Shown one piece after another: positions 1-54,215 of a stretch of 54,215 nt of DNA. Each line of letters opens with the position of its first letter. Position 1 is the stretch's first letter. The notes under the pieces were generated by a model, which did not search any database, had not been told where the DNA came from, and saw only the letters and a list, made by a program, of their open reading frames with translations. The translations under genes and the position numbers were made by a program. Origin of the DNA: an uncultured Pseudomonadota bacterium (GTDB taxonomy: Bacteria; Pseudomonadota; Alphaproteobacteria; RF32; CAG-239); NCBI GenBank assembly GCA_949300375.1, contig CASGEB010000006.1, positions 1-54,215 of the forward strand, read 5' to 3'.

Positions 1-153
1 TGCTATTGATGTCAGCAAAACTTGGAGGGCATCAAAACCGAAAATCAGCAGAGAGGCCAGAACTGCGGGCATCAATGCGATAATAACGCCTTTCATTAAT
101 GAGCGGGTGTTAACCGGCGAAGATATATGCGGAGCGGAAGATATTTTTAACAT
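1..153 (-). CDS. rnfD: RnfD, N-terminal part (cut by window edge)
   Basis: Membrane subunit of the Rnf complex, which couples ferredoxin:NAD+ electron transfer to ion pumping; RnfD carries covalently bound FMN in known complexes. Only the first 51 codons are in the window and they stay in frame to position 1. The translation begins MLKISSAPHISSPVNTRSLM and continues into a hydrophobic helix with the family-typical SPH...S(V/L)M...P..FG pattern. It starts 11 bp after the rnfC stop, so it belongs to the same operon. The call rests on the short N-terminus plus position directly after rnfC; the FMN attachment site is outside the window. Confidence 0.85.
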   Translation of the reverse strand, partial: MLKISSAPHISSPVNTRSLMKGVIIALMPAVLASLLIFGFDALQVLLTSIA

Positions 154-164
154 GGTTTTCGGCC

Positions 165-1490
165 TTATTGTTTTTTCAATATTTTTTTTGCTTCGGCTTT
201 GCTGATTTTGCAATAATCCAGCAAAGGAATGCGCGCCGGGCAGATATAAGCGCAAGAACCGCATTCAATGCAATCCCGGGCATGGAGCTGCATAAGCTGT
301 GAAAAATCGTTATTACGGGCGCGCCGGGCAATTTCAAACGGCATTAGTCCCTGAGGGCAGGAGTCAACGCATTTGCCGCAGCGGATACAGGCGCTTTCAG
401 GTTCTTTGGCGGCGATTTTATTGGAAAGAAGCAAGATACCGGAGGTTAGTTTGGTAACAGGCGCCTGCAGATTGGCAACGGATGTACCCATAAAAGGCCC
501 GCCAAAAATGACTTCTGCAGTGTTCTTTGTCAGTCCGCCGATTTTATTTATCAGAAAATCAGCCGGCGTTCCGACGCGTACTCTGAAATTGGCCGATTTT
601 TCTGCCGCATCCCCGCTGACGGTTACGATACGTTCGAATAGCGGTTTTTTTTTCATTACGGCTTCATAAACGGCAAAAACCGTGCCGACGTTTTGGACGA
701 TACAGCCAATGTCTATCGGGCGTTTGGCAATCGGAACCTCCCGACCGGTAATTGCCGTAATCAGCTGTTTTTCGCTGCCCTGGGGGTATTTGCTTTTACA
801 GGCGCGGACATTAACTCCGACATAGCTTTTGGTCAAACGGGTCATAATTTCAAGCGCTTGGGGTTTGTTTTCATCAATGGCGATAATGGCTTTTTGAATG
901 CCCAGAAGTTTGTTGATGATTTTTGCCCCGATGATGATTTCTTCCGCTTTTTCCTGCATCAGCCGGTCATCCGCACATAAAAACGGCTCACATTCTATCC
1001 CGTTGACAATCAGGTATTCTGCTTTGCGCCCTTCCGGTACGGTGGTTTTTATCGGGGTGGGATACCCTGCTCCGCCAAGGCCGACAATGCCTGCGTTTCG
1101 AATACTCCGCATAATTTCTTCCGTATCGCCGGGGATATTTTTAATGAGTTTGCCTGATGTGTCTATTTCCCGAATATATTCATCGCCGTTGACCTTAATG
1201 GTAATCATATCCTCGTAATATCCCGCGCTGTCTTTCTGACAGTCTATTCTGACGATTTCTCCGGATACGGAAGAATGAACCGGCGCCGAAACAATTCCGT
1301 CGGCGGCGGCCAGAAGGGTTCCGACCTTGACCTTATCTCCTTGCGAGACAATGATTTTCGCCGGAGCGCCGGTGTGTTGTTTGACCGGAATGAAAACATA
1401 TTCCGGAAGGCCGGCATCCGTAATGGAAATGTCTGAAGCGAGTTTGTATTTTGGAGGGAGAATCCCTCCTGTCGGAAAAGTTTTAGTCAT
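165..1490 (-). CDS. rnfC: RnfC, NADH-side subunit of Rnf electron transport complex
   Basis: Peripheral subunit that binds FMN and NADH and passes electrons through two 4Fe-4S clusters to the rest of the Rnf complex. Visible are a glycine-rich nucleotide loop (GLGGAGYPT, about residue 140) and two ferredoxin-like motifs near the C-terminus, CIRCGKCVDSCP and CIECGSCAYICP. Length (about 441 residues) matches the short RnfC form without the long alanine/lysine-rich tail of enterobacterial RsxC. The frame is open up to 1511, but I prefer the ATG at 1488-1490 because it has an AGAAAAG-like ribosome site and overlaps the rnfB stop. Part of apbE-rseC-rnfB-rnfC-rnfD. Confidence 0.93.
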   Translation of the reverse strand: MTKTFPTGGILPPKYKLASDISITDAGLPEYVFIPVKQHTGAPAKIIVSQGDKVKVGTLLAAADGIVSAPVHSSVSGEIVRIDCQKDSAGYYEDMITIKVNGDEYIREIDTSGKLIKNIPGDTEEIMRSIRNAGIVGLGGAGYPTPIKTTVPEGRKAEYLIVNGIECEPFLCADDRLMQEKAEEIIIGAKIINKLLGIQKAIIAIDENKPQALEIMTRLTKSYVGVNVRACKSKYPQGSEKQLITAITGREVPIAKRPIDIGCIVQNVGTVFAVYEAVMKKKPLFERIVTVSGDAAEKSANFRVRVGTPADFLINKIGGLTKNTAEVIFGGPFMGTSVANLQAPVTKLTSGILLLSNKIAAKEPESACIRCGKCVDSCPQGLMPFEIARRARNNDFSQLMQLHARDCIECGSCAYICPARIPLLDYCKISKAEAKKILKKQ

Positions 1491-2322
1491 TATTCTTTTC
1501 TTTCTTGTCAATATAGGTGATTGCGCCGGTCGGACAAGTTTGAGACAGTTGTCTGCCGTATTTGGCTGCGTCTATGGTGTCGGGAATGTAAGACAGGTTG
1601 TCTTCTATCCGGATTTCCGGGCAGAGTTTTGCGCATTTCATACAGCCGATGCAGGCCGTTTTGCAGTTTTTGCGAGCCAAAGCGCCTTTTTGGCGGTTGC
1701 GGCAGGCCACATAAACGCGTTTGTTGTTTTTACCTTTCAGGCGGATTTCGAACAAATTGCGCGGGCAGATATTTACGCAGGCGCCGCAAGACGTGCATTT
1801 TTCTTCGTCCACTTGCGGAAGGCCTGTCTCAGGGTTTAGGCTCAATGCGCCGAATTTGCAGACTTTTATGCAGTCTCCCAGCCGCAGACAGCCGTCCGGA
1901 CAGCCGCTTTGTCCGCTTGAAATGTTATGGGCAATCCGGCAAAATTGAATTCCGTTGTATTTGACTTTAGCCGGAGCATTTTGACAACTGCCGTTGCAAC
2001 GCAGCACGGCCACGGTCTTTTCTCTGGAAGGAGCATCCATTCCAAGATATTCGGCAATCTTGTTCATAACTTTTGAACCGCCGACGGGACAGTATAGTCT
2101 GGCAAAGCCCTGCGGGGTGCATTTTGTGCAGGCAATGGCAAAATCATGACATCCTGCCCGTCCGCAAGCACCACAGTTGGCCTGAGGAAGCATGGCTTCA
2201 ATATCTTGGATGCGCAAATCTTCTTTTGTGTGAAATTTTTGCGAAACAAAATACAGAAACAGGGCAGCTGCAAAGGCTATGCCTGTTAAAGTCAGAAAAT
2301 CGGTTAATATAAGGTTGTCCAT
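1483..2322 (-). CDS. rnfB: RnfB, ferredoxin-type subunit of Rnf complex
   Basis: Electron-entry subunit of Rnf; accepts electrons from reduced ferredoxin in known systems. It has one N-terminal membrane helix (about residues 7-25), then the RnfB-specific Fe4S4 module (NCGACGRAGCHDFA, with two more cysteines at CTKC and YCP), and further ferredoxin-type motifs CTSCGACVNICP and CIGCMKCAKLCP plus a final cysteine in QTCPTGAI. At 279 residues it is longer than enterobacterial RsxB (about 190) and like the longer forms of anaerobes. Its end overlaps the rnfC start by 8 bp, consistent with coupled translation. Confidence 0.93.
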   Translation of the reverse strand: MDNLILTDFLTLTGIAFAAALFLYFVSQKFHTKEDLRIQDIEAMLPQANCGACGRAGCHDFAIACTKCTPQGFARLYCPVGGSKVMNKIAEYLGMDAPSREKTVAVLRCNGSCQNAPAKVKYNGIQFCRIAHNISSGQSGCPDGCLRLGDCIKVCKFGALSLNPETGLPQVDEEKCTSCGACVNICPRNLFEIRLKGKNNKRVYVACRNRQKGALARKNCKTACIGCMKCAKLCPEIRIEDNLSYIPDTIDAAKYGRQLSQTCPTGAITYIDKKEKNND

Positions 2323-2356
2323 AATATTGTTTCAAATGCCGTTAAAAGAAAAGGAG

Positions 2357-2770
2357 TTATTTGTCTGTTACTATAAAAGTAAATTTTTTCTTAAAGTATT
2401 TCTTCCCTAAGAATAAGAAAAAAAAGTAAGGAATCAAGATAATTATGGCAGTAATACCACTAAATATTTCACTTTTACCGAAACAGCCGCAGACGAAGAG
2501 TGTAAAAAGCATTAAAAACAAAGGCAGGCCGTAGCAAAATATGACAGCCAGCCAGCCGAGGCGCGGATTTAATTCCACTATAACGGAATCTCCGGCGCGG
2601 TAGCGTTCGGAATCCGGAACGGAGACGGAAAATATCTGTTCTTTGTTTTCTTTCATACCGCATAGCCCGGCGGCCGGACAAGCGCCGCAAGCTGCCTGAC
2701 GAGCTATTTTCAAAGTCAGTTCCCGCGGTGCGGTTTGGACAATTTGGGCCTTATGTTTTATTGGAGACAT
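2357..2770 (-). CDS. rseC: RseC/MucC-family membrane protein
   Basis: Small inner-membrane protein of the RseC family, associated with SoxR reduction or Rnf function in other bacteria. The 137-residue product has an N-terminal soluble part with a redox-looking cysteine cluster (CGACPAAGLCG, about residues 29-39), then a beta-rich stretch with the GDSVIVEL signature and two adjacent transmembrane helices (about residues 72-92 and 97-120). It overlaps the apbE stop by one base (TAATG), and rnfB follows 34 bp downstream, so the context ties it to Rnf assembly or electron transfer. Biochemical role in this operon is inference. Confidence 0.85.
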   Translation of the reverse strand: MSPIKHKAQIVQTAPRELTLKIARQAACGACPAAGLCGMKENKEQIFSVSVPDSERYRAGDSVIVELNPRLGWLAVIFCYGLPLFLMLFTLFVCGCFGKSEIFSGITAIIILIPYFFFLFLGKKYFKKKFTFIVTDK

Positions 2771-3780
2771 TATTTTTTCAACAATTTTTCTGCGCTTTGC
2801 GAAACAAGCATTTCATAGCCGTTATTGTCGGCGCGGACAAAGAAGACTGCCGGAATGTTGTTGCGGTTGGCAAATTTCAATCCGTCGTCCTCTCCCATAA
2901 CCATAATAGCGGTCGCCAGGCCGTCGGCCATCATGCAGCTTTTGTTAAAAACGCTGACGGAAGCCAGTTTGTGTTCTACCGGATATCCGGTTTGCGGGAT
3001 GATGGTGTGCGAATAGCGTTTGTCTTTGTAATAGAAGTAATTCCGGTAATCTCCGGAAGTTGCCACGCTGAGGTTATGCATGGTAACGACGGCAGCGTTT
3101 TCTTCGCTGTCAGGCGATTTGATGCCGACGTTCCAGCCTTTTGTCTGTTCGGATTTTTCGCCTTCGGCAACAACTTCTCCGCCGATTTCGACAATGAAGT
3201 CTTTGTAGCCTTCTTTTTTCAGCAGTTCAGCAATCTTGTCAACCGCATAACCTTTTGCAATGGCAGACAGGTTGATATTGACTTCTCCGATGTCTTTTTT
3301 CAGGTTTTTATAATCACTGCTGAAGTGGATTTTGTTAAAGCCGGTTTGTTTTAAAGCGGCTGTGATTTCATCGTCTTTAGGAAATTCGATGGTTTTCTTG
3401 GTGCCGAATCCCCAAAGATCAATCAATTTGCCGACGGTCGGGTCAAAACTGCCGCCGCTCATTTTGTATATGTTATAAGACTGTTGCAGGATATTGCTCA
3501 TTTCATCAGAAAGTTCAACGGTTTGTTTGGCCGGTGTTTCATTGATGACATTGATTTCTGATCCCGGTTCAAACACCGACATCTGTTCGTTGACTTTTTC
3601 AAGCTCAGTTTGGATTTTCCGGCTGAGTGCGGCGTTATTGTGCGGCGTTTTTATTTTTATGCTGTAACTGGTGTTGAACGCTTTTCCCCTGATTTCCTGA
3701 AAACTTTTTTCCCTGAAGAATATCAGGTAAATTAAAACAATAGCGGCAGCTGCCAAAAAGATATATTTTAAAATACGCAT
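2770..3780 (-). CDS. apbE: ApbE, FAD:protein FMN transferase
   Basis: Flavin transferase that attaches FMN covalently through a phosphoester to Thr residues of RnfG and RnfD (known for the family). It is 336 residues with an N-terminal signal anchor (residues about 5-22). Family motifs seen are SGGSFDPTVGKLIDLWGFG (flavin pocket), a GGE segment (VEIGGEVVAEG), and the metal-binding region DGLATAIMVMG near the C-terminus. First gene of the operon; the promoter must lie in the 97-bp gap shared with the divergent gene at 3878. Being placed next to its substrates strongly supports the function. Confidence 0.92.
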   Translation of the reverse strand: MRILKYIFLAAAAIVLIYLIFFREKSFQEIRGKAFNTSYSIKIKTPHNNAALSRKIQTELEKVNEQMSVFEPGSEINVINETPAKQTVELSDEMSNILQQSYNIYKMSGGSFDPTVGKLIDLWGFGTKKTIEFPKDDEITAALKQTGFNKIHFSSDYKNLKKDIGEVNINLSAIAKGYAVDKIAELLKKEGYKDFIVEIGGEVVAEGEKSEQTKGWNVGIKSPDSEENAAVVTMHNLSVATSGDYRNYFYYKDKRYSHTIIPQTGYPVEHKLASVSVFNKSCMMADGLATAIMVMGEDDGLKFANRNNIPAVFFVRADNNGYEMLVSQSAEKLLKK

Positions 3781-3877
3781 TATTTTTTAACACTCCTGCT
3801 TTATACCTTTATTTTTTGTAAAAAATGTTTATCATATACAGGTAACAATTATCGGTAATCTTGGAAGGCAGTATACT

Positions 3878-4588
3878 ATGTTTCAGAAAATAAAATCAAT
3901 ATTTAATAATTTTTATAACCATCCGGCGGCAGATAAAGTCCGTAAGGGAATTAAAAAAGCCGGTCAGATAATGAACACTTTGCGGCTGATGACGCGTTCG
4001 TTCTTTAACGATGCCGGAAAAACATTGGCCAAAATGGGGATTTCTGCCAATTTGATGTCGCTTATCGGTTTTGTTATCGGAATCTTCACCATTAATTTTT
4101 TGGCACTGGAAATGTATGCTGCCGCGATTTTGTGCATTATCCTTAACCGGGTTTGCGATGCGTTGGACGGAGCTATTGCCAGGAACTCTCAGGTAACGGA
4201 TTTCGGCGTTTTTCTTGACGCAACGCTTGATTATATTTTTTATGCCGGCGTTATCTTCGGTTTTGCGCTGGCTAATCCGGCGGAAAATGCCGTTGCGGCT
4301 GCTTTTTTGCTTTTGGCATTTACAGCTTCGGCCTGCTCAATGCTTGCTTATGCGGTTGTGGCATACAAAACCAAAAGTTCGCAGGAAATTAAGCTCGGGA
4401 TGTCTCCGTTTTATCTCGGCGGGCTGGCACAGGGTTTTGAGACGCTTATCGTGCTGCTTGTTATGTGTATTTTGCCGTATTGGTTTATGCCGTTGGCAAT
4501 CATTTTGGGCGTTATGTCCTTTATTAAAGCGCTGAGCATTATAATTACGGCTTATTACAGTTTTGTTATTTCACGCCGCAAGCAGTAA
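3878..4588 (+). CDS. CDP-alcohol phosphatidyltransferase family protein
   Basis: Integral membrane enzyme of the CDP-alcohol phosphatidyltransferase superfamily, which joins a CDP-activated lipid or alcohol to a second alcohol. The diagnostic motif DG(x2)AR(x8)G(x3)D(x3)D is present as DALDGAIAR...GVFLDATLD (about residues 94-118). About five to six hydrophobic segments follow. The 236-residue product has an unusual N-terminal, basic soluble stretch of about 50 residues. Start is supported by a GGAAGG ribosome site at about 3863-3868. The substrate (phosphatidylglycerol, phosphatidylserine, cardiolipin or another head group) cannot be told from sequence. The next gene starts 12 bp downstream, so the two probably form one transcript. 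Confidence 0.82.
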   Translation: MFQKIKSIFNNFYNHPAADKVRKGIKKAGQIMNTLRLMTRSFFNDAGKTLAKMGISANLMSLIGFVIGIFTINFLALEMYAAAILCIILNRVCDALDGAIARNSQVTDFGVFLDATLDYIFYAGVIFGFALANPAENAVAAAFLLLAFTASACSMLAYAVVAYKTKSSQEIKLGMSPFYLGGLAQGFETLIVLLVMCILPYWFMPLAIILGVMSFIKALSIIITAYYSFVISRRKQ

Positions 4589-4599
4589 GGTTGTTGCTT

Positions 4600-6210
4600 A
4601 TGCGCAGATTCTTTGCCATAGTTTTGTCTACTTTAAGCCTGGCTTTTGCTTTTTGCCGCGAAAGCCGGGCTTTGGTTGTGGAGGGAACGACTGACAAAGT
4701 ATCTGTCAAGGTTATGACAGCTACGGATGAGATTAATGAAAGCCAGGCGTTGGATGTTTTGGTCAAATTTACCATGCGGAACGGCTGGCATATTTTTGCT
4801 GAGAAACCGGGAGATATAGGCCGTCCGACCAGAGTGAAATGGACGCTTCCGGAAGGGTATCGGCTGGAAAATGTCCGCTGGAGTATGCCGAAAAAATTTA
4901 AAAAAGGAAAAATCCTGCAGTACGGATATGATACAACGGCTTATTACAGTGCAACGATTGTGCCGACAGACCGGCCGGAAAATGTTCAAGATCTGGAAGT
5001 GGAAATCGACTGGCTGGCCTGCCGGGAGGAATGTGTGCCGGAGAAAATGGTCAGAACCCTCAGTCTGGCCGTTACCGATATTAATCTTTTGCCGGGGAAT
5101 GACTGGAAAAATGAGACGGAGCTTGCTCTCAGAAGCCTGAAAACATCGGACATTCCGGCGGATGCCCAAATATATGATTTTTTGTTGATTATGTTTATGG
5201 CCTTTGCCGGCGGCGTTATTCTTAATTTTATGCCATGTATTTTTCCGATTTTGACAATCAAGGCTATTTCTCTTGTGCAAGGAAGCATCAGACCGAAAGA
5301 AATGCGGCAGGAGGCTTTGTTATATACATTCGGCGTGGTTTTGTCTTTCGGAATTACGGCTGGAATTTTATTGTTGCTGCGTTTACAGGGCGAACAAGCC
5401 GGCTGGGGGTTTCAGCTGCAGTCGCCATTGTTTGTCGCTCTGATGCTGGTTATTTTTATTGTGGTGTTTTTGCTGCTTATGGATTGGATTCATTTGCCGC
5501 CGCTGTTTGCCGACAAGCTGGGCAGAGTTCCGGCGTCAAAAAAGAAAATCAGCGCCTTTTTGACCGGTTTTTTTGCCGTTTTGATTGCCAGCCCGTGTAC
5601 GGCGCCGTTTATGGGAATTGCTATCGGATATACGCTGACACAGCCGGCTTATGTTTATTTTCCGGTATTTGCGTCGTTGGCTTTCGGCTATGCCCTGCCC
5701 TTTGCTTTGGTTGGATTTTTTCCGAAAACCATTCATAAAATTTTGCCACGGCCGGGAAAATGGATGGCGGTTTTGAAAAAAATCTTTGCCATTCCGGTTC
5801 TTTTAACCTGTTTTTGGCTGATATGGATTTTGCACAGCCAGCTTTCTTTCAGAAATATTCCGGCAGAAAAGTTGGCTTGGGAGCCGTATAATAAGGCAAA
5901 AGTTGAAAAACTGGCGGCGGACGGGCATCCTGTTTTTGTGGATTTTACTGCCAAATGGTGCATTACCTGTCTGGTTAATGAATCTTTGGTTTTGCACAGT
6001 CCTGAGTTTGAAAAACTGGCTCAAAGCAAAAAAATACTTTTGTTTAAGGCAGACTGGACGAATGATGATCCTGAAATTACGGCGGCGCTGGCTGCGTTTG
6101 GGCGTAACAGCGTGCCGCTTTATGTATATTATAACGGCAAAGACAGCGGTTATGTGATATTGCCCCAGTTGTTGACTTATAAACAGGTGGAAAATTATAT
6201 AAATCAATAA
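4600..6210 (+). CDS. dsbD: DsbD, thiol:disulfide interchange protein
   Basis: Carries reducing electrons from cytoplasmic thioredoxin across the inner membrane to periplasmic disulfide isomerases or cytochrome c maturation. All three cysteine pairs of the DsbD relay are present (numbering from the ATG at 4600): periplasmic alpha domain CREEC (141/145), CcdA-like membrane core with cysteines in MPCIFP (213) and SPCTAPF (333), and C-terminal thioredoxin domain KWCITC (454/457). Signal peptide at the start. An in-frame TTG at 4591 exists, but the ATG at 4600 is better placed behind the TAAGG at 4586-4590. A strong terminator follows directly. Lies divergent from the Rnf operon, also a redox system. 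Confidence 0.92.
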   Translation: MRRFFAIVLSTLSLAFAFCRESRALVVEGTTDKVSVKVMTATDEINESQALDVLVKFTMRNGWHIFAEKPGDIGRPTRVKWTLPEGYRLENVRWSMPKKFKKGKILQYGYDTTAYYSATIVPTDRPENVQDLEVEIDWLACREECVPEKMVRTLSLAVTDINLLPGNDWKNETELALRSLKTSDIPADAQIYDFLLIMFMAFAGGVILNFMPCIFPILTIKAISLVQGSIRPKEMRQEALLYTFGVVLSFGITAGILLLLRLQGEQAGWGFQLQSPLFVALMLVIFIVVFLLLMDWIHLPPLFADKLGRVPASKKKISAFLTGFFAVLIASPCTAPFMGIAIGYTLTQPAYVYFPVFASLAFGYALPFALVGFFPKTIHKILPRPGKWMAVLKKIFAIPVLLTCFWLIWILHSQLSFRNIPAEKLAWEPYNKAKVEKLAADGHPVFVDFTAKWCITCLVNESLVLHSPEFEKLAQSKKILLFKADWTNDDPEITAALAAFGRNSVPLYVYYNGKDSGYVILPQLLTYKQVENYINQ

Positions 6211-6238
6211 AAAAGGAGCTTAAAAGCTCCTTTTTTAT
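6211..6238. terminator. Bidirectional Rho-independent terminator
   Basis: Perfect 10-bp stem (6211-6220 with 6225-6234) around a TAAA loop, A-rich on the left and T-rich on the right, directly after the dsbD stop. It can also end the convergent transcript of the gene at 6245-6934. Confidence 0.85.
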
Positions 6239-6244
6239 TGATTG

Positions 6245-6934
6245 TCAACGGCCGATTTTGATTTGAATTTTATTTTTGCAGAATTTGATTTGCGAACCAC
6301 CCATTATACAAGCTTTCTGATTGCAGCCCATTGGCTGTATGTAAGTCAGCGTTCCCAAATTTTTTACCAGTTTGCTTTCAAAAATATTATAGTAGGCAAC
6401 GGTTGAATATTTTGTTTTGCGGGTTAAAATTTCCCAGCCGACAAAAATATCATTGGGAGCAATGTTGGTTCCCATAATACGGGCGCATATCCGATAAGGT
6501 GTTTCTCCGAACTCCTTTTGGATATATTCTTGCATTTTTGCTCTGTCCAGCGTCCATTTAGGGATTAGTTTGGCGAAACCGTTGAAGTCTTTTATCAGCT
6601 TGTATTCTTCGCCCTCAATTTCAACCAACATATCCGTATCTTCTTTAGGATAATCGTCGAAAGTGTCCAGCGGGACGAGGCTGAATATTGCAGCATCTTC
6701 TCTGCGGCGCTGCGGAGATGCAACAAAGTGATAAAAAACGTTGCTTTTTCCGTTCGGGGCGTGACATTGCCCGATCCATAACAAATACTCTTTTCCCTCT
6801 TCAAATTTGTTTTGCCAGAGTTCATAACTCTTTTGGCATTTTAGCCGGCGCAGCAGTACTTTTCCAACCAAATGGCAGTGGCTGCTTTCTGAAAGCCGGT
6901 AAATTTCCTGTTCGCTGAGATTTACTATATCCAT
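6245..6934 (-). CDS. Uncharacterised protein, 229 residues
   Basis: I do not recognise the family. The product is soluble-looking with no signal peptide or membrane segment, moderately charged, with a basic C-terminus (about the last 15 residues). Four cysteines are scattered; the C-terminal pair sits in PMGCNQKACIMGG. It stands alone between a bidirectional terminator and an AT-rich gap, so it is probably monocistronic. Codon use resembles its neighbours, and the frame is intact over its full length, which argues that it is a real gene. Confidence 0.7.
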   Translation of the reverse strand: MDIVNLSEQEIYRLSESSHCHLVGKVLLRRLKCQKSYELWQNKFEEGKEYLLWIGQCHAPNGKSNVFYHFVASPQRRREDAAIFSLVPLDTFDDYPKEDTDMLVEIEGEEYKLIKDFNGFAKLIPKWTLDRAKMQEYIQKEFGETPYRICARIMGTNIAPNDIFVGWEILTRKTKYSTVAYYNIFESKLVKNLGTLTYIQPMGCNQKACIMGGSQIKFCKNKIQIKIGR

Positions 6935-7013
6935 AATAAAAAAATTATAAGTTAAACATAATTGTATTTATATTGGAGGTAAACTTAGCAACTTTATGCC
7001 TGCAAGTCAATAA

Positions 7014-7041
7014 CAAAAAAAAGCCCTGCTTTGCAGGGCTT
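7014..7041 (-). terminator. Rho-independent terminator
   Basis: Perfect 9-bp stem AAGCCCTGC/GCAGGGCTT (7021-7029 with 7033-7041), loop TTT, followed on the minus strand by a run of T. It lies 24 bp beyond the stop of the AsmA-like gene and ends that operon. Confidence 0.88.
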
Positions 7042-7064
7042 TGCCGGCTTTCGGGCATAACGGA

Positions 7065-7853
7065 TTATTTACCGAAAATACCGATGCTTTTTACACGGTC
7101 TTTAACGCCGCCGACGACATTGTTCAGATTCTCCGTTGCAACATCTTTGAGATTGGAAAGATTGCTGCTGACAGCAGTGGCAGAAGCCGTACTTAAAATC
7201 TGGTTAAAGATTTTTGTGATGGTTTGGGTTATGCTGTCTCCGTTTTTGGCAGCGCCGATGTTGTTCATTTGAATGGTTGGCAGTTTTACGGAGATATCGG
7301 GGCTGTTGCCGGCAATATTGGCTGCAGCCTGAAGTTCGCCGTTGTTGACGGTCAATGATTTAATGATAACTTTTTTGCCGCCCTCTTTTGCCTCTTCGGT
7401 CTGCTGAGCCTGCTTTTTATCTTCTTTTGCATCAGCGGCGGCAGATTTTCCGGAATCTGTAAAGTGCTTTATGTTCTCTTGTATTTGTTTGATGTTGTTT
7501 TGGGTCAAAGACAACATTTCATAAGTTACGACCGGTTTGTCGATTTGGACTTTTTCTATGATAATCGTATCTGAAGTCAGGCTTTTGAGATCGACTTTGA
7601 CAGTAATACCGTCAAGGCTCAGGATATATGGTTTTTTGTACCCTTCAGGGTTGGCTACGGTAATTTTTTTGATTTTGCCTTCGCCGTTTTTGAGCGAAAG
7701 GTCAAAGCCTTCAAGATTAACGTCCGTGCCGGTTACCTGAGAACCGTATTTATGAACGAGTGTTTTTACAATGCTTTCCAAAGAAGGGGTAAAATACCAG
7801 GCACCGGCAACGGCTGCTGCCAAAATACCTAAAATAACATATTTTTTTTTCAT
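7065..7853 (-). CDS. AsmA-like envelope protein
   Basis: 262-residue protein with an N-terminal membrane anchor (about residues 5-22) and a periplasmic part that reads like the N-terminal AsmA/DUF748 fold: a conserved early block with VNLEGFDLSLKNGEGKI and alternating beta-strand patterns (LDGITVKVDLKSL, IIIEKVQIDKPVV). A Lys/Glu/Gln/Ala-rich low-complexity linker covers about residues 133-160. AsmA-like proteins are linked to outer-membrane lipid transport and assembly in other bacteria; at this size it would be a short member. Its start codon overlaps the stop of the upstream HD gene by 4 bp (ATGA), so the two are translationally coupled. Confidence 0.65.
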   Translation of the reverse strand: MKKKYVILGILAAAVAGAWYFTPSLESIVKTLVHKYGSQVTGTDVNLEGFDLSLKNGEGKIKKITVANPEGYKKPYILSLDGITVKVDLKSLTSDTIIIEKVQIDKPVVTYEMLSLTQNNIKQIQENIKHFTDSGKSAAADAKEDKKQAQQTEEAKEGGKKVIIKSLTVNNGELQAAANIAGNSPDISVKLPTIQMNNIGAAKNGDSITQTITKIFNQILSTASATAVSSNLSNLKDVATENLNNVVGGVKDRVKSIGIFGK

Positions 7854-8704
7854 AATGTATTTCCTCTGATGTTAGTTTTGTTTATAGATTCAGTTATAAA
7901 GTTTTTGACGATTTTTTCAATCTTTTCCTGTGTTTTATTATCAATATTATTTTCTCCGATATGGAGAAGCATATCTTCAATGCATTTGAGTTTTTGAAGA
8001 AAAACAAATGATTGTTGGAATTTGATGTCGAATATCCAACTTAAAATCCGGAGCATCTGGTCGAGAGGCGTGGTAATGTCCGCATTGCGGCAAAGTTCTT
8101 TGTTGAGCAGGCTTTCAACGACTTTGGGACTGGCGGCCGACTTCATTTTTTCGGTTCCGCAGATTAAGGCGCCGTAATATTCCGGATGACGGCGGAAAAG
8201 ATAAAAATTGGCTATTTTATCGGCATCTTTTATTAAAAAGAAAATGTTTTTCATTGTTTCTTTGTCTTTAGAAGATGCGGCAAGATATCCTTTTTCTCCA
8301 AAAAAATCAGCATCAAGATGTCCGTGGTGCCGGATGGGAAAAAGCAGCAAAGGATTGTGGTATTGCGGGGAGGTTTGCAATATTTCATAGCTGAATTCGC
8401 CGTGGTCGTATTTGCGCAGGTTTGCCCCGTGCAGGTCTTTGTTGTCATAGCGCTTGCAAATTTCACTAAAACGTCCGACATCATGAAAAAGACACCCCAG
8501 CCAGGCGAGGTATTTTTTCTGTTCATCCCAATTTTGAAAGGTTTTTTCGTGCTTTAATAAATGGTTTCCTGCGCCGACAACCTGCATAGAATGGCGGAAT
8601 TTTTCATCTGCATAAAAGCAAAGTTCTTTAGAATCGATAACATATTTGCGGCAGTTATCATAATATCTGCGCAAGAAAGCCTCGTCTTCGTGTTTTTTTA
8701 TCAT
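7850..8704 (-). CDS. HD-domain metal-dependent hydrolase
   Basis: 284-residue protein with an HD-type phosphohydrolase signature: a first histidine in HSMQVVGAGNHLL, the paired HD in CLFHDVGRF, and a downstream HHGHLDAD block, which fits a metal site. Substrate unknown; family members act on nucleotides or cyclic dinucleotides. The reading frame extends up to 8866, but the ATG at 8702-8704 has an AAAGGA ribosome site, and the extra N-terminal part would overlap a predicted structured RNA, so I use 8704. Four-base overlap with the AsmA-like gene. Confidence 0.75.
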   Translation of the reverse strand: MIKKHEDEAFLRRYYDNCRKYVIDSKELCFYADEKFRHSMQVVGAGNHLLKHEKTFQNWDEQKKYLAWLGCLFHDVGRFSEICKRYDNKDLHGANLRKYDHGEFSYEILQTSPQYHNPLLLFPIRHHGHLDADFFGEKGYLAASSKDKETMKNIFFLIKDADKIANFYLFRRHPEYYGALICGTEKMKSAASPKVVESLLNKELCRNADITTPLDQMLRILSWIFDIKFQQSFVFLQKLKCIEDMLLHIGENNIDNKTQEKIEKIVKNFITESINKTNIRGNTL

Positions 8705-8759
8705 TTTTTTTCCTTTGTTGATGCTAAAAGAAAAACATAATTTGTTTAACAACTGTTTA

Positions 8760-8866
8760 AAAAGCGAAAACGCCTGCTTTATTTTAAAAGCAGACGTTAT
8801 CACGTTAAACCAAGAGGACAAGGTAAGATTTGCATTGTGTATTGTCGTTGGTCTAACACACCCCAA
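8760..8866 (-). ncRNA. Candidate structured small RNA ending in a terminator
   Basis: On the minus strand two helices can form. The first pairs GTTAGACCAA (complement of 8848-8857) with TTGGTTTAAC (complement of 8804-8813). The second is a 12-bp terminator-like hairpin (8769-8780 with 8787-8798) followed by TTTTCGCTTTTT. Both helices hold one imperfect pair that is G-U in minus-strand RNA but would be A-C in plus-strand RNA, which points to the minus strand as the functional one. Weak -35/-10-like boxes lie near 8872-8900. It could also be a long leader of the HD gene whose terminator acts as an attenuator. Family not recognised. Confidence 0.4.
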
Positions 8867-8899
8867 AAAATATTTTGTTTAGTCAATTTGTCTTATTTA

Positions 8900-8933
8900 C
8901 AAAGAAGCCTACTCTCACGAGCGAGCTTCTTTG
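8900..8933. other. Hairpin in a gene-free AT-rich stretch
   Basis: Perfect 9-bp inverted repeat (CAAAGAAGC at 8900-8908, GCTTCTTTG at 8925-8933) with a 16-nt loop. No clear T-run on either side. The rest of the gap up to the deaminase (8934-9194) is AT-rich, presumably containing that gene's promoter; I see no gene in it. Confidence 0.4.
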
Positions 8934-9194
8934 GCATAGAAATGTTCGAAGTCGTTGCAGAAACTAGAAAATAAATTTTTATGAACTTTTGTAGAATTCT
9001 GCATTTTTTTTGACAAATCTGTTTCACAACAGTTTTATTTTAGATGCTCAAACTGTTTTTTTGATTTTTTGCGGTTTTTTCTTTGCCATAGTAGTAAAAT
9101 TAATAATGAGTTAACAGATTGCTTATATAATATTTTGAGTGTTTAGTCAAGCAATATTTTGGCAATTGTACAAAAATATCGAAAAAGTGAAGAG

Positions 9195-9647
9195 ATGATA
9201 AATCATAGGGAAAATTTGCTCAAAGCTATTGAACTTAGCAACAGTTCAGTAGATATTGGAAGCTCTCCTTTTGGCTGCATTATTGTCAGCCATGATGGAA
9301 AAATCGTCGGTCAGGGGCATAACCGCGTGGTTTTGGACAATGATCCGACCGCACACGGAGAAGTGATGGCAATCAGAGATGCTTGTAAAAATTTGGGAAG
9401 TTTTGACTTGAGCGGCTGCATTCTTTATACGTCCTGTGAACCCTGCCCGATGTGTTTGAATGCCTGCAAATGGGCAAATATTGCCGAAATTTATTATGCC
9501 GCTGACCGTTATGATGCCGAGGATATCGGATTTCGCGACCGCGTTTTTTATGAAGATGATCCGGTTAAACTGGTCAGAATAGAACTGCCGGAGGCTAAGG
9601 CCGTTATGCAGAAATGGAAAAATAAAAAAGACAAAATAGAATATTAA
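9195..9647 (+). CDS. guaD: Guanine deaminase-like nucleoside/base deaminase
   Basis: Zinc-dependent deaminase of the cytidine deaminase-like fold. The catalytic motif is H(A/G)E: TAHGEVMAI; the zinc cysteines are in SCEPCPMCLNAC. The C-terminal block with YYAADRYDAEDIGF and FYEDD resembles the short bacterial guanine deaminase (GuaD of Bacillus) more than tRNA adenosine deaminase, but the usual HAE is HGE here. Length (150 residues) fits. An upstream TTG at 9159 is in frame; I use the ATG at 9195 behind AGTGAAGAG. Likely converts guanine to xanthine in purine salvage; substrate is inference. Confidence 0.75.
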   Translation: MINHRENLLKAIELSNSSVDIGSSPFGCIIVSHDGKIVGQGHNRVVLDNDPTAHGEVMAIRDACKNLGSFDLSGCILYTSCEPCPMCLNACKWANIAEIYYAADRYDAEDIGFRDRVFYEDDPVKLVRIELPEAKAVMQKWKNKKDKIEY

Positions 9648-9676
9648 TCTTTTTAACAGATTTCGAAAATTTTTGC

Positions 9677-9705
9677 TTGCAAATATTATTTATCCGTTTT
9701 ATATT
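9677..9705 (+). promoter_or_regulatory. Promoter of tRNA-Lys
   Basis: TTGCAA (9677-9682), 17-bp spacer, TATATT (9700-9705), 32 bp upstream of the mature tRNA 5' end. Confidence 0.65.
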
Positions 9706-9737
9706 GCGTTCGTTGTCAGAAGTTGGCGCACCGCGAT

Positions 9738-9813
9738 GCGTGCGTAGCTCAGTTGGTAGAGCAACTGACTCTTAATCAGTGGGTCCAGGGTTCGAATCCC
9801 TGCGCGCGTACCA
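9738..9813 (+). tRNA. tRNA-Lys (anticodon CTT)
   Basis: 76-nt cloverleaf with encoded CCA (9811-9813). The acceptor stem GCGTGCG/CGCGCGT pairs with two G-U wobbles; D arm begins TAGCTCAGTTGGTAGAGC; the anticodon stem ACTGA/TCAGT encloses CTCTTAA, giving CTT; T arm contains GGTTCGAATCC. Its last 16 bases are repeated 259 bp downstream. Confidence 0.95.
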
Positions 9814-10119
9814 TTTTTTTTAATTCTAAGCGCTCTGTTTTTATACAAGGGTGCTTTTTTTATGTCTCTTTATCGGGGTTCTCACCCTTCCAGGGTTCGG
9901 TCTGGCTCGTAAGCTTTACCTTTCTGGCAAAGCTAACTCGCTTCGGACACTCGGTTTGTAGCGCTTGTTTCGCGTAAGTTTTTCCGCTCACAAGCTGACA
10001 AACCTTCGCCGTTTGTTGAAAAACAACCGGAGCAGCGGTTGTTTTTCTTCCTCACGCCCTGCGCGCGTACCATTTTTTTTAATTCTAAGCGCTCTGTTTT
10101 TATACAAGGGTGCTTTTTT
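9798..10119. repeat. 63-bp perfect direct repeats flanking a 196-bp insert at the tRNA-Lys 3' end
   Basis: Positions 9798-9860 and 10057-10119 are identical over 63 bp. The repeat covers the last 16 nt of tRNA-Lys including CCA plus the tRNA terminator. The 196 bp between them encode no plausible protein but contain several inverted repeats: 9912-9917/9929-9934, 9953-9959/9998-10004 (extended by 9960-9967/9991-9996) and a perfect 12-bp stem 10018-10029/10036-10047. The last hairpin ends 9 bp before the second copy. The arrangement looks like a small element inserted at the tRNA 3' end with target duplication, or an excised remnant between attL/attR-like sites. No integrase is nearby. Confidence 0.8.
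9827..9860 (+). terminator. tRNA-Lys terminator (copy 1)
   Basis: AAGCGCTC pairs with GGGTGCTT (two wobbles) and is followed by a T-run. An identical copy lies at 10086-10119 in the second direct repeat. Confidence 0.6.
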
Positions 10120-10128
10120 GTTTATCTT

Positions 10129-10210
10129 GATCCCCGGGTCAAGCCCGGGGATGACAGAAAGAGAAAAAATGTCCGGGGATGACAGAAAGAGAAAAATGCC
10201 CGGGGATGAC
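10129..10210. repeat. Dispersed CCCGGG palindrome with 27/28-bp tandem units
   Basis: A palindromic element (GATCCCCGGGTC-AA-GCCCGGGGATGAC, 10129-10155) is followed by two more copies of CCGGGGATGAC (ending at 10183 and 10210) separated by near-identical 15-16-bp A/G-rich spacers, so the period is 28 then 27 bp. This class of palindrome is widely scattered in alphaproteobacterial genomes. The same layout with different spacer sequence recurs at 53420-53516. From 10211 to 10327 I see only a degenerate further trace (GGGATGAC at about 10313) and no gene. Confidence 0.8.
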
Positions 10211-10324
10211 CTGCACGGCAGGCGCGCGGCGAGTTGTCGACATTGTACCATAGAGACCGCGATGCTCCGGCGGGAAGTGTGAATGACAAAGTGCATTGAA
10301 GTATGAATTACCGGGATGACAAAT

Positions 10325-10364
10325 AAAAAAAGAGCGGGAGTTTGTTCTCCACACTCTTTTTATA
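10325..10364. terminator. Rho-independent terminator
   Basis: Imperfect inverted repeat AAAAAGAGCGGGAG...CTCCACACTCTTTTT just beyond the stop of the minus-strand gene 10368-10763, with A-runs and T-runs on both sides so it may act in both directions. Confidence 0.7.
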
Positions 10365-10367
10365 ATT

Positions 10368-10763
10368 TTAGAATAAAGCTGCAACGGCTTCGTCATAGTC
10401 CAGCGGGGAAGCGTTTCTATATAATTGGTCGTTGCGAAGCGGTCCTTCCCAAGCCCAAAGTTCTCGGGGATTTGATGCCATATGGCAATATTCCGTTGCG
10501 TAGGCTTTGCCGCCAAATGCTGTTTTTAATGCTTCGGCATGGGCTTTAGAGCCGACGAAATAGGAGGAGTCCATTGCCAGAACCTCAAATTCAAGGCCGT
10601 GTCGGATGGAGCCGTAATAGACGACATCGCGTAAAACACAGGCTCCACCATAGCAGGTGAAAAATACACTTCCGATATTTTTCACATAACCGTTACGGGC
10701 GGTACCATATTGAAGTTCTTCACAAATTGCAGCTAATTTTTCTTTTTTTGCTTTTATGTCCAT
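10368..10763 (-). CDS. Uncharacterised small protein, 131 residues
   Basis: I do not recognise the family. The product has no signal peptide and no membrane helix; it looks like a compact soluble domain with aromatic-rich segments (VVYYGSIRHGLEFEVL; PRELWAWEGPLRNDQLY). Own terminator downstream and AT-rich promoter region upstream (10764-10850) suggest a single-gene transcript. The intact frame, the terminator and a normal codon pattern support a real gene. Confidence 0.65.
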   Translation of the reverse strand: MDIKAKKEKLAAICEELQYGTARNGYVKNIGSVFFTCYGGACVLRDVVYYGSIRHGLEFEVLAMDSSYFVGSKAHAEALKTAFGGKAYATEYCHMASNPRELWAWEGPLRNDQLYRNASPLDYDEAVAALF

Positions 10764-10850
10764 AATTATAATTTTTTTTGGTTAATAATTCTTTTTACAT
10801 TTTTAATATATCATAAATTTATATGCTATGCAAGCGTTTTTTGTCTATTT

Positions 10851-12281
10851 TTATTTTGTTTTTGGCAAGCTGCGTAAAACCGGAATATCAAACCAGAAGC
10901 AGCTGCCCTGCCCCGGCGTAGAATTTAATTTTACTGAAACGCCTAATATTTCTGCTGATTTTCTGACAATAGCCAATCCTAATCCCGAGCCTTGGCTGCG
11001 ATTATTTTTTATTTTCTTGCTTTGGTAAAATTCGTCAAATATCAGTTCCTGTTCTTCTGCGGAAATGCCGATTCCGTTGTCAATAATCATAATTCTTAAA
11101 TAGCCTTTATACCGTTTGCAGCCTAATATTATTTTGTTTTTTGTGTATTTAACCGCATTATTTATCAGATTTCTGAGCAGCCTTTCCAAGATTACCGTAT
11201 CGCTGAAAATAACGGCATTGTGTCTGATACAGCGAAAATTTATGTTTTTTGTCCGGCAAATTTCCTGATATTCGCAACAGATTTTTTTTAGGAGATCGGC
11301 AATATTGAATTCTTGAAAATCTCCGTTTTCAGTATTCGCTTCCATTTTTGACAGATCCAAAAGATTGTCCAGCAATGATTTTAGATTTTCTGAAGATGCC
11401 TCTATTTTGTCTAATAACATCTTCTGCCGTCTGGTCAGTTTTTCTTCTGCCAGAGCACTGATAAACATTGTCAAAGCCTGCATCGGCTGCCGCAAGTCGT
11501 GGCTGGCTTGCGCCAAAAAGAGCGATTTTCCCCGATTTAGGTTCTCGGCGAGTTCTTTAGCTTTTTCCAAGGCGGTTTGGGTTTTTATAAGCGAAGTTAA
11601 ATCTTGAAAAGTTCCTGCAATTTTGCGGCGGTTTTCATCTTCAATTATTCCGGCTTTGAAGTAACAGCATCGCAAGCCTCCGTTTAATTTTCGTATTCTA
11701 ATTTTTCCTTCAACCGGATGTCCTGTATGCAAAAGCTCGCGCAGTTTTTCTTTATAGACAGGCAAATCTTCTTTTAATATCCGTTCTCTGATGAGGTTCC
11801 TTTTGGGGGAGCTTACAGCAGTGGAAACTCCGAAAATACGGAACATTTCGCTTGACCAATAGATTTTTTTGTATTTGAAGTCAAGCTCCCAATAGCCGAT
11901 ATGCGCCGTTCTTTCCGCAAAATCCAGGCGTTGGGAGGTACGTTCCAGGCTGACAGCCAGTTGTCGGCGTTCGGTGATGTCTTCGATACAAATATAACAG
12001 TTGCGGCCATGCCCGTAGAAATACAGACTGCAACTGCGGCCTTTTGTCGTCAGTTGAAGATTTTGCGGCAGCTTGAGACGGATGGCTTTTTCTATTTTTG
12101 ACAAAATGTCAGGCGATTGTTTGTTAAACCAGGCCGCAAGGTTGCTTCCTGACGCATCGGGTGCAAGAAAATATTCTGCAGCGGCGTTCATATGCAGAAT
12201 CCGCCCGGTCAGATCTGTTTCTAACAAGGCATTGGTCGAGATATTTAACAAAAACTCGTATCTGGCATTTTCTTTTTGCAT
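10851..12281 (-). CDS. PAS-domain sensor histidine kinase
   Basis: 476-residue kinase with no clear membrane segment. Order: PAS domain (about 8-100), second PAS/PAC domain (about 118-240, with RTAHIGYWELDFKYKKIYW), HisKA dimerisation domain with the phospho-accepting histidine in ASHDLRQPMQAL, and a HATPase domain with N box NLINNAVKYT, G1 DNGIGIS and G2 GSGLGLAI. Likely cytoplasmic. It begins 9 bp after the DUF4340 gene, with AAGGA as ribosome site inside that gap, so it is the last gene of the ABC operon 16652-10851. No response regulator is encoded nearby, so the partner is unknown. Confidence 0.88.
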   Translation of the reverse strand: MQKENARYEFLLNISTNALLETDLTGRILHMNAAAEYFLAPDASGSNLAAWFNKQSPDILSKIEKAIRLKLPQNLQLTTKGRSCSLYFYGHGRNCYICIEDITERRQLAVSLERTSQRLDFAERTAHIGYWELDFKYKKIYWSSEMFRIFGVSTAVSSPKRNLIRERILKEDLPVYKEKLRELLHTGHPVEGKIRIRKLNGGLRCCYFKAGIIEDENRRKIAGTFQDLTSLIKTQTALEKAKELAENLNRGKSLFLAQASHDLRQPMQALTMFISALAEEKLTRRQKMLLDKIEASSENLKSLLDNLLDLSKMEANTENGDFQEFNIADLLKKICCEYQEICRTKNINFRCIRHNAVIFSDTVILERLLRNLINNAVKYTKNKIILGCKRYKGYLRIMIIDNGIGISAEEQELIFDEFYQSKKIKNNRSQGSGLGLAIVRKSAEILGVSVKLNSTPGQGSCFWFDIPVLRSLPKTK

Positions 12282-12290
12282 AAAATCCTT

Positions 12291-13274
12291 CTAAAACTCG
12301 GTGTTGTAAAGGATTCTCCCACTGAGTTCCGGAAGTTCGAATATCCAGCCGGCAGTAAGGAGCTTATAGCTCTCTATATAATCCTTGAATTTGCCGGTTG
12401 AAAGGTTTGAGGCCGATAATTCTGTCGTCAGCCAGTATTTTTTTCCGTTTGTATGTATTATCAGTTCATTCGTCAGGCCGGAAAAAGTGCCGACTCTTAA
12501 TTTGCGGGATTGGGGATACTGTTTGAAGTCAAAGTCCTTAATCCGAACCGCGTCTTCAAAAATTACATATTTGAATTCGTCCATAAACAAAGACACGTTT
12601 ACAGCTTTCAGGTCTTTATTGACAAAGTCTTGTTTGTTGTTCAGCCGCATCAACAGCGATTTATTGCCGTCTTTGAGCGAGGCAACGGTTTTTATGCTTT
12701 GTTCCGGGTAGGAAAACAGCGGCTGCTGATACCAGGAATACCGGTATTGCGGCAGAATGAATTTTTCCGAAATCAGCCAGATATCTTTGCCACCCGGAAT
12801 GTAAGCGTAGGTATAAAGGCCGTTTTCGCTTTTTTTGCCGAGATTGATTTCATTGAGCAGGACTTTTCCCGAATATATTTTAACAGAGGCGATATTGGTG
12901 CTTTTTTCATTGGCGTCTTGAGAGATTTCCAGACCGTATTGTTTTAAAAGTTCCGGCGCGGCCGGTTGTTTGCTATAATAAACCGACTGGTTCATTGCTG
13001 ATAACAGGTCGTTGACCAGCATCAGACCGGCAAAATAGCCATCTGCCCCGTTGATGCGCCAGTAATTGTCCTGCATTACCAGTTCAAAGCTGTCTTTGGT
13101 TGTGGTGATGCTGATCCGGTCGACGCTTTTTTCATAATTGACGGCATTGGCAAAAACCAATTGTCCGATTTGCGAAACCGGCTGGCGGCTGTTCAGCCAC
13201 CAAAAGGCGGAGGCCGCAAAGGCCGATGAAATGAGAAACAAGATAAAAGCGGTAAGCAGATGGCGTTTATTCAT
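12291..13274 (-). CDS. DUF4340-domain protein of a Gld-type ABC system
   Basis: 327-residue protein with an N-terminal membrane anchor (about residues 7-25), then a large periplasmic-type beta-rich region. The pattern (ISITTTKDSFELV, DNYWRINGADGYFAG, DLLSAMNQSVYYSK) matches DUF4340 proteins, which are usually encoded next to GldF/GldG-like ABC genes. Start overlaps the end of the GldG-like gene by 8 bp. Function is not established; context suggests an accessory periplasmic subunit. Confidence 0.75.
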   Translation of the reverse strand: MNKRHLLTAFILFLISSAFAASAFWWLNSRQPVSQIGQLVFANAVNYEKSVDRISITTTKDSFELVMQDNYWRINGADGYFAGLMLVNDLLSAMNQSVYYSKQPAAPELLKQYGLEISQDANEKSTNIASVKIYSGKVLLNEINLGKKSENGLYTYAYIPGGKDIWLISEKFILPQYRYSWYQQPLFSYPEQSIKTVASLKDGNKSLLMRLNNKQDFVNKDLKAVNVSLFMDEFKYVIFEDAVRIKDFDFKQYPQSRKLRVGTFSGLTNELIIHTNGKKYWLTTELSASNLSTGKFKDYIESYKLLTAGWIFELPELSGRILYNTEF

Positions 13275-15177
13275 TGATTATTCTCCTTGCCTGACGGCGG
13301 CTGCGGACGGAAAACCAGAAGTGGATTGCTGCCGTAAGCAGCAAAATGAGAAGCGGGATAAACAGCGTGTTGGACAAAGCGATGATTTGTTCTCTCCGGG
13401 TTACTTCTGATTTGGCCTGATATTCGATTTTTCTCAACTCGTTTTTTTCGTTCAGAATTTCATTCTTGAGTGCGTCGATTTCCCCGAGTGTTTTGGCGGT
13501 TCCGAAAGCTGAGTTGCTCTCCAGCATAATGTTGATTGTATCAAGCTTTCGCTGGTTTTCTTCCAGGCGGGAGCTGATTTTGTTGTAATCTTCTTTTCTT
13601 TTGTCCATTTCCTGCCGGTGAAAGATTTCTGCCAGGGTCTGACGGCTTCCGGTATATTTTTTTGCAGAAATGTTTAAGGCGCCGGGGTTGCCGCTCAGAA
13701 AATCTATTCCTCTCTGAATGAAGTCAAAATTGTTTGCCGTCGGACGCAGATTGTAGTCGTCTTGGGCAAAATCGCTTATGTTTTCGCCATCGGCCCAGTT
13801 TCTGATATCCAAAATATCCGAATCGGCAATAGCAATGATTTGCGCCGGGGCTATTGATGTTGTCAGAAACGGCAGTACCTGTTTGGCGTAGGCGCTGTTT
13901 TCGAGCGGATTGCGGGCAAAAATCGTATGATATCCGCCTTCAGACAAAGCCGCAACGGAATATGCCCGCCCTTTGTCATCCATATAACGCAAGACATCGG
14001 CTTTGTCTCCGAATTTGGCCAGATTGGCGGCAGTAGCCAGAGCTTTTTCCGAGGTGGAAAGCAGACTTTCGACCGTATAGCCATTGCCGTCTTTGAGGCT
14101 GAATGCACCCGCACTTTTTACAAATATATTGTCAAAGCCGGCTGTTAAAGGGGATTGCCGGTTGATATGCCGTGCGTTTATTTTTATCCAGGGGTAATAG
14201 CTGTGATTTTGGGCATCGGCGCTTTCCGAAACGGCAAAATAAGCTTCCGCAGCTTGTTCGCGGTCGCCGATGACCTGGGCAGAAAGATAATGAAGACCGA
14301 TATTGTCCAGCAGCGCGTCAAAGTTTGGATCTTCGTCGGGAATGCCGGGATACAGCCGTCTTTTGATTTCTGAGACCGGATCAACCAGCAGCATCAGCCG
14401 TCCGCCGCGTAAAATGTACTGATCGACGGCGTATATAAATAACGGCGGAAGTTTTCCGGCGGCAACAACCATTAAAACGTCAACGTTCGGAATTTCGGCG
14501 GAGGTCGTTGGAATCGGGACAATTTTATAATCTTTTGCCAGCAGATTGACAAAAGTCCAGTTTTTCGCTTTTTCCGCCCGCATAAATCCCGGGTCGGTCA
14601 ACGGCATATCTGAAGCAATTCCGATTGTTTTTCTTTTCGGCATAGTAATATGAGAAAAAGCCCGGCTGAGGTCATTTTCCAGATAGCTGAACCGTTCGGG
14701 CGTGAATTGCGCTATGGTATAAGAACGGCCTTTGTCATCGCTGAAAACCGCGCCGAAATAAAGTTTTTCGTTTCCATCCGCCGGCAATGCCTGCAAACCG
14801 GCGTCCCGAGCCTCGTTTTCTATGCCGCTGTATGGCTCCGGATCAAGTATTTCCAGATTAATCAGGCGGCCGCTTTTGTCCCGGTAACGGTTGAGCAGCC
14901 GGATGACGTTTTGGGCATATTGAGCCAAAACCGGATTTTGCCGGGAAATTTGCGATGAAAGATATATTTTGACATGTACCGGACGGGTGATGCCGGCAAT
15001 GATTTCTTCCGTGCGGGAACTCAGCGTATTCAGCCGGTCGGACGTCAGATCCAGTCGGCGTCCGGAAAATAATGCGCCGGAGGTGGTGTTTATCAGGATA
15101 AAAGATGCCAGGAGCAGAAGCGAAAAAAGGCAGATAATCAGACTTTTTTGCAGTTTTTGAGCGTTTGATTTTTGCAT
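13267..15177 (-). CDS. GldG-like auxiliary component of ABC system
   Basis: 636-residue protein of the GldG/ABC_transp_aux type (COG3225-like). N-terminal helix (about 12-31), then the characteristic start of the soluble domain (TSDRLNTLSSRTEEII, followed by VHVKIYLSSQ), a central region with GGRLMLLVDP, a coiled-coil-prone stretch near residues 535-605, and a C-terminal membrane helix (about 606-625) ending in basic residues. In Bacteroidota, GldG works with GldA/GldF; in Proteobacteria the role is undefined. Lies between the permease (9-bp gap) and the DUF4340 gene (8-bp overlap). Confidence 0.82.
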   Translation of the reverse strand: MQKSNAQKLQKSLIICLFSLLLLASFILINTTSGALFSGRRLDLTSDRLNTLSSRTEEIIAGITRPVHVKIYLSSQISRQNPVLAQYAQNVIRLLNRYRDKSGRLINLEILDPEPYSGIENEARDAGLQALPADGNEKLYFGAVFSDDKGRSYTIAQFTPERFSYLENDLSRAFSHITMPKRKTIGIASDMPLTDPGFMRAEKAKNWTFVNLLAKDYKIVPIPTTSAEIPNVDVLMVVAAGKLPPLFIYAVDQYILRGGRLMLLVDPVSEIKRRLYPGIPDEDPNFDALLDNIGLHYLSAQVIGDREQAAEAYFAVSESADAQNHSYYPWIKINARHINRQSPLTAGFDNIFVKSAGAFSLKDGNGYTVESLLSTSEKALATAANLAKFGDKADVLRYMDDKGRAYSVAALSEGGYHTIFARNPLENSAYAKQVLPFLTTSIAPAQIIAIADSDILDIRNWADGENISDFAQDDYNLRPTANNFDFIQRGIDFLSGNPGALNISAKKYTGSRQTLAEIFHRQEMDKRKEDYNKISSRLEENQRKLDTINIMLESNSAFGTAKTLGEIDALKNEILNEKNELRKIEYQAKSEVTRREQIIALSNTLFIPLLILLLTAAIHFWFSVRSRRQARRIINE

Positions 15178-15186
15178 TTTTTCCTC

Positions 15187-15918
15187 CTAACCGCGTTTGT
15201 ATTCTATTGTAATCCGGTTCAGCCAGAGCGCAAATACCGTTATTGATGCGTAATATATTATGTTGTCCAGTCCGATCTGCCCGTTTAACATTGTGCTTTG
15301 GTGATAAAAGAAATTCAGCGACTGGGTAAAGCGGATGATAAGGCTGCCGGGCAAGTTCAGCGCGTCAAAAATAAAGTTATAATTGACGACAATAATCAGA
15401 ATCAGCAACAGAACACTTGCCAGATAGGCAACTATCGGACTTTTGTTGAAAGCGGAAACCATACAGCCGACGGCGCACATACAGCCGCTGATTAAAAAAC
15501 AGCCGAGGTAAGAACCCAGAATGTTTATATTATCCGTGGTTAAAAAATATGCCGTAAAGAACCAGAGCGGGATTGTGCCGATAAGCAGCAGCAGGCATAT
15601 TCCCCAGGCGGATAGAAATTTTCCGATTACGAGGGCCGTGCAAGACAACGGCTGGGTCAACAGAAGTTCAATGCTGCCGGTTTTATATTCGTCGGCCCAG
15701 AGCCTCATTGTCAACGCCGGAACCAAGAGCAGCAGAATATTGACCTGAAAGTAGAAAAACGAAAATAAGCTGGCATTTACAACATCAAAATACAGACCCA
15801 GATAAAAAGTGCAAAACATACTCAGAAACAGGTAGATGCCCAAAATGAAGTATGCCAGCCGCGTTCTGAAAAAAGAACAGAATTCTTTTTGAAAAATCAG
15901 ATAAGTTTGTTTGAGCAT
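15187..15918 (-). CDS. ABC transporter permease, GldF/NosY-like
   Basis: 243-residue integral membrane protein with six predicted helices, of the ABC-2 permease type. The signature stretch LTMRLWADEYKTGSIELLLTQP, here given as ALTMRLWADEYKTGSIEL, is typical of GldF-like permeases. It follows the ATPase by 14 bp and precedes the GldG-like gene by 9 bp, so it forms the membrane channel of the same complex. Confidence 0.85.
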   Translation of the reverse strand: MLKQTYLIFQKEFCSFFRTRLAYFILGIYLFLSMFCTFYLGLYFDVVNASLFSFFYFQVNILLLLVPALTMRLWADEYKTGSIELLLTQPLSCTALVIGKFLSAWGICLLLLIGTIPLWFFTAYFLTTDNINILGSYLGCFLISGCMCAVGCMVSAFNKSPIVAYLASVLLLILIIVVNYNFIFDALNLPGSLIIRFTQSLNFFYHQSTMLNGQIGLDNIIYYASITVFALWLNRITIEYKRG

Positions 15919-15932
15919 TTTCTTCTCCGTTT

Positions 15933-16652
15933 CTATTTGTCTTTGCCGGTGATGCTGCGGAAGGCAGTTTCAAGGTTGTTGTCCGGGCTTAGTTCGCTCA
16001 AATGCGCCGCTGTGGTGTCTTTTATCAATTTTCCCTTATTTAGAAGAAGAACGCGCGATGACAAGGTTGTTACTTCTTCCATAATATGTGTGGAGATGAT
16101 GACAATATTTTTGCGGGCATATTCTTTAAAAAAGTTTCTGATGCCGTATTTTTGGTTAGGATCCAGCCCTTCCGTCGGTTCATCCAGAATCAGAATGCGC
16201 GGGGAAGACGTCAAAACCCCGGCAATGGCAACCCGGCGTTTGAAACCTTTGGACAAAGTTTCGCATTTTTGATTTAAGACTCCGGAGAGTTCAAACTGTC
16301 CGGATAATTCGGCTATCCGGGTTGACGCTTTTGAGGCCGGCAGATTGCGAACAGCAGACATAAATTTTAAAAATTCAAAGACGGTCATTTCGCCATATAA
16401 CGGAGCGCTTTCCGGGACATAGCCGATTTCGTGCAGAATCTGCGTGCGATGGCGCGCATATGTCCGGTTCAATATTTCAACCTCTCCGGACGTGGGTTCC
16501 AGATATCCGGACAGCAGTCTCATCAACGTTGATTTTCCGGCGCCGTTCGGCCCGAGAAGAGCGACAATTTCGCCGGGAGCAATCGTGAAATTGATGTTTT
16601 GCAGAGCTTTTATGGCTCCAAAGTCTTTGCTAAGGTTTTTGACTGTTATCAT
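15933..16652 (-). CDS. ABC transporter ATP-binding protein, GldA/NatA-like
   Basis: 239-residue ATPase. Walker A GPNGAGKSTLMR (about 33-44), signature LSKGFKRRVAIAG in place of LSGGQ (common in this subfamily), Walker B ILILDEPTEGLDPNQ, and the switch histidine in IISTHIMEEV. First gene of the operon ATPase-permease-GldG-DUF4340-histidine kinase; the 157-bp gap upstream is shared with the divergent MCE genes and should hold both promoters. Confidence 0.9.
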   Translation of the reverse strand: MITVKNLSKDFGAIKALQNINFTIAPGEIVALLGPNGAGKSTLMRLLSGYLEPTSGEVEILNRTYARHRTQILHEIGYVPESAPLYGEMTVFEFLKFMSAVRNLPASKASTRIAELSGQFELSGVLNQKCETLSKGFKRRVAIAGVLTSSPRILILDEPTEGLDPNQKYGIRNFFKEYARKNIVIISTHIMEEVTTLSSRVLLLNKGKLIKDTTAAHLSELSPDNNLETAFRSITGKDK

Positions 16653-16809
16653 CTGTGCGTCTGCCTAAATTGTTATTCTGCATTTTATATTAGCAACTTA
16701 ATTTTAAATTTTAACAACTTTTTTCATTTTTTCAAAAAGGTTGATGACAAAATCGTTATTTTACTTTATTTATATATAAAAATAAAAAAACTAACGTATC
16801 GGAGTTGAA

Positions 16810-17292
16810 ATGTCTGAAGAAGTTTATTCTAAAGAAGAAGCGCGTAATCTGAAAACCGGCCTGTGGGTAGCATTGTTTTTGATTATTGCCGCCGGATTGT
16901 TTGTGTTTGGCCGCAAGAATATTGAACATGCCGAAGGCGGAAAGTATTATTCGGTTATGGCCCGATATAACCGTACGGACGGCCTGCTGGTCGGCGATGT
17001 GGTGCGCTTGGCCGGAATGACCGTCGGCCGTGTCGTCGATGCCCGGCTTGATGATAATTTTAAAGCCATATTGACTTTGGAGATTAAAGACGGAATCCAA
17101 ATCCCCGATGACAGCAGCGCCTCAATCGTCAGTTCCGGGCTTATGGGGCCGAAATATATTGAAATCGAGGCCGGCGGTTCGGAAGACTATATTCCGGCAG
17201 GCGGCGAATTCTCTTATACTCAGGACGCGATGGTCATTGAGGAACTGCTTGACCGGATTGTCAGCATCGGAAAAGCCAATCGTAAAAAATAA
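16810..17292 (+). CDS. mlaD: MCE-domain lipid transport protein, MlaD-like (copy 1)
   Basis: Periplasmic phospholipid-binding subunit of Mla-type transport; MlaD forms hexameric rings anchored to the MlaFE complex in known systems. One membrane helix (about residues 17-36) and one MCE domain (about 47-125: YSVMARYNRTDGLLVGDVVRL, abbreviated YSVMARYNRTDGLLVG, then VRLAGMTVGRV, SGLMGPKYIEI). 160 residues, normal for MlaD. Ribosome site GGAG at 16801-16804. No mlaE or mlaF lies beside it, which is usual in alphaproteobacteria where MlaD can sit with a DUF2155 gene. Confidence 0.85.
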   Translation: MSEEVYSKEEARNLKTGLWVALFLIIAAGLFVFGRKNIEHAEGGKYYSVMARYNRTDGLLVGDVVRLAGMTVGRVVDARLDDNFKAILTLEIKDGIQIPDDSSASIVSSGLMGPKYIEIEAGGSEDYIPAGGEFSYTQDAMVIEELLDRIVSIGKANRKK

Positions 17293-17318
17293 TTGTGTTA
17301 TTGAAGGAGTTTTAATTT

Positions 17319-17780
17319 ATGAATAAGAAACCTGTAGAAACAATAATGGGTATTGTAGTGGTTTTGGTGGCCGCTTTCTTTCTGTATTTTGCATATAATG
17401 TTTCTGATTTGCAAGTTGTTAAAGGATATACCGTTACGGCAAAATTTCTTAAAGTCGGCGGTTTGACCATCGGATCCGACGTTAGAATCAACGGTATCAA
17501 AGTCGGTACGGTTATCGGACAGACGCTGGACAATGAAGATTATTCCGCCGATGTCAAAATGAGCCTGGCTTCCAATATTGAACTGCCGGTTGACAGTACG
17601 GCCGTTATTGTCGGCGACGGTTTGGTCGGAGACAAGTTTGTTAAGATTGAACCGGGTAAAGAAAATGTCTTCCTGAAAGATGGCGATGTCATCAGAAATA
17701 CAAAAGATTTTAAGACGCTTGAAGATATGGTCGGTGAAATCATTTTTATGGTGACGGATAATGGCAGCAGCGAAAATTAA
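17319..17780 (+). CDS. MCE-domain lipid transport protein, MlaD-like (copy 2)
   Basis: 153-residue second MCE protein: N-terminal helix (about 8-26), MCE domain with FLKVGGLTIGSDVRINGIKV, then GDGLVGDKFVKIEPG. It shares the fold and the VG..VR..G..VG pattern with the preceding gene but is clearly diverged, so this is an old duplication or two specialised subunits. Ribosome site AAGGAG at 17304-17309. The gene lies 26 bp after copy 1 and overlaps the DUF2155 gene by 20 bp. A mixed hexamer of the two is possible but unproven. Confidence 0.85.
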   Translation: MNKKPVETIMGIVVVLVAAFFLYFAYNVSDLQVVKGYTVTAKFLKVGGLTIGSDVRINGIKVGTVIGQTLDNEDYSADVKMSLASNIELPVDSTAVIVGDGLVGDKFVKIEPGKENVFLKDGDVIRNTKDFKTLEDMVGEIIFMVTDNGSSEN

Positions 17781-18915
17781 TAAGCTTCTGGTTTTTACGG
17801 CTCTGTGTTCGTCTTTGTGGGCAGGGATGGCCGCAGCCCGCGAAATTCCGACGAATACTGCCCGCCTGCAGGCAATGGACAAGATTACGGGAAAGGTTTC
17901 CATTGTGGATGTTCCGGTAAACGGTCATGCTGAATACGGGACGTTTTCGATTGTTGTGCGTTCCTGCAAAACGCGTTCTCCGGAGGAAACTCCCGAAAAC
18001 TTTGCCTATGTTGATGTGGTTGATAATTATCAGAGCGAAAATCCTGTTAATATTTTTCGCGGCTGGATGATGTCGTCTTCTCCGGCTCTGAATGCCGTAG
18101 CGCATCCGATTTATGACGTTTGGCTGCTGAAATGTCTGAATACTGAGATTGATAAAAGCAGGCTGATGTCTGATGAAGAATTGAGAATCCGGAATAATAT
18201 TGCCAAAAAACAGGACAGCAGCGTTGAAAACGAAAAATCCTCCCCGCTCCCGGTATCAAAACAGGTTTCGGAAGATAAAAATGATACCGGAATGGAAGAG
18301 AAAGTTATTGAAGGCGGCAGCGCAATAGAAAATCCGTCCGAGGCTGTTGAACCGCTTTTGTCCATTGAGGAAGAAGCCGAGAAGGCAATTGCGGAATTTC
18401 AAAAAGCCAAAAATGCAGAAAAGTCCGTTGTTTCTGATACTCAGCCAAAGGAAGAAAGCCTTTCTTTGCCGGATGAAAACGCTCCGCAGGCTTTGATTAA
18501 GATTAATCCGGACGGAACGGCGGAAACTCCGGAATACGAAGCAAAACCGGCGGTTGTTTCAACAGCGGAAGATGATGTTCCGGGCGACTTTATTGTTATC
18601 AAGAAGGATGCTGAACCGCAAGTCGACAATGTCGATAATGAGGTTTCTGTACAGGCAGAAGATAATGGCGGAGATATGGTTATTACACCGGAACATGAGG
18701 CTATGCTGCCGGAGCTGCTCAATAATGCCAAACCTATTTCTCCGGACGAGTTGAAAGATACGGATATTCCGGCAATTCCGGATATCGCCGAGGAGATTCC
18801 TCTGGTTACCGGCGATGAAATTGAAGAAAACGGTATGGTTGACGAAGAACAGCTGATTGAATTGGATGAACCGGATGCATTGCCGGATATTCAAGCGGAA
18901 TCTCTTGCCGAGTAG
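17761..18915 (+). CDS. DUF2155 protein with long acidic C-terminal extension
   Basis: 384 residues. Signal peptide (about 1-26, ending MAAA-R), then a DUF2155 domain (about 30-125: ARLQAMDKITGKVSIVDVPV, NIFRGWMMSSSPALNAVAHP, YDVWLLKC). The usual DUF2155 protein ends near here at about 130-170 residues; in this case about 250 further residues follow that are rich in Glu, Asp, Pro, Ala and Lys, with no obvious fold, ending in a strongly acidic tail. The domain family is found beside mlaD and NADH dehydrogenase accessory genes in alphaproteobacteria; function unknown, periplasmic. Overlaps the MCE gene by 20 bp, so coupled. Confidence 0.8.
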   Translation: MAAAKINKLLVFTALCSSLWAGMAAAREIPTNTARLQAMDKITGKVSIVDVPVNGHAEYGTFSIVVRSCKTRSPEETPENFAYVDVVDNYQSENPVNIFRGWMMSSSPALNAVAHPIYDVWLLKCLNTEIDKSRLMSDEELRIRNNIAKKQDSSVENEKSSPLPVSKQVSEDKNDTGMEEKVIEGGSAIENPSEAVEPLLSIEEEAEKAIAEFQKAKNAEKSVVSDTQPKEESLSLPDENAPQALIKINPDGTAETPEYEAKPAVVSTAEDDVPGDFIVIKKDAEPQVDNVDNEVSVQAEDNGGDMVITPEHEAMLPELLNNAKPISPDELKDTDIPAIPDIAEEIPLVTGDEIEENGMVDEEQLIELDEPDALPDIQAESLAE

Positions 18916-18928
18916 TTTTGTTTTGTAG

Positions 18929-18969
18929 AAAAAATCCCTGACCAAAAAGAATGGTTCAGGGATTTTTTT
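18929..18969. terminator. Rho-independent terminator after DUF2155 gene
   Basis: Stem AAAAAATCCCTGACC/GGTTCAGGGATTTTTT with one bulged base, loop AAAAAGAAT, T-run on the plus strand. It also faces the end of trkH. Confidence 0.85.
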
Positions 18970-19011
18970 ACAGTTTATCCGAGTTTGGGTGTAACCCTTC
19001 AATTTGTTGCG

Positions 19012-20457
19012 CTATTGTTTCCAGAAACTGCGGGTCATAATTACCAGGATGGTCATAATTTCCAAACGTCCGAGGAGCATTGCAAAAGATAATATATATT
19101 TGTGACATTCGGCTAATCCGCTGTAATTTCCGACCGGGCCGATGCTTTTTTCAATTCCGGGGCCGGAGTTGGTAATGCATCCGATGACGGTGCTTAAAGC
19201 TGTGTCAAAGTCGAGTCCGAACAGAGCCAGAAGAAAAGTTAATATAATAATACTGAAAAAGTAAGCCGATAGAAAAACAAATACCGAAGATACGATTTTG
19301 TTGTCGCTGGTTAAGGTGCCAATTTTAACGGGAACGACCCGGTTAGGTTCAACGGCGGAAATCAGATGTTTTTTGACAAAGGCCAACACGACCTGCCAGC
19401 GGAAAATTTTGATTGAGCCGCTTGTTGAGCCTGTACATCCTCCTGTCAAGGCAAAAATCAGAAAAATAACACTGCTCAAATTGCCCCAGAGCAAGTAGTC
19501 TGTAGAGGCATAACCTGTTGAGGTTGTGATGGATACAACATTGAACGAGGCAAAACGGAGAGCTGTCCAGAAGTTTGGATAATAATCACTTAGCCAGAGC
19601 CAGATTGTGGTTCCTCCGATGTAAATAAACAACAGTTTCAAGTAAAAAACAACCTGGGCTGTCCGAAAAGAATGAATATTTTTGTTGATGATGACGACAT
19701 AGTAGTAAGTCAGCGGCAAAGAGCCTAAAAACATAAATAAGGTGATGACAATATCTATGGTGGCGCTGTCATAGAAAGCAATAGATTCGTCTTTGGTGGA
19801 AAATCCACAAGTCGCAACCGTGCTTAAGGCATGGTTAAGGGCATCAAACCAGTTCATTCCGGAGAATCTTAACGCCAGAAGGCAGCAAATGACCAAAAGC
19901 AGGTAAATGAAGATAATTCTTTTGGCCAGATAACTCAATTTGGGCATCAGTTTATCGTTAAAATCGGAACTTTCGTGCTGAAATATCTGCATACCGCCGA
20001 TACCCAGAAAAGGAAGAATGGCTATAGCAAAAACAACAATCCCTATTCCGCCGAGTCCGCAGAGCAGCGACCGCCAAAGCAAAATTGAACGCGGCAGATT
20101 TTCCAAATCCGAAAAAATTGTGGCGCCGGTACCGGTCAAGCCGGAAGCCGATTCAAACAATGCATCAGAAAAATCGGCTGAAACACCGGTTTGGATAAAA
20201 GGAAGCGCTGAAATCAGGATTATGCTGATCCAGCTGCCGGCCGTCAGCAGATAACCCTGCTGAAGACTGAGCTTTTTGATTTCCGTATGATTGGCAAGAT
20301 ACAGAGAAAGACCTAAAAATAAAGATATAATGGAAGAATTGAGAAAGTATGACCAGTTCGTTTGGTTATCATACATATCCAATCCGGCCGGAATGAGCAT
20401 GGCCAAGCCCATAATGCTCATAAAAAAGCCGCTGACCATAAAAACCGGCTGCCACAT
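19012..20457 (-). CDS. trkH: TrkH, potassium uptake channel subunit
   Basis: 481-residue membrane protein of the Trk/Ktr/HKT family. The four pore-loop segments with selectivity-filter glycines are visible: SGLTGTGATI, STVATCGFST, STSTGYASTD, and TNSGPGIEKS, as is the conserved GGCTGSTSGSIKIFR block. Works with the NAD-binding gate protein TrkA, whose gene is at 38060-39415 in this window. It starts 4 bp after the stop of the nuclease-like gene, so the two are co-transcribed. Confidence 0.9.
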   Translation of the reverse strand: MWQPVFMVSGFFMSIMGLAMLIPAGLDMYDNQTNWSYFLNSSIISLFLGLSLYLANHTEIKKLSLQQGYLLTAGSWISIILISALPFIQTGVSADFSDALFESASGLTGTGATIFSDLENLPRSILLWRSLLCGLGGIGIVVFAIAILPFLGIGGMQIFQHESSDFNDKLMPKLSYLAKRIIFIYLLLVICCLLALRFSGMNWFDALNHALSTVATCGFSTKDESIAFYDSATIDIVITLFMFLGSLPLTYYYVVIINKNIHSFRTAQVVFYLKLLFIYIGGTTIWLWLSDYYPNFWTALRFASFNVVSITTSTGYASTDYLLWGNLSSVIFLIFALTGGCTGSTSGSIKIFRWQVVLAFVKKHLISAVEPNRVVPVKIGTLTSDNKIVSSVFVFLSAYFFSIIILTFLLALFGLDFDTALSTVIGCITNSGPGIEKSIGPVGNYSGLAECHKYILSFAMLLGRLEIMTILVIMTRSFWKQ

Positions 20458-20461
20458 TTTG

Positions 20462-21310
20462 CTATCTTTCTAAGGCAACGTCTTTGGAATAGCCGCTGTC
20501 AACCATTTCATAGTTCAGATTTTTGCCTCCGGCAAAGCAAAACGCCGTTGCGTAGCCTTGTTTTGTATAAGCCTCGGCAATGCATTTGACCGGAGCGCCT
20601 TGAATGAGCTTTTCAAGGTAGGCCTTTCCTTCAATGCCTTTGGGCGATGACGGATCAACATATATGCCAAACAAGAAAATATTGTTGCCGTCAATGATGA
20701 GTTCATTGGCATTGCGCACCGTAGCTTCTCCGGTAAATTCCTGCGGCGTAACCAGATAAATCAGGTCTAGTTTCTTTTTGGCCTTTTCTTTAGCCTTTTC
20801 CGGCAAAACAGTTTTTTCAACCGGTTTGGGGTCTGCCGCGCCGGAAGAATCTTCTTGAGAGATAATCTGCGCCACCTGAATGTCATTAGGCTGCTGCATA
20901 ATGTCTACAGCTTTGGGCGTTGTGTTTTGTGCGCGTTCAAACATTTGGCGGCGGATAGCCTGAGGGCTGTTTTCCGGAAGATTTACGACTTTTCCGGCAT
21001 TTCCGTCTTTGCCGCGGAAAGTATTCAGCGTTTGTTTGCCCAGGTCTTTAACCGCATCAGGAATAATGTTTTTGCCCGTATCCTGAACCGAATCTTTTAC
21101 CGAACTGAAAAGACCGGATATTTTTTGCCAGTACCATAAATGAACTTCTGCCGGTTTGGCACCGATAAAAGTCGGGATGAGATAGGCTAAAATCAGCAAC
21201 GGGATAAAAATTGCCGGTTTGCGAAACGGAAAGGTTATGATTTTGACAAACTTATGCAGATATTTGGGAAAACCTGTCAGTTCAATGCGGTCGTTATCTC
21301 TTCTTCTCAT
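20462..21310 (-). CDS. Membrane-anchored protein with degenerate nuclease-like (SNase-fold) domain
   Basis: 282 residues from the ATG at 21308-21310 (behind GGTAACAGAG); the frame is open to 21412. A basic N-terminus leads to one membrane helix (about residues 25-45), then a Lys/Gln-rich linker, and a C-terminal domain (about 190-282) that resembles the staphylococcal nuclease fold: DGNNIFLFGI, KGIEGKAYLEKLIQGAPVKC, YATAFCFAGGKNLNYEMVDSGY. The catalytic residues expected in active nucleases (Arg/Glu around the GIDAPE motif and a later Arg) are not in place. Likely a binding rather than cleaving domain. Coupled to trkH. Confidence 0.55.
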   Translation of the reverse strand: MRRRDNDRIELTGFPKYLHKFVKIITFPFRKPAIFIPLLILAYLIPTFIGAKPAEVHLWYWQKISGLFSSVKDSVQDTGKNIIPDAVKDLGKQTLNTFRGKDGNAGKVVNLPENSPQAIRRQMFERAQNTTPKAVDIMQQPNDIQVAQIISQEDSSGAADPKPVEKTVLPEKAKEKAKKKLDLIYLVTPQEFTGEATVRNANELIIDGNNIFLFGIYVDPSSPKGIEGKAYLEKLIQGAPVKCIAEAYTKQGYATAFCFAGGKNLNYEMVDSGYSKDVALER

Positions 21311-21460
21311 CTCTGTTACCTTTGTTTTGCTTGGGGACCGAAAGCAAGAACCTGCGATCCGATATATCTCATCTTTCAGCAGGATTTTACTACCGGAATC
21401 GAAATATCTCAAGCAAAAAAATCAGGTTATAAGCCGGGAGTTTGAAAACAGGTTTTCTCC

Positions 21461-22621
21461 TCAGTTAACCGGGCCGCGGATGATGCAGGCCGTTTGGGTA
21501 CGGGAAAGCTGTTCCGAATCTGCATCATAAAGAAAACCCAGCGTTTCAAAAGAGCCGGCGGAAAGCAATTCGGCATCGGCTTCGGAAACTCCCCAGTCCG
21601 ATAAGTGGAGATCGCTCATTCCGACTTCCCGGATAAGGACTTTCAGCGCATCGATGAATTCTTCCGGACTTTTTCCCGGCCAGCCCATAACATGAGCCAT
21701 ATCGGTAAAAACAATCTCGACCTTTTTCCGGTCTTTTTCCAGCAGAAAACTAAAATAAGGAACGGCGATTGCCACCAATCCCGCGCCATGCGGAAGTTGC
21801 GGATAGTAAATCGACAGCGCGTGTTCCATTGCATATTCTGCCCTGCAGCCGGACAATCCTGCAACAATCCCTGACTGGACGGAGGCCAGAGCCATTTCTT
21901 CCCGTGCCTGAAGGTCAGTGCCGTCGGCGGCCGCAACCGGTAAAAAATGCGATATTCGGCGGATGGCATCCAAAGCATATATGCTGCTTATCGGTTCGCC
22001 AAGATTGGACATATAACCTTCCACGGCGTGGAAAAAAGCTTCCATTCCCTGATACGCCGTCAGATGCGGCGGCACGGAAAGCATTAGTTCCGGATCAACA
22101 ACCGCCAGCAAAGGAAATAACAGCGGGGAGCCAAAGGCAATTTTTTCTTTGGTTTCATTGTTGGTTATGATACACCAGGGGTTGATTTCCGAACCGGTGC
22201 CGGCCGTCGTCGGTATGGCGACGACAGGCAGGACTTTTTCTTCCGGCTCTTTGCCAAATTTGGCATAATCCCAATAAGTTCCGGGATTGTTGACCATTAA
22301 TGCCGCTGCTTTTGCCGCATCAATGGCGCTGCCGCCGCCCAGTCCGATTATCATATCGCATTTTTCGCCGCGTGCCAGCTCTACGGCTTCCATAACTTCT
22401 ATATCCGTCGGATTGGGGGTTATGCGGTCGTAAACAATGGAAGATACGCCGGCAAGTTTTAATGATTCAATAACAGCGCCGAGGTATCCGAGACTGCGCA
22501 TTGATTGTCCCCGGGTGATGATAATCAAGGCTTTGCTGCCGGGAAAAGAAAATTCGGAGAGTTCTTTCAGCCTGCCGCGGCCGAATATCAGACGGGCGGG
22601 CATATAATATTCAAAATGCAT
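21461..22621 (-). CDS. Iron-containing alcohol dehydrogenase
   Basis: 386 residues, family III (Fe-ADH). NAD(P)-binding GGGSAIDAAKA (about 96-106), TTAGTGSEIN, and the metal region. Three of four usual metal ligands are seen as His (in MEAFFHAVE, MEHALS and LPHGAG), while the expected Asp of the GMDALTHA motif is Glu (YQGMEAFFHA). Ribosome site AAGGAGA precedes the ATG. Oxidoreductase for alcohols or aldehydes, probably fermentative; substrate unknown. Stands alone between short gaps. Confidence 0.85.
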   Translation of the reverse strand: MHFEYYMPARLIFGRGRLKELSEFSFPGSKALIIITRGQSMRSLGYLGAVIESLKLAGVSSIVYDRITPNPTDIEVMEAVELARGEKCDMIIGLGGGSAIDAAKAAALMVNNPGTYWDYAKFGKEPEEKVLPVVAIPTTAGTGSEINPWCIITNNETKEKIAFGSPLLFPLLAVVDPELMLSVPPHLTAYQGMEAFFHAVEGYMSNLGEPISSIYALDAIRRISHFLPVAAADGTDLQAREEMALASVQSGIVAGLSGCRAEYAMEHALSIYYPQLPHGAGLVAIAVPYFSFLLEKDRKKVEIVFTDMAHVMGWPGKSPEEFIDALKVLIREVGMSDLHLSDWGVSEADAELLSAGSFETLGFLYDADSEQLSRTQTACIIRGPVN

Positions 22622-22686
22622 AAAATTTCTCCTTATAATGACAGATAAGCCATATATAAGGAGAAAACACCGCTTTTCAATTAAAA

Positions 22687-23547
22687 CTATTTTTTTAGGT
22701 CGGCTGCCAAAAATTCAGGAAGTTTGTCAAGACCGGAAGCGCCGGCGGCGTGAAAATGCCCTCCTCCGCCATAACTTTCGGCAATTTTTGAAACGTCAAT
22801 TTCTTTTTCGGAGTAAAAAGTCATCTTCCATTTGTTGTTTTTATCCATATAGAAATTAATCATTACGTCATATTCATTGAGATTATCGACAGAATCAAAG
22901 AATTCGGAATACCCCTGCGGCATATTGGCGCAGATGCAGCGATATCCCATATAACGGCTTTCGAAAGCCAACGTCCGAACCAGGCGGTAGTTGCGGATTT
23001 TTATCCAGGATAATATGCTCTCCCCTTTTTTGACCATTTCGTCAATGTCGATTTCATTGTTTATCAACTGCTGCCAAATCGGATCTGTCGGACGGTTGAC
23101 GCCTAAAGACTGGATGGCGTATTCAAACGGGCGGACACGGGGATCTTTCAGATCAAACAAGTCGTTCAGCCCGAGCAGTTTTATTCCTTCGGGAACCGGT
23201 TGTCCGGGATAGAAGTATTCCCAAGTCAGAACCATTGCCGCAGTTCCTACCCGGCGCAGACCCTTGATGGGCTTATGTTTGCCGCCTGTTATCAGGCGCT
23301 CGTATTCGTTAATGACGGAAATGTGGTGGTCAATCCAGGTCAGGTCTTTGGTTTGGTTTAGTTCAAACATATATTCGACAGGCAAAGCAATATCGCAGAT
23401 GACAATCTGGTCGTGTTCTTTGATTTTGTCATAAGGAATTTCCATATCGTGGTTAAAGCCGTAAAATTCAGCGTCCGGATATTGGCTGCGGACAATGCCG
23501 GCGGCTCCTTTTCCGTCGTGGTCTGCAATATGGTAAATGCACAGCAT
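22687..23547 (-). CDS. DHH-family phosphoesterase
   Basis: 286-residue protein. Motif I DHDGKGAAGI near the N-terminus, motif II DIALP, motif III (DHH) IDHHISV at about residues 73-79, and a C-terminal GGGGHFHAAGAS block typical of DHHA1 domains. This resembles NrnB/RecJ-like oligonucleotide or cyclic-dinucleotide phosphodiesterases with two metal ions. Soluble, cytoplasmic. It starts 20 bp beyond the end of the MBL hydrolase gene, same strand, and may be the tail of that operon. Confidence 0.82.
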   Translation of the reverse strand: MLCIYHIADHDGKGAAGIVRSQYPDAEFYGFNHDMEIPYDKIKEHDQIVICDIALPVEYMFELNQTKDLTWIDHHISVINEYERLITGGKHKPIKGLRRVGTAAMVLTWEYFYPGQPVPEGIKLLGLNDLFDLKDPRVRPFEYAIQSLGVNRPTDPIWQQLINNEIDIDEMVKKGESILSWIKIRNYRLVRTLAFESRYMGYRCICANMPQGYSEFFDSVDNLNEYDVMINFYMDKNNKWKMTFYSEKEIDVSKIAESYGGGGHFHAAGASGLDKLPEFLAADLKK

Positions 23548-23566
23548 GGTATTTGCCCTTTCTTTG

Positions 23567-24364
23567 TTAAAATTCGATACTCAGATTATCATAGGCCGGC
23601 TCAACATTTTCCGGCGTTGCCTGGTTTATTGCTTCATAATCGCATTCTGACGCCATATGGTTCAAAACGGTTCTTTGCGGCTTTATCCGGGCAATGTATT
23701 CCAGCACTTCGTCCAATCCGGCGTGGAACTGCTGGCCGAAAGGCGTGGTTAACGGCATTACCAATAAAGCCGGCGTCTTTTTTATCATATCAAACACACT
23801 GTCGTCAAGGCTTTTGAAGTCGGCAACATATACAAGCTCGCCGTCATTGAAGGCATAGCCCACGCTTTCGATATTGTGTCCCAGGAGTTTGAGCGGCGTG
23901 ATTTTCAGGTCTTTGATGAAGAAAGGCTCATTCGGGGTTATCAGATTGGAAATAAGGCTCGGCCGGCGGATGACATCGCAGTTTTTTTGCTTTTGGGCAA
24001 TCAGGTAGGAAAAGCGTTCTTCAATATGGGCGTTACTGAAGGCCGTAGCGTAGTAGTTCAGGCTTTCTCCGGTCAGGCGGTTTATCTCCCGCAGTTCATC
24101 AATGCCATGAAGATGGTCGGCGTGGACATGCGTATATAATATGCCGTCTAGACGGCGGATATTGTTGTTTATGAGCTGCCACCGCAAATCCGGCGATGTA
24201 TCTATCAGAATTTTTATGCCGTCATATTCAATATAGGTTGATGTGCGGGAACGGATGTTTTTGGGATTTGCAGGATCGCAGTCGCCAAAACCGCAGCATA
24301 ACGACGGAACACCCGGAGCAGCTCCGCTGCCCAGAAAAGTGATTTTTCTCATTTTAGTATTCAT
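23567..24364 (-). CDS. MBL-fold hydrolase, PhnP-like
   Basis: 265-residue metallo-beta-lactamase-fold protein. Start TFLGSGAAPGVPSL, zinc motif THVHADHLHG, later LLGHNIESVGYAF and VYVADFKSL, and a final histidine in LNHMASECD. A cysteine cluster SLCCGFGDCDPANP near the N-terminus is typical of PhnP-like enzymes, which cleave cyclic phosphodiesters. Following tatD is the usual place for it in alphaproteobacteria. Two starts are possible: 24364 (overlaps the tatD stop by 11 bp, close to GGGAG) or 24352; I keep the first. Confidence 0.85.
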   Translation of the reverse strand: MNTKMRKITFLGSGAAPGVPSLCCGFGDCDPANPKNIRSRTSTYIEYDGIKILIDTSPDLRWQLINNNIRRLDGILYTHVHADHLHGIDELREINRLTGESLNYYATAFSNAHIEERFSYLIAQKQKNCDVIRRPSLISNLITPNEPFFIKDLKITPLKLLGHNIESVGYAFNDGELVYVADFKSLDDSVFDMIKKTPALLVMPLTTPFGQQFHAGLDEVLEYIARIKPQRTVLNHMASECDYEAINQATPENVEPAYDNLSIEF

Positions 24365-25148
24365 ATCTCCCTTTGTCGCTGGCTTTACGGAACAAACGAT
24401 AAAAATTGTCCGAAGTTATTTGAGCCAGTTTGTCAAACGGCAGCTCTTTTAACTGAGCCAGTTTTTCCGCCGTATGAATAATGAAAGAAGGTTCGTTGCG
24501 GCGGCCGCGCAGCGGAATGGGCGCCAGAAAAGGAGAATCTGTTTCTATCAGCAGGCGGTCAGTTGGTATTTCTTTGAAAATATCCCTCAAATCTGCCGAG
24601 CGGTTGAACGTTATGATGCCTGATGCCGAAATGTAAAATCCGATGGACAAAGCAAAGTCAGCCAGTTTTTTAGAGGTGGAAAAGCAATGGATTTCTCCGC
24701 TGAACGGCGCTTTTTTGTAATAATCTCCCAAAATGGAGATTGTATCGTCATCGGCGTCCCTGGTATGGACAATCAGCGGCAGTCCGGTCTGCTGAGCGGC
24801 TTTAATCTGTTCAATAAAGACCTTCTGCTGGATATTCTTGGGCGAATAATCGTAGTAGTAATCCAGTCCGCATTCTCCGATACCGACAACTTTTTTGTGG
24901 GCGGATTTTTCAATAAAATCCGCGGCTTTGATTTCCGGATATTCTGCGGCATTATGCGGGTGGACGCCGACAGCGGTGTAAATGAAAGGATATTTTTCCG
25001 ATATTTTTAATTGGTTATTGAGTTCTCCGATATTATTGCCGGCGTTCAGCATTGCGGTTACGCCGTTTTCCCGCGCCCGGGACAGAATGTCTGCAAAGTC
25101 GTCTTCAAAATCGTTAAAGTCCAGATGACAGTGGCTGTCAATCAACAT
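24354..25148 (-). CDS. tatD: TatD-family metal-dependent DNase
   Basis: 264 residues, TIM-barrel amidohydrolase-like. Metal ligands: DSHCHLDF (HxH), GECGLDYYY (Glu), VHTRDAD (His), IHCFSTS (His) and ETDSPFLAP (Asp). Family members are 3'-5' exonucleases acting in DNA repair or RNA turnover. Its ATG lies one base after the holB stop. In most alphaproteobacteria metG sits between holB and tatD; it is absent here. Confidence 0.92.
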   Translation of the reverse strand: MLIDSHCHLDFNDFEDDFADILSRARENGVTAMLNAGNNIGELNNQLKISEKYPFIYTAVGVHPHNAAEYPEIKAADFIEKSAHKKVVGIGECGLDYYYDYSPKNIQQKVFIEQIKAAQQTGLPLIVHTRDADDDTISILGDYYKKAPFSGEIHCFSTSKKLADFALSIGFYISASGIITFNRSADLRDIFKEIPTDRLLIETDSPFLAPIPLRGRRNEPSFIIHTAEKLAQLKELPFDKLAQITSDNFYRLFRKASDKGRYEY

Positions 25149-25149
25149 T

Positions 25150-26211
25150 TTATATCCTCTTACATAAATTGCTTATAATGGTTATTAATGCCTGTTTTTT
25201 ATCGAGATTCAGGCTCTCGGTTTCATTGAAAGTTTTTAAGGCTTCGTCCCAGCTTGCCGATATTTCTTCTATTTTTTCCGGCCGGTTGATTATGAGACTG
25301 CGGATAATTTTCAGCAGCAGACTTTTAGCCAGTTCATAACTGTTTTCATCTGCAACGGCCCGGTCGCAGAAATTAAGAAGTTCGGACAGTTTGAACGAGC
25401 TGCCTGACATAATAAGTTTTTCCAGTTCGTGGTAGCGGGACAAAGCGTTATTGTCAGCATAATTCAGTGCTTTTCCAATGCTTCCGGAGCAAATTGATGC
25501 CAGTTCTTTTATTTCGTTTTCTTTCATTTCCGGGCGGTAGCGGCGCAGCAATGACGCAAGATTGGCATCGCTTAACGGTTTTAGGCTCAGCTTTGCACAG
25601 CGGGATTTGATTGTCGGCAGCAGCCGGTTCGGGTTGTGGCTTATCAGCATCAAGACTGTTTTGTGCGGCGGCTCTTCCAAAATTTTTAAAATTGCATTGG
25701 CACTGGAAGCATTCATATCATCAATGCTGTCGACGATAACAATTCTCCAGCCGTCCTGCGAAGAACGTTTTGACAGAAATTCGTTGATTGTTCTGACATC
25801 GTCAACCCGGATAAAGGCCGAACGTTTCAGACCCTGAAGCTCCTCGTCCGATAGTTGTTCACCGTCTTTAATGGCTTTCAGGATTTTTTTGCGATCCGTA
25901 TCGGTATAATCCCGCTCAATGATTTTTAAGTCCGGGTGAGAATTGTTGGCAACAAGTTTGAAGACTTTATCATCGGGCGTCATATCCAATGAAGCATATT
26001 GTTCTTTTTTCGTCTGGTCTGCACTCAGCAAAAAACGGGCAAATTTGTAGGCCAGCGTGGCTTTGCCGATTCCTTCAATGCCGGAAAAAAGCCAGGAATT
26101 GTGCAGGGAATTGTTTTTCCAGGCTTCTAACAGAAATTTCTCCGCTTCCTCATGTCCGAGTAAAAAAGGATTGGCGCGCGGGGTAATATATGTTTCTTCT
26201 ACTTCCGGCAT
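25150..26211 (-). CDS. holB: DNA polymerase III subunit delta'
   Basis: Clamp-loader subunit, 353 residues. AAA+ features: P-loop-like GIEGIGKATLAYKFAR (about 44-59), sensor-type VDSIDDMNASSANAILKILE, followed by EEPPHKTVLMLISH and the SRC motif IKSRCAKL. Overlaps tmk by 13 bp, so translation is coupled. The zinc-binding cysteines of canonical delta' are not evident between the Walker motifs, where a charged insertion (TDRKKILKAIKDGEQLS) occurs instead. Confidence 0.9.
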   Translation of the reverse strand: MPEVEETYITPRANPFLLGHEEAEKFLLEAWKNNSLHNSWLFSGIEGIGKATLAYKFARFLLSADQTKKEQYASLDMTPDDKVFKLVANNSHPDLKIIERDYTDTDRKKILKAIKDGEQLSDEELQGLKRSAFIRVDDVRTINEFLSKRSSQDGWRIVIVDSIDDMNASSANAILKILEEPPHKTVLMLISHNPNRLLPTIKSRCAKLSLKPLSDANLASLLRRYRPEMKENEIKELASICSGSIGKALNYADNNALSRYHELEKLIMSGSSFKLSELLNFCDRAVADENSYELAKSLLLKIIRSLIINRPEKIEEISASWDEALKTFNETESLNLDKKQALITIISNLCKRI

Positions 26212-26867
26212 AAACTGAGACCAAACCTTTCGCTGACATTTTTTATGATATCTTTATGCAAGTCTTCAATGCTTTTATCGGCATTCAGAACAACAAAACG
26301 TTCCGGCTCCCGGGCGGCCATTTCAAGATACCCCGCCCTCAGATTGTTATGAAATTCAATACCGCGGCTTTCGTGCCGGGTTTCTTTTACGGACATTCCC
26401 CGGGCTTTGTTTAGCGAGCGTTCCAGACCGATGCGGGGATCTATATCTAAAAGAATGGTCATATCCGGCTTAAAACTGCCGACGGACATCCGGTACAAGT
26501 CTTCCAGCATTTCTTGCGAAATGCGTTTGTTGTATCCGTAATATTGATAAGCCACGGTTGAATCGGCAAAGCGGTCGCTTAAAACCCAGCAGCCTTTTTC
26601 CAATGCCGGCCAGATTTTCCGGGTCAGATGAATGCGGCGGTCGGCATAATACAGCAAGGCTTCGGCAACAGCATCGCATTTGTCTTTGTCTCCGGTTACC
26701 AATATTTGGCGCAACTCCTGCCCGATTTCCGTGCCGCCGGGTTCTTTGGTGGTTATGTTGGCGATTCCCGCTCCGGTCAGCGTTTGGGACAACATTTTTA
26801 TCTGAGTGGATTTTCCTGTTCCCTCTCCGCCTTCAAAAGTTATGAAAAGACCTTTGCCGCCGTTCAT
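26199..26867 (-). CDS. tmk: Thymidylate kinase
   Basis: Phosphorylates dTMP to dTDP. 222 residues with P-loop FEGGEGTGKSTQ (about 10-21), TKEPGGTEIGQ, the DR(F/Y) motif LSDRFADSTVAYQ, and LLDIDPRIGLERS. The lid region carries RGMSVKETRHES. Overlaps the dac gene by one base and holB by 13 bp. Confidence 0.94.
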   Translation of the reverse strand: MNGGKGLFITFEGGEGTGKSTQIKMLSQTLTGAGIANITTKEPGGTEIGQELRQILVTGDKDKCDAVAEALLYYADRRIHLTRKIWPALEKGCWVLSDRFADSTVAYQYYGYNKRISQEMLEDLYRMSVGSFKPDMTILLDIDPRIGLERSLNKARGMSVKETRHESRGIEFHNNLRAGYLEMAAREPERFVVLNADKSIEDLHKDIIKNVSERFGLSLCRK

Positions 26868-28021
26868 CAGTTTTTCCCAAACAGAAGATATCTGAAGTTT
26901 TCTGCTATTTTACCAAAGAAACCTAGTTTTTCGACATCTTTATCAGCAAGCAGCGGAATTTCAGTCTGAGGCTGACCGGGGATTTCTATTTTTACAACGC
27001 CCAATTTATCGCCTTTTTTAATCGGCGCCTGGACGGGTTTGTCATAAATCGCGGTCATTTTGACTTTGTTTATTTTGCTTTTTTGCAGCGTATTGCGGAC
27101 TTTTTCTCCGACAACCAGCCCGACGGTATTGTCCTTGCCGAACCACACCGGAATGTCGGCAATCTTTTGACCTTCGGTCAGCATTGTGTAGTTGTCAAAT
27201 TCCCTGAATCCCCAGTTCATAATTTTTTCGGCTTCTTCCGAGCGTTCTTTGTTGCTCTTTAATCCGGACATTACGCTGATTAACCGGCGGTTATCTTTTT
27301 GGGCCGAGCCGACCAGGCAGAAACCGGCTTCTTCCGTGTGTCCGGTTTTCAGGCCGTCGGCATAAGGCATTGAGTACAAAAGCGGATTGCGGTTGCCTTG
27401 TTTGATGTTGTTGTGCGTAAAGTTTTTTTCGGAGAAAATGTGGTAATATTCCGGAAATTCGGAAATCAGGCGGCGCGCCAGTTTGGCCAAATCTTCAACA
27501 GACATACGCTGATCGGGATGCGGCCAACCCGTGGCATTGACAAAAGAACTGTTGTTCAGACCCAAAGCGCGGGCTTTTTTGTTCATTTCTTCCGCAAAGT
27601 CTTCTTCGCTGCCGGCCAGATTTTCGGCCGCAACAATGCAGGCATCGTTGCCGGATTGAATAATCATTCCTTTAATCAGGTCTTCTACCCGGACTTTTTC
27701 TCCGATTGAAAGAAACATGGTAGAACTTCCGCTGGCTGCTCCGCCTTTGCGCCAGGCGTTTTCGCTTACGGTAAAGGTATCGTCCAGCGAGAGCGAACCG
27801 TCTTTTATTTTTTCAAAGACCATATAAATTGTCATCAACTTGCTCATTGAGGCCGGCGGTATCATTCTCTGGGCATCTTTGGACGTTAAGGTCTGTCCGG
27901 TTTCATAATCTATCAGGATAAGGTTTTTGGCTTTTGTTTCGATAGCTTGTGCAGAAACGGCGCCAAAGAGCATTCCGCTGAAAATAATTGTTGATATGTA
28001 CAATTTGCTTTTGGATGACAT
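26867..28021 (-). CDS. dacC: D-alanyl-D-alanine carboxypeptidase (PBP5/6 type)
   Basis: Trims the pentapeptide of peptidoglycan in the periplasm. 384 residues: signal peptide (about 1-26, ...SAQA), active-site SMSK (in PPASMSKLMTIY), SGN (IQSGNDACI), KTG (LKTGHTEEAG), and the C-terminal PBP5-type beta domain ending in a basic amphipathic stretch (FFGKIAENFRYLLFGK) that would bind the membrane. Normal family length. First of a run of overlapping genes with tmk and holB; the rlpA gene ends 18 bp upstream. Confidence 0.92.
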   Translation of the reverse strand: MSSKSKLYISTIIFSGMLFGAVSAQAIETKAKNLILIDYETGQTLTSKDAQRMIPPASMSKLMTIYMVFEKIKDGSLSLDDTFTVSENAWRKGGAASGSSTMFLSIGEKVRVEDLIKGMIIQSGNDACIVAAENLAGSEEDFAEEMNKKARALGLNNSSFVNATGWPHPDQRMSVEDLAKLARRLISEFPEYYHIFSEKNFTHNNIKQGNRNPLLYSMPYADGLKTGHTEEAGFCLVGSAQKDNRRLISVMSGLKSNKERSEEAEKIMNWGFREFDNYTMLTEGQKIADIPVWFGKDNTVGLVVGEKVRNTLQKSKINKVKMTAIYDKPVQAPIKKGDKLGVVKIEIPGQPQTEIPLLADKDVEKLGFFGKIAENFRYLLFGKN

Positions 28022-28039
28022 CTTATAATCCTTCTTATT

Positions 28040-28915
28040 CTAGTCTTTTATGATTGTTGCCTCGGCAACGCCATAGCCCTGAACTTTTGACAAGGCCAGT
28101 TTTGCATCGTTTTCCGTGTTGTACGGCCCCAGGCGGACGCGGTAAAAACGCCAGCCGTCGACCGTGGTCGGCGACATAAACGTGTTGCCGATGCTGTTTA
28201 AACGGCGGCTTAATCTGCCGGCAATCTCCTGATTGGAAAAAGCTCCGGCCTGAACAAAGTATTTTTTCTTTTCCGAGGCAACAGCCCGGGCATATTGGGC
28301 TTCGGCTCCGACGGCCTGTATCTTGTCTCCGGCGGAGGTATAAGCCGTTGGCGCAGGAGACGGCGTGTTTCTTACGGCAATCCGGGTATCTTCCTTATTT
28401 AGCAAAGCCTGTTTTAAGCGCATACTTTCTTCTTTCAGAACCTCTACCCGGACTTTGGCCGTTCCCTGATTTTGAAAACCGAGGAGCTGGGCGCCGCGTT
28501 TGGACACGTCAATAATTCGTCCGTTAACAAAAGGGCCGCGGTCATTAATGCGCAAGACCAGCGAGCGTCCATTTTCCAGATTGGTAACGCGGACAATGGA
28601 CGGCAGCGGCAGAGTCTTATGCGCGGCGGTTAAGCTGTTCATATCATAGACTTCGCCGTTTGCCGTGTATTTGGCGTGAAAATCTTTTCCGTACCAAGAG
28701 GCGATTCCGACCTCGTTGTAATCAAAATCTTCTTCTGGCGTGTACCATTGCCCCATTACTTTGTAGGGCTTTCCGACTTTGTATGAACTGCCTTTGGTGT
28801 TAAATACCATATCTTGCGACAAATTCAGGCTTTCATCGCTTGTTGCGCAGGCGTTTAACAATATCAGCGCCCCAAAGAGTATTGATCTGCATAATGTTTT
28901 GTTGTTCAAAGTCAT
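28040..28915 (-). CDS. rlpA: RlpA-family lipoprotein (septal lytic transglycosylase)
   Basis: 291 residues. Lipoprotein signal with lipobox LNAC (about 20-23); double-psi beta-barrel domain (GIASWYGKDFHAKYTANGE about 73-91, then LRINDRGPF); C-terminal SPOR domain (about 215-290, KKYFVQAGAFSNQEIAGRL) which binds denuded septal glycan in other bacteria. The glutamate in ANGE and the aspartate in NDRGPF match active RlpA. In the conserved alphaproteobacterial rlpA-dac-tmk-holB order. Confidence 0.92.
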   Translation of the reverse strand: MTLNNKTLCRSILFGALILLNACATSDESLNLSQDMVFNTKGSSYKVGKPYKVMGQWYTPEEDFDYNEVGIASWYGKDFHAKYTANGEVYDMNSLTAAHKTLPLPSIVRVTNLENGRSLVLRINDRGPFVNGRIIDVSKRGAQLLGFQNQGTAKVRVEVLKEESMRLKQALLNKEDTRIAVRNTPSPAPTAYTSAGDKIQAVGAEAQYARAVASEKKKYFVQAGAFSNQEIAGRLSRRLNSIGNTFMSPTTVDGWRFYRVRLGPYNTENDAKLALSKVQGYGVAEATIIKD

Positions 28916-28987
28916 TCTTATTCCTTAGTCCTCTTTATATTTTGCCTAATTTAACCTGTTTTTTGTTTTTCGTAAAGCAGATAAAAG

Positions 28988-30277
28988 TTACTTGTGTAAT
29001 TTTTGTCCGGCTGCTTTAGGCTTTACATTGGTCTCAAAACCGATTTTAGGGTTGTAATCGTTAATTTTTTGCAATAGCCGGCGGTCAGGATAACCATCGG
29101 CCGGGAGTTTTGCTTTTTTTTGAACTTCTTTGACGGCATTGCGCGTTTTGCTGCCTAGCTGTCCGTCTTCTTCCAGCGAAAACCAGCCGAGCCGGTTTAT
29201 AAACGACTGGACTTTGAGGATGTCGTCTGTTTTCAGCCGTACGGACGAATCTTCCTGCAGTTTTTTCCAGCTTTTTCCAGTACGGAAGTAATCTGCCAGG
29301 TTTCCGATTGCCAGAGCATAGTTTTCCGAGCGATTCCATTTCATAATCAGGAAAAAGTTCGGCAGCAGAAGATAAGCATTGCCCTTGCGCCCTTCCGGCA
29401 CAATTACCGATGCTTTCATATCTTTCGGCAGTTTCAGAGCTTTTTTATTGATGTCCTTTACCCCGAGTTTCTGCCATTCGGCAATGGTTTTGCCATGACT
29501 GCGTCCGGTTTGGGAAAAGTCAAAGTTCCACGGCAGGGTTACGCGCATTCCCCAAGGCGCGTTTTTATCCCAGCCCATTTGCGCCAGATAATTGGCTGCC
29601 GACGCCGCGGCATCTTCAAAAGAATGCCAGATGTCAATTTCTCCGTCGCCGTTATAGTCGACGGCATAAGCGTTGAATGTCGACGGCATAAACTGGAAAT
29701 GCCCCATGGCACCAGCCCAGGAACCGATCATCTTGGTATGGTCGATATTATAAGTATCAACAATCTTTAATGCCTGATAAAGCTGCTCCCTGAAAAATTG
29801 AGAACGGCGTTTGTCGTAACTCAAGTTGACAAGGACTTCAATGGTGGAGAAATTTCCAAAAATTGTTCCGTAACTCGTTTCCGCTCCCCAAAAGGCCATC
29901 AGATATTCCGGCTGAACGCCGTATTTTTGGCCGATTTCAGACAGCAGCGGTTTGAGTTCTTTATAATGTTTCTGCCCGATCTCGACCCGCTTTTTATTGA
30001 CAATGCGGTTAATGTAATCTGTTGACGTCAAGGCAAATTCCAGTTGTCTGCGGTCGATTTTGACGGCTTCCGGCTGCGGATGATAATAATTTTGGGCAAA
30101 GACTTTTTTTACCGTGGATTTTGATATGCCGCGTTTTATCATATCTTTTTTCAGGTCTTCCAACCAGACGACGTATTCTTTCGGCGGCCGATTTTCATCA
30201 ATCAGCGAGGCCGTGCAAGCTGATGTGCCGAACATAAAGAAAACTGCCAACAGCAGGAGCCTTTTGGACATATGCAT
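28988..30277 (-). CDS. mltB: Lytic murein transglycosylase, MltB-like
   Basis: 429 residues from the ATG at 30275-30277 (AGGA 8 bp upstream); the frame is open to 30397. Signal peptide with a possible lipobox (GTSAC). SLT/MltB domain with catalytic Glu in FWGAETSYGTIFGNF and the conserved SWAGAMGHFQFMPSTF; C-terminal peptidoglycan-binding domain (VQSFINRLGWFSLEEDGQLG, continuing to SKTRNAVKEVQ). Cleaves glycan strands to 1,6-anhydro products. Sits directly upstream of rlpA with a 72-bp gap. Confidence 0.9.
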   Translation of the reverse strand: MHMSKRLLLLAVFFMFGTSACTASLIDENRPPKEYVVWLEDLKKDMIKRGISKSTVKKVFAQNYYHPQPEAVKIDRRQLEFALTSTDYINRIVNKKRVEIGQKHYKELKPLLSEIGQKYGVQPEYLMAFWGAETSYGTIFGNFSTIEVLVNLSYDKRRSQFFREQLYQALKIVDTYNIDHTKMIGSWAGAMGHFQFMPSTFNAYAVDYNGDGEIDIWHSFEDAAASAANYLAQMGWDKNAPWGMRVTLPWNFDFSQTGRSHGKTIAEWQKLGVKDINKKALKLPKDMKASVIVPEGRKGNAYLLLPNFFLIMKWNRSENYALAIGNLADYFRTGKSWKKLQEDSSVRLKTDDILKVQSFINRLGWFSLEEDGQLGSKTRNAVKEVQKKAKLPADGYPDRRLLQKINDYNPKIGFETNVKPKAAGQKLHK

Positions 30278-30407
30278 TATCAAAATCCTATAAATTATTA
30301 CTTTTTTACAATTATAAACGACGATGTTTGAAAAAAGATTAATTTTGCAATTTAAAATAATATTTTTCAGAATATTTATAAAAGCCAGGGTAAACAAAAA
30401 AAAGTGC

Positions 30408-30436
30408 TTGACCTTTCCTGCGCTTTCGGTTAAATA
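30408..30436 (+). promoter_or_regulatory. tRNA-Ser promoter
   Basis: TTGACC (30408-30413), 17-bp spacer, TAAATA (30431-30436). It directly precedes the truncated tRNA copy at 30463; the intact tRNA starts only at 30618. Confidence 0.7.
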
Positions 30437-30462
30437 CTATTTTCGTAAATCACAGCATCTTT

Positions 30463-30501
30463 GGAGAGGTGGCAGAGTGGTTTAATGCAGCGGTCTTGAA
30501 A
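30463..30501 (+). pseudogene. 5'-half copy of tRNA-Ser
   Basis: Identical to bases 1-39 of the intact tRNA-Ser (with the preceding T, 40 bp: 30462-30501 against 30617-30656), that is through the anticodon TGA. After this the sequence diverges and no 3' half exists. The 115 bp between it and the intact gene hold a GC-rich hairpin (ACAAAGC-GCA-GCTTTGT, about 30563-30579) but no gene. If transcribed from the promoter at 30408, the primary RNA would hold this half plus the full tRNA. Confidence 0.85.
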
Positions 30502-30617
30502 TCGCAGCGCAGCAAGATGGGCGACTGAGCGAGCAACCATAGCGAAGGAGCCAATATCGTCGACAAAGCGCAGCTTTGTTACGGTTGAGGAAAATGCCCT
30601 AATAGAGTTATGTTAAT

Positions 30618-30707
30618 GGAGAGGTGGCAGAGTGGTTTAATGCAGCGGTCTTGAAAACCGTCGTGGGAGCGATCCCACCCAGAGTTCGAATCTCTGCCTC
30701 TCCGCCA
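30618..30707 (+). tRNA. tRNA-Ser (anticodon TGA)
   Basis: 90-nt class II tRNA with long variable arm and encoded CCA (30705-30707). Acceptor stem GGAGAGG/CCTCTCC; anticodon loop CTTGAAA gives TGA (reads UCA); variable arm GTGGGAGCGATCCCAC; T arm GAGTTCGAATCTC. Confidence 0.95.
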
Positions 30708-30971
30708 ATAAAGGGAAGTCCGTTTTCAGACGGGCTTTTTTTCATGGGCGGAGATGCGCATCGAACGGCGCCAAGAGGCTTGTTCTCTGCGGGCAGAGCT
30801 TGCAATTCGTCTAAGGCTTGTTCGTCGGCTGCCGCTTTCCTCACCGCCAAGACATCATTGGTTTTGCAGACAAAAATGACATTTAAGGTCATTTTTGCTT
30901 AGCAACTCTCTCCGCCATTTATGACAGTCCGTTTTTATGCGGGCTTTTTTTGTGGGCGGAGATGCGCATCG
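30698..30971. repeat. Diverged duplication of the tRNA-Ser 3' end, terminator and flank
   Basis: CTCTCCGCCA (30698-30707) recurs at 30908-30917. The following terminator region is repeated in diverged form (30716-30742 and 30926-30951), and an 18-bp block GGGCGGAGATGCGCATCG is exact in both (30746-30763, 30954-30971). Just before the second copy lies a perfect 10-bp hairpin (30871-30880/30888-30897, loop ATTTAAG), ending 10 bp from the repeat. Layout matches the tRNA-Lys locus. Confidence 0.75.
30716..30742 (+). terminator. tRNA-Ser terminator
   Basis: AAGTCCG pairs with CGGGCTT (one G-U) around TTTTCAGA, then a T-run. A diverged copy is at 30926-30951. Confidence 0.7.
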
Positions 30972-31005
30972 GCCTGCGCCCGGCAGGCTTGTCAAAAAGG
31001 TATGG

Positions 31006-32394
31006 TTAGAAATTGCGCGCGGATATTCCCTGCCGCCAATTCCGCTCGATTTCTTCCAAGGAACGCCCTTTGGTCTCTGGGACGTAAAAATGAAAGAAAA
31101 ACAGGCTGATAAAGCATATTCCGGCATAAATCCAGAAAGTATGGGCTTCTCCGATATGCTGCAGCAAAACAGGAAAAGACAGCACGATGATGAAGTTGAA
31201 GAAAAAGTTGGATACAGTACAGATGCTCATGGCCAGACCACGGATACGAAGCGGCAAGATTTCTGATACCATAATCCAGGTAACCGGTCCGAGGCTGAAG
31301 GCAAAGCAGGCAATATAAACCATCACGCTGGCCGTAGCGACGTATCTTAAGTTTTCGCCGAGCGCACTGGCGTAATTAAAGGCCATACCTAAGCAGAGCA
31401 TACTCAGCATCATTCCGATCGTTCCGGCGTACAGCAGCGGTTTGCGGCCCAGTTTGTCCGTGAAGACAATGGCAATGCCGGTCATCAGAAAATTGACAAT
31501 CCCGACGCCGATGGTGGCATAAATAGCCGCGCTGTTCTCGCTAAAGCCGGAAACTTTAAAAATGGTAGTAGTATAATAAATGACGGTATTGATGCCGGTG
31601 CATATCTGGGCAAACATCATCCCTACTCCGACAAAAATCGGCATTAGCATCCATTTTTGAAATTGCAGGCGGTTCTTTTTGCCTTTTTGTTCTGACTGCA
31701 GTGTGGCTTTGATTTCTTTTATGCGCGCTTTGATGTCAATTTCCGGTTCAATTTTCTGAAAGACTTCTGCGGCTTCTTTGTCGCGTTTTTTGCTTATCAG
31801 CCAGCGGGGCGTGTCTTGTAAAACGATAATGCCCAACAGGAGGATAACGGCAGGATAGATGCCGGAGAACATCATCAGCCGCCAGGAATATTCGGAATCG
31901 GCATAAATTCCGTTAATCAGGTAAGAAAACAGAATTCCGGCCGTAATGGCAAGCTGATACAGGGAAACCAGCATTCCGCGGATTTTTTGCGGAGATATTT
32001 CGGAAAGGTAAATCGGGACGATGAAGTTGACCATACCAACGGCAATGCCGACCAGCATACGGGCGGCAATCAGGCAGCCGACGTTTGGGGCAACCGCTGA
32101 GAAAACCGAACCGGCAATAAAAATCAGCGCCGTTGCGATGATAATCTTTTTGCGGCCATAGATGTCTGACAAAATACCGTTTCCGGCAGCTCCGATAACG
32201 GCACCGACAATGGCCGAGCTGACGACCCACCCCTGGACAAAAGGCGATAATACCCATTCCGTATTGATAAACAGCATCGCACCGGAGACGACCCCCATAT
32301 CAAAACCGGCCAGCAAACCGCCGAGCGAGGCGACAACGGTAACAAGGTATAACCAGAAATGGCGTTTTTTGCCTAAGGGCGAGAACAAAGACAT
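31006..32394 (-). CDS. Sugar porter family MFS transporter
   Basis: 462-residue, 12-helix sugar:proton symporter type (XylE/GalP/AraE-like). Family motifs: GGLLAGFDMGVVSGA in helix 1, DIYGRKK between helices 2 and 3, RMLVGIAVG, PIYLSEISPQKIRG, DTPRWLI after helix 6, GINTVIYYT in helix 7, DKLGRKPLL and the terminal PETKGRSLEEIE. Substrate probably a monosaccharide. Good SD (GGAGGAAT) before the ATG; own promoter. Its 3' end abuts the tRNA-Ser repeat region. Confidence 0.9.
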   Translation of the reverse strand: MSLFSPLGKKRHFWLYLVTVVASLGGLLAGFDMGVVSGAMLFINTEWVLSPFVQGWVVSSAIVGAVIGAAGNGILSDIYGRKKIIIATALIFIAGSVFSAVAPNVGCLIAARMLVGIAVGMVNFIVPIYLSEISPQKIRGMLVSLYQLAITAGILFSYLINGIYADSEYSWRLMMFSGIYPAVILLLGIIVLQDTPRWLISKKRDKEAAEVFQKIEPEIDIKARIKEIKATLQSEQKGKKNRLQFQKWMLMPIFVGVGMMFAQICTGINTVIYYTTTIFKVSGFSENSAAIYATIGVGIVNFLMTGIAIVFTDKLGRKPLLYAGTIGMMLSMLCLGMAFNYASALGENLRYVATASVMVYIACFAFSLGPVTWIMVSEILPLRIRGLAMSICTVSNFFFNFIIVLSFPVLLQHIGEAHTFWIYAGICFISLFFFHFYVPETKGRSLEEIERNWRQGISARNF

Positions 32395-32431
32395 GGATTC
32401 CTCCGTGAAAACAGCTAAACCTTTTTCTTAT

Positions 32432-32460
32432 ATAATATTTTGATATCGGGTTTTAATCAA
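32432..32460 (-). promoter_or_regulatory. Promoter of the sugar transporter gene
   Basis: Minus strand TTGATT (complement of 32455-32460), 17-bp spacer, TATTAT (complement of 32432-32437), about 38 bp before the start codon. Confidence 0.55.
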
Positions 32461-32488
32461 GAAACGAAAAAAGTTTTCCGGTTTTTAA

Positions 32489-33139
32489 TTATCCCAGCAG
32501 AGTCAGAACAATGCCGATGACAACGGGAATAGACAAGTTGTCGTCAATTTCTATCTTGTCTTCAAACATCTCGGCAAAGGTCGCAGCCAGGCAGGCGATT
32601 ACGCCGGCATAGGTAAAATGATACATCGGTTCGTAACACATATTTATAAATAAAGCGCTCATAAAAAAGGCAGCTGTCCCTTCCAGCGATTTTTGCCGGT
32701 ATAATTTTCTGGTGCCAAAAGCTTTGCCGAACAGCGCGGCGCAGGTGTCGGAGATCAGCATAACGGTCAGGGCAATGACGGCAACCGGTTTGGAAAACAT
32801 CAGCGTGCAGGCAATGGCTGCCATTAAAACATACATTGACCCGCTGACCTGGAATGTGTTGCGCCGGGTTTCTTTTTTGCGCAGCAGCCGGTAAAATATC
32901 AGCCCGAAAGTTCGTCTTGCCCAGCGAAAACGTTTATAATTTCCGTATTCCAGAATGGTGTTGCCGACAAATAAAACAGAAAAGACCATAATGGCAAATC
33001 CGGGATGAGAAAAATATATCAAGGCCGGAATCCACAGCGCGCTTAAATGGATGCTTTTCCGGCAGACTTCTTTTTTGAAAGACTTTTGCAGGCGCAGATT
33101 TTTTCGGTTTTGTATTTGACTGATGAGTTGTTTGAGCAT
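32489..33139 (-). CDS. Polyprenol/diacylglycerol kinase-like or CDP-diglyceride synthase-like membrane protein
   Basis: 216 residues with about six membrane helices. The N-terminal KKEVCRKSIHLSAL block (R-K-x-x-H) and the central LISDTCAALFGKAFG and KSLEGTAAFF motifs match the SEC59/DGK1/VTE5 family of CTP-dependent lipid kinases, related to phosphatidate cytidylyltransferases. It would phosphorylate a lipid alcohol in the inner membrane; substrate unknown. The ATG follows the stop of the upstream membrane-protein gene with no spacer (TAAATG), so coupled. Confidence 0.75.
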   Translation of the reverse strand: MLKQLISQIQNRKNLRLQKSFKKEVCRKSIHLSALWIPALIYFSHPGFAIMVFSVLFVGNTILEYGNYKRFRWARRTFGLIFYRLLRKKETRRNTFQVSGSMYVLMAAIACTLMFSKPVAVIALTVMLISDTCAALFGKAFGTRKLYRQKSLEGTAAFFMSALFINMCYEPMYHFTYAGVIACLAATFAEMFEDKIEIDDNLSIPVVIGIVLTLLG

Positions 33140-33850
33140 TTATTGTTCCAATTTGCTTTTTATCTTTTGAATTGCCGGTTTGACTTCCTGCTTGTCCAGC
33201 ACTTTCATCAGGCTGTAGGTTCCCTCTTCCGCAATCTGGTTGTTGTAAACATTGGACGTTGCCTCCAGCTTTTCGATATCTATATTCATATAGGCAAAAG
33301 CGCAGACAACCATATACAGAAAGGTTTCAAACAACCGCCGTCCAAAGCCAGGAGACGGCAGTACGGTGAACAAAAACGGCTTGAACAGGCGGACACAGGC
33401 AAAAGTAAAAACAGCAACAGCCGCCAGAATTCCCCAGACAGGGTAATGTCGGCTGATTGTCTGATATATTTCGCAAATGTAATCCCAATATTCGCGGCCT
33501 TCAAACAACAAAGCGGTATTAAAGTCTCTCCACAGCAAAATGCCGGCCGTTTCTTCGACTGTTGTCAGAAAAACATAAAGGCTGAACGCGCTGACAGTAA
33601 TGAGCCGGTCGGCAGTGGAATTTTGCCATCCGGGCGGCAGAAAAAGAAGGTAAAACACATACGGAAGCATTAAATACAGAGTGGATACGGCCGTTGTCAG
33701 CAGCAAGACGCCTGAGGTTTTGACCATACTGAAAAAGCTTAAGTCAAGTTCCTGATATTTGAGAAAAGCCAAAATCAGCAGTTCAAGGGCTTCTATAAGC
33801 AGGCTGAACATTAATACCGGTATCAGCCGTCTGACAATAAACGAATTCAT
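33140..33850 (-). CDS. Membrane protein resembling the N-terminal domain of LTA synthase-like phosphotransferases
   Basis: 236 residues, about five helices. The segment VEETAGILLWRDFNTALLFE with DYICEIYQTISRHYP resembles the loop region of proteobacterial LTA-synthase/phosphoglycerol transferases (E..LFW.EF..RFNF...DY..Y..EVI.NI..SYP), and NNQIAEEGTYSLMKVL resembles the stretch that joins the membrane domain to the sulfatase-type catalytic domain. That catalytic domain is missing: the gene stops about 30 residues later and no remnant follows, as the next gene starts at once. Either a stand-alone membrane module or an old truncation. Similarity is by eye. Confidence 0.5.
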   Translation of the reverse strand: MNSFIVRRLIPVLMFSLLIEALELLILAFLKYQELDLSFFSMVKTSGVLLLTTAVSTLYLMLPYVFYLLFLPPGWQNSTADRLITVSAFSLYVFLTTVEETAGILLWRDFNTALLFEGREYWDYICEIYQTISRHYPVWGILAAVAVFTFACVRLFKPFLFTVLPSPGFGRRLFETFLYMVVCAFAYMNIDIEKLEATSNVYNNQIAEEGTYSLMKVLDKQEVKPAIQKIKSKLEQ

Positions 33851-33987
33851 CTTTTGTTATTTCCCTGCGAGTTATTGTTAGCAAGATTATATGTTTACTC
33901 AACTGCTGGCAAGTGTTTTTTCCTGATGCTCACAGCAAAACATTTCTGCTTATCTACAAAGCATATATTGACAAAATTTTTGAAATT

Positions 33988-34299
33988 TCAAGAATTAAAA
34001 AGATTTTTGATGCTGGTGAGGAGTTTTATATGGCTGTCTTGCAGGCCATGCCCGGCCAGTTGATGTCCGATATCGGTAGCTGCACTCCGAAAGTAATGCG
34101 TAATAAACAGACGGGTGGCATAGCTCAGGCCGATTTCCGGTTTTTTATGTTCTCTGATTTTTTCAATCATATAGTTACGGGAAACTTTTTCTTTTTTGCA
34201 AATTTCTTTTAAGGCTTCCCATTCCATAACGCACAAGCGCATACTGGTGCGGCGGTCTTTTAAAACAATTATCCGGTTGCAAAGTTTTGTGTTGTTCAT
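33988..34299 (-). CDS. RHH_4-type ribbon-helix-helix protein
   Basis: 103 residues. The RHH pattern is clear: RRTSMRLCVMEWEALKEI, then helix VSRNYMIEKIRE, and the family-specific tail GLSYATRLFITHYFRSAAT, as in the alphaproteobacterial RHH_4 (COG4321) proteins. Probable DNA-binding regulator. An in-frame ATG at 34309-34311 would add four residues; I use the ATG at 34297-34299 preceded by GGTG. Single gene with an AT-rich upstream region (34312-34461). Confidence 0.78.
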   Translation of the reverse strand: MNNTKLCNRIIVLKDRRTSMRLCVMEWEALKEICKKEKVSRNYMIEKIREHKKPEIGLSYATRLFITHYFRSAATDIGHQLAGHGLQDSHIKLLTSIKNLFNS

Positions 34300-34461
34300 A
34301 TAGCGCACCATAAAGTTGTTGTTTTGAGTTTCTTAGATACTATATTATTTATTTTTATATTACAACTATAAAATTTAAATAATATAATATATTGTATCAT
34401 TAATAGGAAAAAGACATAATATTTTATGATTGCTGTTTTTAGCCGCAGCTGAGAATCGGAA

Positions 34462-35352
34462 TTAATGAAGCTCAAAACAAATGAGATCATATTTTTTTAG
34501 GAATTTTATCGGTTTATAGTTCATTTTTACCCGGCGCAGCCCCGGGTCGTTCATATCCTGTTCCCGGTTAACAAGCCGGCAATCGGGGTTGTTTTCCAGA
34601 AAAAGCTGGTTTATGGCGGCATAGGCACCTTTATAATTATACAAGGCTTTTTCAAAGTGAATAATCATTTCCTGCGGAGCGACATTCTCGGCAACCGTAT
34701 AGGCAACGATTTCGCCATTGACGCGCAGAATTCCGCCATGCAGCCGGTCGTTAAAAACGTGCCAGTGTTCTAAAATTCTGTGAATCGCTTTATTTTCTTC
34801 CAGCAGACATCCTTCGGCTGCATTTTCCGGCTGGGAGAGCCAGTTTTTTTGAAAAGCGCAGAGTTCCGGAATATCTTTGGGGGTTATTGTATGGTATTCA
34901 TAATCGTACATTTCCTTAAACTGATTGGCGGCTTTTCTTTTGCTGCGGTATTTTTGCCCCGAAAGTGCGGCTAGCTCGGCCGCATCATAAATATATTCCC
35001 AGTTGCCGCGGTCTTCTTTTATGAATATCCGTCCCGGATAGCCTTTTTTTATCCGTTCGGCCAGGTTTTCCGGTATGCGGTGGAATTTGAGACAGCCTTC
35101 GCTGAACAGGCTCATTCTTTGCGGCCAGTTTTCCTGCTGCCATTTTCCTATCGGCGAATACATATGGCAATGGTGCCGTCCGCGGCTGCATATCCAGCAT
35201 AAGTCATCATCATAATCCAGTTCAAAGTGGTATTTGTCATTCCACCCCCACATATTGATAAAAGAATAGTCAGCGCTTTTGTCCCGGCAGCGGTCATAAT
35301 ACCGCCGGTAACGTTCGTAATCTTCCAATGCTAGCGGGTGAAACGGCGTCAT
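34462..35352 (-). CDS. DUF2156-domain protein (GNAT-like acyltransferase fold)
   Basis: 296 residues. Reads as a DUF2156/COG4866 protein: F(x)PLALEDYERYRRYY at the start, DYSFINMWGWNDKYHFEL, and the C-terminal ALYNYKGAYAAINQLFLEN with REQDMNDPGLRRVKMNYKP, where the last block is nearly diagnostic. The fold is related to the C-terminal domain of phosphatidylglycerol lysyltransferases and may transfer aminoacyl or acyl groups. Start at 35352 (ATGA overlap with the lipoprotein gene stop); the frame extends 7 codons further. Confidence 0.8.
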   Translation of the reverse strand: MTPFHPLALEDYERYRRYYDRCRDKSADYSFINMWGWNDKYHFELDYDDDLCWICSRGRHHCHMYSPIGKWQQENWPQRMSLFSEGCLKFHRIPENLAERIKKGYPGRIFIKEDRGNWEYIYDAAELAALSGQKYRSKRKAANQFKEMYDYEYHTITPKDIPELCAFQKNWLSQPENAAEGCLLEENKAIHRILEHWHVFNDRLHGGILRVNGEIVAYTVAENVAPQEMIIHFEKALYNYKGAYAAINQLFLENNPDCRLVNREQDMNDPGLRRVKMNYKPIKFLKKYDLICFELH

Positions 35353-35735
35353 AATTCTTTCCCGCTGACGCAATCGTCGCCGTTAAAGCTGTAAGAAACG
35401 ACGGTGCCGTTGCGAATGGTAAATGACGTCCGGCAATAATAGGTTGTAAAATTGCCATTGGACGGATAGCCGTAATTGTCTGTTGTAACGGCCGGATAAT
35501 AGACCTCATTGCTGTAAGGCTCCGTTTCGCCGTCAACCGGTTTGGCAAAAGTTTTGGCATAGGTCGCAACTTTTTCATCCGGGGTCAGGTAAAGCGTGTT
35601 GTCCGGCGTTCCCCAGCTTTTATAAAGGCTCAGTTCGCTCTGCCCCACCCATTCTTGCAGTCCGGCGGCATAGTTATCGGAATTGGCGGCGGCGCACCCG
35701 GTCAGGGTTAACAGCATTAAAAGAACATAACGCAT
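35349..35735 (-). CDS. Small lipoprotein
   Basis: 128 residues with a lipoprotein signal (lipobox LTGC, Cys14). The mature part contains a repeated tyrosine-rich segment (NEVYYPAVTTDNYGYPSNG) and ends in two cysteines (YYCRTSFTI and DDCVSGKEL) that could bond. The SLYKSWGTPDNTLYLTPDEK stretch resembles small alphaproteobacterial outer-membrane lipoproteins with a SmpA/BamE-like start. Coupled to the DUF2156 gene. Function unknown. Confidence 0.7.
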   Translation of the reverse strand: MRYVLLMLLTLTGCAAANSDNYAAGLQEWVGQSELSLYKSWGTPDNTLYLTPDEKVATYAKTFAKPVDGETEPYSNEVYYPAVTTDNYGYPSNGNFTTYYCRTSFTIRNGTVVSYSFNGDDCVSGKEL

Positions 35736-35811
35736 TGGCTTTCTCCTCTATCAGCCAGATTTAATATTCGTTCGGCAACAGACAACCTAGCCGTTTGGAT
35801 ATTTTTAAGAG

Positions 35812-37113
35812 CTATACAATGCTGATGGGAGCGGAGGTTTTGTGCTGAAGTTTGGAAAGATTGGCTTCGTTGATTTTGAGCTTGAGGCAGATGTTTTCGC
35901 CGGTTATCCGGGTATCCAGAATCAGGGCGTTTTGATGCAGCCAGGCCAGCAAAGCGCCATCGGCGGCCGGAACGTTTAACCGGATAGTCTTGTTCTGTGC
36001 GGTTAAAATTTCATCCAGTTTATGCAAAAAGTTCTCAATTCCTTCTCCGGTCAAGGCCGATACCGGCAAGGTGTTTTTCTTTTTCAGATGTTTTAAGCTC
36101 TCCCGCCGCTCGGTTGAAAGCAAATCTGTTTTGTTCAGCAGTTCTATATAATTTTCCTTTTCGTCCACATTTTCCAGCCCCAGACTTTTCAAAACGGAGA
36201 GGACGTCTTTGCGCTGAACAGCGGTATTTTCATTGGCAATATCGCGGACATGGACAATAATATCGGCGGCCAGCACCTCTTCCAACGTGGCGCGGAATGA
36301 CATAATCAGCTCATGCGGCAGATCGGAGATAAAGCCGACGGTATCCGACAAGATAACCTCTCTTCCCGACGGCAGCTTTATTTTGCGCAGCGTGTTATCC
36401 AGGGTGGCAAAAAGCAGATTTTCGGCAAAAACCCCGGCGTCGGCAATGCGGTTGAACAGTGAGGATTTTCCGGCATTGGTATAGCCAACCAAAGCAATGA
36501 CCGGGTAAGGCACTTTTTGACGGGCGCCGCGCTGCAGACCGCGGGTTTGTTTTACCTTTTCCAATTCTTTTTTGATGCGGACGATTTTATTGTCAATAAT
36601 ACGCCGGTCAAGCTCAATCTGGGTTTCGCCCGGTCCGCCCAGAAAACCGGCGCCGCCACGCTGGCGTTCCAAGTGTGTCCAACTGCGCACCAGGCGGCTG
36701 CGCTGATATGTTAAATGGGCAAGTTCAACCTGCAATTTTCCTTCGCTGGTCTGAGCGCGTTCGCCAAAAATTTCAAGGATTAACGCCGTCCGGTCAATAA
36801 CCTTGATATTCAGCTCTTTTTCCAGGTTGCGCTGTTGTATCGGCGTAAGCGACGCATCCACAATCAGAAGTTCTGTTTTGGACAGCGCCGGCCGCAGTTT
36901 ATCCAATATACCGCGGCTGAAGAACATACCCGGTTTGATTTCCCGGACTTTGACTATTTCCCGATGAACCACTTCCAAATTGATGGCCAAAGCCAGACCA
37001 CAAGCCTCTTCCAACCGGGCATCTGCTGAAAGCTCTATGTTTCTGCCGCTTATGTCGGGATAAATAACGCAGGCACAGACTTTTTTATCGGAATTTATTT
37101 CAACAAACGGCAA
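35812..37113 (-). CDS. hflX: HflX, ribosome-associated GTPase
   Basis: 433 residues. N-terminal HflX domain (ELLIVDASLTPIQQRNLEK, GPGETQIELDRR), then GTPase motifs GYTNAGKSS (G1), DTVGF (G3) and NKTD (G4), C-terminal domain. Splits stalled 70S ribosomes in known cases. Follows hfq by 3 bp as in nearly all proteobacteria. Confidence 0.95.
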   Translation of the reverse strand: MPFVEINSDKKVCACVIYPDISGRNIELSADARLEEACGLALAINLEVVHREIVKVREIKPGMFFSRGILDKLRPALSKTELLIVDASLTPIQQRNLEKELNIKVIDRTALILEIFGERAQTSEGKLQVELAHLTYQRSRLVRSWTHLERQRGGAGFLGGPGETQIELDRRIIDNKIVRIKKELEKVKQTRGLQRGARQKVPYPVIALVGYTNAGKSSLFNRIADAGVFAENLLFATLDNTLRKIKLPSGREVILSDTVGFISDLPHELIMSFRATLEEVLAADIIVHVRDIANENTAVQRKDVLSVLKSLGLENVDEKENYIELLNKTDLLSTERRESLKHLKKKNTLPVSALTGEGIENFLHKLDEILTAQNKTIRLNVPAADGALLAWLHQNALILDTRITGENICLKLKINEANLSKLQHKTSAPISIV

Positions 37114-37116
37114 GGC

Positions 37117-37347
37117 TTATGCTTCGTTTTCTTTGATTTCAATGTCGATTGCTTCGGCCGGCATAATTGTCGATACCGCATGCTTATAAATCAACTGAGT
37201 ATGCCCGTCCCTTCTCAACAGCAGAGAAAAGCTGTCAAACCAGGTGATTATGCCCTGCAGTTTTACCCCGTTAACCAGAAAAACAGTAACGGAAATTTTG
37301 TTTTTGCGGATATTATCCAAAAAATCATCCTGAACATTCTGAGACAT
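37117..37347 (-). CDS. hfq: Hfq, RNA chaperone
   Basis: 76 residues: Sm1 motif region ([20 protein letters not shown]) and Sm2 motif [11 protein letters not shown]. Hexameric; pairs small RNAs with mRNA. Family-normal core with a short acidic tail. Its presence supports small-RNA regulation, relevant to the candidate at 8760-8866. Confidence 0.96.
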
Positions 37348-37401
37348 CTTTTTTTTCCTCTTGTTTATTTGTTTTTATTAGTTTAACAACATTTTCTTTT
37401 A

Positions 37402-38040
37402 TTAGTAAAGCATTGATTGCAATAACGGTATAAAATCTTTTAAAGACCGGAGCCTGTAATCCGGCTGCGGCCCCACATAACGGCCGTAACTTTTTACCAC
37501 TATTGCCGGACATCCCCAGGTTCGCGCCATTTCAACGTCTAAAGCGCCATCCCCGAGCACCAGCATTTCTTCCGCCGGCGGAATTTTTCCACAAAACAAC
37601 CCGGCGCAGGCGGCGGCTTCATTTTTATTGCTTATATAATCTCCTGAGCCGCAGATTTTTACAAAATAGCCTGTCCAGCCGCAATATTCTATTTCCCGGC
37701 GTAAAATTTCACTATCTTTGGAACTTTGGATATAGCATTTTATATTTTTTTGGCGGCAAAAGTTCAAAATATCTTCTGCTCCGCGGCGTTTGGAAACGTA
37801 TTTCAGGTGATTTTGCCGCATAAAATTATAAAAATATTGTTTTGCCGTCGTTCTGATATCCGGCGCAAAAACCAGTTCAAAGATGTTTTTGTCGGGATGG
37901 GCGGCGCAGACTTCCCTGATGTGCTGATAATTTATATTTTTGATATGGAAATGCGCAAAGGTTTCTTCAAAAGATTTTTTCAAAAACCGCACGGTATTTA
38001 CCAAAGTGCCGTCCCAGTCAAAAATAATATGCTTTATCAT
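37402..38040 (-). CDS. HAD-family hydrolase
   Basis: 212 residues, phosphoglycolate phosphatase-like subfamily. Motif I FDWDGTLVNT (nucleophile and acid Asp), motif II around YIQSSKDSEIL, a Lys in YISNKNEAAA, motif III/IV VLGDGALDVEMA. Substrate unknown. Inserted between trkA (19 bp) and hfq (54 bp), a place where alphaproteobacteria often have other genes. Confidence 0.85.
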   Translation of the reverse strand: MIKHIIFDWDGTLVNTVRFLKKSFEETFAHFHIKNINYQHIREVCAAHPDKNIFELVFAPDIRTTAKQYFYNFMRQNHLKYVSKRRGAEDILNFCRQKNIKCYIQSSKDSEILRREIEYCGWTGYFVKICGSGDYISNKNEAAACAGLFCGKIPPAEEMLVLGDGALDVEMARTWGCPAIVVKSYGRYVGPQPDYRLRSLKDFIPLLQSMLY

Positions 38041-38059
38041 CAGTCCCCGCGTTATTGTT

Positions 38060-39415
38060 TTAAGAAAAAAGTTTTTCGGCCTTTTTTACCGCATCAGCTC
38101 CGATATAAACGACAAACCGGTCATTCAGCCTGATTTTTTCATCGGGCGGCGGAAAAGATATGTTTTCATCGCGGTAAAGCGCGCATATTTTGCTGTTTGG
38201 CGGCATTTTTAACGATGAAAGCTTTTTTTCCAACAGTTTTGAATTTTCCGTGATTTTGACCTCCCAAATTTCCCCAAAGCCCCGGCCGAGAGAATGAGCC
38301 TTGATAATCCGGGCTTTGCGAATTTCTTTGAGAATATTGGAGATTGTTACGGACGAGCGGTCAACCCAGACATTATCCGGCGTATCCAACAGGCTGGTAT
38401 AAGCCCGGGAGTTGATTAACGAGATTGTCGATGTGGCACCCAGCGATTTTGCCAGCAGCGGAAACAGCATATTGTCTTTGTCAGATTCCGTGATGCTGAC
38501 GGCAACATCGGCGTTTTCCACGCCGGCTTCCTGAATGATGGCATCATTCATAAATTCTCCGTTGATGACAGACGTCCGGTTCAGATATTTGGCCAGATAT
38601 CGGGCTTCTTTGGCATCGGATTCCACAATTTTTATGCTCAAAATATTATCATCACGTTCCAGTTTCCGCGCCAGGTTAAGCGCAACCCGGCCGCCGCCGA
38701 AGATAACAACCCTTTCTACCATCGGTTTATCGAGGTCAAAAGCATGAATTGCATCGTATAATTTTGTTTTTTCGACTAAAAAATAAACGTCGTCACCTTC
38801 GTTTAATATATCTTCGTCGCGCGGGACAAAAGACGTTCCGCCGCGGATGATATTGACAAATGAGACGTCCAGTTCCGGCGCCAGCAGAGAAAGTTGGCCT
38901 AACGGCGTTTTTATCAAGGGGCATTTTTTGCCACAACGCAGACCGACAAGTTTTAAATTTTCATTGCACAATACCAGATTTTCCAAAGCTCCCGGGAGTT
39001 TTATCAGATTATAAACGGCTGATGCTATGGAACTGTCCGGAGAGATAATCAGATCCATCGGAGAATTGCTGCTGTTATACAGATCAGCCCAATCCGGCGA
39101 AAAAAATTCTTCATTATCCAGGCGGGCAATCTTTTCGGGAATGTCAAACAAAGTATGCGCCAGCTGGCAGGCTACGATGTTGACCTCATCGCTGTCGGTA
39201 ACAGCCAAAAGCAGATCTGTGCCGCCGGCATTTGCATTTTTTAAAGTTCCGGGATGGGAGACTGAACCCAAAATCGGGCGGACATCCCAGTTTTTGGAGA
39301 TTTCATCAAGGTTTTTGGAATTGTTGTCAATGACGACAATATCATTGCTGCCCTGGGTCAGATAGCCGATAATGCTGGCTCCGATATTGCCGGCGCCTCC
39401 GATTATTATCTTCAT
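38060..39415 (-). CDS. trkA: TrkA, NAD-binding potassium uptake regulator
   Basis: 451 residues with two TrkA-N Rossmann halves (GGAGNIGASIIGYL at the N-terminus; FGGGRVALNLARKL near residue 235) each followed by a TrkA-C domain. Gates TrkH from the cytoplasm in response to nucleotides. In alphaproteobacteria it normally follows ntrX; here it directly follows dusB (12 bp). Confidence 0.93.
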   Translation of the reverse strand: MKIIIGGAGNIGASIIGYLTQGSNDIVVIDNNSKNLDEISKNWDVRPILGSVSHPGTLKNANAGGTDLLLAVTDSDEVNIVACQLAHTLFDIPEKIARLDNEEFFSPDWADLYNSSNSPMDLIISPDSSIASAVYNLIKLPGALENLVLCNENLKLVGLRCGKKCPLIKTPLGQLSLLAPELDVSFVNIIRGGTSFVPRDEDILNEGDDVYFLVEKTKLYDAIHAFDLDKPMVERVVIFGGGRVALNLARKLERDDNILSIKIVESDAKEARYLAKYLNRTSVINGEFMNDAIIQEAGVENADVAVSITESDKDNMLFPLLAKSLGATSTISLINSRAYTSLLDTPDNVWVDRSSVTISNILKEIRKARIIKAHSLGRGFGEIWEVKITENSKLLEKKLSSLKMPPNSKICALYRDENISFPPPDEKIRLNDRFVVYIGADAVKKAEKLFS

Positions 39416-39427
39416 AATTTGTCTTTC

Positions 39428-40396
39428 CTAAATTTTCGAACAATTGTTGAAATAATCATCAATGGCCGAAAATGCATCTGCAAAATTTTCTATTTTGACA
39501 TAGCTCTCCCGAAAACGCCGGGCGTCCCGCAGGTTTTTGCTGTACCAGCACACATATTTGCGGGACAAAGGCAATGCCAATTTTTCTCCATAATAGGCGA
39601 TTAATTCTTTAATATGCGTTAACAGGATTTCTTTTGTTTGGAAAACTGTCGGTTCGGGAAGCAATTCGCCTTTTTCCAGATAATGATGGCAGGCGTTGAC
39701 CAGCCAGGGCGCTCCCAACGCTGCGCGTCCGATCATTACGCCGTCAACCCCTGTGTAGTCTATCATTTCCCGGGCTTTTTGCGGTGAAGTTACATCTCCG
39801 TTGCCGATTACCGGAATTTTTACGGCATTTTTGACTTCGGCAATAATATCCCAATCTGCCGTTCCGGCATAAAAATCGCTGCGCGCCCGCCCATGCACCG
39901 TAATATAAGACGCTCCGCTCTGCTCGCACATTCTGGCCGTGTCAACCGCGTTAATGTGGTTATTGTCCCAGCCTTTGCGAAATTTGACGCTGACTTTTAA
40001 CGGCGTTGCTTTGACAACGCTTTCTATGATTTTTCCGGCCAGGGGCAAATCTTTTAACAATGCAGAGCCGGAATTGTTGTTGACGATTTTCTTAACGGGA
40101 CAGCCCATATTGATATCCAGAGAAAACGCGCCCAAACCGGCCACCAATTTGGCCGCATCGGCAAACAAAACCGGGGCGCCGCCAACCAGTTGGACGATGA
40201 CGGGATAAGGTTCATCCCGGACATCGGCGATTTTGCAGCTTTTCGGGTTGTGCCGCTGTATGGCATTGACGGCCACCATCTCGGAGACAATATTTCCGCT
40301 GCCGAGCGAGGCGACGAGCTTTCTCATCGGCTTATCGGTGATTCCGGCCATCGGAGCCAGAAATACCCTGCTTTTGAAGTCCATATTTCCTATCAT
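39428..40396 (-). CDS. dusB: DusB, tRNA-dihydrouridine synthase
   Basis: 322 residues, FMN-dependent TIM barrel. FLAPMAGITDKPMRKL, catalytic cysteine in NMGCPVKKIVNN, HGRARSDFY, GNGDVTSP and MIGRAALGAPW are all family hallmarks. Reduces uridine in tRNA D-loops. Its ATG overlaps the stop of the upstream gene (ATGA); a second ATG at 40382-40384 with AGGA is also possible. This is the old nifR3 position, next to which ntrBC would be expected. Confidence 0.93.
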   Translation of the reverse strand: MIGNMDFKSRVFLAPMAGITDKPMRKLVASLGSGNIVSEMVAVNAIQRHNPKSCKIADVRDEPYPVIVQLVGGAPVLFADAAKLVAGLGAFSLDINMGCPVKKIVNNNSGSALLKDLPLAGKIIESVVKATPLKVSVKFRKGWDNNHINAVDTARMCEQSGASYITVHGRARSDFYAGTADWDIIAEVKNAVKIPVIGNGDVTSPQKAREMIDYTGVDGVMIGRAALGAPWLVNACHHYLEKGELLPEPTVFQTKEILLTHIKELIAYYGEKLALPLSRKYVCWYSKNLRDARRFRESYVKIENFADAFSAIDDYFNNCSKI

Positions 40397-40956
40397 ATTC
40401 TAAAATCAAAGCTCCGGTTGTTCGGGTGCATTAAATCAATGGTAATTTTAGGCTCTTTATTGATATTGAAAACAAAATTGTATGTTTCGCTGGCATATCT
40501 GGCATTTTGAGCGGTATTCCAACCGGAGAACCAGTTATCATCAGCCGAAAAAACGCCGGCGTTTTCATATATCAAACTGATTTGCCGGGCGGAATATTGC
40601 GGCAAATATGCCTGCATTTCATCTAAAAAACTTTGTTTTTCAATTTCTTGAATATCTTTTGTTAATTCTTTTTCTGTTGAATCTTTTTCAACCTCTTGTT
40701 TTGGCGTTTTATTTTCTTTTGGCTTTATAAAATCAGGTTGTGAGACGATTTTTTGCAATGTAAATGCGGAACCAGGGGAAAGATAGCTTACCGTCAGGCC
40801 GTTTATCTCCGGCGAGGCCTTGACGTCCATACTCCCCCAAGACCGGGAATTGTCGTCCCGGGCATTTTCTTCCGTCCGTGATTTGATGCGGCCGACTGAT
40901 GAGGATATCTCATCATATATGCGGTTTAAGCTATATTCAGCCGAAGAAATCTGCAT
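40393..40956 (-). CDS. Uncharacterised protein, 187 residues
   Basis: Family not recognised. A heptad-like start (YSLNRIYDEISSSVGRI), a region with GLTVSYLSPGSAFTLQKIV, then a Lys/Glu-rich linker (about 78-105), and a C-terminal part with QAYLPQYSARQISLIYEN and an aromatic-rich WFSGWNTAQNARYASETYNF. No signal peptide. Located between the giant coiled-coil gene (12 bp) and dusB (4-bp overlap), so in the same transcript. Confidence 0.7.
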   Translation of the reverse strand: MQISSAEYSLNRIYDEISSSVGRIKSRTEENARDDNSRSWGSMDVKASPEINGLTVSYLSPGSAFTLQKIVSQPDFIKPKENKTPKQEVEKDSTEKELTKDIQEIEKQSFLDEMQAYLPQYSARQISLIYENAGVFSADDNWFSGWNTAQNARYASETYNFVFNINKEPKITIDLMHPNNRSFDFRI

Positions 40957-40968
40957 CCGTTCCGCCTA

Positions 40969-43900
40969 TCAATTAATCCGGTCAAGCGCTTTGGCCAAAA
41001 TGAAATACAGCTTGCCGACATCCGAACCGGAGATAATCGAGAGCAGCAGGCCGGAGCGCTCGTTGTTTTTGGCTTGGGCAATGAGCCCTTCAAAATCACT
41101 CAGATAACGCGTTACCAAGGTACGGAAATCTCCGTCGCTTTCATATTCGCTACGGATAGCCGTTATCTGCTGTTTGCTCATTGTCTTGCTCAGGTAACGG
41201 GCAAAGACGCCGGTGTCGCCGTTATAAAACTTCTTCCACAAATCTTCTTCAATATTCGGGTTGAACAGGCGGTTGATGTCAACAGCCATCGTTTGCAGCT
41301 TTTCGACCATAAAGGAGGTGTCTTTGAGGAAAGAATCGACGCTGATTGTCTGATATGTTTTCTTCAGGGCATCCAGTTTGTCTTCGGCTTTTTCCGATGT
41401 TTCCAACAGCGTTTTCAGCTGGGTTTGGAACATTTCGCTGAATTTTTCAGATTTTTGGACGATACTGCCCGTCTTGCTATCAAAAGTCTGAGCCGCAGTT
41501 GTCAGACCGTCCATAGTGTTCTGCATTTTTTTGACGGTTTCTTCGGATACGGCAACCAAAACATTTGACTGCTGCAGAAATACTTCGCCGGAAGAGCGGA
41601 TTTCATTGGAAATCCGTTCGGCATTTGAGGCGACTTCCGAAATGGTTGCGCGAATTTTATCGCTGGCATTTTCCATATGAATGGAGCTCATTTTGGCGGT
41701 CTCGCCAACCTGCAGGCTTAAATCTTTGAGGCTTTTACCCAGGCCTTTTACCTTGTCAAAGGCTTCGTTGGCTCGTTTTGACAATTCCAAAGACGTGTCG
41801 TTCAAAACCGTGTTGAAACAGTCAACCAGCTTTTTGGTGTCGCCCGAGATGTTCATCATCTTGTTGCTTTGCTCGGCTATCAAGTTGTTGATTTCAACAA
41901 CGCCGGTGCTGGCCTCGGCTGTTACGGTGTTAAAGCCCGCAATGTATTTTTCGTATTCTTTGGCGGAGTTTCCAATCTGAGCGACGGATTTGTTGACGCA
42001 GGCGTTCATATCGTCGCTGGTCTGCGTGAGTATCAGATTGGCCTGTTCCAGGTTTTTGAGCGAGACTTTGGTCGCTTTGGCAACGTCTTCGCCGGCAGAG
42101 ATGATTTTGTCGCTCAAGACATCAAATTCATATGCAACTTTTGATGTATTTTCCAGAACACCGTCAACGTTTTCCTTAAACTGGGCATTAATGTCATTCA
42201 TTCGTTTGGCAACTTCTACCGAAACGTCAGACAACATTTTATACTGCTGGGCGATGGAGCTCTCCCCTAATCTTGCCTGAGTGGAAACGACATTGGCAAT
42301 ATCGGTCAGGCTTTCTTTCTGATGATCCAGGCCGTCTTTGATCGTCTCGCTTTGCGACCGGACTTTGCCGATGCTTTCTTCCAGAGCTTTACTGTGGTTT
42401 TCCAGTGCCGCTGCTGCATTTTTGGTGTTTTCGACCAGTGAGAACTCAGCTTCTTTTATCTGCGAACAGCCTTTCATAAGATTTTCTGTCGTCGTTCCGG
42501 CTTCTTTGGAAACATCGCGGATGGTTGACGTGAAATCTTCAATATTGGTACGGAAAGATTTGGAGATTTCTTCAATCTGGTTGTTTATGGCCTCCATATT
42601 TTCCTGAATTTGCTTTTTCTGTTCGTTGAACATCTTATCGATTTCGGTCAGTTTGTCGATAGATTTATCGGAACTCTGCATAATGGAATCAACCTGCTTG
42701 CCGAAGTTTTCTTCCAAAATGGCCATACGGGAGAAGACGCGATCCGAGCTTTGTTCGATAATTCCGACCTGCTTTTTGAGCGAGGTTCCGATATTGTCGG
42801 TATTTTCGGAAATTTTATCGCAGACCTCAAAAAACGCATCTTCCTGATTTTTGAACAGGATATTGATAGCTTCGGCTTTTTCATCCAATACCTGAACAAC
42901 ACCGGCAACGTGGTTGACCGTGTTTTCTGTTGTCGCTTTTAATATTTCATTTTGTTTTTCAAATGAAATTGCGGCATCGGTTACGGCTTTAAGAGAATTC
43001 TCCGTACTTTTATCCAGGGCTGCGATATGTTTGTCCATAATGCCGGATATGCCGTCTGCCCGCTCTTCCAGATTTTTGGAAATTTTATCAAGGCCGGCGA
43101 CCTGGTTTTTGATGACGTCTTCAAACTGCGAGGCCTTAGACAGCGTTTTTCCGGCGGCAGCATCAAAAGTTTCGCGCTGAAGCTGCAGATTGTCATTGAG
43201 CCCCTGGGTTTTGGATATGACATTTTCGCAAACGCGCAAAGTTTCGGCCATTTCTTCCTTAAGGCGGGTAACGGAAGCAGATGCGTTTTCATCAATCGTT
43301 CCGGCCGTTTTGAGCAATTCATCCACCTGTCGTTTGAGTTCCGCTTTGATTTCTTCCAGTTTGGAAACAGATGAGGTGATATAACGTTGCTGTTGTGACA
43401 GAGAAGCTTCACTGACTCGGCTTTGCGTTTCTACAATTGAGGAAGCTTCTGTAATGTCAGAGGCAAATTTTTGCATAACTTCGCCGGTCTCGTTCATTTT
43501 GGCGCAAGCATCATCAGCGGTCTGGCGCAGATTTCCGGCTTTTTCAACCATAACCGCATCGGCGTTTTTAATGGACAGTTCAGCCTCTTCCGAAACTCTG
43601 CGGATGTTTTCTTTGTGTAATTCAAGGCCTGCCATCGTTTCATTGGTTTTGGCGATTGAAACGTCGACTGTCTCCATAAAGCGGGCGTTTTTATCATCAA
43701 GACTGCGAACCATATCATCAAGCGAAGCTATTGATGCGTTGCGCAAATCCTGTAAACGTCCGACCTGCATATTCAGACGGGTGTCGACCTCTTCCAAATC
43801 GTTAGAGATGGTATCGGAAACGTTGTGCAATCCTTCAACCTGAGTATTGATAGTTTCTCCGATGGCATTAGCCCGGGCAATGATTTTTTCAACTTCCATA

Positions 43901-44970
43901 CTGAGGTTTTCCCCCTGAACACGGATTTTTTGTGACAGATTTTCAACATTTTTATCAAGCAACTGATTGTACTGAGCAGTCAATTCGCCCTGTTTTTTCA
44001 AAATTTCATCCAAATTGACAATGCCTTTTTCCACCATTTTGTAAATACGTTCGGTTCCATCGGCTGCTGAGCGGGCAACAGCATCTAATTTGCCGGCTTG
44101 AGCCGAAACGGCATCGGTAATATATGTAACGTTTTTACCGGCCCGATCATTAAATTCGAGCATTTGCTCGTTGGCTTTAGCCATCCGGCTGCCGGCTTCT
44201 TCTGCAATACTTTTTACCAAAAGGCCGGAATTTTGCAGTTCCTGCAAACGGGGCGCAAGATTATTGAACAGTTCGCTGATATTGTTTTGCAGCTGGCCTT
44301 GGACGGAAGAAAATTCGGCGGTTTGTGAACGCAGGCTGTCGGTCGAGGCGGCGGCTTTGTCGGCAACATAGTCAAAACTTTTTACGAGGTTTTTGATGTT
44401 TTCGTTCAGTTCCACAAGGGTATTGGAGGAATAGTTGTCTAATGCGCCGACCAGCTTGGCAAAGTCGTCAACACGGTTTCCCAGTTCGTTTTTGATAAAA
44501 TCGGTCTGTTCCGTTGCATGACGGGTAACTTCTTGGAGTTCCTGCACCTGGGCGCGGATGGCATCGGCCATTGCTTTGGCCGTTTCCGCCCCCGAGGCAT
44601 CGGACGGATAGACAAGATTGTTCATATAGGTACGGAGCAGCCGGGCTTCCTGCTTAAAATTTGTTCCGCGGTTAATGTAAGCAATTACCATCCAGATTAT
44701 AGCCAAAGGAAGGGTTACCCCGGCCAGAAAGCCGCCAAATTCATCCGGCATCATCAAAAACAAGTTTGACCAGCCGAAGAACTGAGTGATGTAAATCAAC
44801 ACAAATCCGAACCAGATGACGCTGACCCAAACCATCAGGCGATGAAGGTTGTTGTCTATCCAAGAGGCGTTTTCATTATTTTCCTGATAGTTAACGTTTG
44901 ACGGCGATGTCATATATGCCGGAAGCTTTTCCCCTCTTCCGGCGTTGTTGTCAACTGGTTGATTTGCCAT
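40969..44970 (-). CDS. Giant membrane-anchored coiled-coil protein (TipN/GPR-like polarity-type architecture)
   Basis: 1333 residues. Soluble N-terminus of about 43 residues, two membrane helices (about 44-66 and 80-102), then about 1200 residues of almost continuous coiled coil rich in Ala, Glu, Asn, Ser and Val, with recurring elements such as VSEEAELSIKNADA, STQARLGESSIAQQ and TQSRVSEASLSQQQ (the last two clearly related, about 300 residues apart). A short folded C-terminal domain (about 1240-1333) has FYNGDTGVFARYLSKTM and SDFEGLIAQAKNNERSGLL. This architecture resembles TipN of Caulobacter and the Agrobacterium growth-pole ring protein, both polar landmarks. That function is inference; sequence-level homology cannot be judged by eye. 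Confidence 0.75.
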   Translation of the reverse strand: MANQPVDNNAGRGEKLPAYMTSPSNVNYQENNENASWIDNNLHRLMVWVSVIWFGFVLIYITQFFGWSNLFLMMPDEFGGFLAGVTLPLAIIWMVIAYINRGTNFKQEARLLRTYMNNLVYPSDASGAETAKAMADAIRAQVQELQEVTRHATEQTDFIKNELGNRVDDFAKLVGALDNYSSNTLVELNENIKNLVKSFDYVADKAAASTDSLRSQTAEFSSVQGQLQNNISELFNNLAPRLQELQNSGLLVKSIAEEAGSRMAKANEQMLEFNDRAGKNVTYITDAVSAQAGKLDAVARSAADGTERIYKMVEKGIVNLDEILKKQGELTAQYNQLLDKNVENLSQKIRVQGENLSMEVEKIIARANAIGETINTQVEGLHNVSDTISNDLEEVDTRLNMQVGRLQDLRNASIASLDDMVRSLDDKNARFMETVDVSIAKTNETMAGLELHKENIRRVSEEAELSIKNADAVMVEKAGNLRQTADDACAKMNETGEVMQKFASDITEASSIVETQSRVSEASLSQQQRYITSSVSKLEEIKAELKRQVDELLKTAGTIDENASASVTRLKEEMAETLRVCENVISKTQGLNDNLQLQRETFDAAAGKTLSKASQFEDVIKNQVAGLDKISKNLEERADGISGIMDKHIAALDKSTENSLKAVTDAAISFEKQNEILKATTENTVNHVAGVVQVLDEKAEAINILFKNQEDAFFEVCDKISENTDNIGTSLKKQVGIIEQSSDRVFSRMAILEENFGKQVDSIMQSSDKSIDKLTEIDKMFNEQKKQIQENMEAINNQIEEISKSFRTNIEDFTSTIRDVSKEAGTTTENLMKGCSQIKEAEFSLVENTKNAAAALENHSKALEESIGKVRSQSETIKDGLDHQKESLTDIANVVSTQARLGESSIAQQYKMLSDVSVEVAKRMNDINAQFKENVDGVLENTSKVAYEFDVLSDKIISAGEDVAKATKVSLKNLEQANLILTQTSDDMNACVNKSVAQIGNSAKEYEKYIAGFNTVTAEASTGVVEINNLIAEQSNKMMNISGDTKKLVDCFNTVLNDTSLELSKRANEAFDKVKGLGKSLKDLSLQVGETAKMSSIHMENASDKIRATISEVASNAERISNEIRSSGEVFLQQSNVLVAVSEETVKKMQNTMDGLTTAAQTFDSKTGSIVQKSEKFSEMFQTQLKTLLETSEKAEDKLDALKKTYQTISVDSFLKDTSFMVEKLQTMAVDINRLFNPNIEEDLWKKFYNGDTGVFARYLSKTMSKQQITAIRSEYESDGDFRTLVTRYLSDFEGLIAQAKNNERSGLLLSIISGSDVGKLYFILAKALDRIN

Positions 44971-45066
44971 ATTAAAATTTCCCCAATTTTAAAAAGTATT
45001 TTCCCTGGGGCAAAGTTTAGCTTATTTTTTTGTTTTTTTAAATATTATTTTGTTTCTTTCCACTGC

Positions 45067-45246
45067 TTATTCCGAGGCTTTTTTCTTTAAGACATAATTC
45101 AGCCTTTTGGCGGCCTGAAGCTTCATTTCTTCAACAGACAGGTTGGCCGGAACAACAACGCAAACCTCGGTTTTGGTTTCCGGTTCAATGGCGCTTACTT
45201 TTACGACATTGCCGCTTCTTTTGAATTCAAACAAAATTTCTGCCAT
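45067..45246 (-). CDS. Small conserved protein, DUF6898-like (59 residues)
   Basis: Short gene: ATG at 45244-45246, stop at 45067-45069, with AAAGGAGCG just upstream. Translation begins MAEILFEFKRSGNVVKVSAI and continues EPETKTEVCVVVPANLS, ending in a helical, basic segment. This matches small alphaproteobacterial proteins (EVLFEF...GN.V+VSAIDP.TGTEV) found next to parC. Function unknown. It sits 39 bp after parC in the same direction. Confidence 0.75.
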   Translation of the reverse strand: MAEILFEFKRSGNVVKVSAIEPETKTEVCVVVPANLSVEEMKLQAAKRLNYVLKKKASE

Positions 45247-45285
45247 ACAGCGCTCCTTTGGTAAAAAAAAGAAAGACCAGGCGGC

Positions 45286-47508
45286 CTAGTCTTTCAGAAA
45301 TTTGTTGTTTTTCGGAAAACCGAACGGAGCCAGTTTGCCGACCTGGCCGCGATGTCCGAGCCAAGACAAAAGCTCGGTTTCGGTTTTGGTTCCGCCGGCA
45401 CGGTTATAAACGAAACCTTCATCTTCATTAAATATCTGAATATCCGAAAGTCCGCCGTCTTTGTATTTTTGCAGCGTTACGCCCCGTCCGCGCGCCATGG
45501 TCGGAATTTCTTCCACTTTGAAAACCAGCAGCTTGCGGTTGTTACCAATAACGGCAGCCATATTTCCGATAATTTTTTTACAAAATACAGTCTTTTCACC
45601 GTCTCCCAGGTTCATAATTTTCCGGCCGTTGCGGGTTTGGGCAATGATGTGATTCTCATCAACCAAAAAGCCCTTGCCGGTATTGGACGCAATCAGATAC
45701 TGCGTTTTTGGTTCAAAGACGAACATATCACATATATTATCATTATTACCCAAATCAACCATCAGCCTCAGCGGTTGTCCAAAGCCCCGGCCGCTCGGAA
45801 TCTCGCTGCCGGAAACATTAAAGAATTTTCCGGATGTGTCAAACAATACGATTTTATCTGTCGTCTGGGCATGAATTGCCTTTAACAAGGCATCATCATC
45901 CTTGAACTTAAATTCTTCGTTCAGATCCGTATGGCCTTTCAGGCAGCGTATCCAGCCTTTTTGCGACAGGATAATTGTAATCGGTTCTTTTTCGACAAAG
46001 ACTTCGACCGGAACCTCGATATCGTCCGGAACTTCGGCAAACTCGGTCCGCCGGCGTCCGATGGCTGTCTTTTTGCCGAATTTTTCTCTGGTTGCTTTGA
46101 TTTCGGCCGCAACGGATTCCCACATTTTTGTTTCGCTGGACAGCAGCGTTTCAAGATTTTCTTTTTCCGCAGCCAGAGAATCATATTCGCCGCGGATTTC
46201 TTCTTCTTCAAGTTTGCGCAGGTTGCGAAGCTTCATGTTCAAAATAGCTTCGGCCTGATTATCCGTCAGTTTGAACGTTGTGATTAACTGGGTTTTGGGG
46301 TCATCTTCTTCACGGATAATCCTGATGATTTCGTCCAGATTAAGATAAGCAATCAGATAACCGGAAAGAATTTCCATCCGGGTATTGATTTTATCAAGCC
46401 GGAAATTGGAGCGGCGTTTCAGAACCTCCAGGCGGTGATTCAAAAATTCGCGCAAGACTTCCTGAATGCTCATCACCCGGGGAACGCTGTCGGAATCCAA
46501 GACGTTCATATTCATACTGAAACGGATTTCCAAATCGGTCTGTTTAAACAGATGCTCCATCAGCAATTTTGCATCAACGGAGCGGTTTTTGGGCTCCAGA
46601 ACAATTCGGACGTCATGGGTGGATTCATCACGGATGTCGCTCAGCAAAGGAAGTTTCTTTTCCTGCAGCAAAGAGGCGATTTTTTCTATTAATTTGGATT
46701 TTTGAACCTGATACGGGATTTCCTTAATGATAATCTGATATTGCCCATGGCTTAAATCTTCGGTTTCCCAGCGGGCGCGAATGCGAAAATAACCACGGCC
46801 GGTTTTGTAGGTTTCCAAGATGCTTGCAAAGCTGTCGACAATAATGCCTCCGGTCGGAAAATCCGGGCCTTTCAGGCGTCTGACCAAAGGTTCCATATCA
46901 CATTCGGGATTTTCAATCTGATACAGCAGCGCGTCACAGACTTCGCTCAGATTATGCGGCGGAATATTGGTTGCCATACCGACGGCAATGCCTGATGTTC
47001 CGTTGCAAAGAAGGTTGGGAACCGCAGCCGGCATAACGACAGGTTCGTGCTCTTCACCGTCATAAGTTTCGCGAAAATCAACCGCATTTTCAGAAAGGCC
47101 TTCCATCAGAGCCATGGCAAATTCGGTCAGACGGGCTTCGGTATAACGCATGGCGGCAGGACCGTCACCGTCGATATTGCCAAAGTTTCCTTGTCCGTCA
47201 ACCAACGGATAACGCACCGAAAAATCCTGTGCCAGACGAGCCATTGCCTGATAAACGGCAGAATCTCCGTGCGGGTGATATTTACCGATAACGTCGCCGA
47301 CGACGCGGGCGCATTTTTTGAAACTTGACTTCGGGTCAAGGTGCAGCTGGCGCATGGCAAACAGCAAACGACGGTGTACCGGTTTGAGCCCGTCGCGGAC
47401 GTCCGGCAAAGAACGTGAAACAATGGTCGACATTGCATAAGACAAATAACGGCTGCTCAGTTCTTCCGCCAGAGCCACGTTGCGGATTTTTTCTTCAATT
47501 TCAGGCAT
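45286..47508 (-). CDS. parC: DNA topoisomerase IV subunit A
   Basis: 740 residues. N-terminal block [20 protein letters not shown], catalytic tyrosine in [10 protein letters not shown] (about residue 122), [14 protein letters not shown], and a short C-terminal beta-pinwheel domain without GyrA-boxes, which favours ParC over GyrA. Next to recO, as in other alphaproteobacteria. The quinolone-region sequence is [12 protein letters not shown]: the serine is present, but the acidic residue usually four positions later is Gln. Confidence 0.93.
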
Positions 47509-47528
47509 TTTTACTCGGTTTTATTCTT

Positions 47529-48245
47529 CTAAAGTTCTAACTGGTTAAGCAAATTAGCACGGTTTTGCGGGAATTTCAAGCCGTGAGTTTGAAAAAAGTT
47601 TTTTGTGAGGAAAAACTCGGTCATCTTCAGCAAATCCGCCATTTCCGATGTTGTCGGAGTGTAGTTTCCGCTGACAATGAAATGCGGATAGGCAAAGAGC
47701 TTTTCTTTATAAACAAAGCCTGCTTCTTCACAAACTGCCCGCCCGCTTTTGGGCGAGACATAAGCCAGATTTTCGGTTGTTCCCGTCGCAGCGCATTCGC
47801 TCAGATCAAGCCCGATACCGAGAGCGTCAAGAAGGTAAAATTCAAAGAAACAATAATGAACTATCCAGTTATCTTCATTTATAAGATTAAAAAAACTTTC
47901 TATATAATAGAAAAACCTATCTAAAGGCGATAGTTCCGGCATTGCGGCATTGCAAAGCTCACATAATGAAGACAAGGCGGCAAGTTTGCGGGCATCGCTG
48001 ATGAAATTTACGGCGCAGGGCTCCAGGAGCTCGGTTTTCAGGCTCAGCATATTTTCATCTACCCGCGAATATGCCTCAATCTGCAGGCGGTTGCCCAGCT
48101 GATAAACGCCCAGATTGCGTTTGTGAAGACAATTTTTGACATAGCCGGTAACTTTGCCGTGCTCACGCGTTAACACGGTGAGAATTAACGAACTCTCACC
48201 GTGTTTGCGCAAATTGATTATATAGCCTTCATCCGTAAAACGCAT
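47529..48245 (-). CDS. recO: RecO, DNA repair protein
   Basis: 238 residues. N-terminal OB fold (DEGYIINLRKHGESSLIL, TREHGKVTGYVKN), then the helical RecO C-terminal domain (LSSLCELCNAAMPELSPLDR). Helps load RecA with RecR on SSB-coated DNA. The zinc-finger cysteines of some RecO proteins are incomplete. Start overlaps the kdsA stop by one base (TAATG). Confidence 0.88.
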   Translation of the reverse strand: MRFTDEGYIINLRKHGESSLILTVLTREHGKVTGYVKNCLHKRNLGVYQLGNRLQIEAYSRVDENMLSLKTELLEPCAVNFISDARKLAALSSLCELCNAAMPELSPLDRFFYYIESFFNLINEDNWIVHYCFFEFYLLDALGIGLDLSECAATGTTENLAYVSPKSGRAVCEEAGFVYKEKLFAYPHFIVSGNYTPTTSEMADLLKMTEFFLTKNFFQTHGLKFPQNRANLLNQLEL

Positions 48246-49093
48246 TATTCGTAATCGTGAATCAGCGTTTTGGTAATTTTATCGTAGGCCATCAGTTCGC
48301 TTAGAACCCGTTTCATATCATGCAGCGGAATCATATTCGGCCCGTCGCTTAAAGCTTTGTCCGGATTATCGTGCGTTTCAATAAATACGGCGGCGACGCC
48401 GACGGCCACTGCGGCACGGGCCAGAACCGGCGCATATTCTCTCTGTCCGCCGGAAGTTCCGCCCTGCCCACTCGGCTGCTGAACCGAATGGGTGGCGTCA
48501 AAAATAACCGGGCAGCCGGTATCTTGCGCCATTTTCGGCAGGCCGCGGAAATCGGTTACCAGGGTATTGTATCCGAACGAGGCACCGCGTTCCGTCAGGC
48601 AAACGTTCATATTGCCGGAATCTTCCGCTTTTTTGACAATATGCTTCATATCCCAGGGTGCGCAGAACTGGCCTTTTTTGATGTTTACGACTTTTCCGGT
48701 TTGGGCGGCAGCCACGACCAGATCGGTCTGTCGGCACAGAAAAGCCGGAATTTGCAGCATATCAACATGCGGGGCAACAATCGCGCATTGTTCTTTTTCA
48801 TGCACATCCGTTACAATCGGAATATTATTATAAAGTTTCTTTATTTCGTCAAAAGTTCTCATCCCTTCTTCCAGCCCAACGCCGCGTGCGCCGTTAATCG
48901 ACGTGCGGTTGGCTTTGTCAAAAGAGGCTTTGAAGACATAGTTAATCCCGAGCTCTTTGGTGATTTCAACCATAGCGCCGGCCATATCTATGGCATGCTG
49001 CCTGCTCTCAATCTGACAAGGGCCCGCCAACAGCGCCAACGGAAGCTTGTTACCGATTTCAAAATTTCCGATTTTTATTTTTCTTTGTTCCAT
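48245..49093 (-). CDS. kdsA: KdsA, 3-deoxy-8-phosphooctulonate synthase
   Basis: 282 residues; joins phosphoenolpyruvate and arabinose 5-phosphate in Kdo (LPS core) synthesis. Motifs: GPCQIES (about 24-30), [45 protein letters not shown], and [16 protein letters not shown]. The cysteine in AGPCQIES (Cys26) together with His, Glu and Asp in the latter motifs suggests the metal-dependent class rather than the metal-free E. coli type. Likely first gene of a kdsA-recO-parC transcript. Confidence 0.93.
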
Positions 49094-49185
49094 AAGCTTT
49101 TCCTTTTGTTATTCAGAATGGTTTACTTTTAACAAATTTATGCGCCGTTTTCAACCGTAATCCTGCTAGCTGTGGAGGAAAAGCA

Positions 49186-49218
49186 AAAAAAACACCGCCT
49201 CGCGCGAGGCAGTGTTTT
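49186..49218 (-). terminator. Rho-independent terminator
   Basis: Inverted repeat AAAACACCGCCTCG/CGAGGCAGTGTTTT. The one imperfect pair is G-U on the minus strand (A-C on plus), so it serves the gene ending at 49226; T-run on the minus strand. Confidence 0.85.
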
Positions 49219-49225
49219 TGCTTTC

Positions 49226-50059
49226 TTATACCAAAACATCTTGGTGTTCCGACAATATCTTTTTCATGTCTTTTTTGAGAAAGAATGAATGGAAGATTTT
49301 ACGAAACAGAGAAGAATCCGTAACATGGCCCGGAACAACATATTCGTCATAACCGACAGCTTCCGTATCCGCATTCAGATAAGACGGACGGATATATAAA
49401 ATATCCTGTTTGCAAATGTTTGTCTGCGGATATTTGAAATAACAGTACCTAATTCCCAATTTTTTAAGAAATTTTTCTACAATCTTTTTGTTTTCGGATG
49501 TCCGGCAATAAAGTTCCGGAAAGATTGACATTTCCCGGCCGAGAATTTTGTACCAATAAGCTGCATGCAGCAATGTTGTCAGGTCTGCCGCATCAACAAA
49601 AAGATTCAGGTACGAGACAACGCCTATTTTTTTGCAGGCATCATGCGTCTTTGTCAATTCCTGTTTGTGCAGATTAAGACAGTCAATGATACTGCCGCAA
49701 AACGGGGTTTCAGAAAAATTCCAATAATCAAAGTTATCTTTACCGATAATTTCTTCAATGCCGTGCAGCATTTTTTCCGTGCCGATATACAGGCATTTTT
49801 TGCCATAATCTTCATAGCTTAATTTAACAAGCGTTTTGAAAAAACCGTTGTCGGGATTTTCCGGAATTTCATTGACTTCCGGGCGGGTTCCCCAGCTTTT
49901 TTCAATTGCAGAAGCAATACCGCCGGCCAAAAGCCTCATATCCGGAGATTTACCGTGAAGAATAAGTTTATAATTGCTGCCGGAATATGCATACAGCCAT
50001 TTTAAATCTTGTTCTCTCTGCTTTTCATCTGCCAAATTTAAGAAATTTTCTCTCTCCAT
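49226..50059 (-). CDS. Uncharacterised protein, 277 residues
   Basis: Not recognised. Soluble, no signal peptide; mixed alpha/beta look with many aromatic residues and nine scattered cysteines. Segments such as KKIGVVSYLNLFVDAADLTT, and ILYIRPSYLNADTEAVGYDE stand out. No catalytic motif that I can name. Transcribed alone with its own terminator, between LPS-related kdsA and pagP. The good frame and terminator make it a real gene. Confidence 0.68.
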   Translation of the reverse strand: MERENFLNLADEKQREQDLKWLYAYSGSNYKLILHGKSPDMRLLAGGIASAIEKSWGTRPEVNEIPENPDNGFFKTLVKLSYEDYGKKCLYIGTEKMLHGIEEIIGKDNFDYWNFSETPFCGSIIDCLNLHKQELTKTHDACKKIGVVSYLNLFVDAADLTTLLHAAYWYKILGREMSIFPELYCRTSENKKIVEKFLKKLGIRYCYFKYPQTNICKQDILYIRPSYLNADTEAVGYDEYVVPGHVTDSSLFRKIFHSFFLKKDMKKILSEHQDVLV

Positions 50060-50156
50060 AATATAAAAATTTGATTAATAATATTAATTGCGGGTATCTT
50101 ATTAGCATTATTCCCGTCATATGGCAACAAAAAAATACTTCAAACGGAATCATTGT

Positions 50157-50735
50157 TTAATAGTCGTTGTTCAGTTCCCAACGCAGCCAGGTAAACAAGA
50201 CATTTCCGTCATTTTTGACTCCGGGGACATATGCGGCCTGAATATTGAAATTTTTGTAGCCGATACCGGCCAGCGGCAATGGCAAAGGCAGCGGAATGTA
50301 AGCATATTCGGAACGCTGGGTCAGGCTGAGCGTATAACCGATGCCGACACGCCATTTTTGATAGCAGTCAAGCGGCCAGTTGTGCTGATAAGCATATCCG
50401 AATATCGTTTGCAAATGTTTGTTGGAATCTTTGAAGCCCATGGCATAAAGGGCATGCCAGTCGCCGTCGGAATCGTAAAAGGATTTGCCCAGCCCTGCTC
50501 CCCACGGTTCTTCATTGTAGTCGTCAATTTTATCTTTATCATATAACAACCGGTTGTGCCAGGTGTTTATCGGGAGGTAGAGGTCATAATTTTCTGCGTT
50601 CCAAGCCGCCGCCATATTATTCTGCAGCTTTTGCCCCCAGTTTTCAGAAAGTTTAAAGCTGTTTTCTTCTGCAGTTGCCGGTACGGCTGACAAGCACAAG
50701 ATTCCTACTATTATACAAAGGCAATAACGAAACAT
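50157..50735 (-). CDS. pagP: PagP-like lipid A palmitoyltransferase
   Basis: 192 residues. Signal peptide (about 1-22, ...PATA-EEN), amphipathic N-terminal helix (FKLSENWGQKLQNNMAAAW), then an eight-strand outer-membrane barrel. The catalytic histidine lies in NTWHNRLLYD and the Asp-Ser pair in GFKDSNKH, matching PagP His33, Asp76 and Ser77. Transfers palmitate from phospholipid to lipid A or related glycolipids. Length normal. No strong ribosome site is visible. The family is patchy in alphaproteobacteria, so transfer is possible. Confidence 0.88.
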   Translation of the reverse strand: MFRYCLCIIVGILCLSAVPATAEENSFKLSENWGQKLQNNMAAAWNAENYDLYLPINTWHNRLLYDKDKIDDYNEEPWGAGLGKSFYDSDGDWHALYAMGFKDSNKHLQTIFGYAYQHNWPLDCYQKWRVGIGYTLSLTQRSEYAYIPLPLPLPLAGIGYKNFNIQAAYVPGVKNDGNVLFTWLRWELNNDY

Positions 50736-50826
50736 GTTTTATTAATCCGGTATAATTTATTGAATGACCGCTTGTAACAAAAATTAAAAAAAGATTCAAT
50801 CTCGTAAAGGAGCGTTGTTTATAACT

Positions 50827-50851
50827 AAGCCCCGATTTCGTTTCGGGGCTT
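50827..50851. terminator. Hairpin after the small membrane-protein gene
   Basis: AAGCCCCGA/TCGGGGCTT stem (50827-50835 with 50843-50851). Strong stem but no clear T-run, so possibly a weak terminator or mRNA-stabilising structure for 50859-51383. Confidence 0.5.
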
Positions 50852-50858
50852 CAGCTTC

Positions 50859-51383
50859 TTACATCAGGGCATCGATGCCGTTTCCTAACGGAAAATAGTA
50901 GAAGTACAGGCTGGCGAGAGCAAGTGCCGCAACCGGAACAAAAACTTTTTCAAACGGAAAATGTGCGTGCCCGCCGTTATGCGCTTTCATCCACTGATAA
51001 AATTCAGAAGAACCTATAAGAACCAGCATACCGATAATGACGCTGAACAAAAACGGATCAAGATAGAAAATCAGAATGGGTTTGGCCTGATATTCGATTT
51101 CGCTGATATATACAAAACCAATCATTGCAACAGAAATGGCTATTAACCAAAAATCACGACCTTTGAAATTCCAGCCTTTTTTATCAAACCATTTTATCAG
51201 CCAGAAACCAAGCAAAGTCAGAAAAGCGCCAGCCCAGACGCCGACGACGCTGTCATCGACTCCGAGTTTGCGGGCGATTTCCAAAGAAGCTCCGACAGCA
51301 ACCGTACAAACGGCGCAGGCCGGATTGGCCAAAGCTTTTCCGCTATATATGACAGCGGCCAGAAAAGCCAGAATCAAACTCAT
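50859..51383 (-). CDS. Conserved inner-membrane protein with CxxC motif
   Basis: 174 residues, N-terminal signal-like helix, then about four more helices. A conserved-looking block ANPACAVCTVAVGASLEIAR, followed by LGVDDSVVGVWAGAF and KWFDKKGW, is shared with uncharacterised membrane proteins in bacteria and archaea. The CxxC just after the first helix would face the periplasm, so a redox role is possible. Starts 56 bp downstream of the SulP gene and may be its co-transcribed partner. Confidence 0.68.
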   Translation of the reverse strand: MSLILAFLAAVIYSGKALANPACAVCTVAVGASLEIARKLGVDDSVVGVWAGAFLTLLGFWLIKWFDKKGWNFKGRDFWLIAISVAMIGFVYISEIEYQAKPILIFYLDPFLFSVIIGMLVLIGSSEFYQWMKAHNGGHAHFPFEKVFVPVAALALASLYFYYFPLGNGIDALM

Positions 51384-51439
51384 TTTTATCCCCTCCGTTA
51401 TTCTAAGTTACGCCTATTTTAATTTATCAAAAACATAAA

Positions 51440-53170
51440 TCAATTGATTTTTTCAATCTGTTCTTCTTTTTCTCTTTTAAGCCAGCGGCGCGTCATTTTC
51501 AGCGCGTTTTCAAAAGTCGAGGCTGTTGAAATGTTTTGTACCAGATTTTCTTTTTCCAATGCGTCGTGCAAAACCCGGCGAGGCTGCGTCTTCATATTGG
51601 AAAGGATAATCTTGGTATTGTACGGGCGCAGACGGCGGACAAATTCCACAATGGTATTGGCACCGCTGGCGTCAATGACCGGTACATAGCCCATACGCAG
51701 AATCAGGACTTTCGGTTTCTTATCAATTTTTTTCAAAAAGCCCGAAACCTGAGAAGCAACACCAAAAAACAACGGCCCGGACAAGCGCAGCGACATAACG
51801 CCCTGCTCATGGAGAACCTGGGTTAAATCGCGCCCGCCGCCAACGTCTTCCAATACCGTTTCGTCATTGGCGATTTCGATTTCTTTGCTCATTCTGTGCA
51901 TAAATATAATGCTTGCCATCACAAAACCAACACTGATGGCCGTATTTAAATCAACCAGTATCGTCAGCAGCAGCGTTACCAGCAATGTATAGCGGTCGCC
52001 TCTCGGGCCGGTGATGAGTTTGAACATCTTATCCAAGTTCAGCATATTCCAGCCGATAATAACCAAAACAGCAGACAAACAGGCCAACGGAATAAAGCGC
52101 GCCAACGGAGACAACAAAAGCATAAACAACAGCAAAAACACACTTTGCATCATACCTGCAACCGGCGAATAGGCTTTGGCTTTGAAGTTTGTGGCCGTAC
52201 GGGCAATGGCTCCGGTTGCCGGAACCCCCATAAAGAAAGCCGAAGCAATATTGGCTATTCCTTCACCAATAAGTTCGGCATTGGAATTGTGGTTATCGCC
52301 GCTCATACCGTCAACAACCGTTGCGCTCAGCAAAGATTCAATTCCGGCCAGAAATGCTATGGTAAAAGCGCTCGGCATAACTTTTAATGCCATATCCAGA
52401 TTAAAATCAGGAAAAGCCGGCGCCGGCAGAAAATGCGGAATGCCGCCGAATTTGCTGCCGATTGTATCAACATCCAGTCCAAACAGGCTGAAAATCAAAA
52501 CCAAAACGGTGGCTCCGGCAACACTGACCAGATAAGCCGGCAGTTTTATCTTTTTTATCTGAATGTAAAAAATGCAAGCAAGAGAAAGTAAGGCAATGAT
52601 AACCGAACCCCAGCTGAATTTATCCAAATTGGCAAGATACATCTTCCATTTTGGCAGAAATTCGGCCGGAACGTTTTCTATATCAAGCCCCAGCAGGTCT
52701 TTTATTTGTGTTGAAATCAACAGCAGACCGATACCTGCCGTAAAGCCCAGAACAACCGGATACGGAATATATTTTATATAAGTCCCAAAACGCAGCAAGC
52801 CGGCCAGCATCAGAATCACGCCGGCCATCACCATAACCATGGCCAGCCCTGTGTATCCGTATTGAGCCATAACGTTAAAAATAACAACAACAAAAGCGCC
52901 GGTCGGACCGCCAATCTGATAACGGCTGCCGCCCAGAAAAGCAATGAAAAAACCGGCAACAATTGCTGTATATAAACCTTGCGCAGGTTCCACGCCGGAA
53001 GCAATGGCAAGCGCCAAAGCCAACGGAATGGATATGACGGCAACGGTCATTCCGGCAACGGCATCCCTTTTAAAATATTCTTTATTATATCCTTGTTTTA
53101 AAACTTCATACAGTTTGGGGGCAAAATTCTTTTCATAGCCCTGTATCATATTCTTGAGATATGCAAACAT
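51440..53170 (-). CDS. SulP-family anion transporter with STAS domain
   Basis: 576 residues. Membrane part with the SulP hallmarks GMTVAVISIPLALALAIASG (helix 1-2), GLYTAIVAGFFIAFLGGSRYQIGGPTGAF, quoted as GLYTAIVAG and GGSRYQIGGPTGAF, and ATVVDGMSGDNHNSNAEL, then a cytoplasmic STAS domain (about 445-555: SLRLSGPLFFGVA, VPVIDASGANTI). Transports sulfate, bicarbonate or a dicarboxylate; substrate not decidable. Membrane core and STAS domain are complete. Confidence 0.92.
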   Translation of the reverse strand: MFAYLKNMIQGYEKNFAPKLYEVLKQGYNKEYFKRDAVAGMTVAVISIPLALALAIASGVEPAQGLYTAIVAGFFIAFLGGSRYQIGGPTGAFVVVIFNVMAQYGYTGLAMVMVMAGVILMLAGLLRFGTYIKYIPYPVVLGFTAGIGLLLISTQIKDLLGLDIENVPAEFLPKWKMYLANLDKFSWGSVIIALLSLACIFYIQIKKIKLPAYLVSVAGATVLVLIFSLFGLDVDTIGSKFGGIPHFLPAPAFPDFNLDMALKVMPSAFTIAFLAGIESLLSATVVDGMSGDNHNSNAELIGEGIANIASAFFMGVPATGAIARTATNFKAKAYSPVAGMMQSVFLLLFMLLLSPLARFIPLACLSAVLVIIGWNMLNLDKMFKLITGPRGDRYTLLVTLLLTILVDLNTAISVGFVMASIIFMHRMSKEIEIANDETVLEDVGGGRDLTQVLHEQGVMSLRLSGPLFFGVASQVSGFLKKIDKKPKVLILRMGYVPVIDASGANTIVEFVRRLRPYNTKIILSNMKTQPRRVLHDALEKENLVQNISTASTFENALKMTRRWLKREKEEQIEKIN

Positions 53171-53349
53171 TTTATCGACGTCCTGAGTTTTTTATTTATA
53201 GTTATTTTCAGCGGGTAATAGCAATACTACATTGATTTTTAAAATCAAGGGGAAAACCGGCAGTTTTTTATTATTTTTTACGTTTATTTTTACTTTCTGA
53301 TTTTTGGCATTTATTTATCCAAAATTTCATTAGTACTCTTCAATACTGA

Positions 53350-53378
53350 TTGACACTGGCGTTTTGTTGTGGTATAGT
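53350..53378 (+). promoter_or_regulatory. Near-consensus sigma-70 promoter
   Basis: TTGACA (53350-53355), 17-bp spacer, TATAGT (53373-53378). It would give a leader of about 230 nt running through the 27-bp repeats to the cysteine-rich gene. From 53171 to 53349 I see only AT-rich sequence, presumably the divergent SulP promoter. Confidence 0.75.
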
Positions 53379-53419
53379 GGTCTTTAGATGTTGTTCTTGA
53401 GGAACCGGTTATCCTTAGG

Positions 53420-53516
53420 CAGCTTGTTTTAATAGTCATCCCCGGGCGGCTTGTTTTAATAGTCATCCCCGGGCGGCTTGTTTTAATGGTCATCCCCGGG
53501 CTGCGACCCGGGGATC
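53420..53516. repeat. Three 27-bp tandem repeats joined to a CCCGGG palindrome
   Basis: Units 53420-53446, 53447-53473 and 53474-53500 differ by one or two bases and each ends in GTCATCCCCGGG. The last one runs into CTGCGACCCGGGGATCC, completing a palindrome. Same layout as 10129-10210, but the 15-bp filler between the CCCGGG parts is different (CGGCTTGTTTTAATA here). Lies in the leader between promoter and cysteine-rich gene. Confidence 0.88.
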
Positions 53517-53550
53517 CAAATAAACAATAAAGCCTTATGATTGACTTGGA

Positions 53551-53571
53551 TTGCCGGATCTAGTCCGGCAA
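53551..53571. repeat. Second type of dispersed palindrome
   Basis: TTGCCGGA-TCTAG-TCCGGCAA perfect 8-bp stem, followed by TGAC; a variant of the scattered alphaproteobacterial intergenic palindromes. It may fold in the leader RNA upstream of the gene at 53618. Confidence 0.6.
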
Positions 53572-53617
53572 TGACGGTACACAGAATGAAACAGTACTTT
53601 ATTATGGGAGAAAGCCG

Positions 53618-54215
53618 ATGAAGAAGATAAACACTATGCTACACATGAAACTAAACGCTGCGGTGTCGGTATTTTCTATCGCTGCCGCTTTCTCGGTCTT
53701 TCTCGGTCTTTCTCCCGCCCTCTAATGCCTATGGTGGCATCTGCTTTTTGCCCGACTGTAATTTGGACAGCACCTCGTTCGATGATGTCAACTCCGATTC
53801 TTCCTGGTGTCTGGACAACGGTTATTATTTCTCCTGTCCCGAGGGTACTTCTCCTGATTATTCTCAAACCTGCCCGCGTGATGAGAGTTATACCAAATGT
53901 TCCTCCGAGCAATGGTGCATTGACAACGGATACACAAAATCCCCGCAAGCCTGTTACGACCTCGGCCCGACCTGGTTTCCCCAAGGCCTTTGCCCGAAAG
54001 GCTTTGACCTTTACAAATCCTGTATCGAAGACACCGCCCAGGCCTGCGAGGACAAAGGCTATCTCAACAACTGTTCCCGCCCCGACAAGACCGAAATTTG
54101 CGAATGGAACTCTTCCTTTGCAAAATGCTGCAACGACACCGAATCAAACGGATGTCCCGAGAACTCGAAAGTTTCCGGCTGTGAAGACGGCGCGATTGTC
54201 GGGCAGGACACCTGC
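53618..54215 (+). pseudogene. Cysteine-rich secreted protein, out of frame through a 10-bp duplication in its signal peptide (runs off the window)
   Basis: ATG at 53618-53620 behind GGGAG (7-nt spacing). As written, the frame makes 35 residues and stops at TAA 53723-53725. If one copy of the 10-bp repeat (53691-53710) is dropped, the ATG is in frame with an open reading frame to the window end (196 codons). The restored start is a good signal peptide: basic N-terminus, core AAVSVFSIAAAFSVF, and cleavage site SNA-YGG. The mature part has 18 cysteines in about 165 residues and a repeated CxD(N/K)GY motif (CLDNGY, CIDNGY, CEDKGY, 36 and 43 residues apart). No ATG exists in the downstream frame to start a secreted form. 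Phase-off state of a switching gene, a fixed frameshift, or a sequencing error are the options. Confidence 0.72.
53691..53710 (+). repeat. 10-bp perfect tandem duplication inside the signal-peptide codons
   Basis: TCTCGGTCTT occurs twice in a row (53691-53700, 53701-53710); the period extends to partial units on both sides (TT before, TCTC after, 53689-53714). Ten is not a multiple of three, so each gain or loss of a unit changes the frame. Confidence 0.95.

Follow-up and report, generated by a model that had tools for sequence, protein, structure and literature searches.

Does a short tandem repeat at the end of contig C6 switch the secretion of a cysteine-rich protein on and off, or has it simply broken one copy of a multigene family? 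The window, i.e. the whole stretch of 54,215 nucleotides that was analysed, belongs to a source genome (G000) of 1.64 Mb in 57 contigs. A sequence-only reading had described two exact 10-bp copies at 53691–53710 that put the ATG at 53618 out of frame with a long cysteine-rich frame, and had taken the locus to be a contingency locus in its OFF state, with one or four copies giving the ON state.

Repeat and reading frames at the contig end

The features needed for the argument are the following:

51440–53170, minus strand: gene for a putative SulP-type transporter; divergent neighbour used for synteny
53618–53725, plus strand: truncated reading frame with a signal-peptide start, 35 residues, premature TAA at 53723–53725
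53636–53652, plus strand: 17-nt motif ATGCTACACATGAAACT, near-invariant in nucleotide sequence among family genes, with 91 copies across G000, G004, G005 and G006
53685–54215, plus strand: cysteine-rich family frame, out of frame with the ATG at 53618, open to the contig end
53688–53714, plus strand: tandem repeat of CTTTCTCGGT, 2.7 copies, within the signal peptide's hydrophobic core; one unit more than every paralogue
53725–54213, plus strand: overlapping out-of-frame ORF, the ATG of which overlaps the TAA (TAATG)

The repeat is present as described, but it begins three bases earlier and is slightly longer, forming an exact array of period 10. The frame of the ATG at 53618 translates to MKKINTMLHMKLNAAVSVFSIAAAFSVFLGLSPAL* and, as had been read, does not continue into the cysteine-rich frame, which matches intact paralogues and contains no stop up to position 54215; the 3′ end of the gene lies beyond the contig. 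Alignment with three close copies from the same genome shows a gap of exactly 10 bases at the repeat site, and in these copies the signal peptide, the SNA-YGG cleavage region, and the cysteine-rich frame are read in one piece. The extra 10 bases are therefore a real difference and not a chance fit, as had been argued, and the cysteine-rich frame is, to judge from the aligned copies, a real coding frame. The close copies also bear out the proposal that a single unit joins the signal peptide and its SNA-Y cleavage site to this frame. The alignments thus uphold the description of a signal-peptide gene for a predicted cysteine-rich secreted protein, frameshifted by a 10-bp tandem unit for which slippage is a plausible origin.

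Re-initiation of translation at the ATG that overlaps the TAA was considered and rejected; the ORF at 53725–54213 is probably without meaning, since intact paralogues have the same long open frame. Contig C37 was likewise considered as the missing 3′ end and rejected, because it differs at about 10 of the shared 249 bases and matches exactly in only 24 end bases.

The cysteine-rich family and its start motif

Close copies of the gene are present elsewhere in the source genome (C9:41518, C9:9019, C29:17848, and C49:1–438 on the minus strand), together with more distant ones. The three aligned copies read MxxxNTMLHMKLNAAVSVFSIAAAFSVFLPxSNA-YGGICFLPDC... in one frame, and intact family proteins reach up to 400–500 residues. 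Members combine the start motif MLHMKLN, a hydrophobic core, an SNA/SxA cleavage site, G(I/V)CFLPDC, and a cysteine pattern; only in the window copy are these elements out of frame. The start motif has 14 occurrences in the source genome and 17, 32, and 28 in three more genomes of its genus (91 in total, in four species); it was not found in three further genomes of the genus or in 145 others from the same taxonomic family. Among 56 distinct starts that were read, 53 lead in frame from the signal peptide to FLPDC, contig ends interrupt two more, and the window copy alone is broken; five fuzzy-motif matches marked 'BROKEN' (L116, L117, L118, L125, and L132) were left out as non-members.

Two intact paralogues, like the fragment in the window, had no match in Pfam or NCBIfam at E ≤ 1, a search with one intact paralogue gave none in the PDB, and for six further homologues the only family match was a single insignificant one in Pfam. 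Structure prediction for an intact homologue from a 14-row alignment was useless (pLDDT 37, pTM 0.25). These genes form a genus-restricted, dispersed multigene family of predicted secreted, cysteine-rich proteins that has no database family.

The motif ATGCTACACATGAAACT, which 148 further genomes from the taxonomic family lack, is near-invariant even at synonymous sites: its Leu codon is CTA in all members that align properly, although CTA makes up 1.8% of Leu codons in the long ORFs of the window, while these genes differ freely in their codons for FLPDC. The motif is likely to reflect either a shared nucleotide-level element, possibly a regulatory one, or gene conversion that homogenises the gene starts, for which it may be an anchor. 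The consensus RNA fold of the family start region shows no structure, and Rfam gave only a sub-threshold match in the last 1 kb, which was taken as chance. The frameshift itself is ordinary; the family that it exposes offers a lead on the dealings of these uncultured bacteria with hosts, neighbours, or predators and, together with the motif, on the co-regulation or homogenisation of such families.

Origin of the extra unit

In G006, G004, and G005, a family gene that is in frame and has one unit lies on the upstream side of the SulP orthologue and divergent from it; the G006 transporter is 99% identical to that of the window, and in G005 one further gene lies between the two. No family gene stands beside the SulP orthologue in G001 and G003, which are without the family. 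The 27-bp doubled repeat occurs only once, in the window, among seven genomes of the genus, even when two mismatches are allowed. In the one-unit state, the 7-bp direct repeat CTTTCTC is present twice, 10 bases apart; this half repeat is broken in the G006 syntenic copy (CTTTCTCGGTTCTTCTC), and most family members also have no perfect 7-bp repeat.

These observations are best accounted for by a recent slippage frameshift, which would make the window copy an isolated null allele within a redundant family rather than part of a conserved switch (probability about 0.6). Slipped-strand mispairing between the two CTTTCTC copies would duplicate the 10-bp unit within the signal-peptide core, and mispairing with 7 bp of homology would yield exactly the observed 27-bp array. 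The shift of frame would end translation after 35 residues, so that no secreted protein would come from the window copy, which is predicted to be silent because its product would be a truncated signal peptide; one further slip could reverse the duplication, as with any such duplication. The event would be recent, since the downstream frame still bears the mark of purifying selection, with a dN/dS (over 106–156 codons) of 0.04–0.08 against six of seven close copies and of 0.28 against the more diverged C9:9019 copy. Sporadic slippage is supported by these low ratios, the 7-bp homology, the intact state of nearly all other starts, the uniqueness of the 27-bp repeat, and the intact one-unit syntenic genes; counting against it, a gene that spends much of its time ON would also show a low dN/dS and no further damage, the 3′ end lies beyond the contig, and family repeats are prone to misassembly here. 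As in ordinary short tandem-duplication frameshifts (slippage pseudogenes), the duplication lies between short direct repeats at a single locus with intact relatives; the sole difference seen is the absence, so far, of damage to the frame downstream. A single additional unit, confined to one copy, counts as ordinary mutation as long as reads do not reveal a mixture of states.

The main rival, which we consider unlikely, is an artefact of assembly or of strain mixture: the locus is one of several near-identical repeats and ends its contig, and assembly would have made the second unit or joined it wrongly. It draws its weight from another family copy in the same assembly, on C37 (L012:412–457 and 784–840), where exact 23-bp and 28-bp tandem duplications with 0–1 base of homology flank a fragment of about 370 bp and resemble unmerged contig overlaps, their sum of 51 being a multiple of three as such overlaps would give. 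The window copy, too, stands at the very end of its contig, and many contigs of the source and related assemblies break in the repeated family. In about 480 kb sampled from the source genome, exact in-ORF tandem duplications of at least 10 bp and not a multiple of three are few (a count that leaves out intergenic-type repeat arrays): those of the window and C37 fall in family copies, and one 11-bp case lies elsewhere (L117:6998). The source assembly may thus err within the family, and the window duplication cannot count as proven. However, its 7-bp homology and its shortness fit slippage better than an artefact, 27 bp being very short for an unmerged overlap, and a 99-base end overlap between C37 and C49 suggests a long k-mer, which would not make the 27-bp repeat from one-unit reads. 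Switching of secretion by slippage of the 10-bp unit is more doubtful still. The unit is not a multiple of three, the frame behind it is conserved, and its position in a signal-peptide core within a dispersed family recalls the neisserial opa genes, in which CTCTT pentamers in the leader-peptide coding region vary in number to give phase variation at a rate of about 1e-3 per cell and generation (PMC3960869). The likeness extends to a pyrimidine-rich tandem unit within the coding region of a secreted or surface family. In contrast to opa, a multi-copy array is seen in the window alone, at only 2.7 copies, all other family members having one unit or a degraded form. The claimed OFF state of a contingency locus is thus not borne out: no family member with two or more units was found among paralogues and relatives in four species, in three species the syntenic copies have one unit and an unbroken frame, no second allele of the locus was seen, and the 7-bp repeat is conserved neither in most members nor in the syntenic orthologue. 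The arithmetic by which one or four copies restore the frame is correct, but four copies need not be ON, because they would place an arginine in the hydrophobic core (...VFLGLSRSFSVFL...). Contingency switching is a possibility without support, and there is no sign of the site being kept for this purpose. A broader scheme, in which an opa-like dispersed family of 14–32 start motifs per genome would be controlled through the shared 17-nt early-coding element and through stochastic loss or gain of the 10-bp unit at slip-prone members, appears very improbable.

Variation and repeats around family genes

In some family members (L054, L074, L081, L101, and L102 in G006; L049/L076 in G004) an additional segment, FTSSALAAQPLLQIPPEQRGLLSIELPTDASAARLAG, separates the signal peptide from GICFLPDC, which we read as an exchange of modules around the cleavage site. 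Downstream of family genes, for example at L002:3038–3478 and L003:3111–3734 and at other family loci, lie short companion genes (such as MRKGMLITVAGMALLAGTADVRAACIPT...), which have in common with the long family proteins the cysteine domain at the C terminus of the latter. A dispersed intergenic repeat, TCATCCCCGGGCTGCGACCCGGGGATCC...GCCGGATCTAGTCCGGCAATGAC, is found at 53422–53580 of the window and in dozens of places in the source genome, near family genes, where it often forms short tandem arrays of 25–29 bp.
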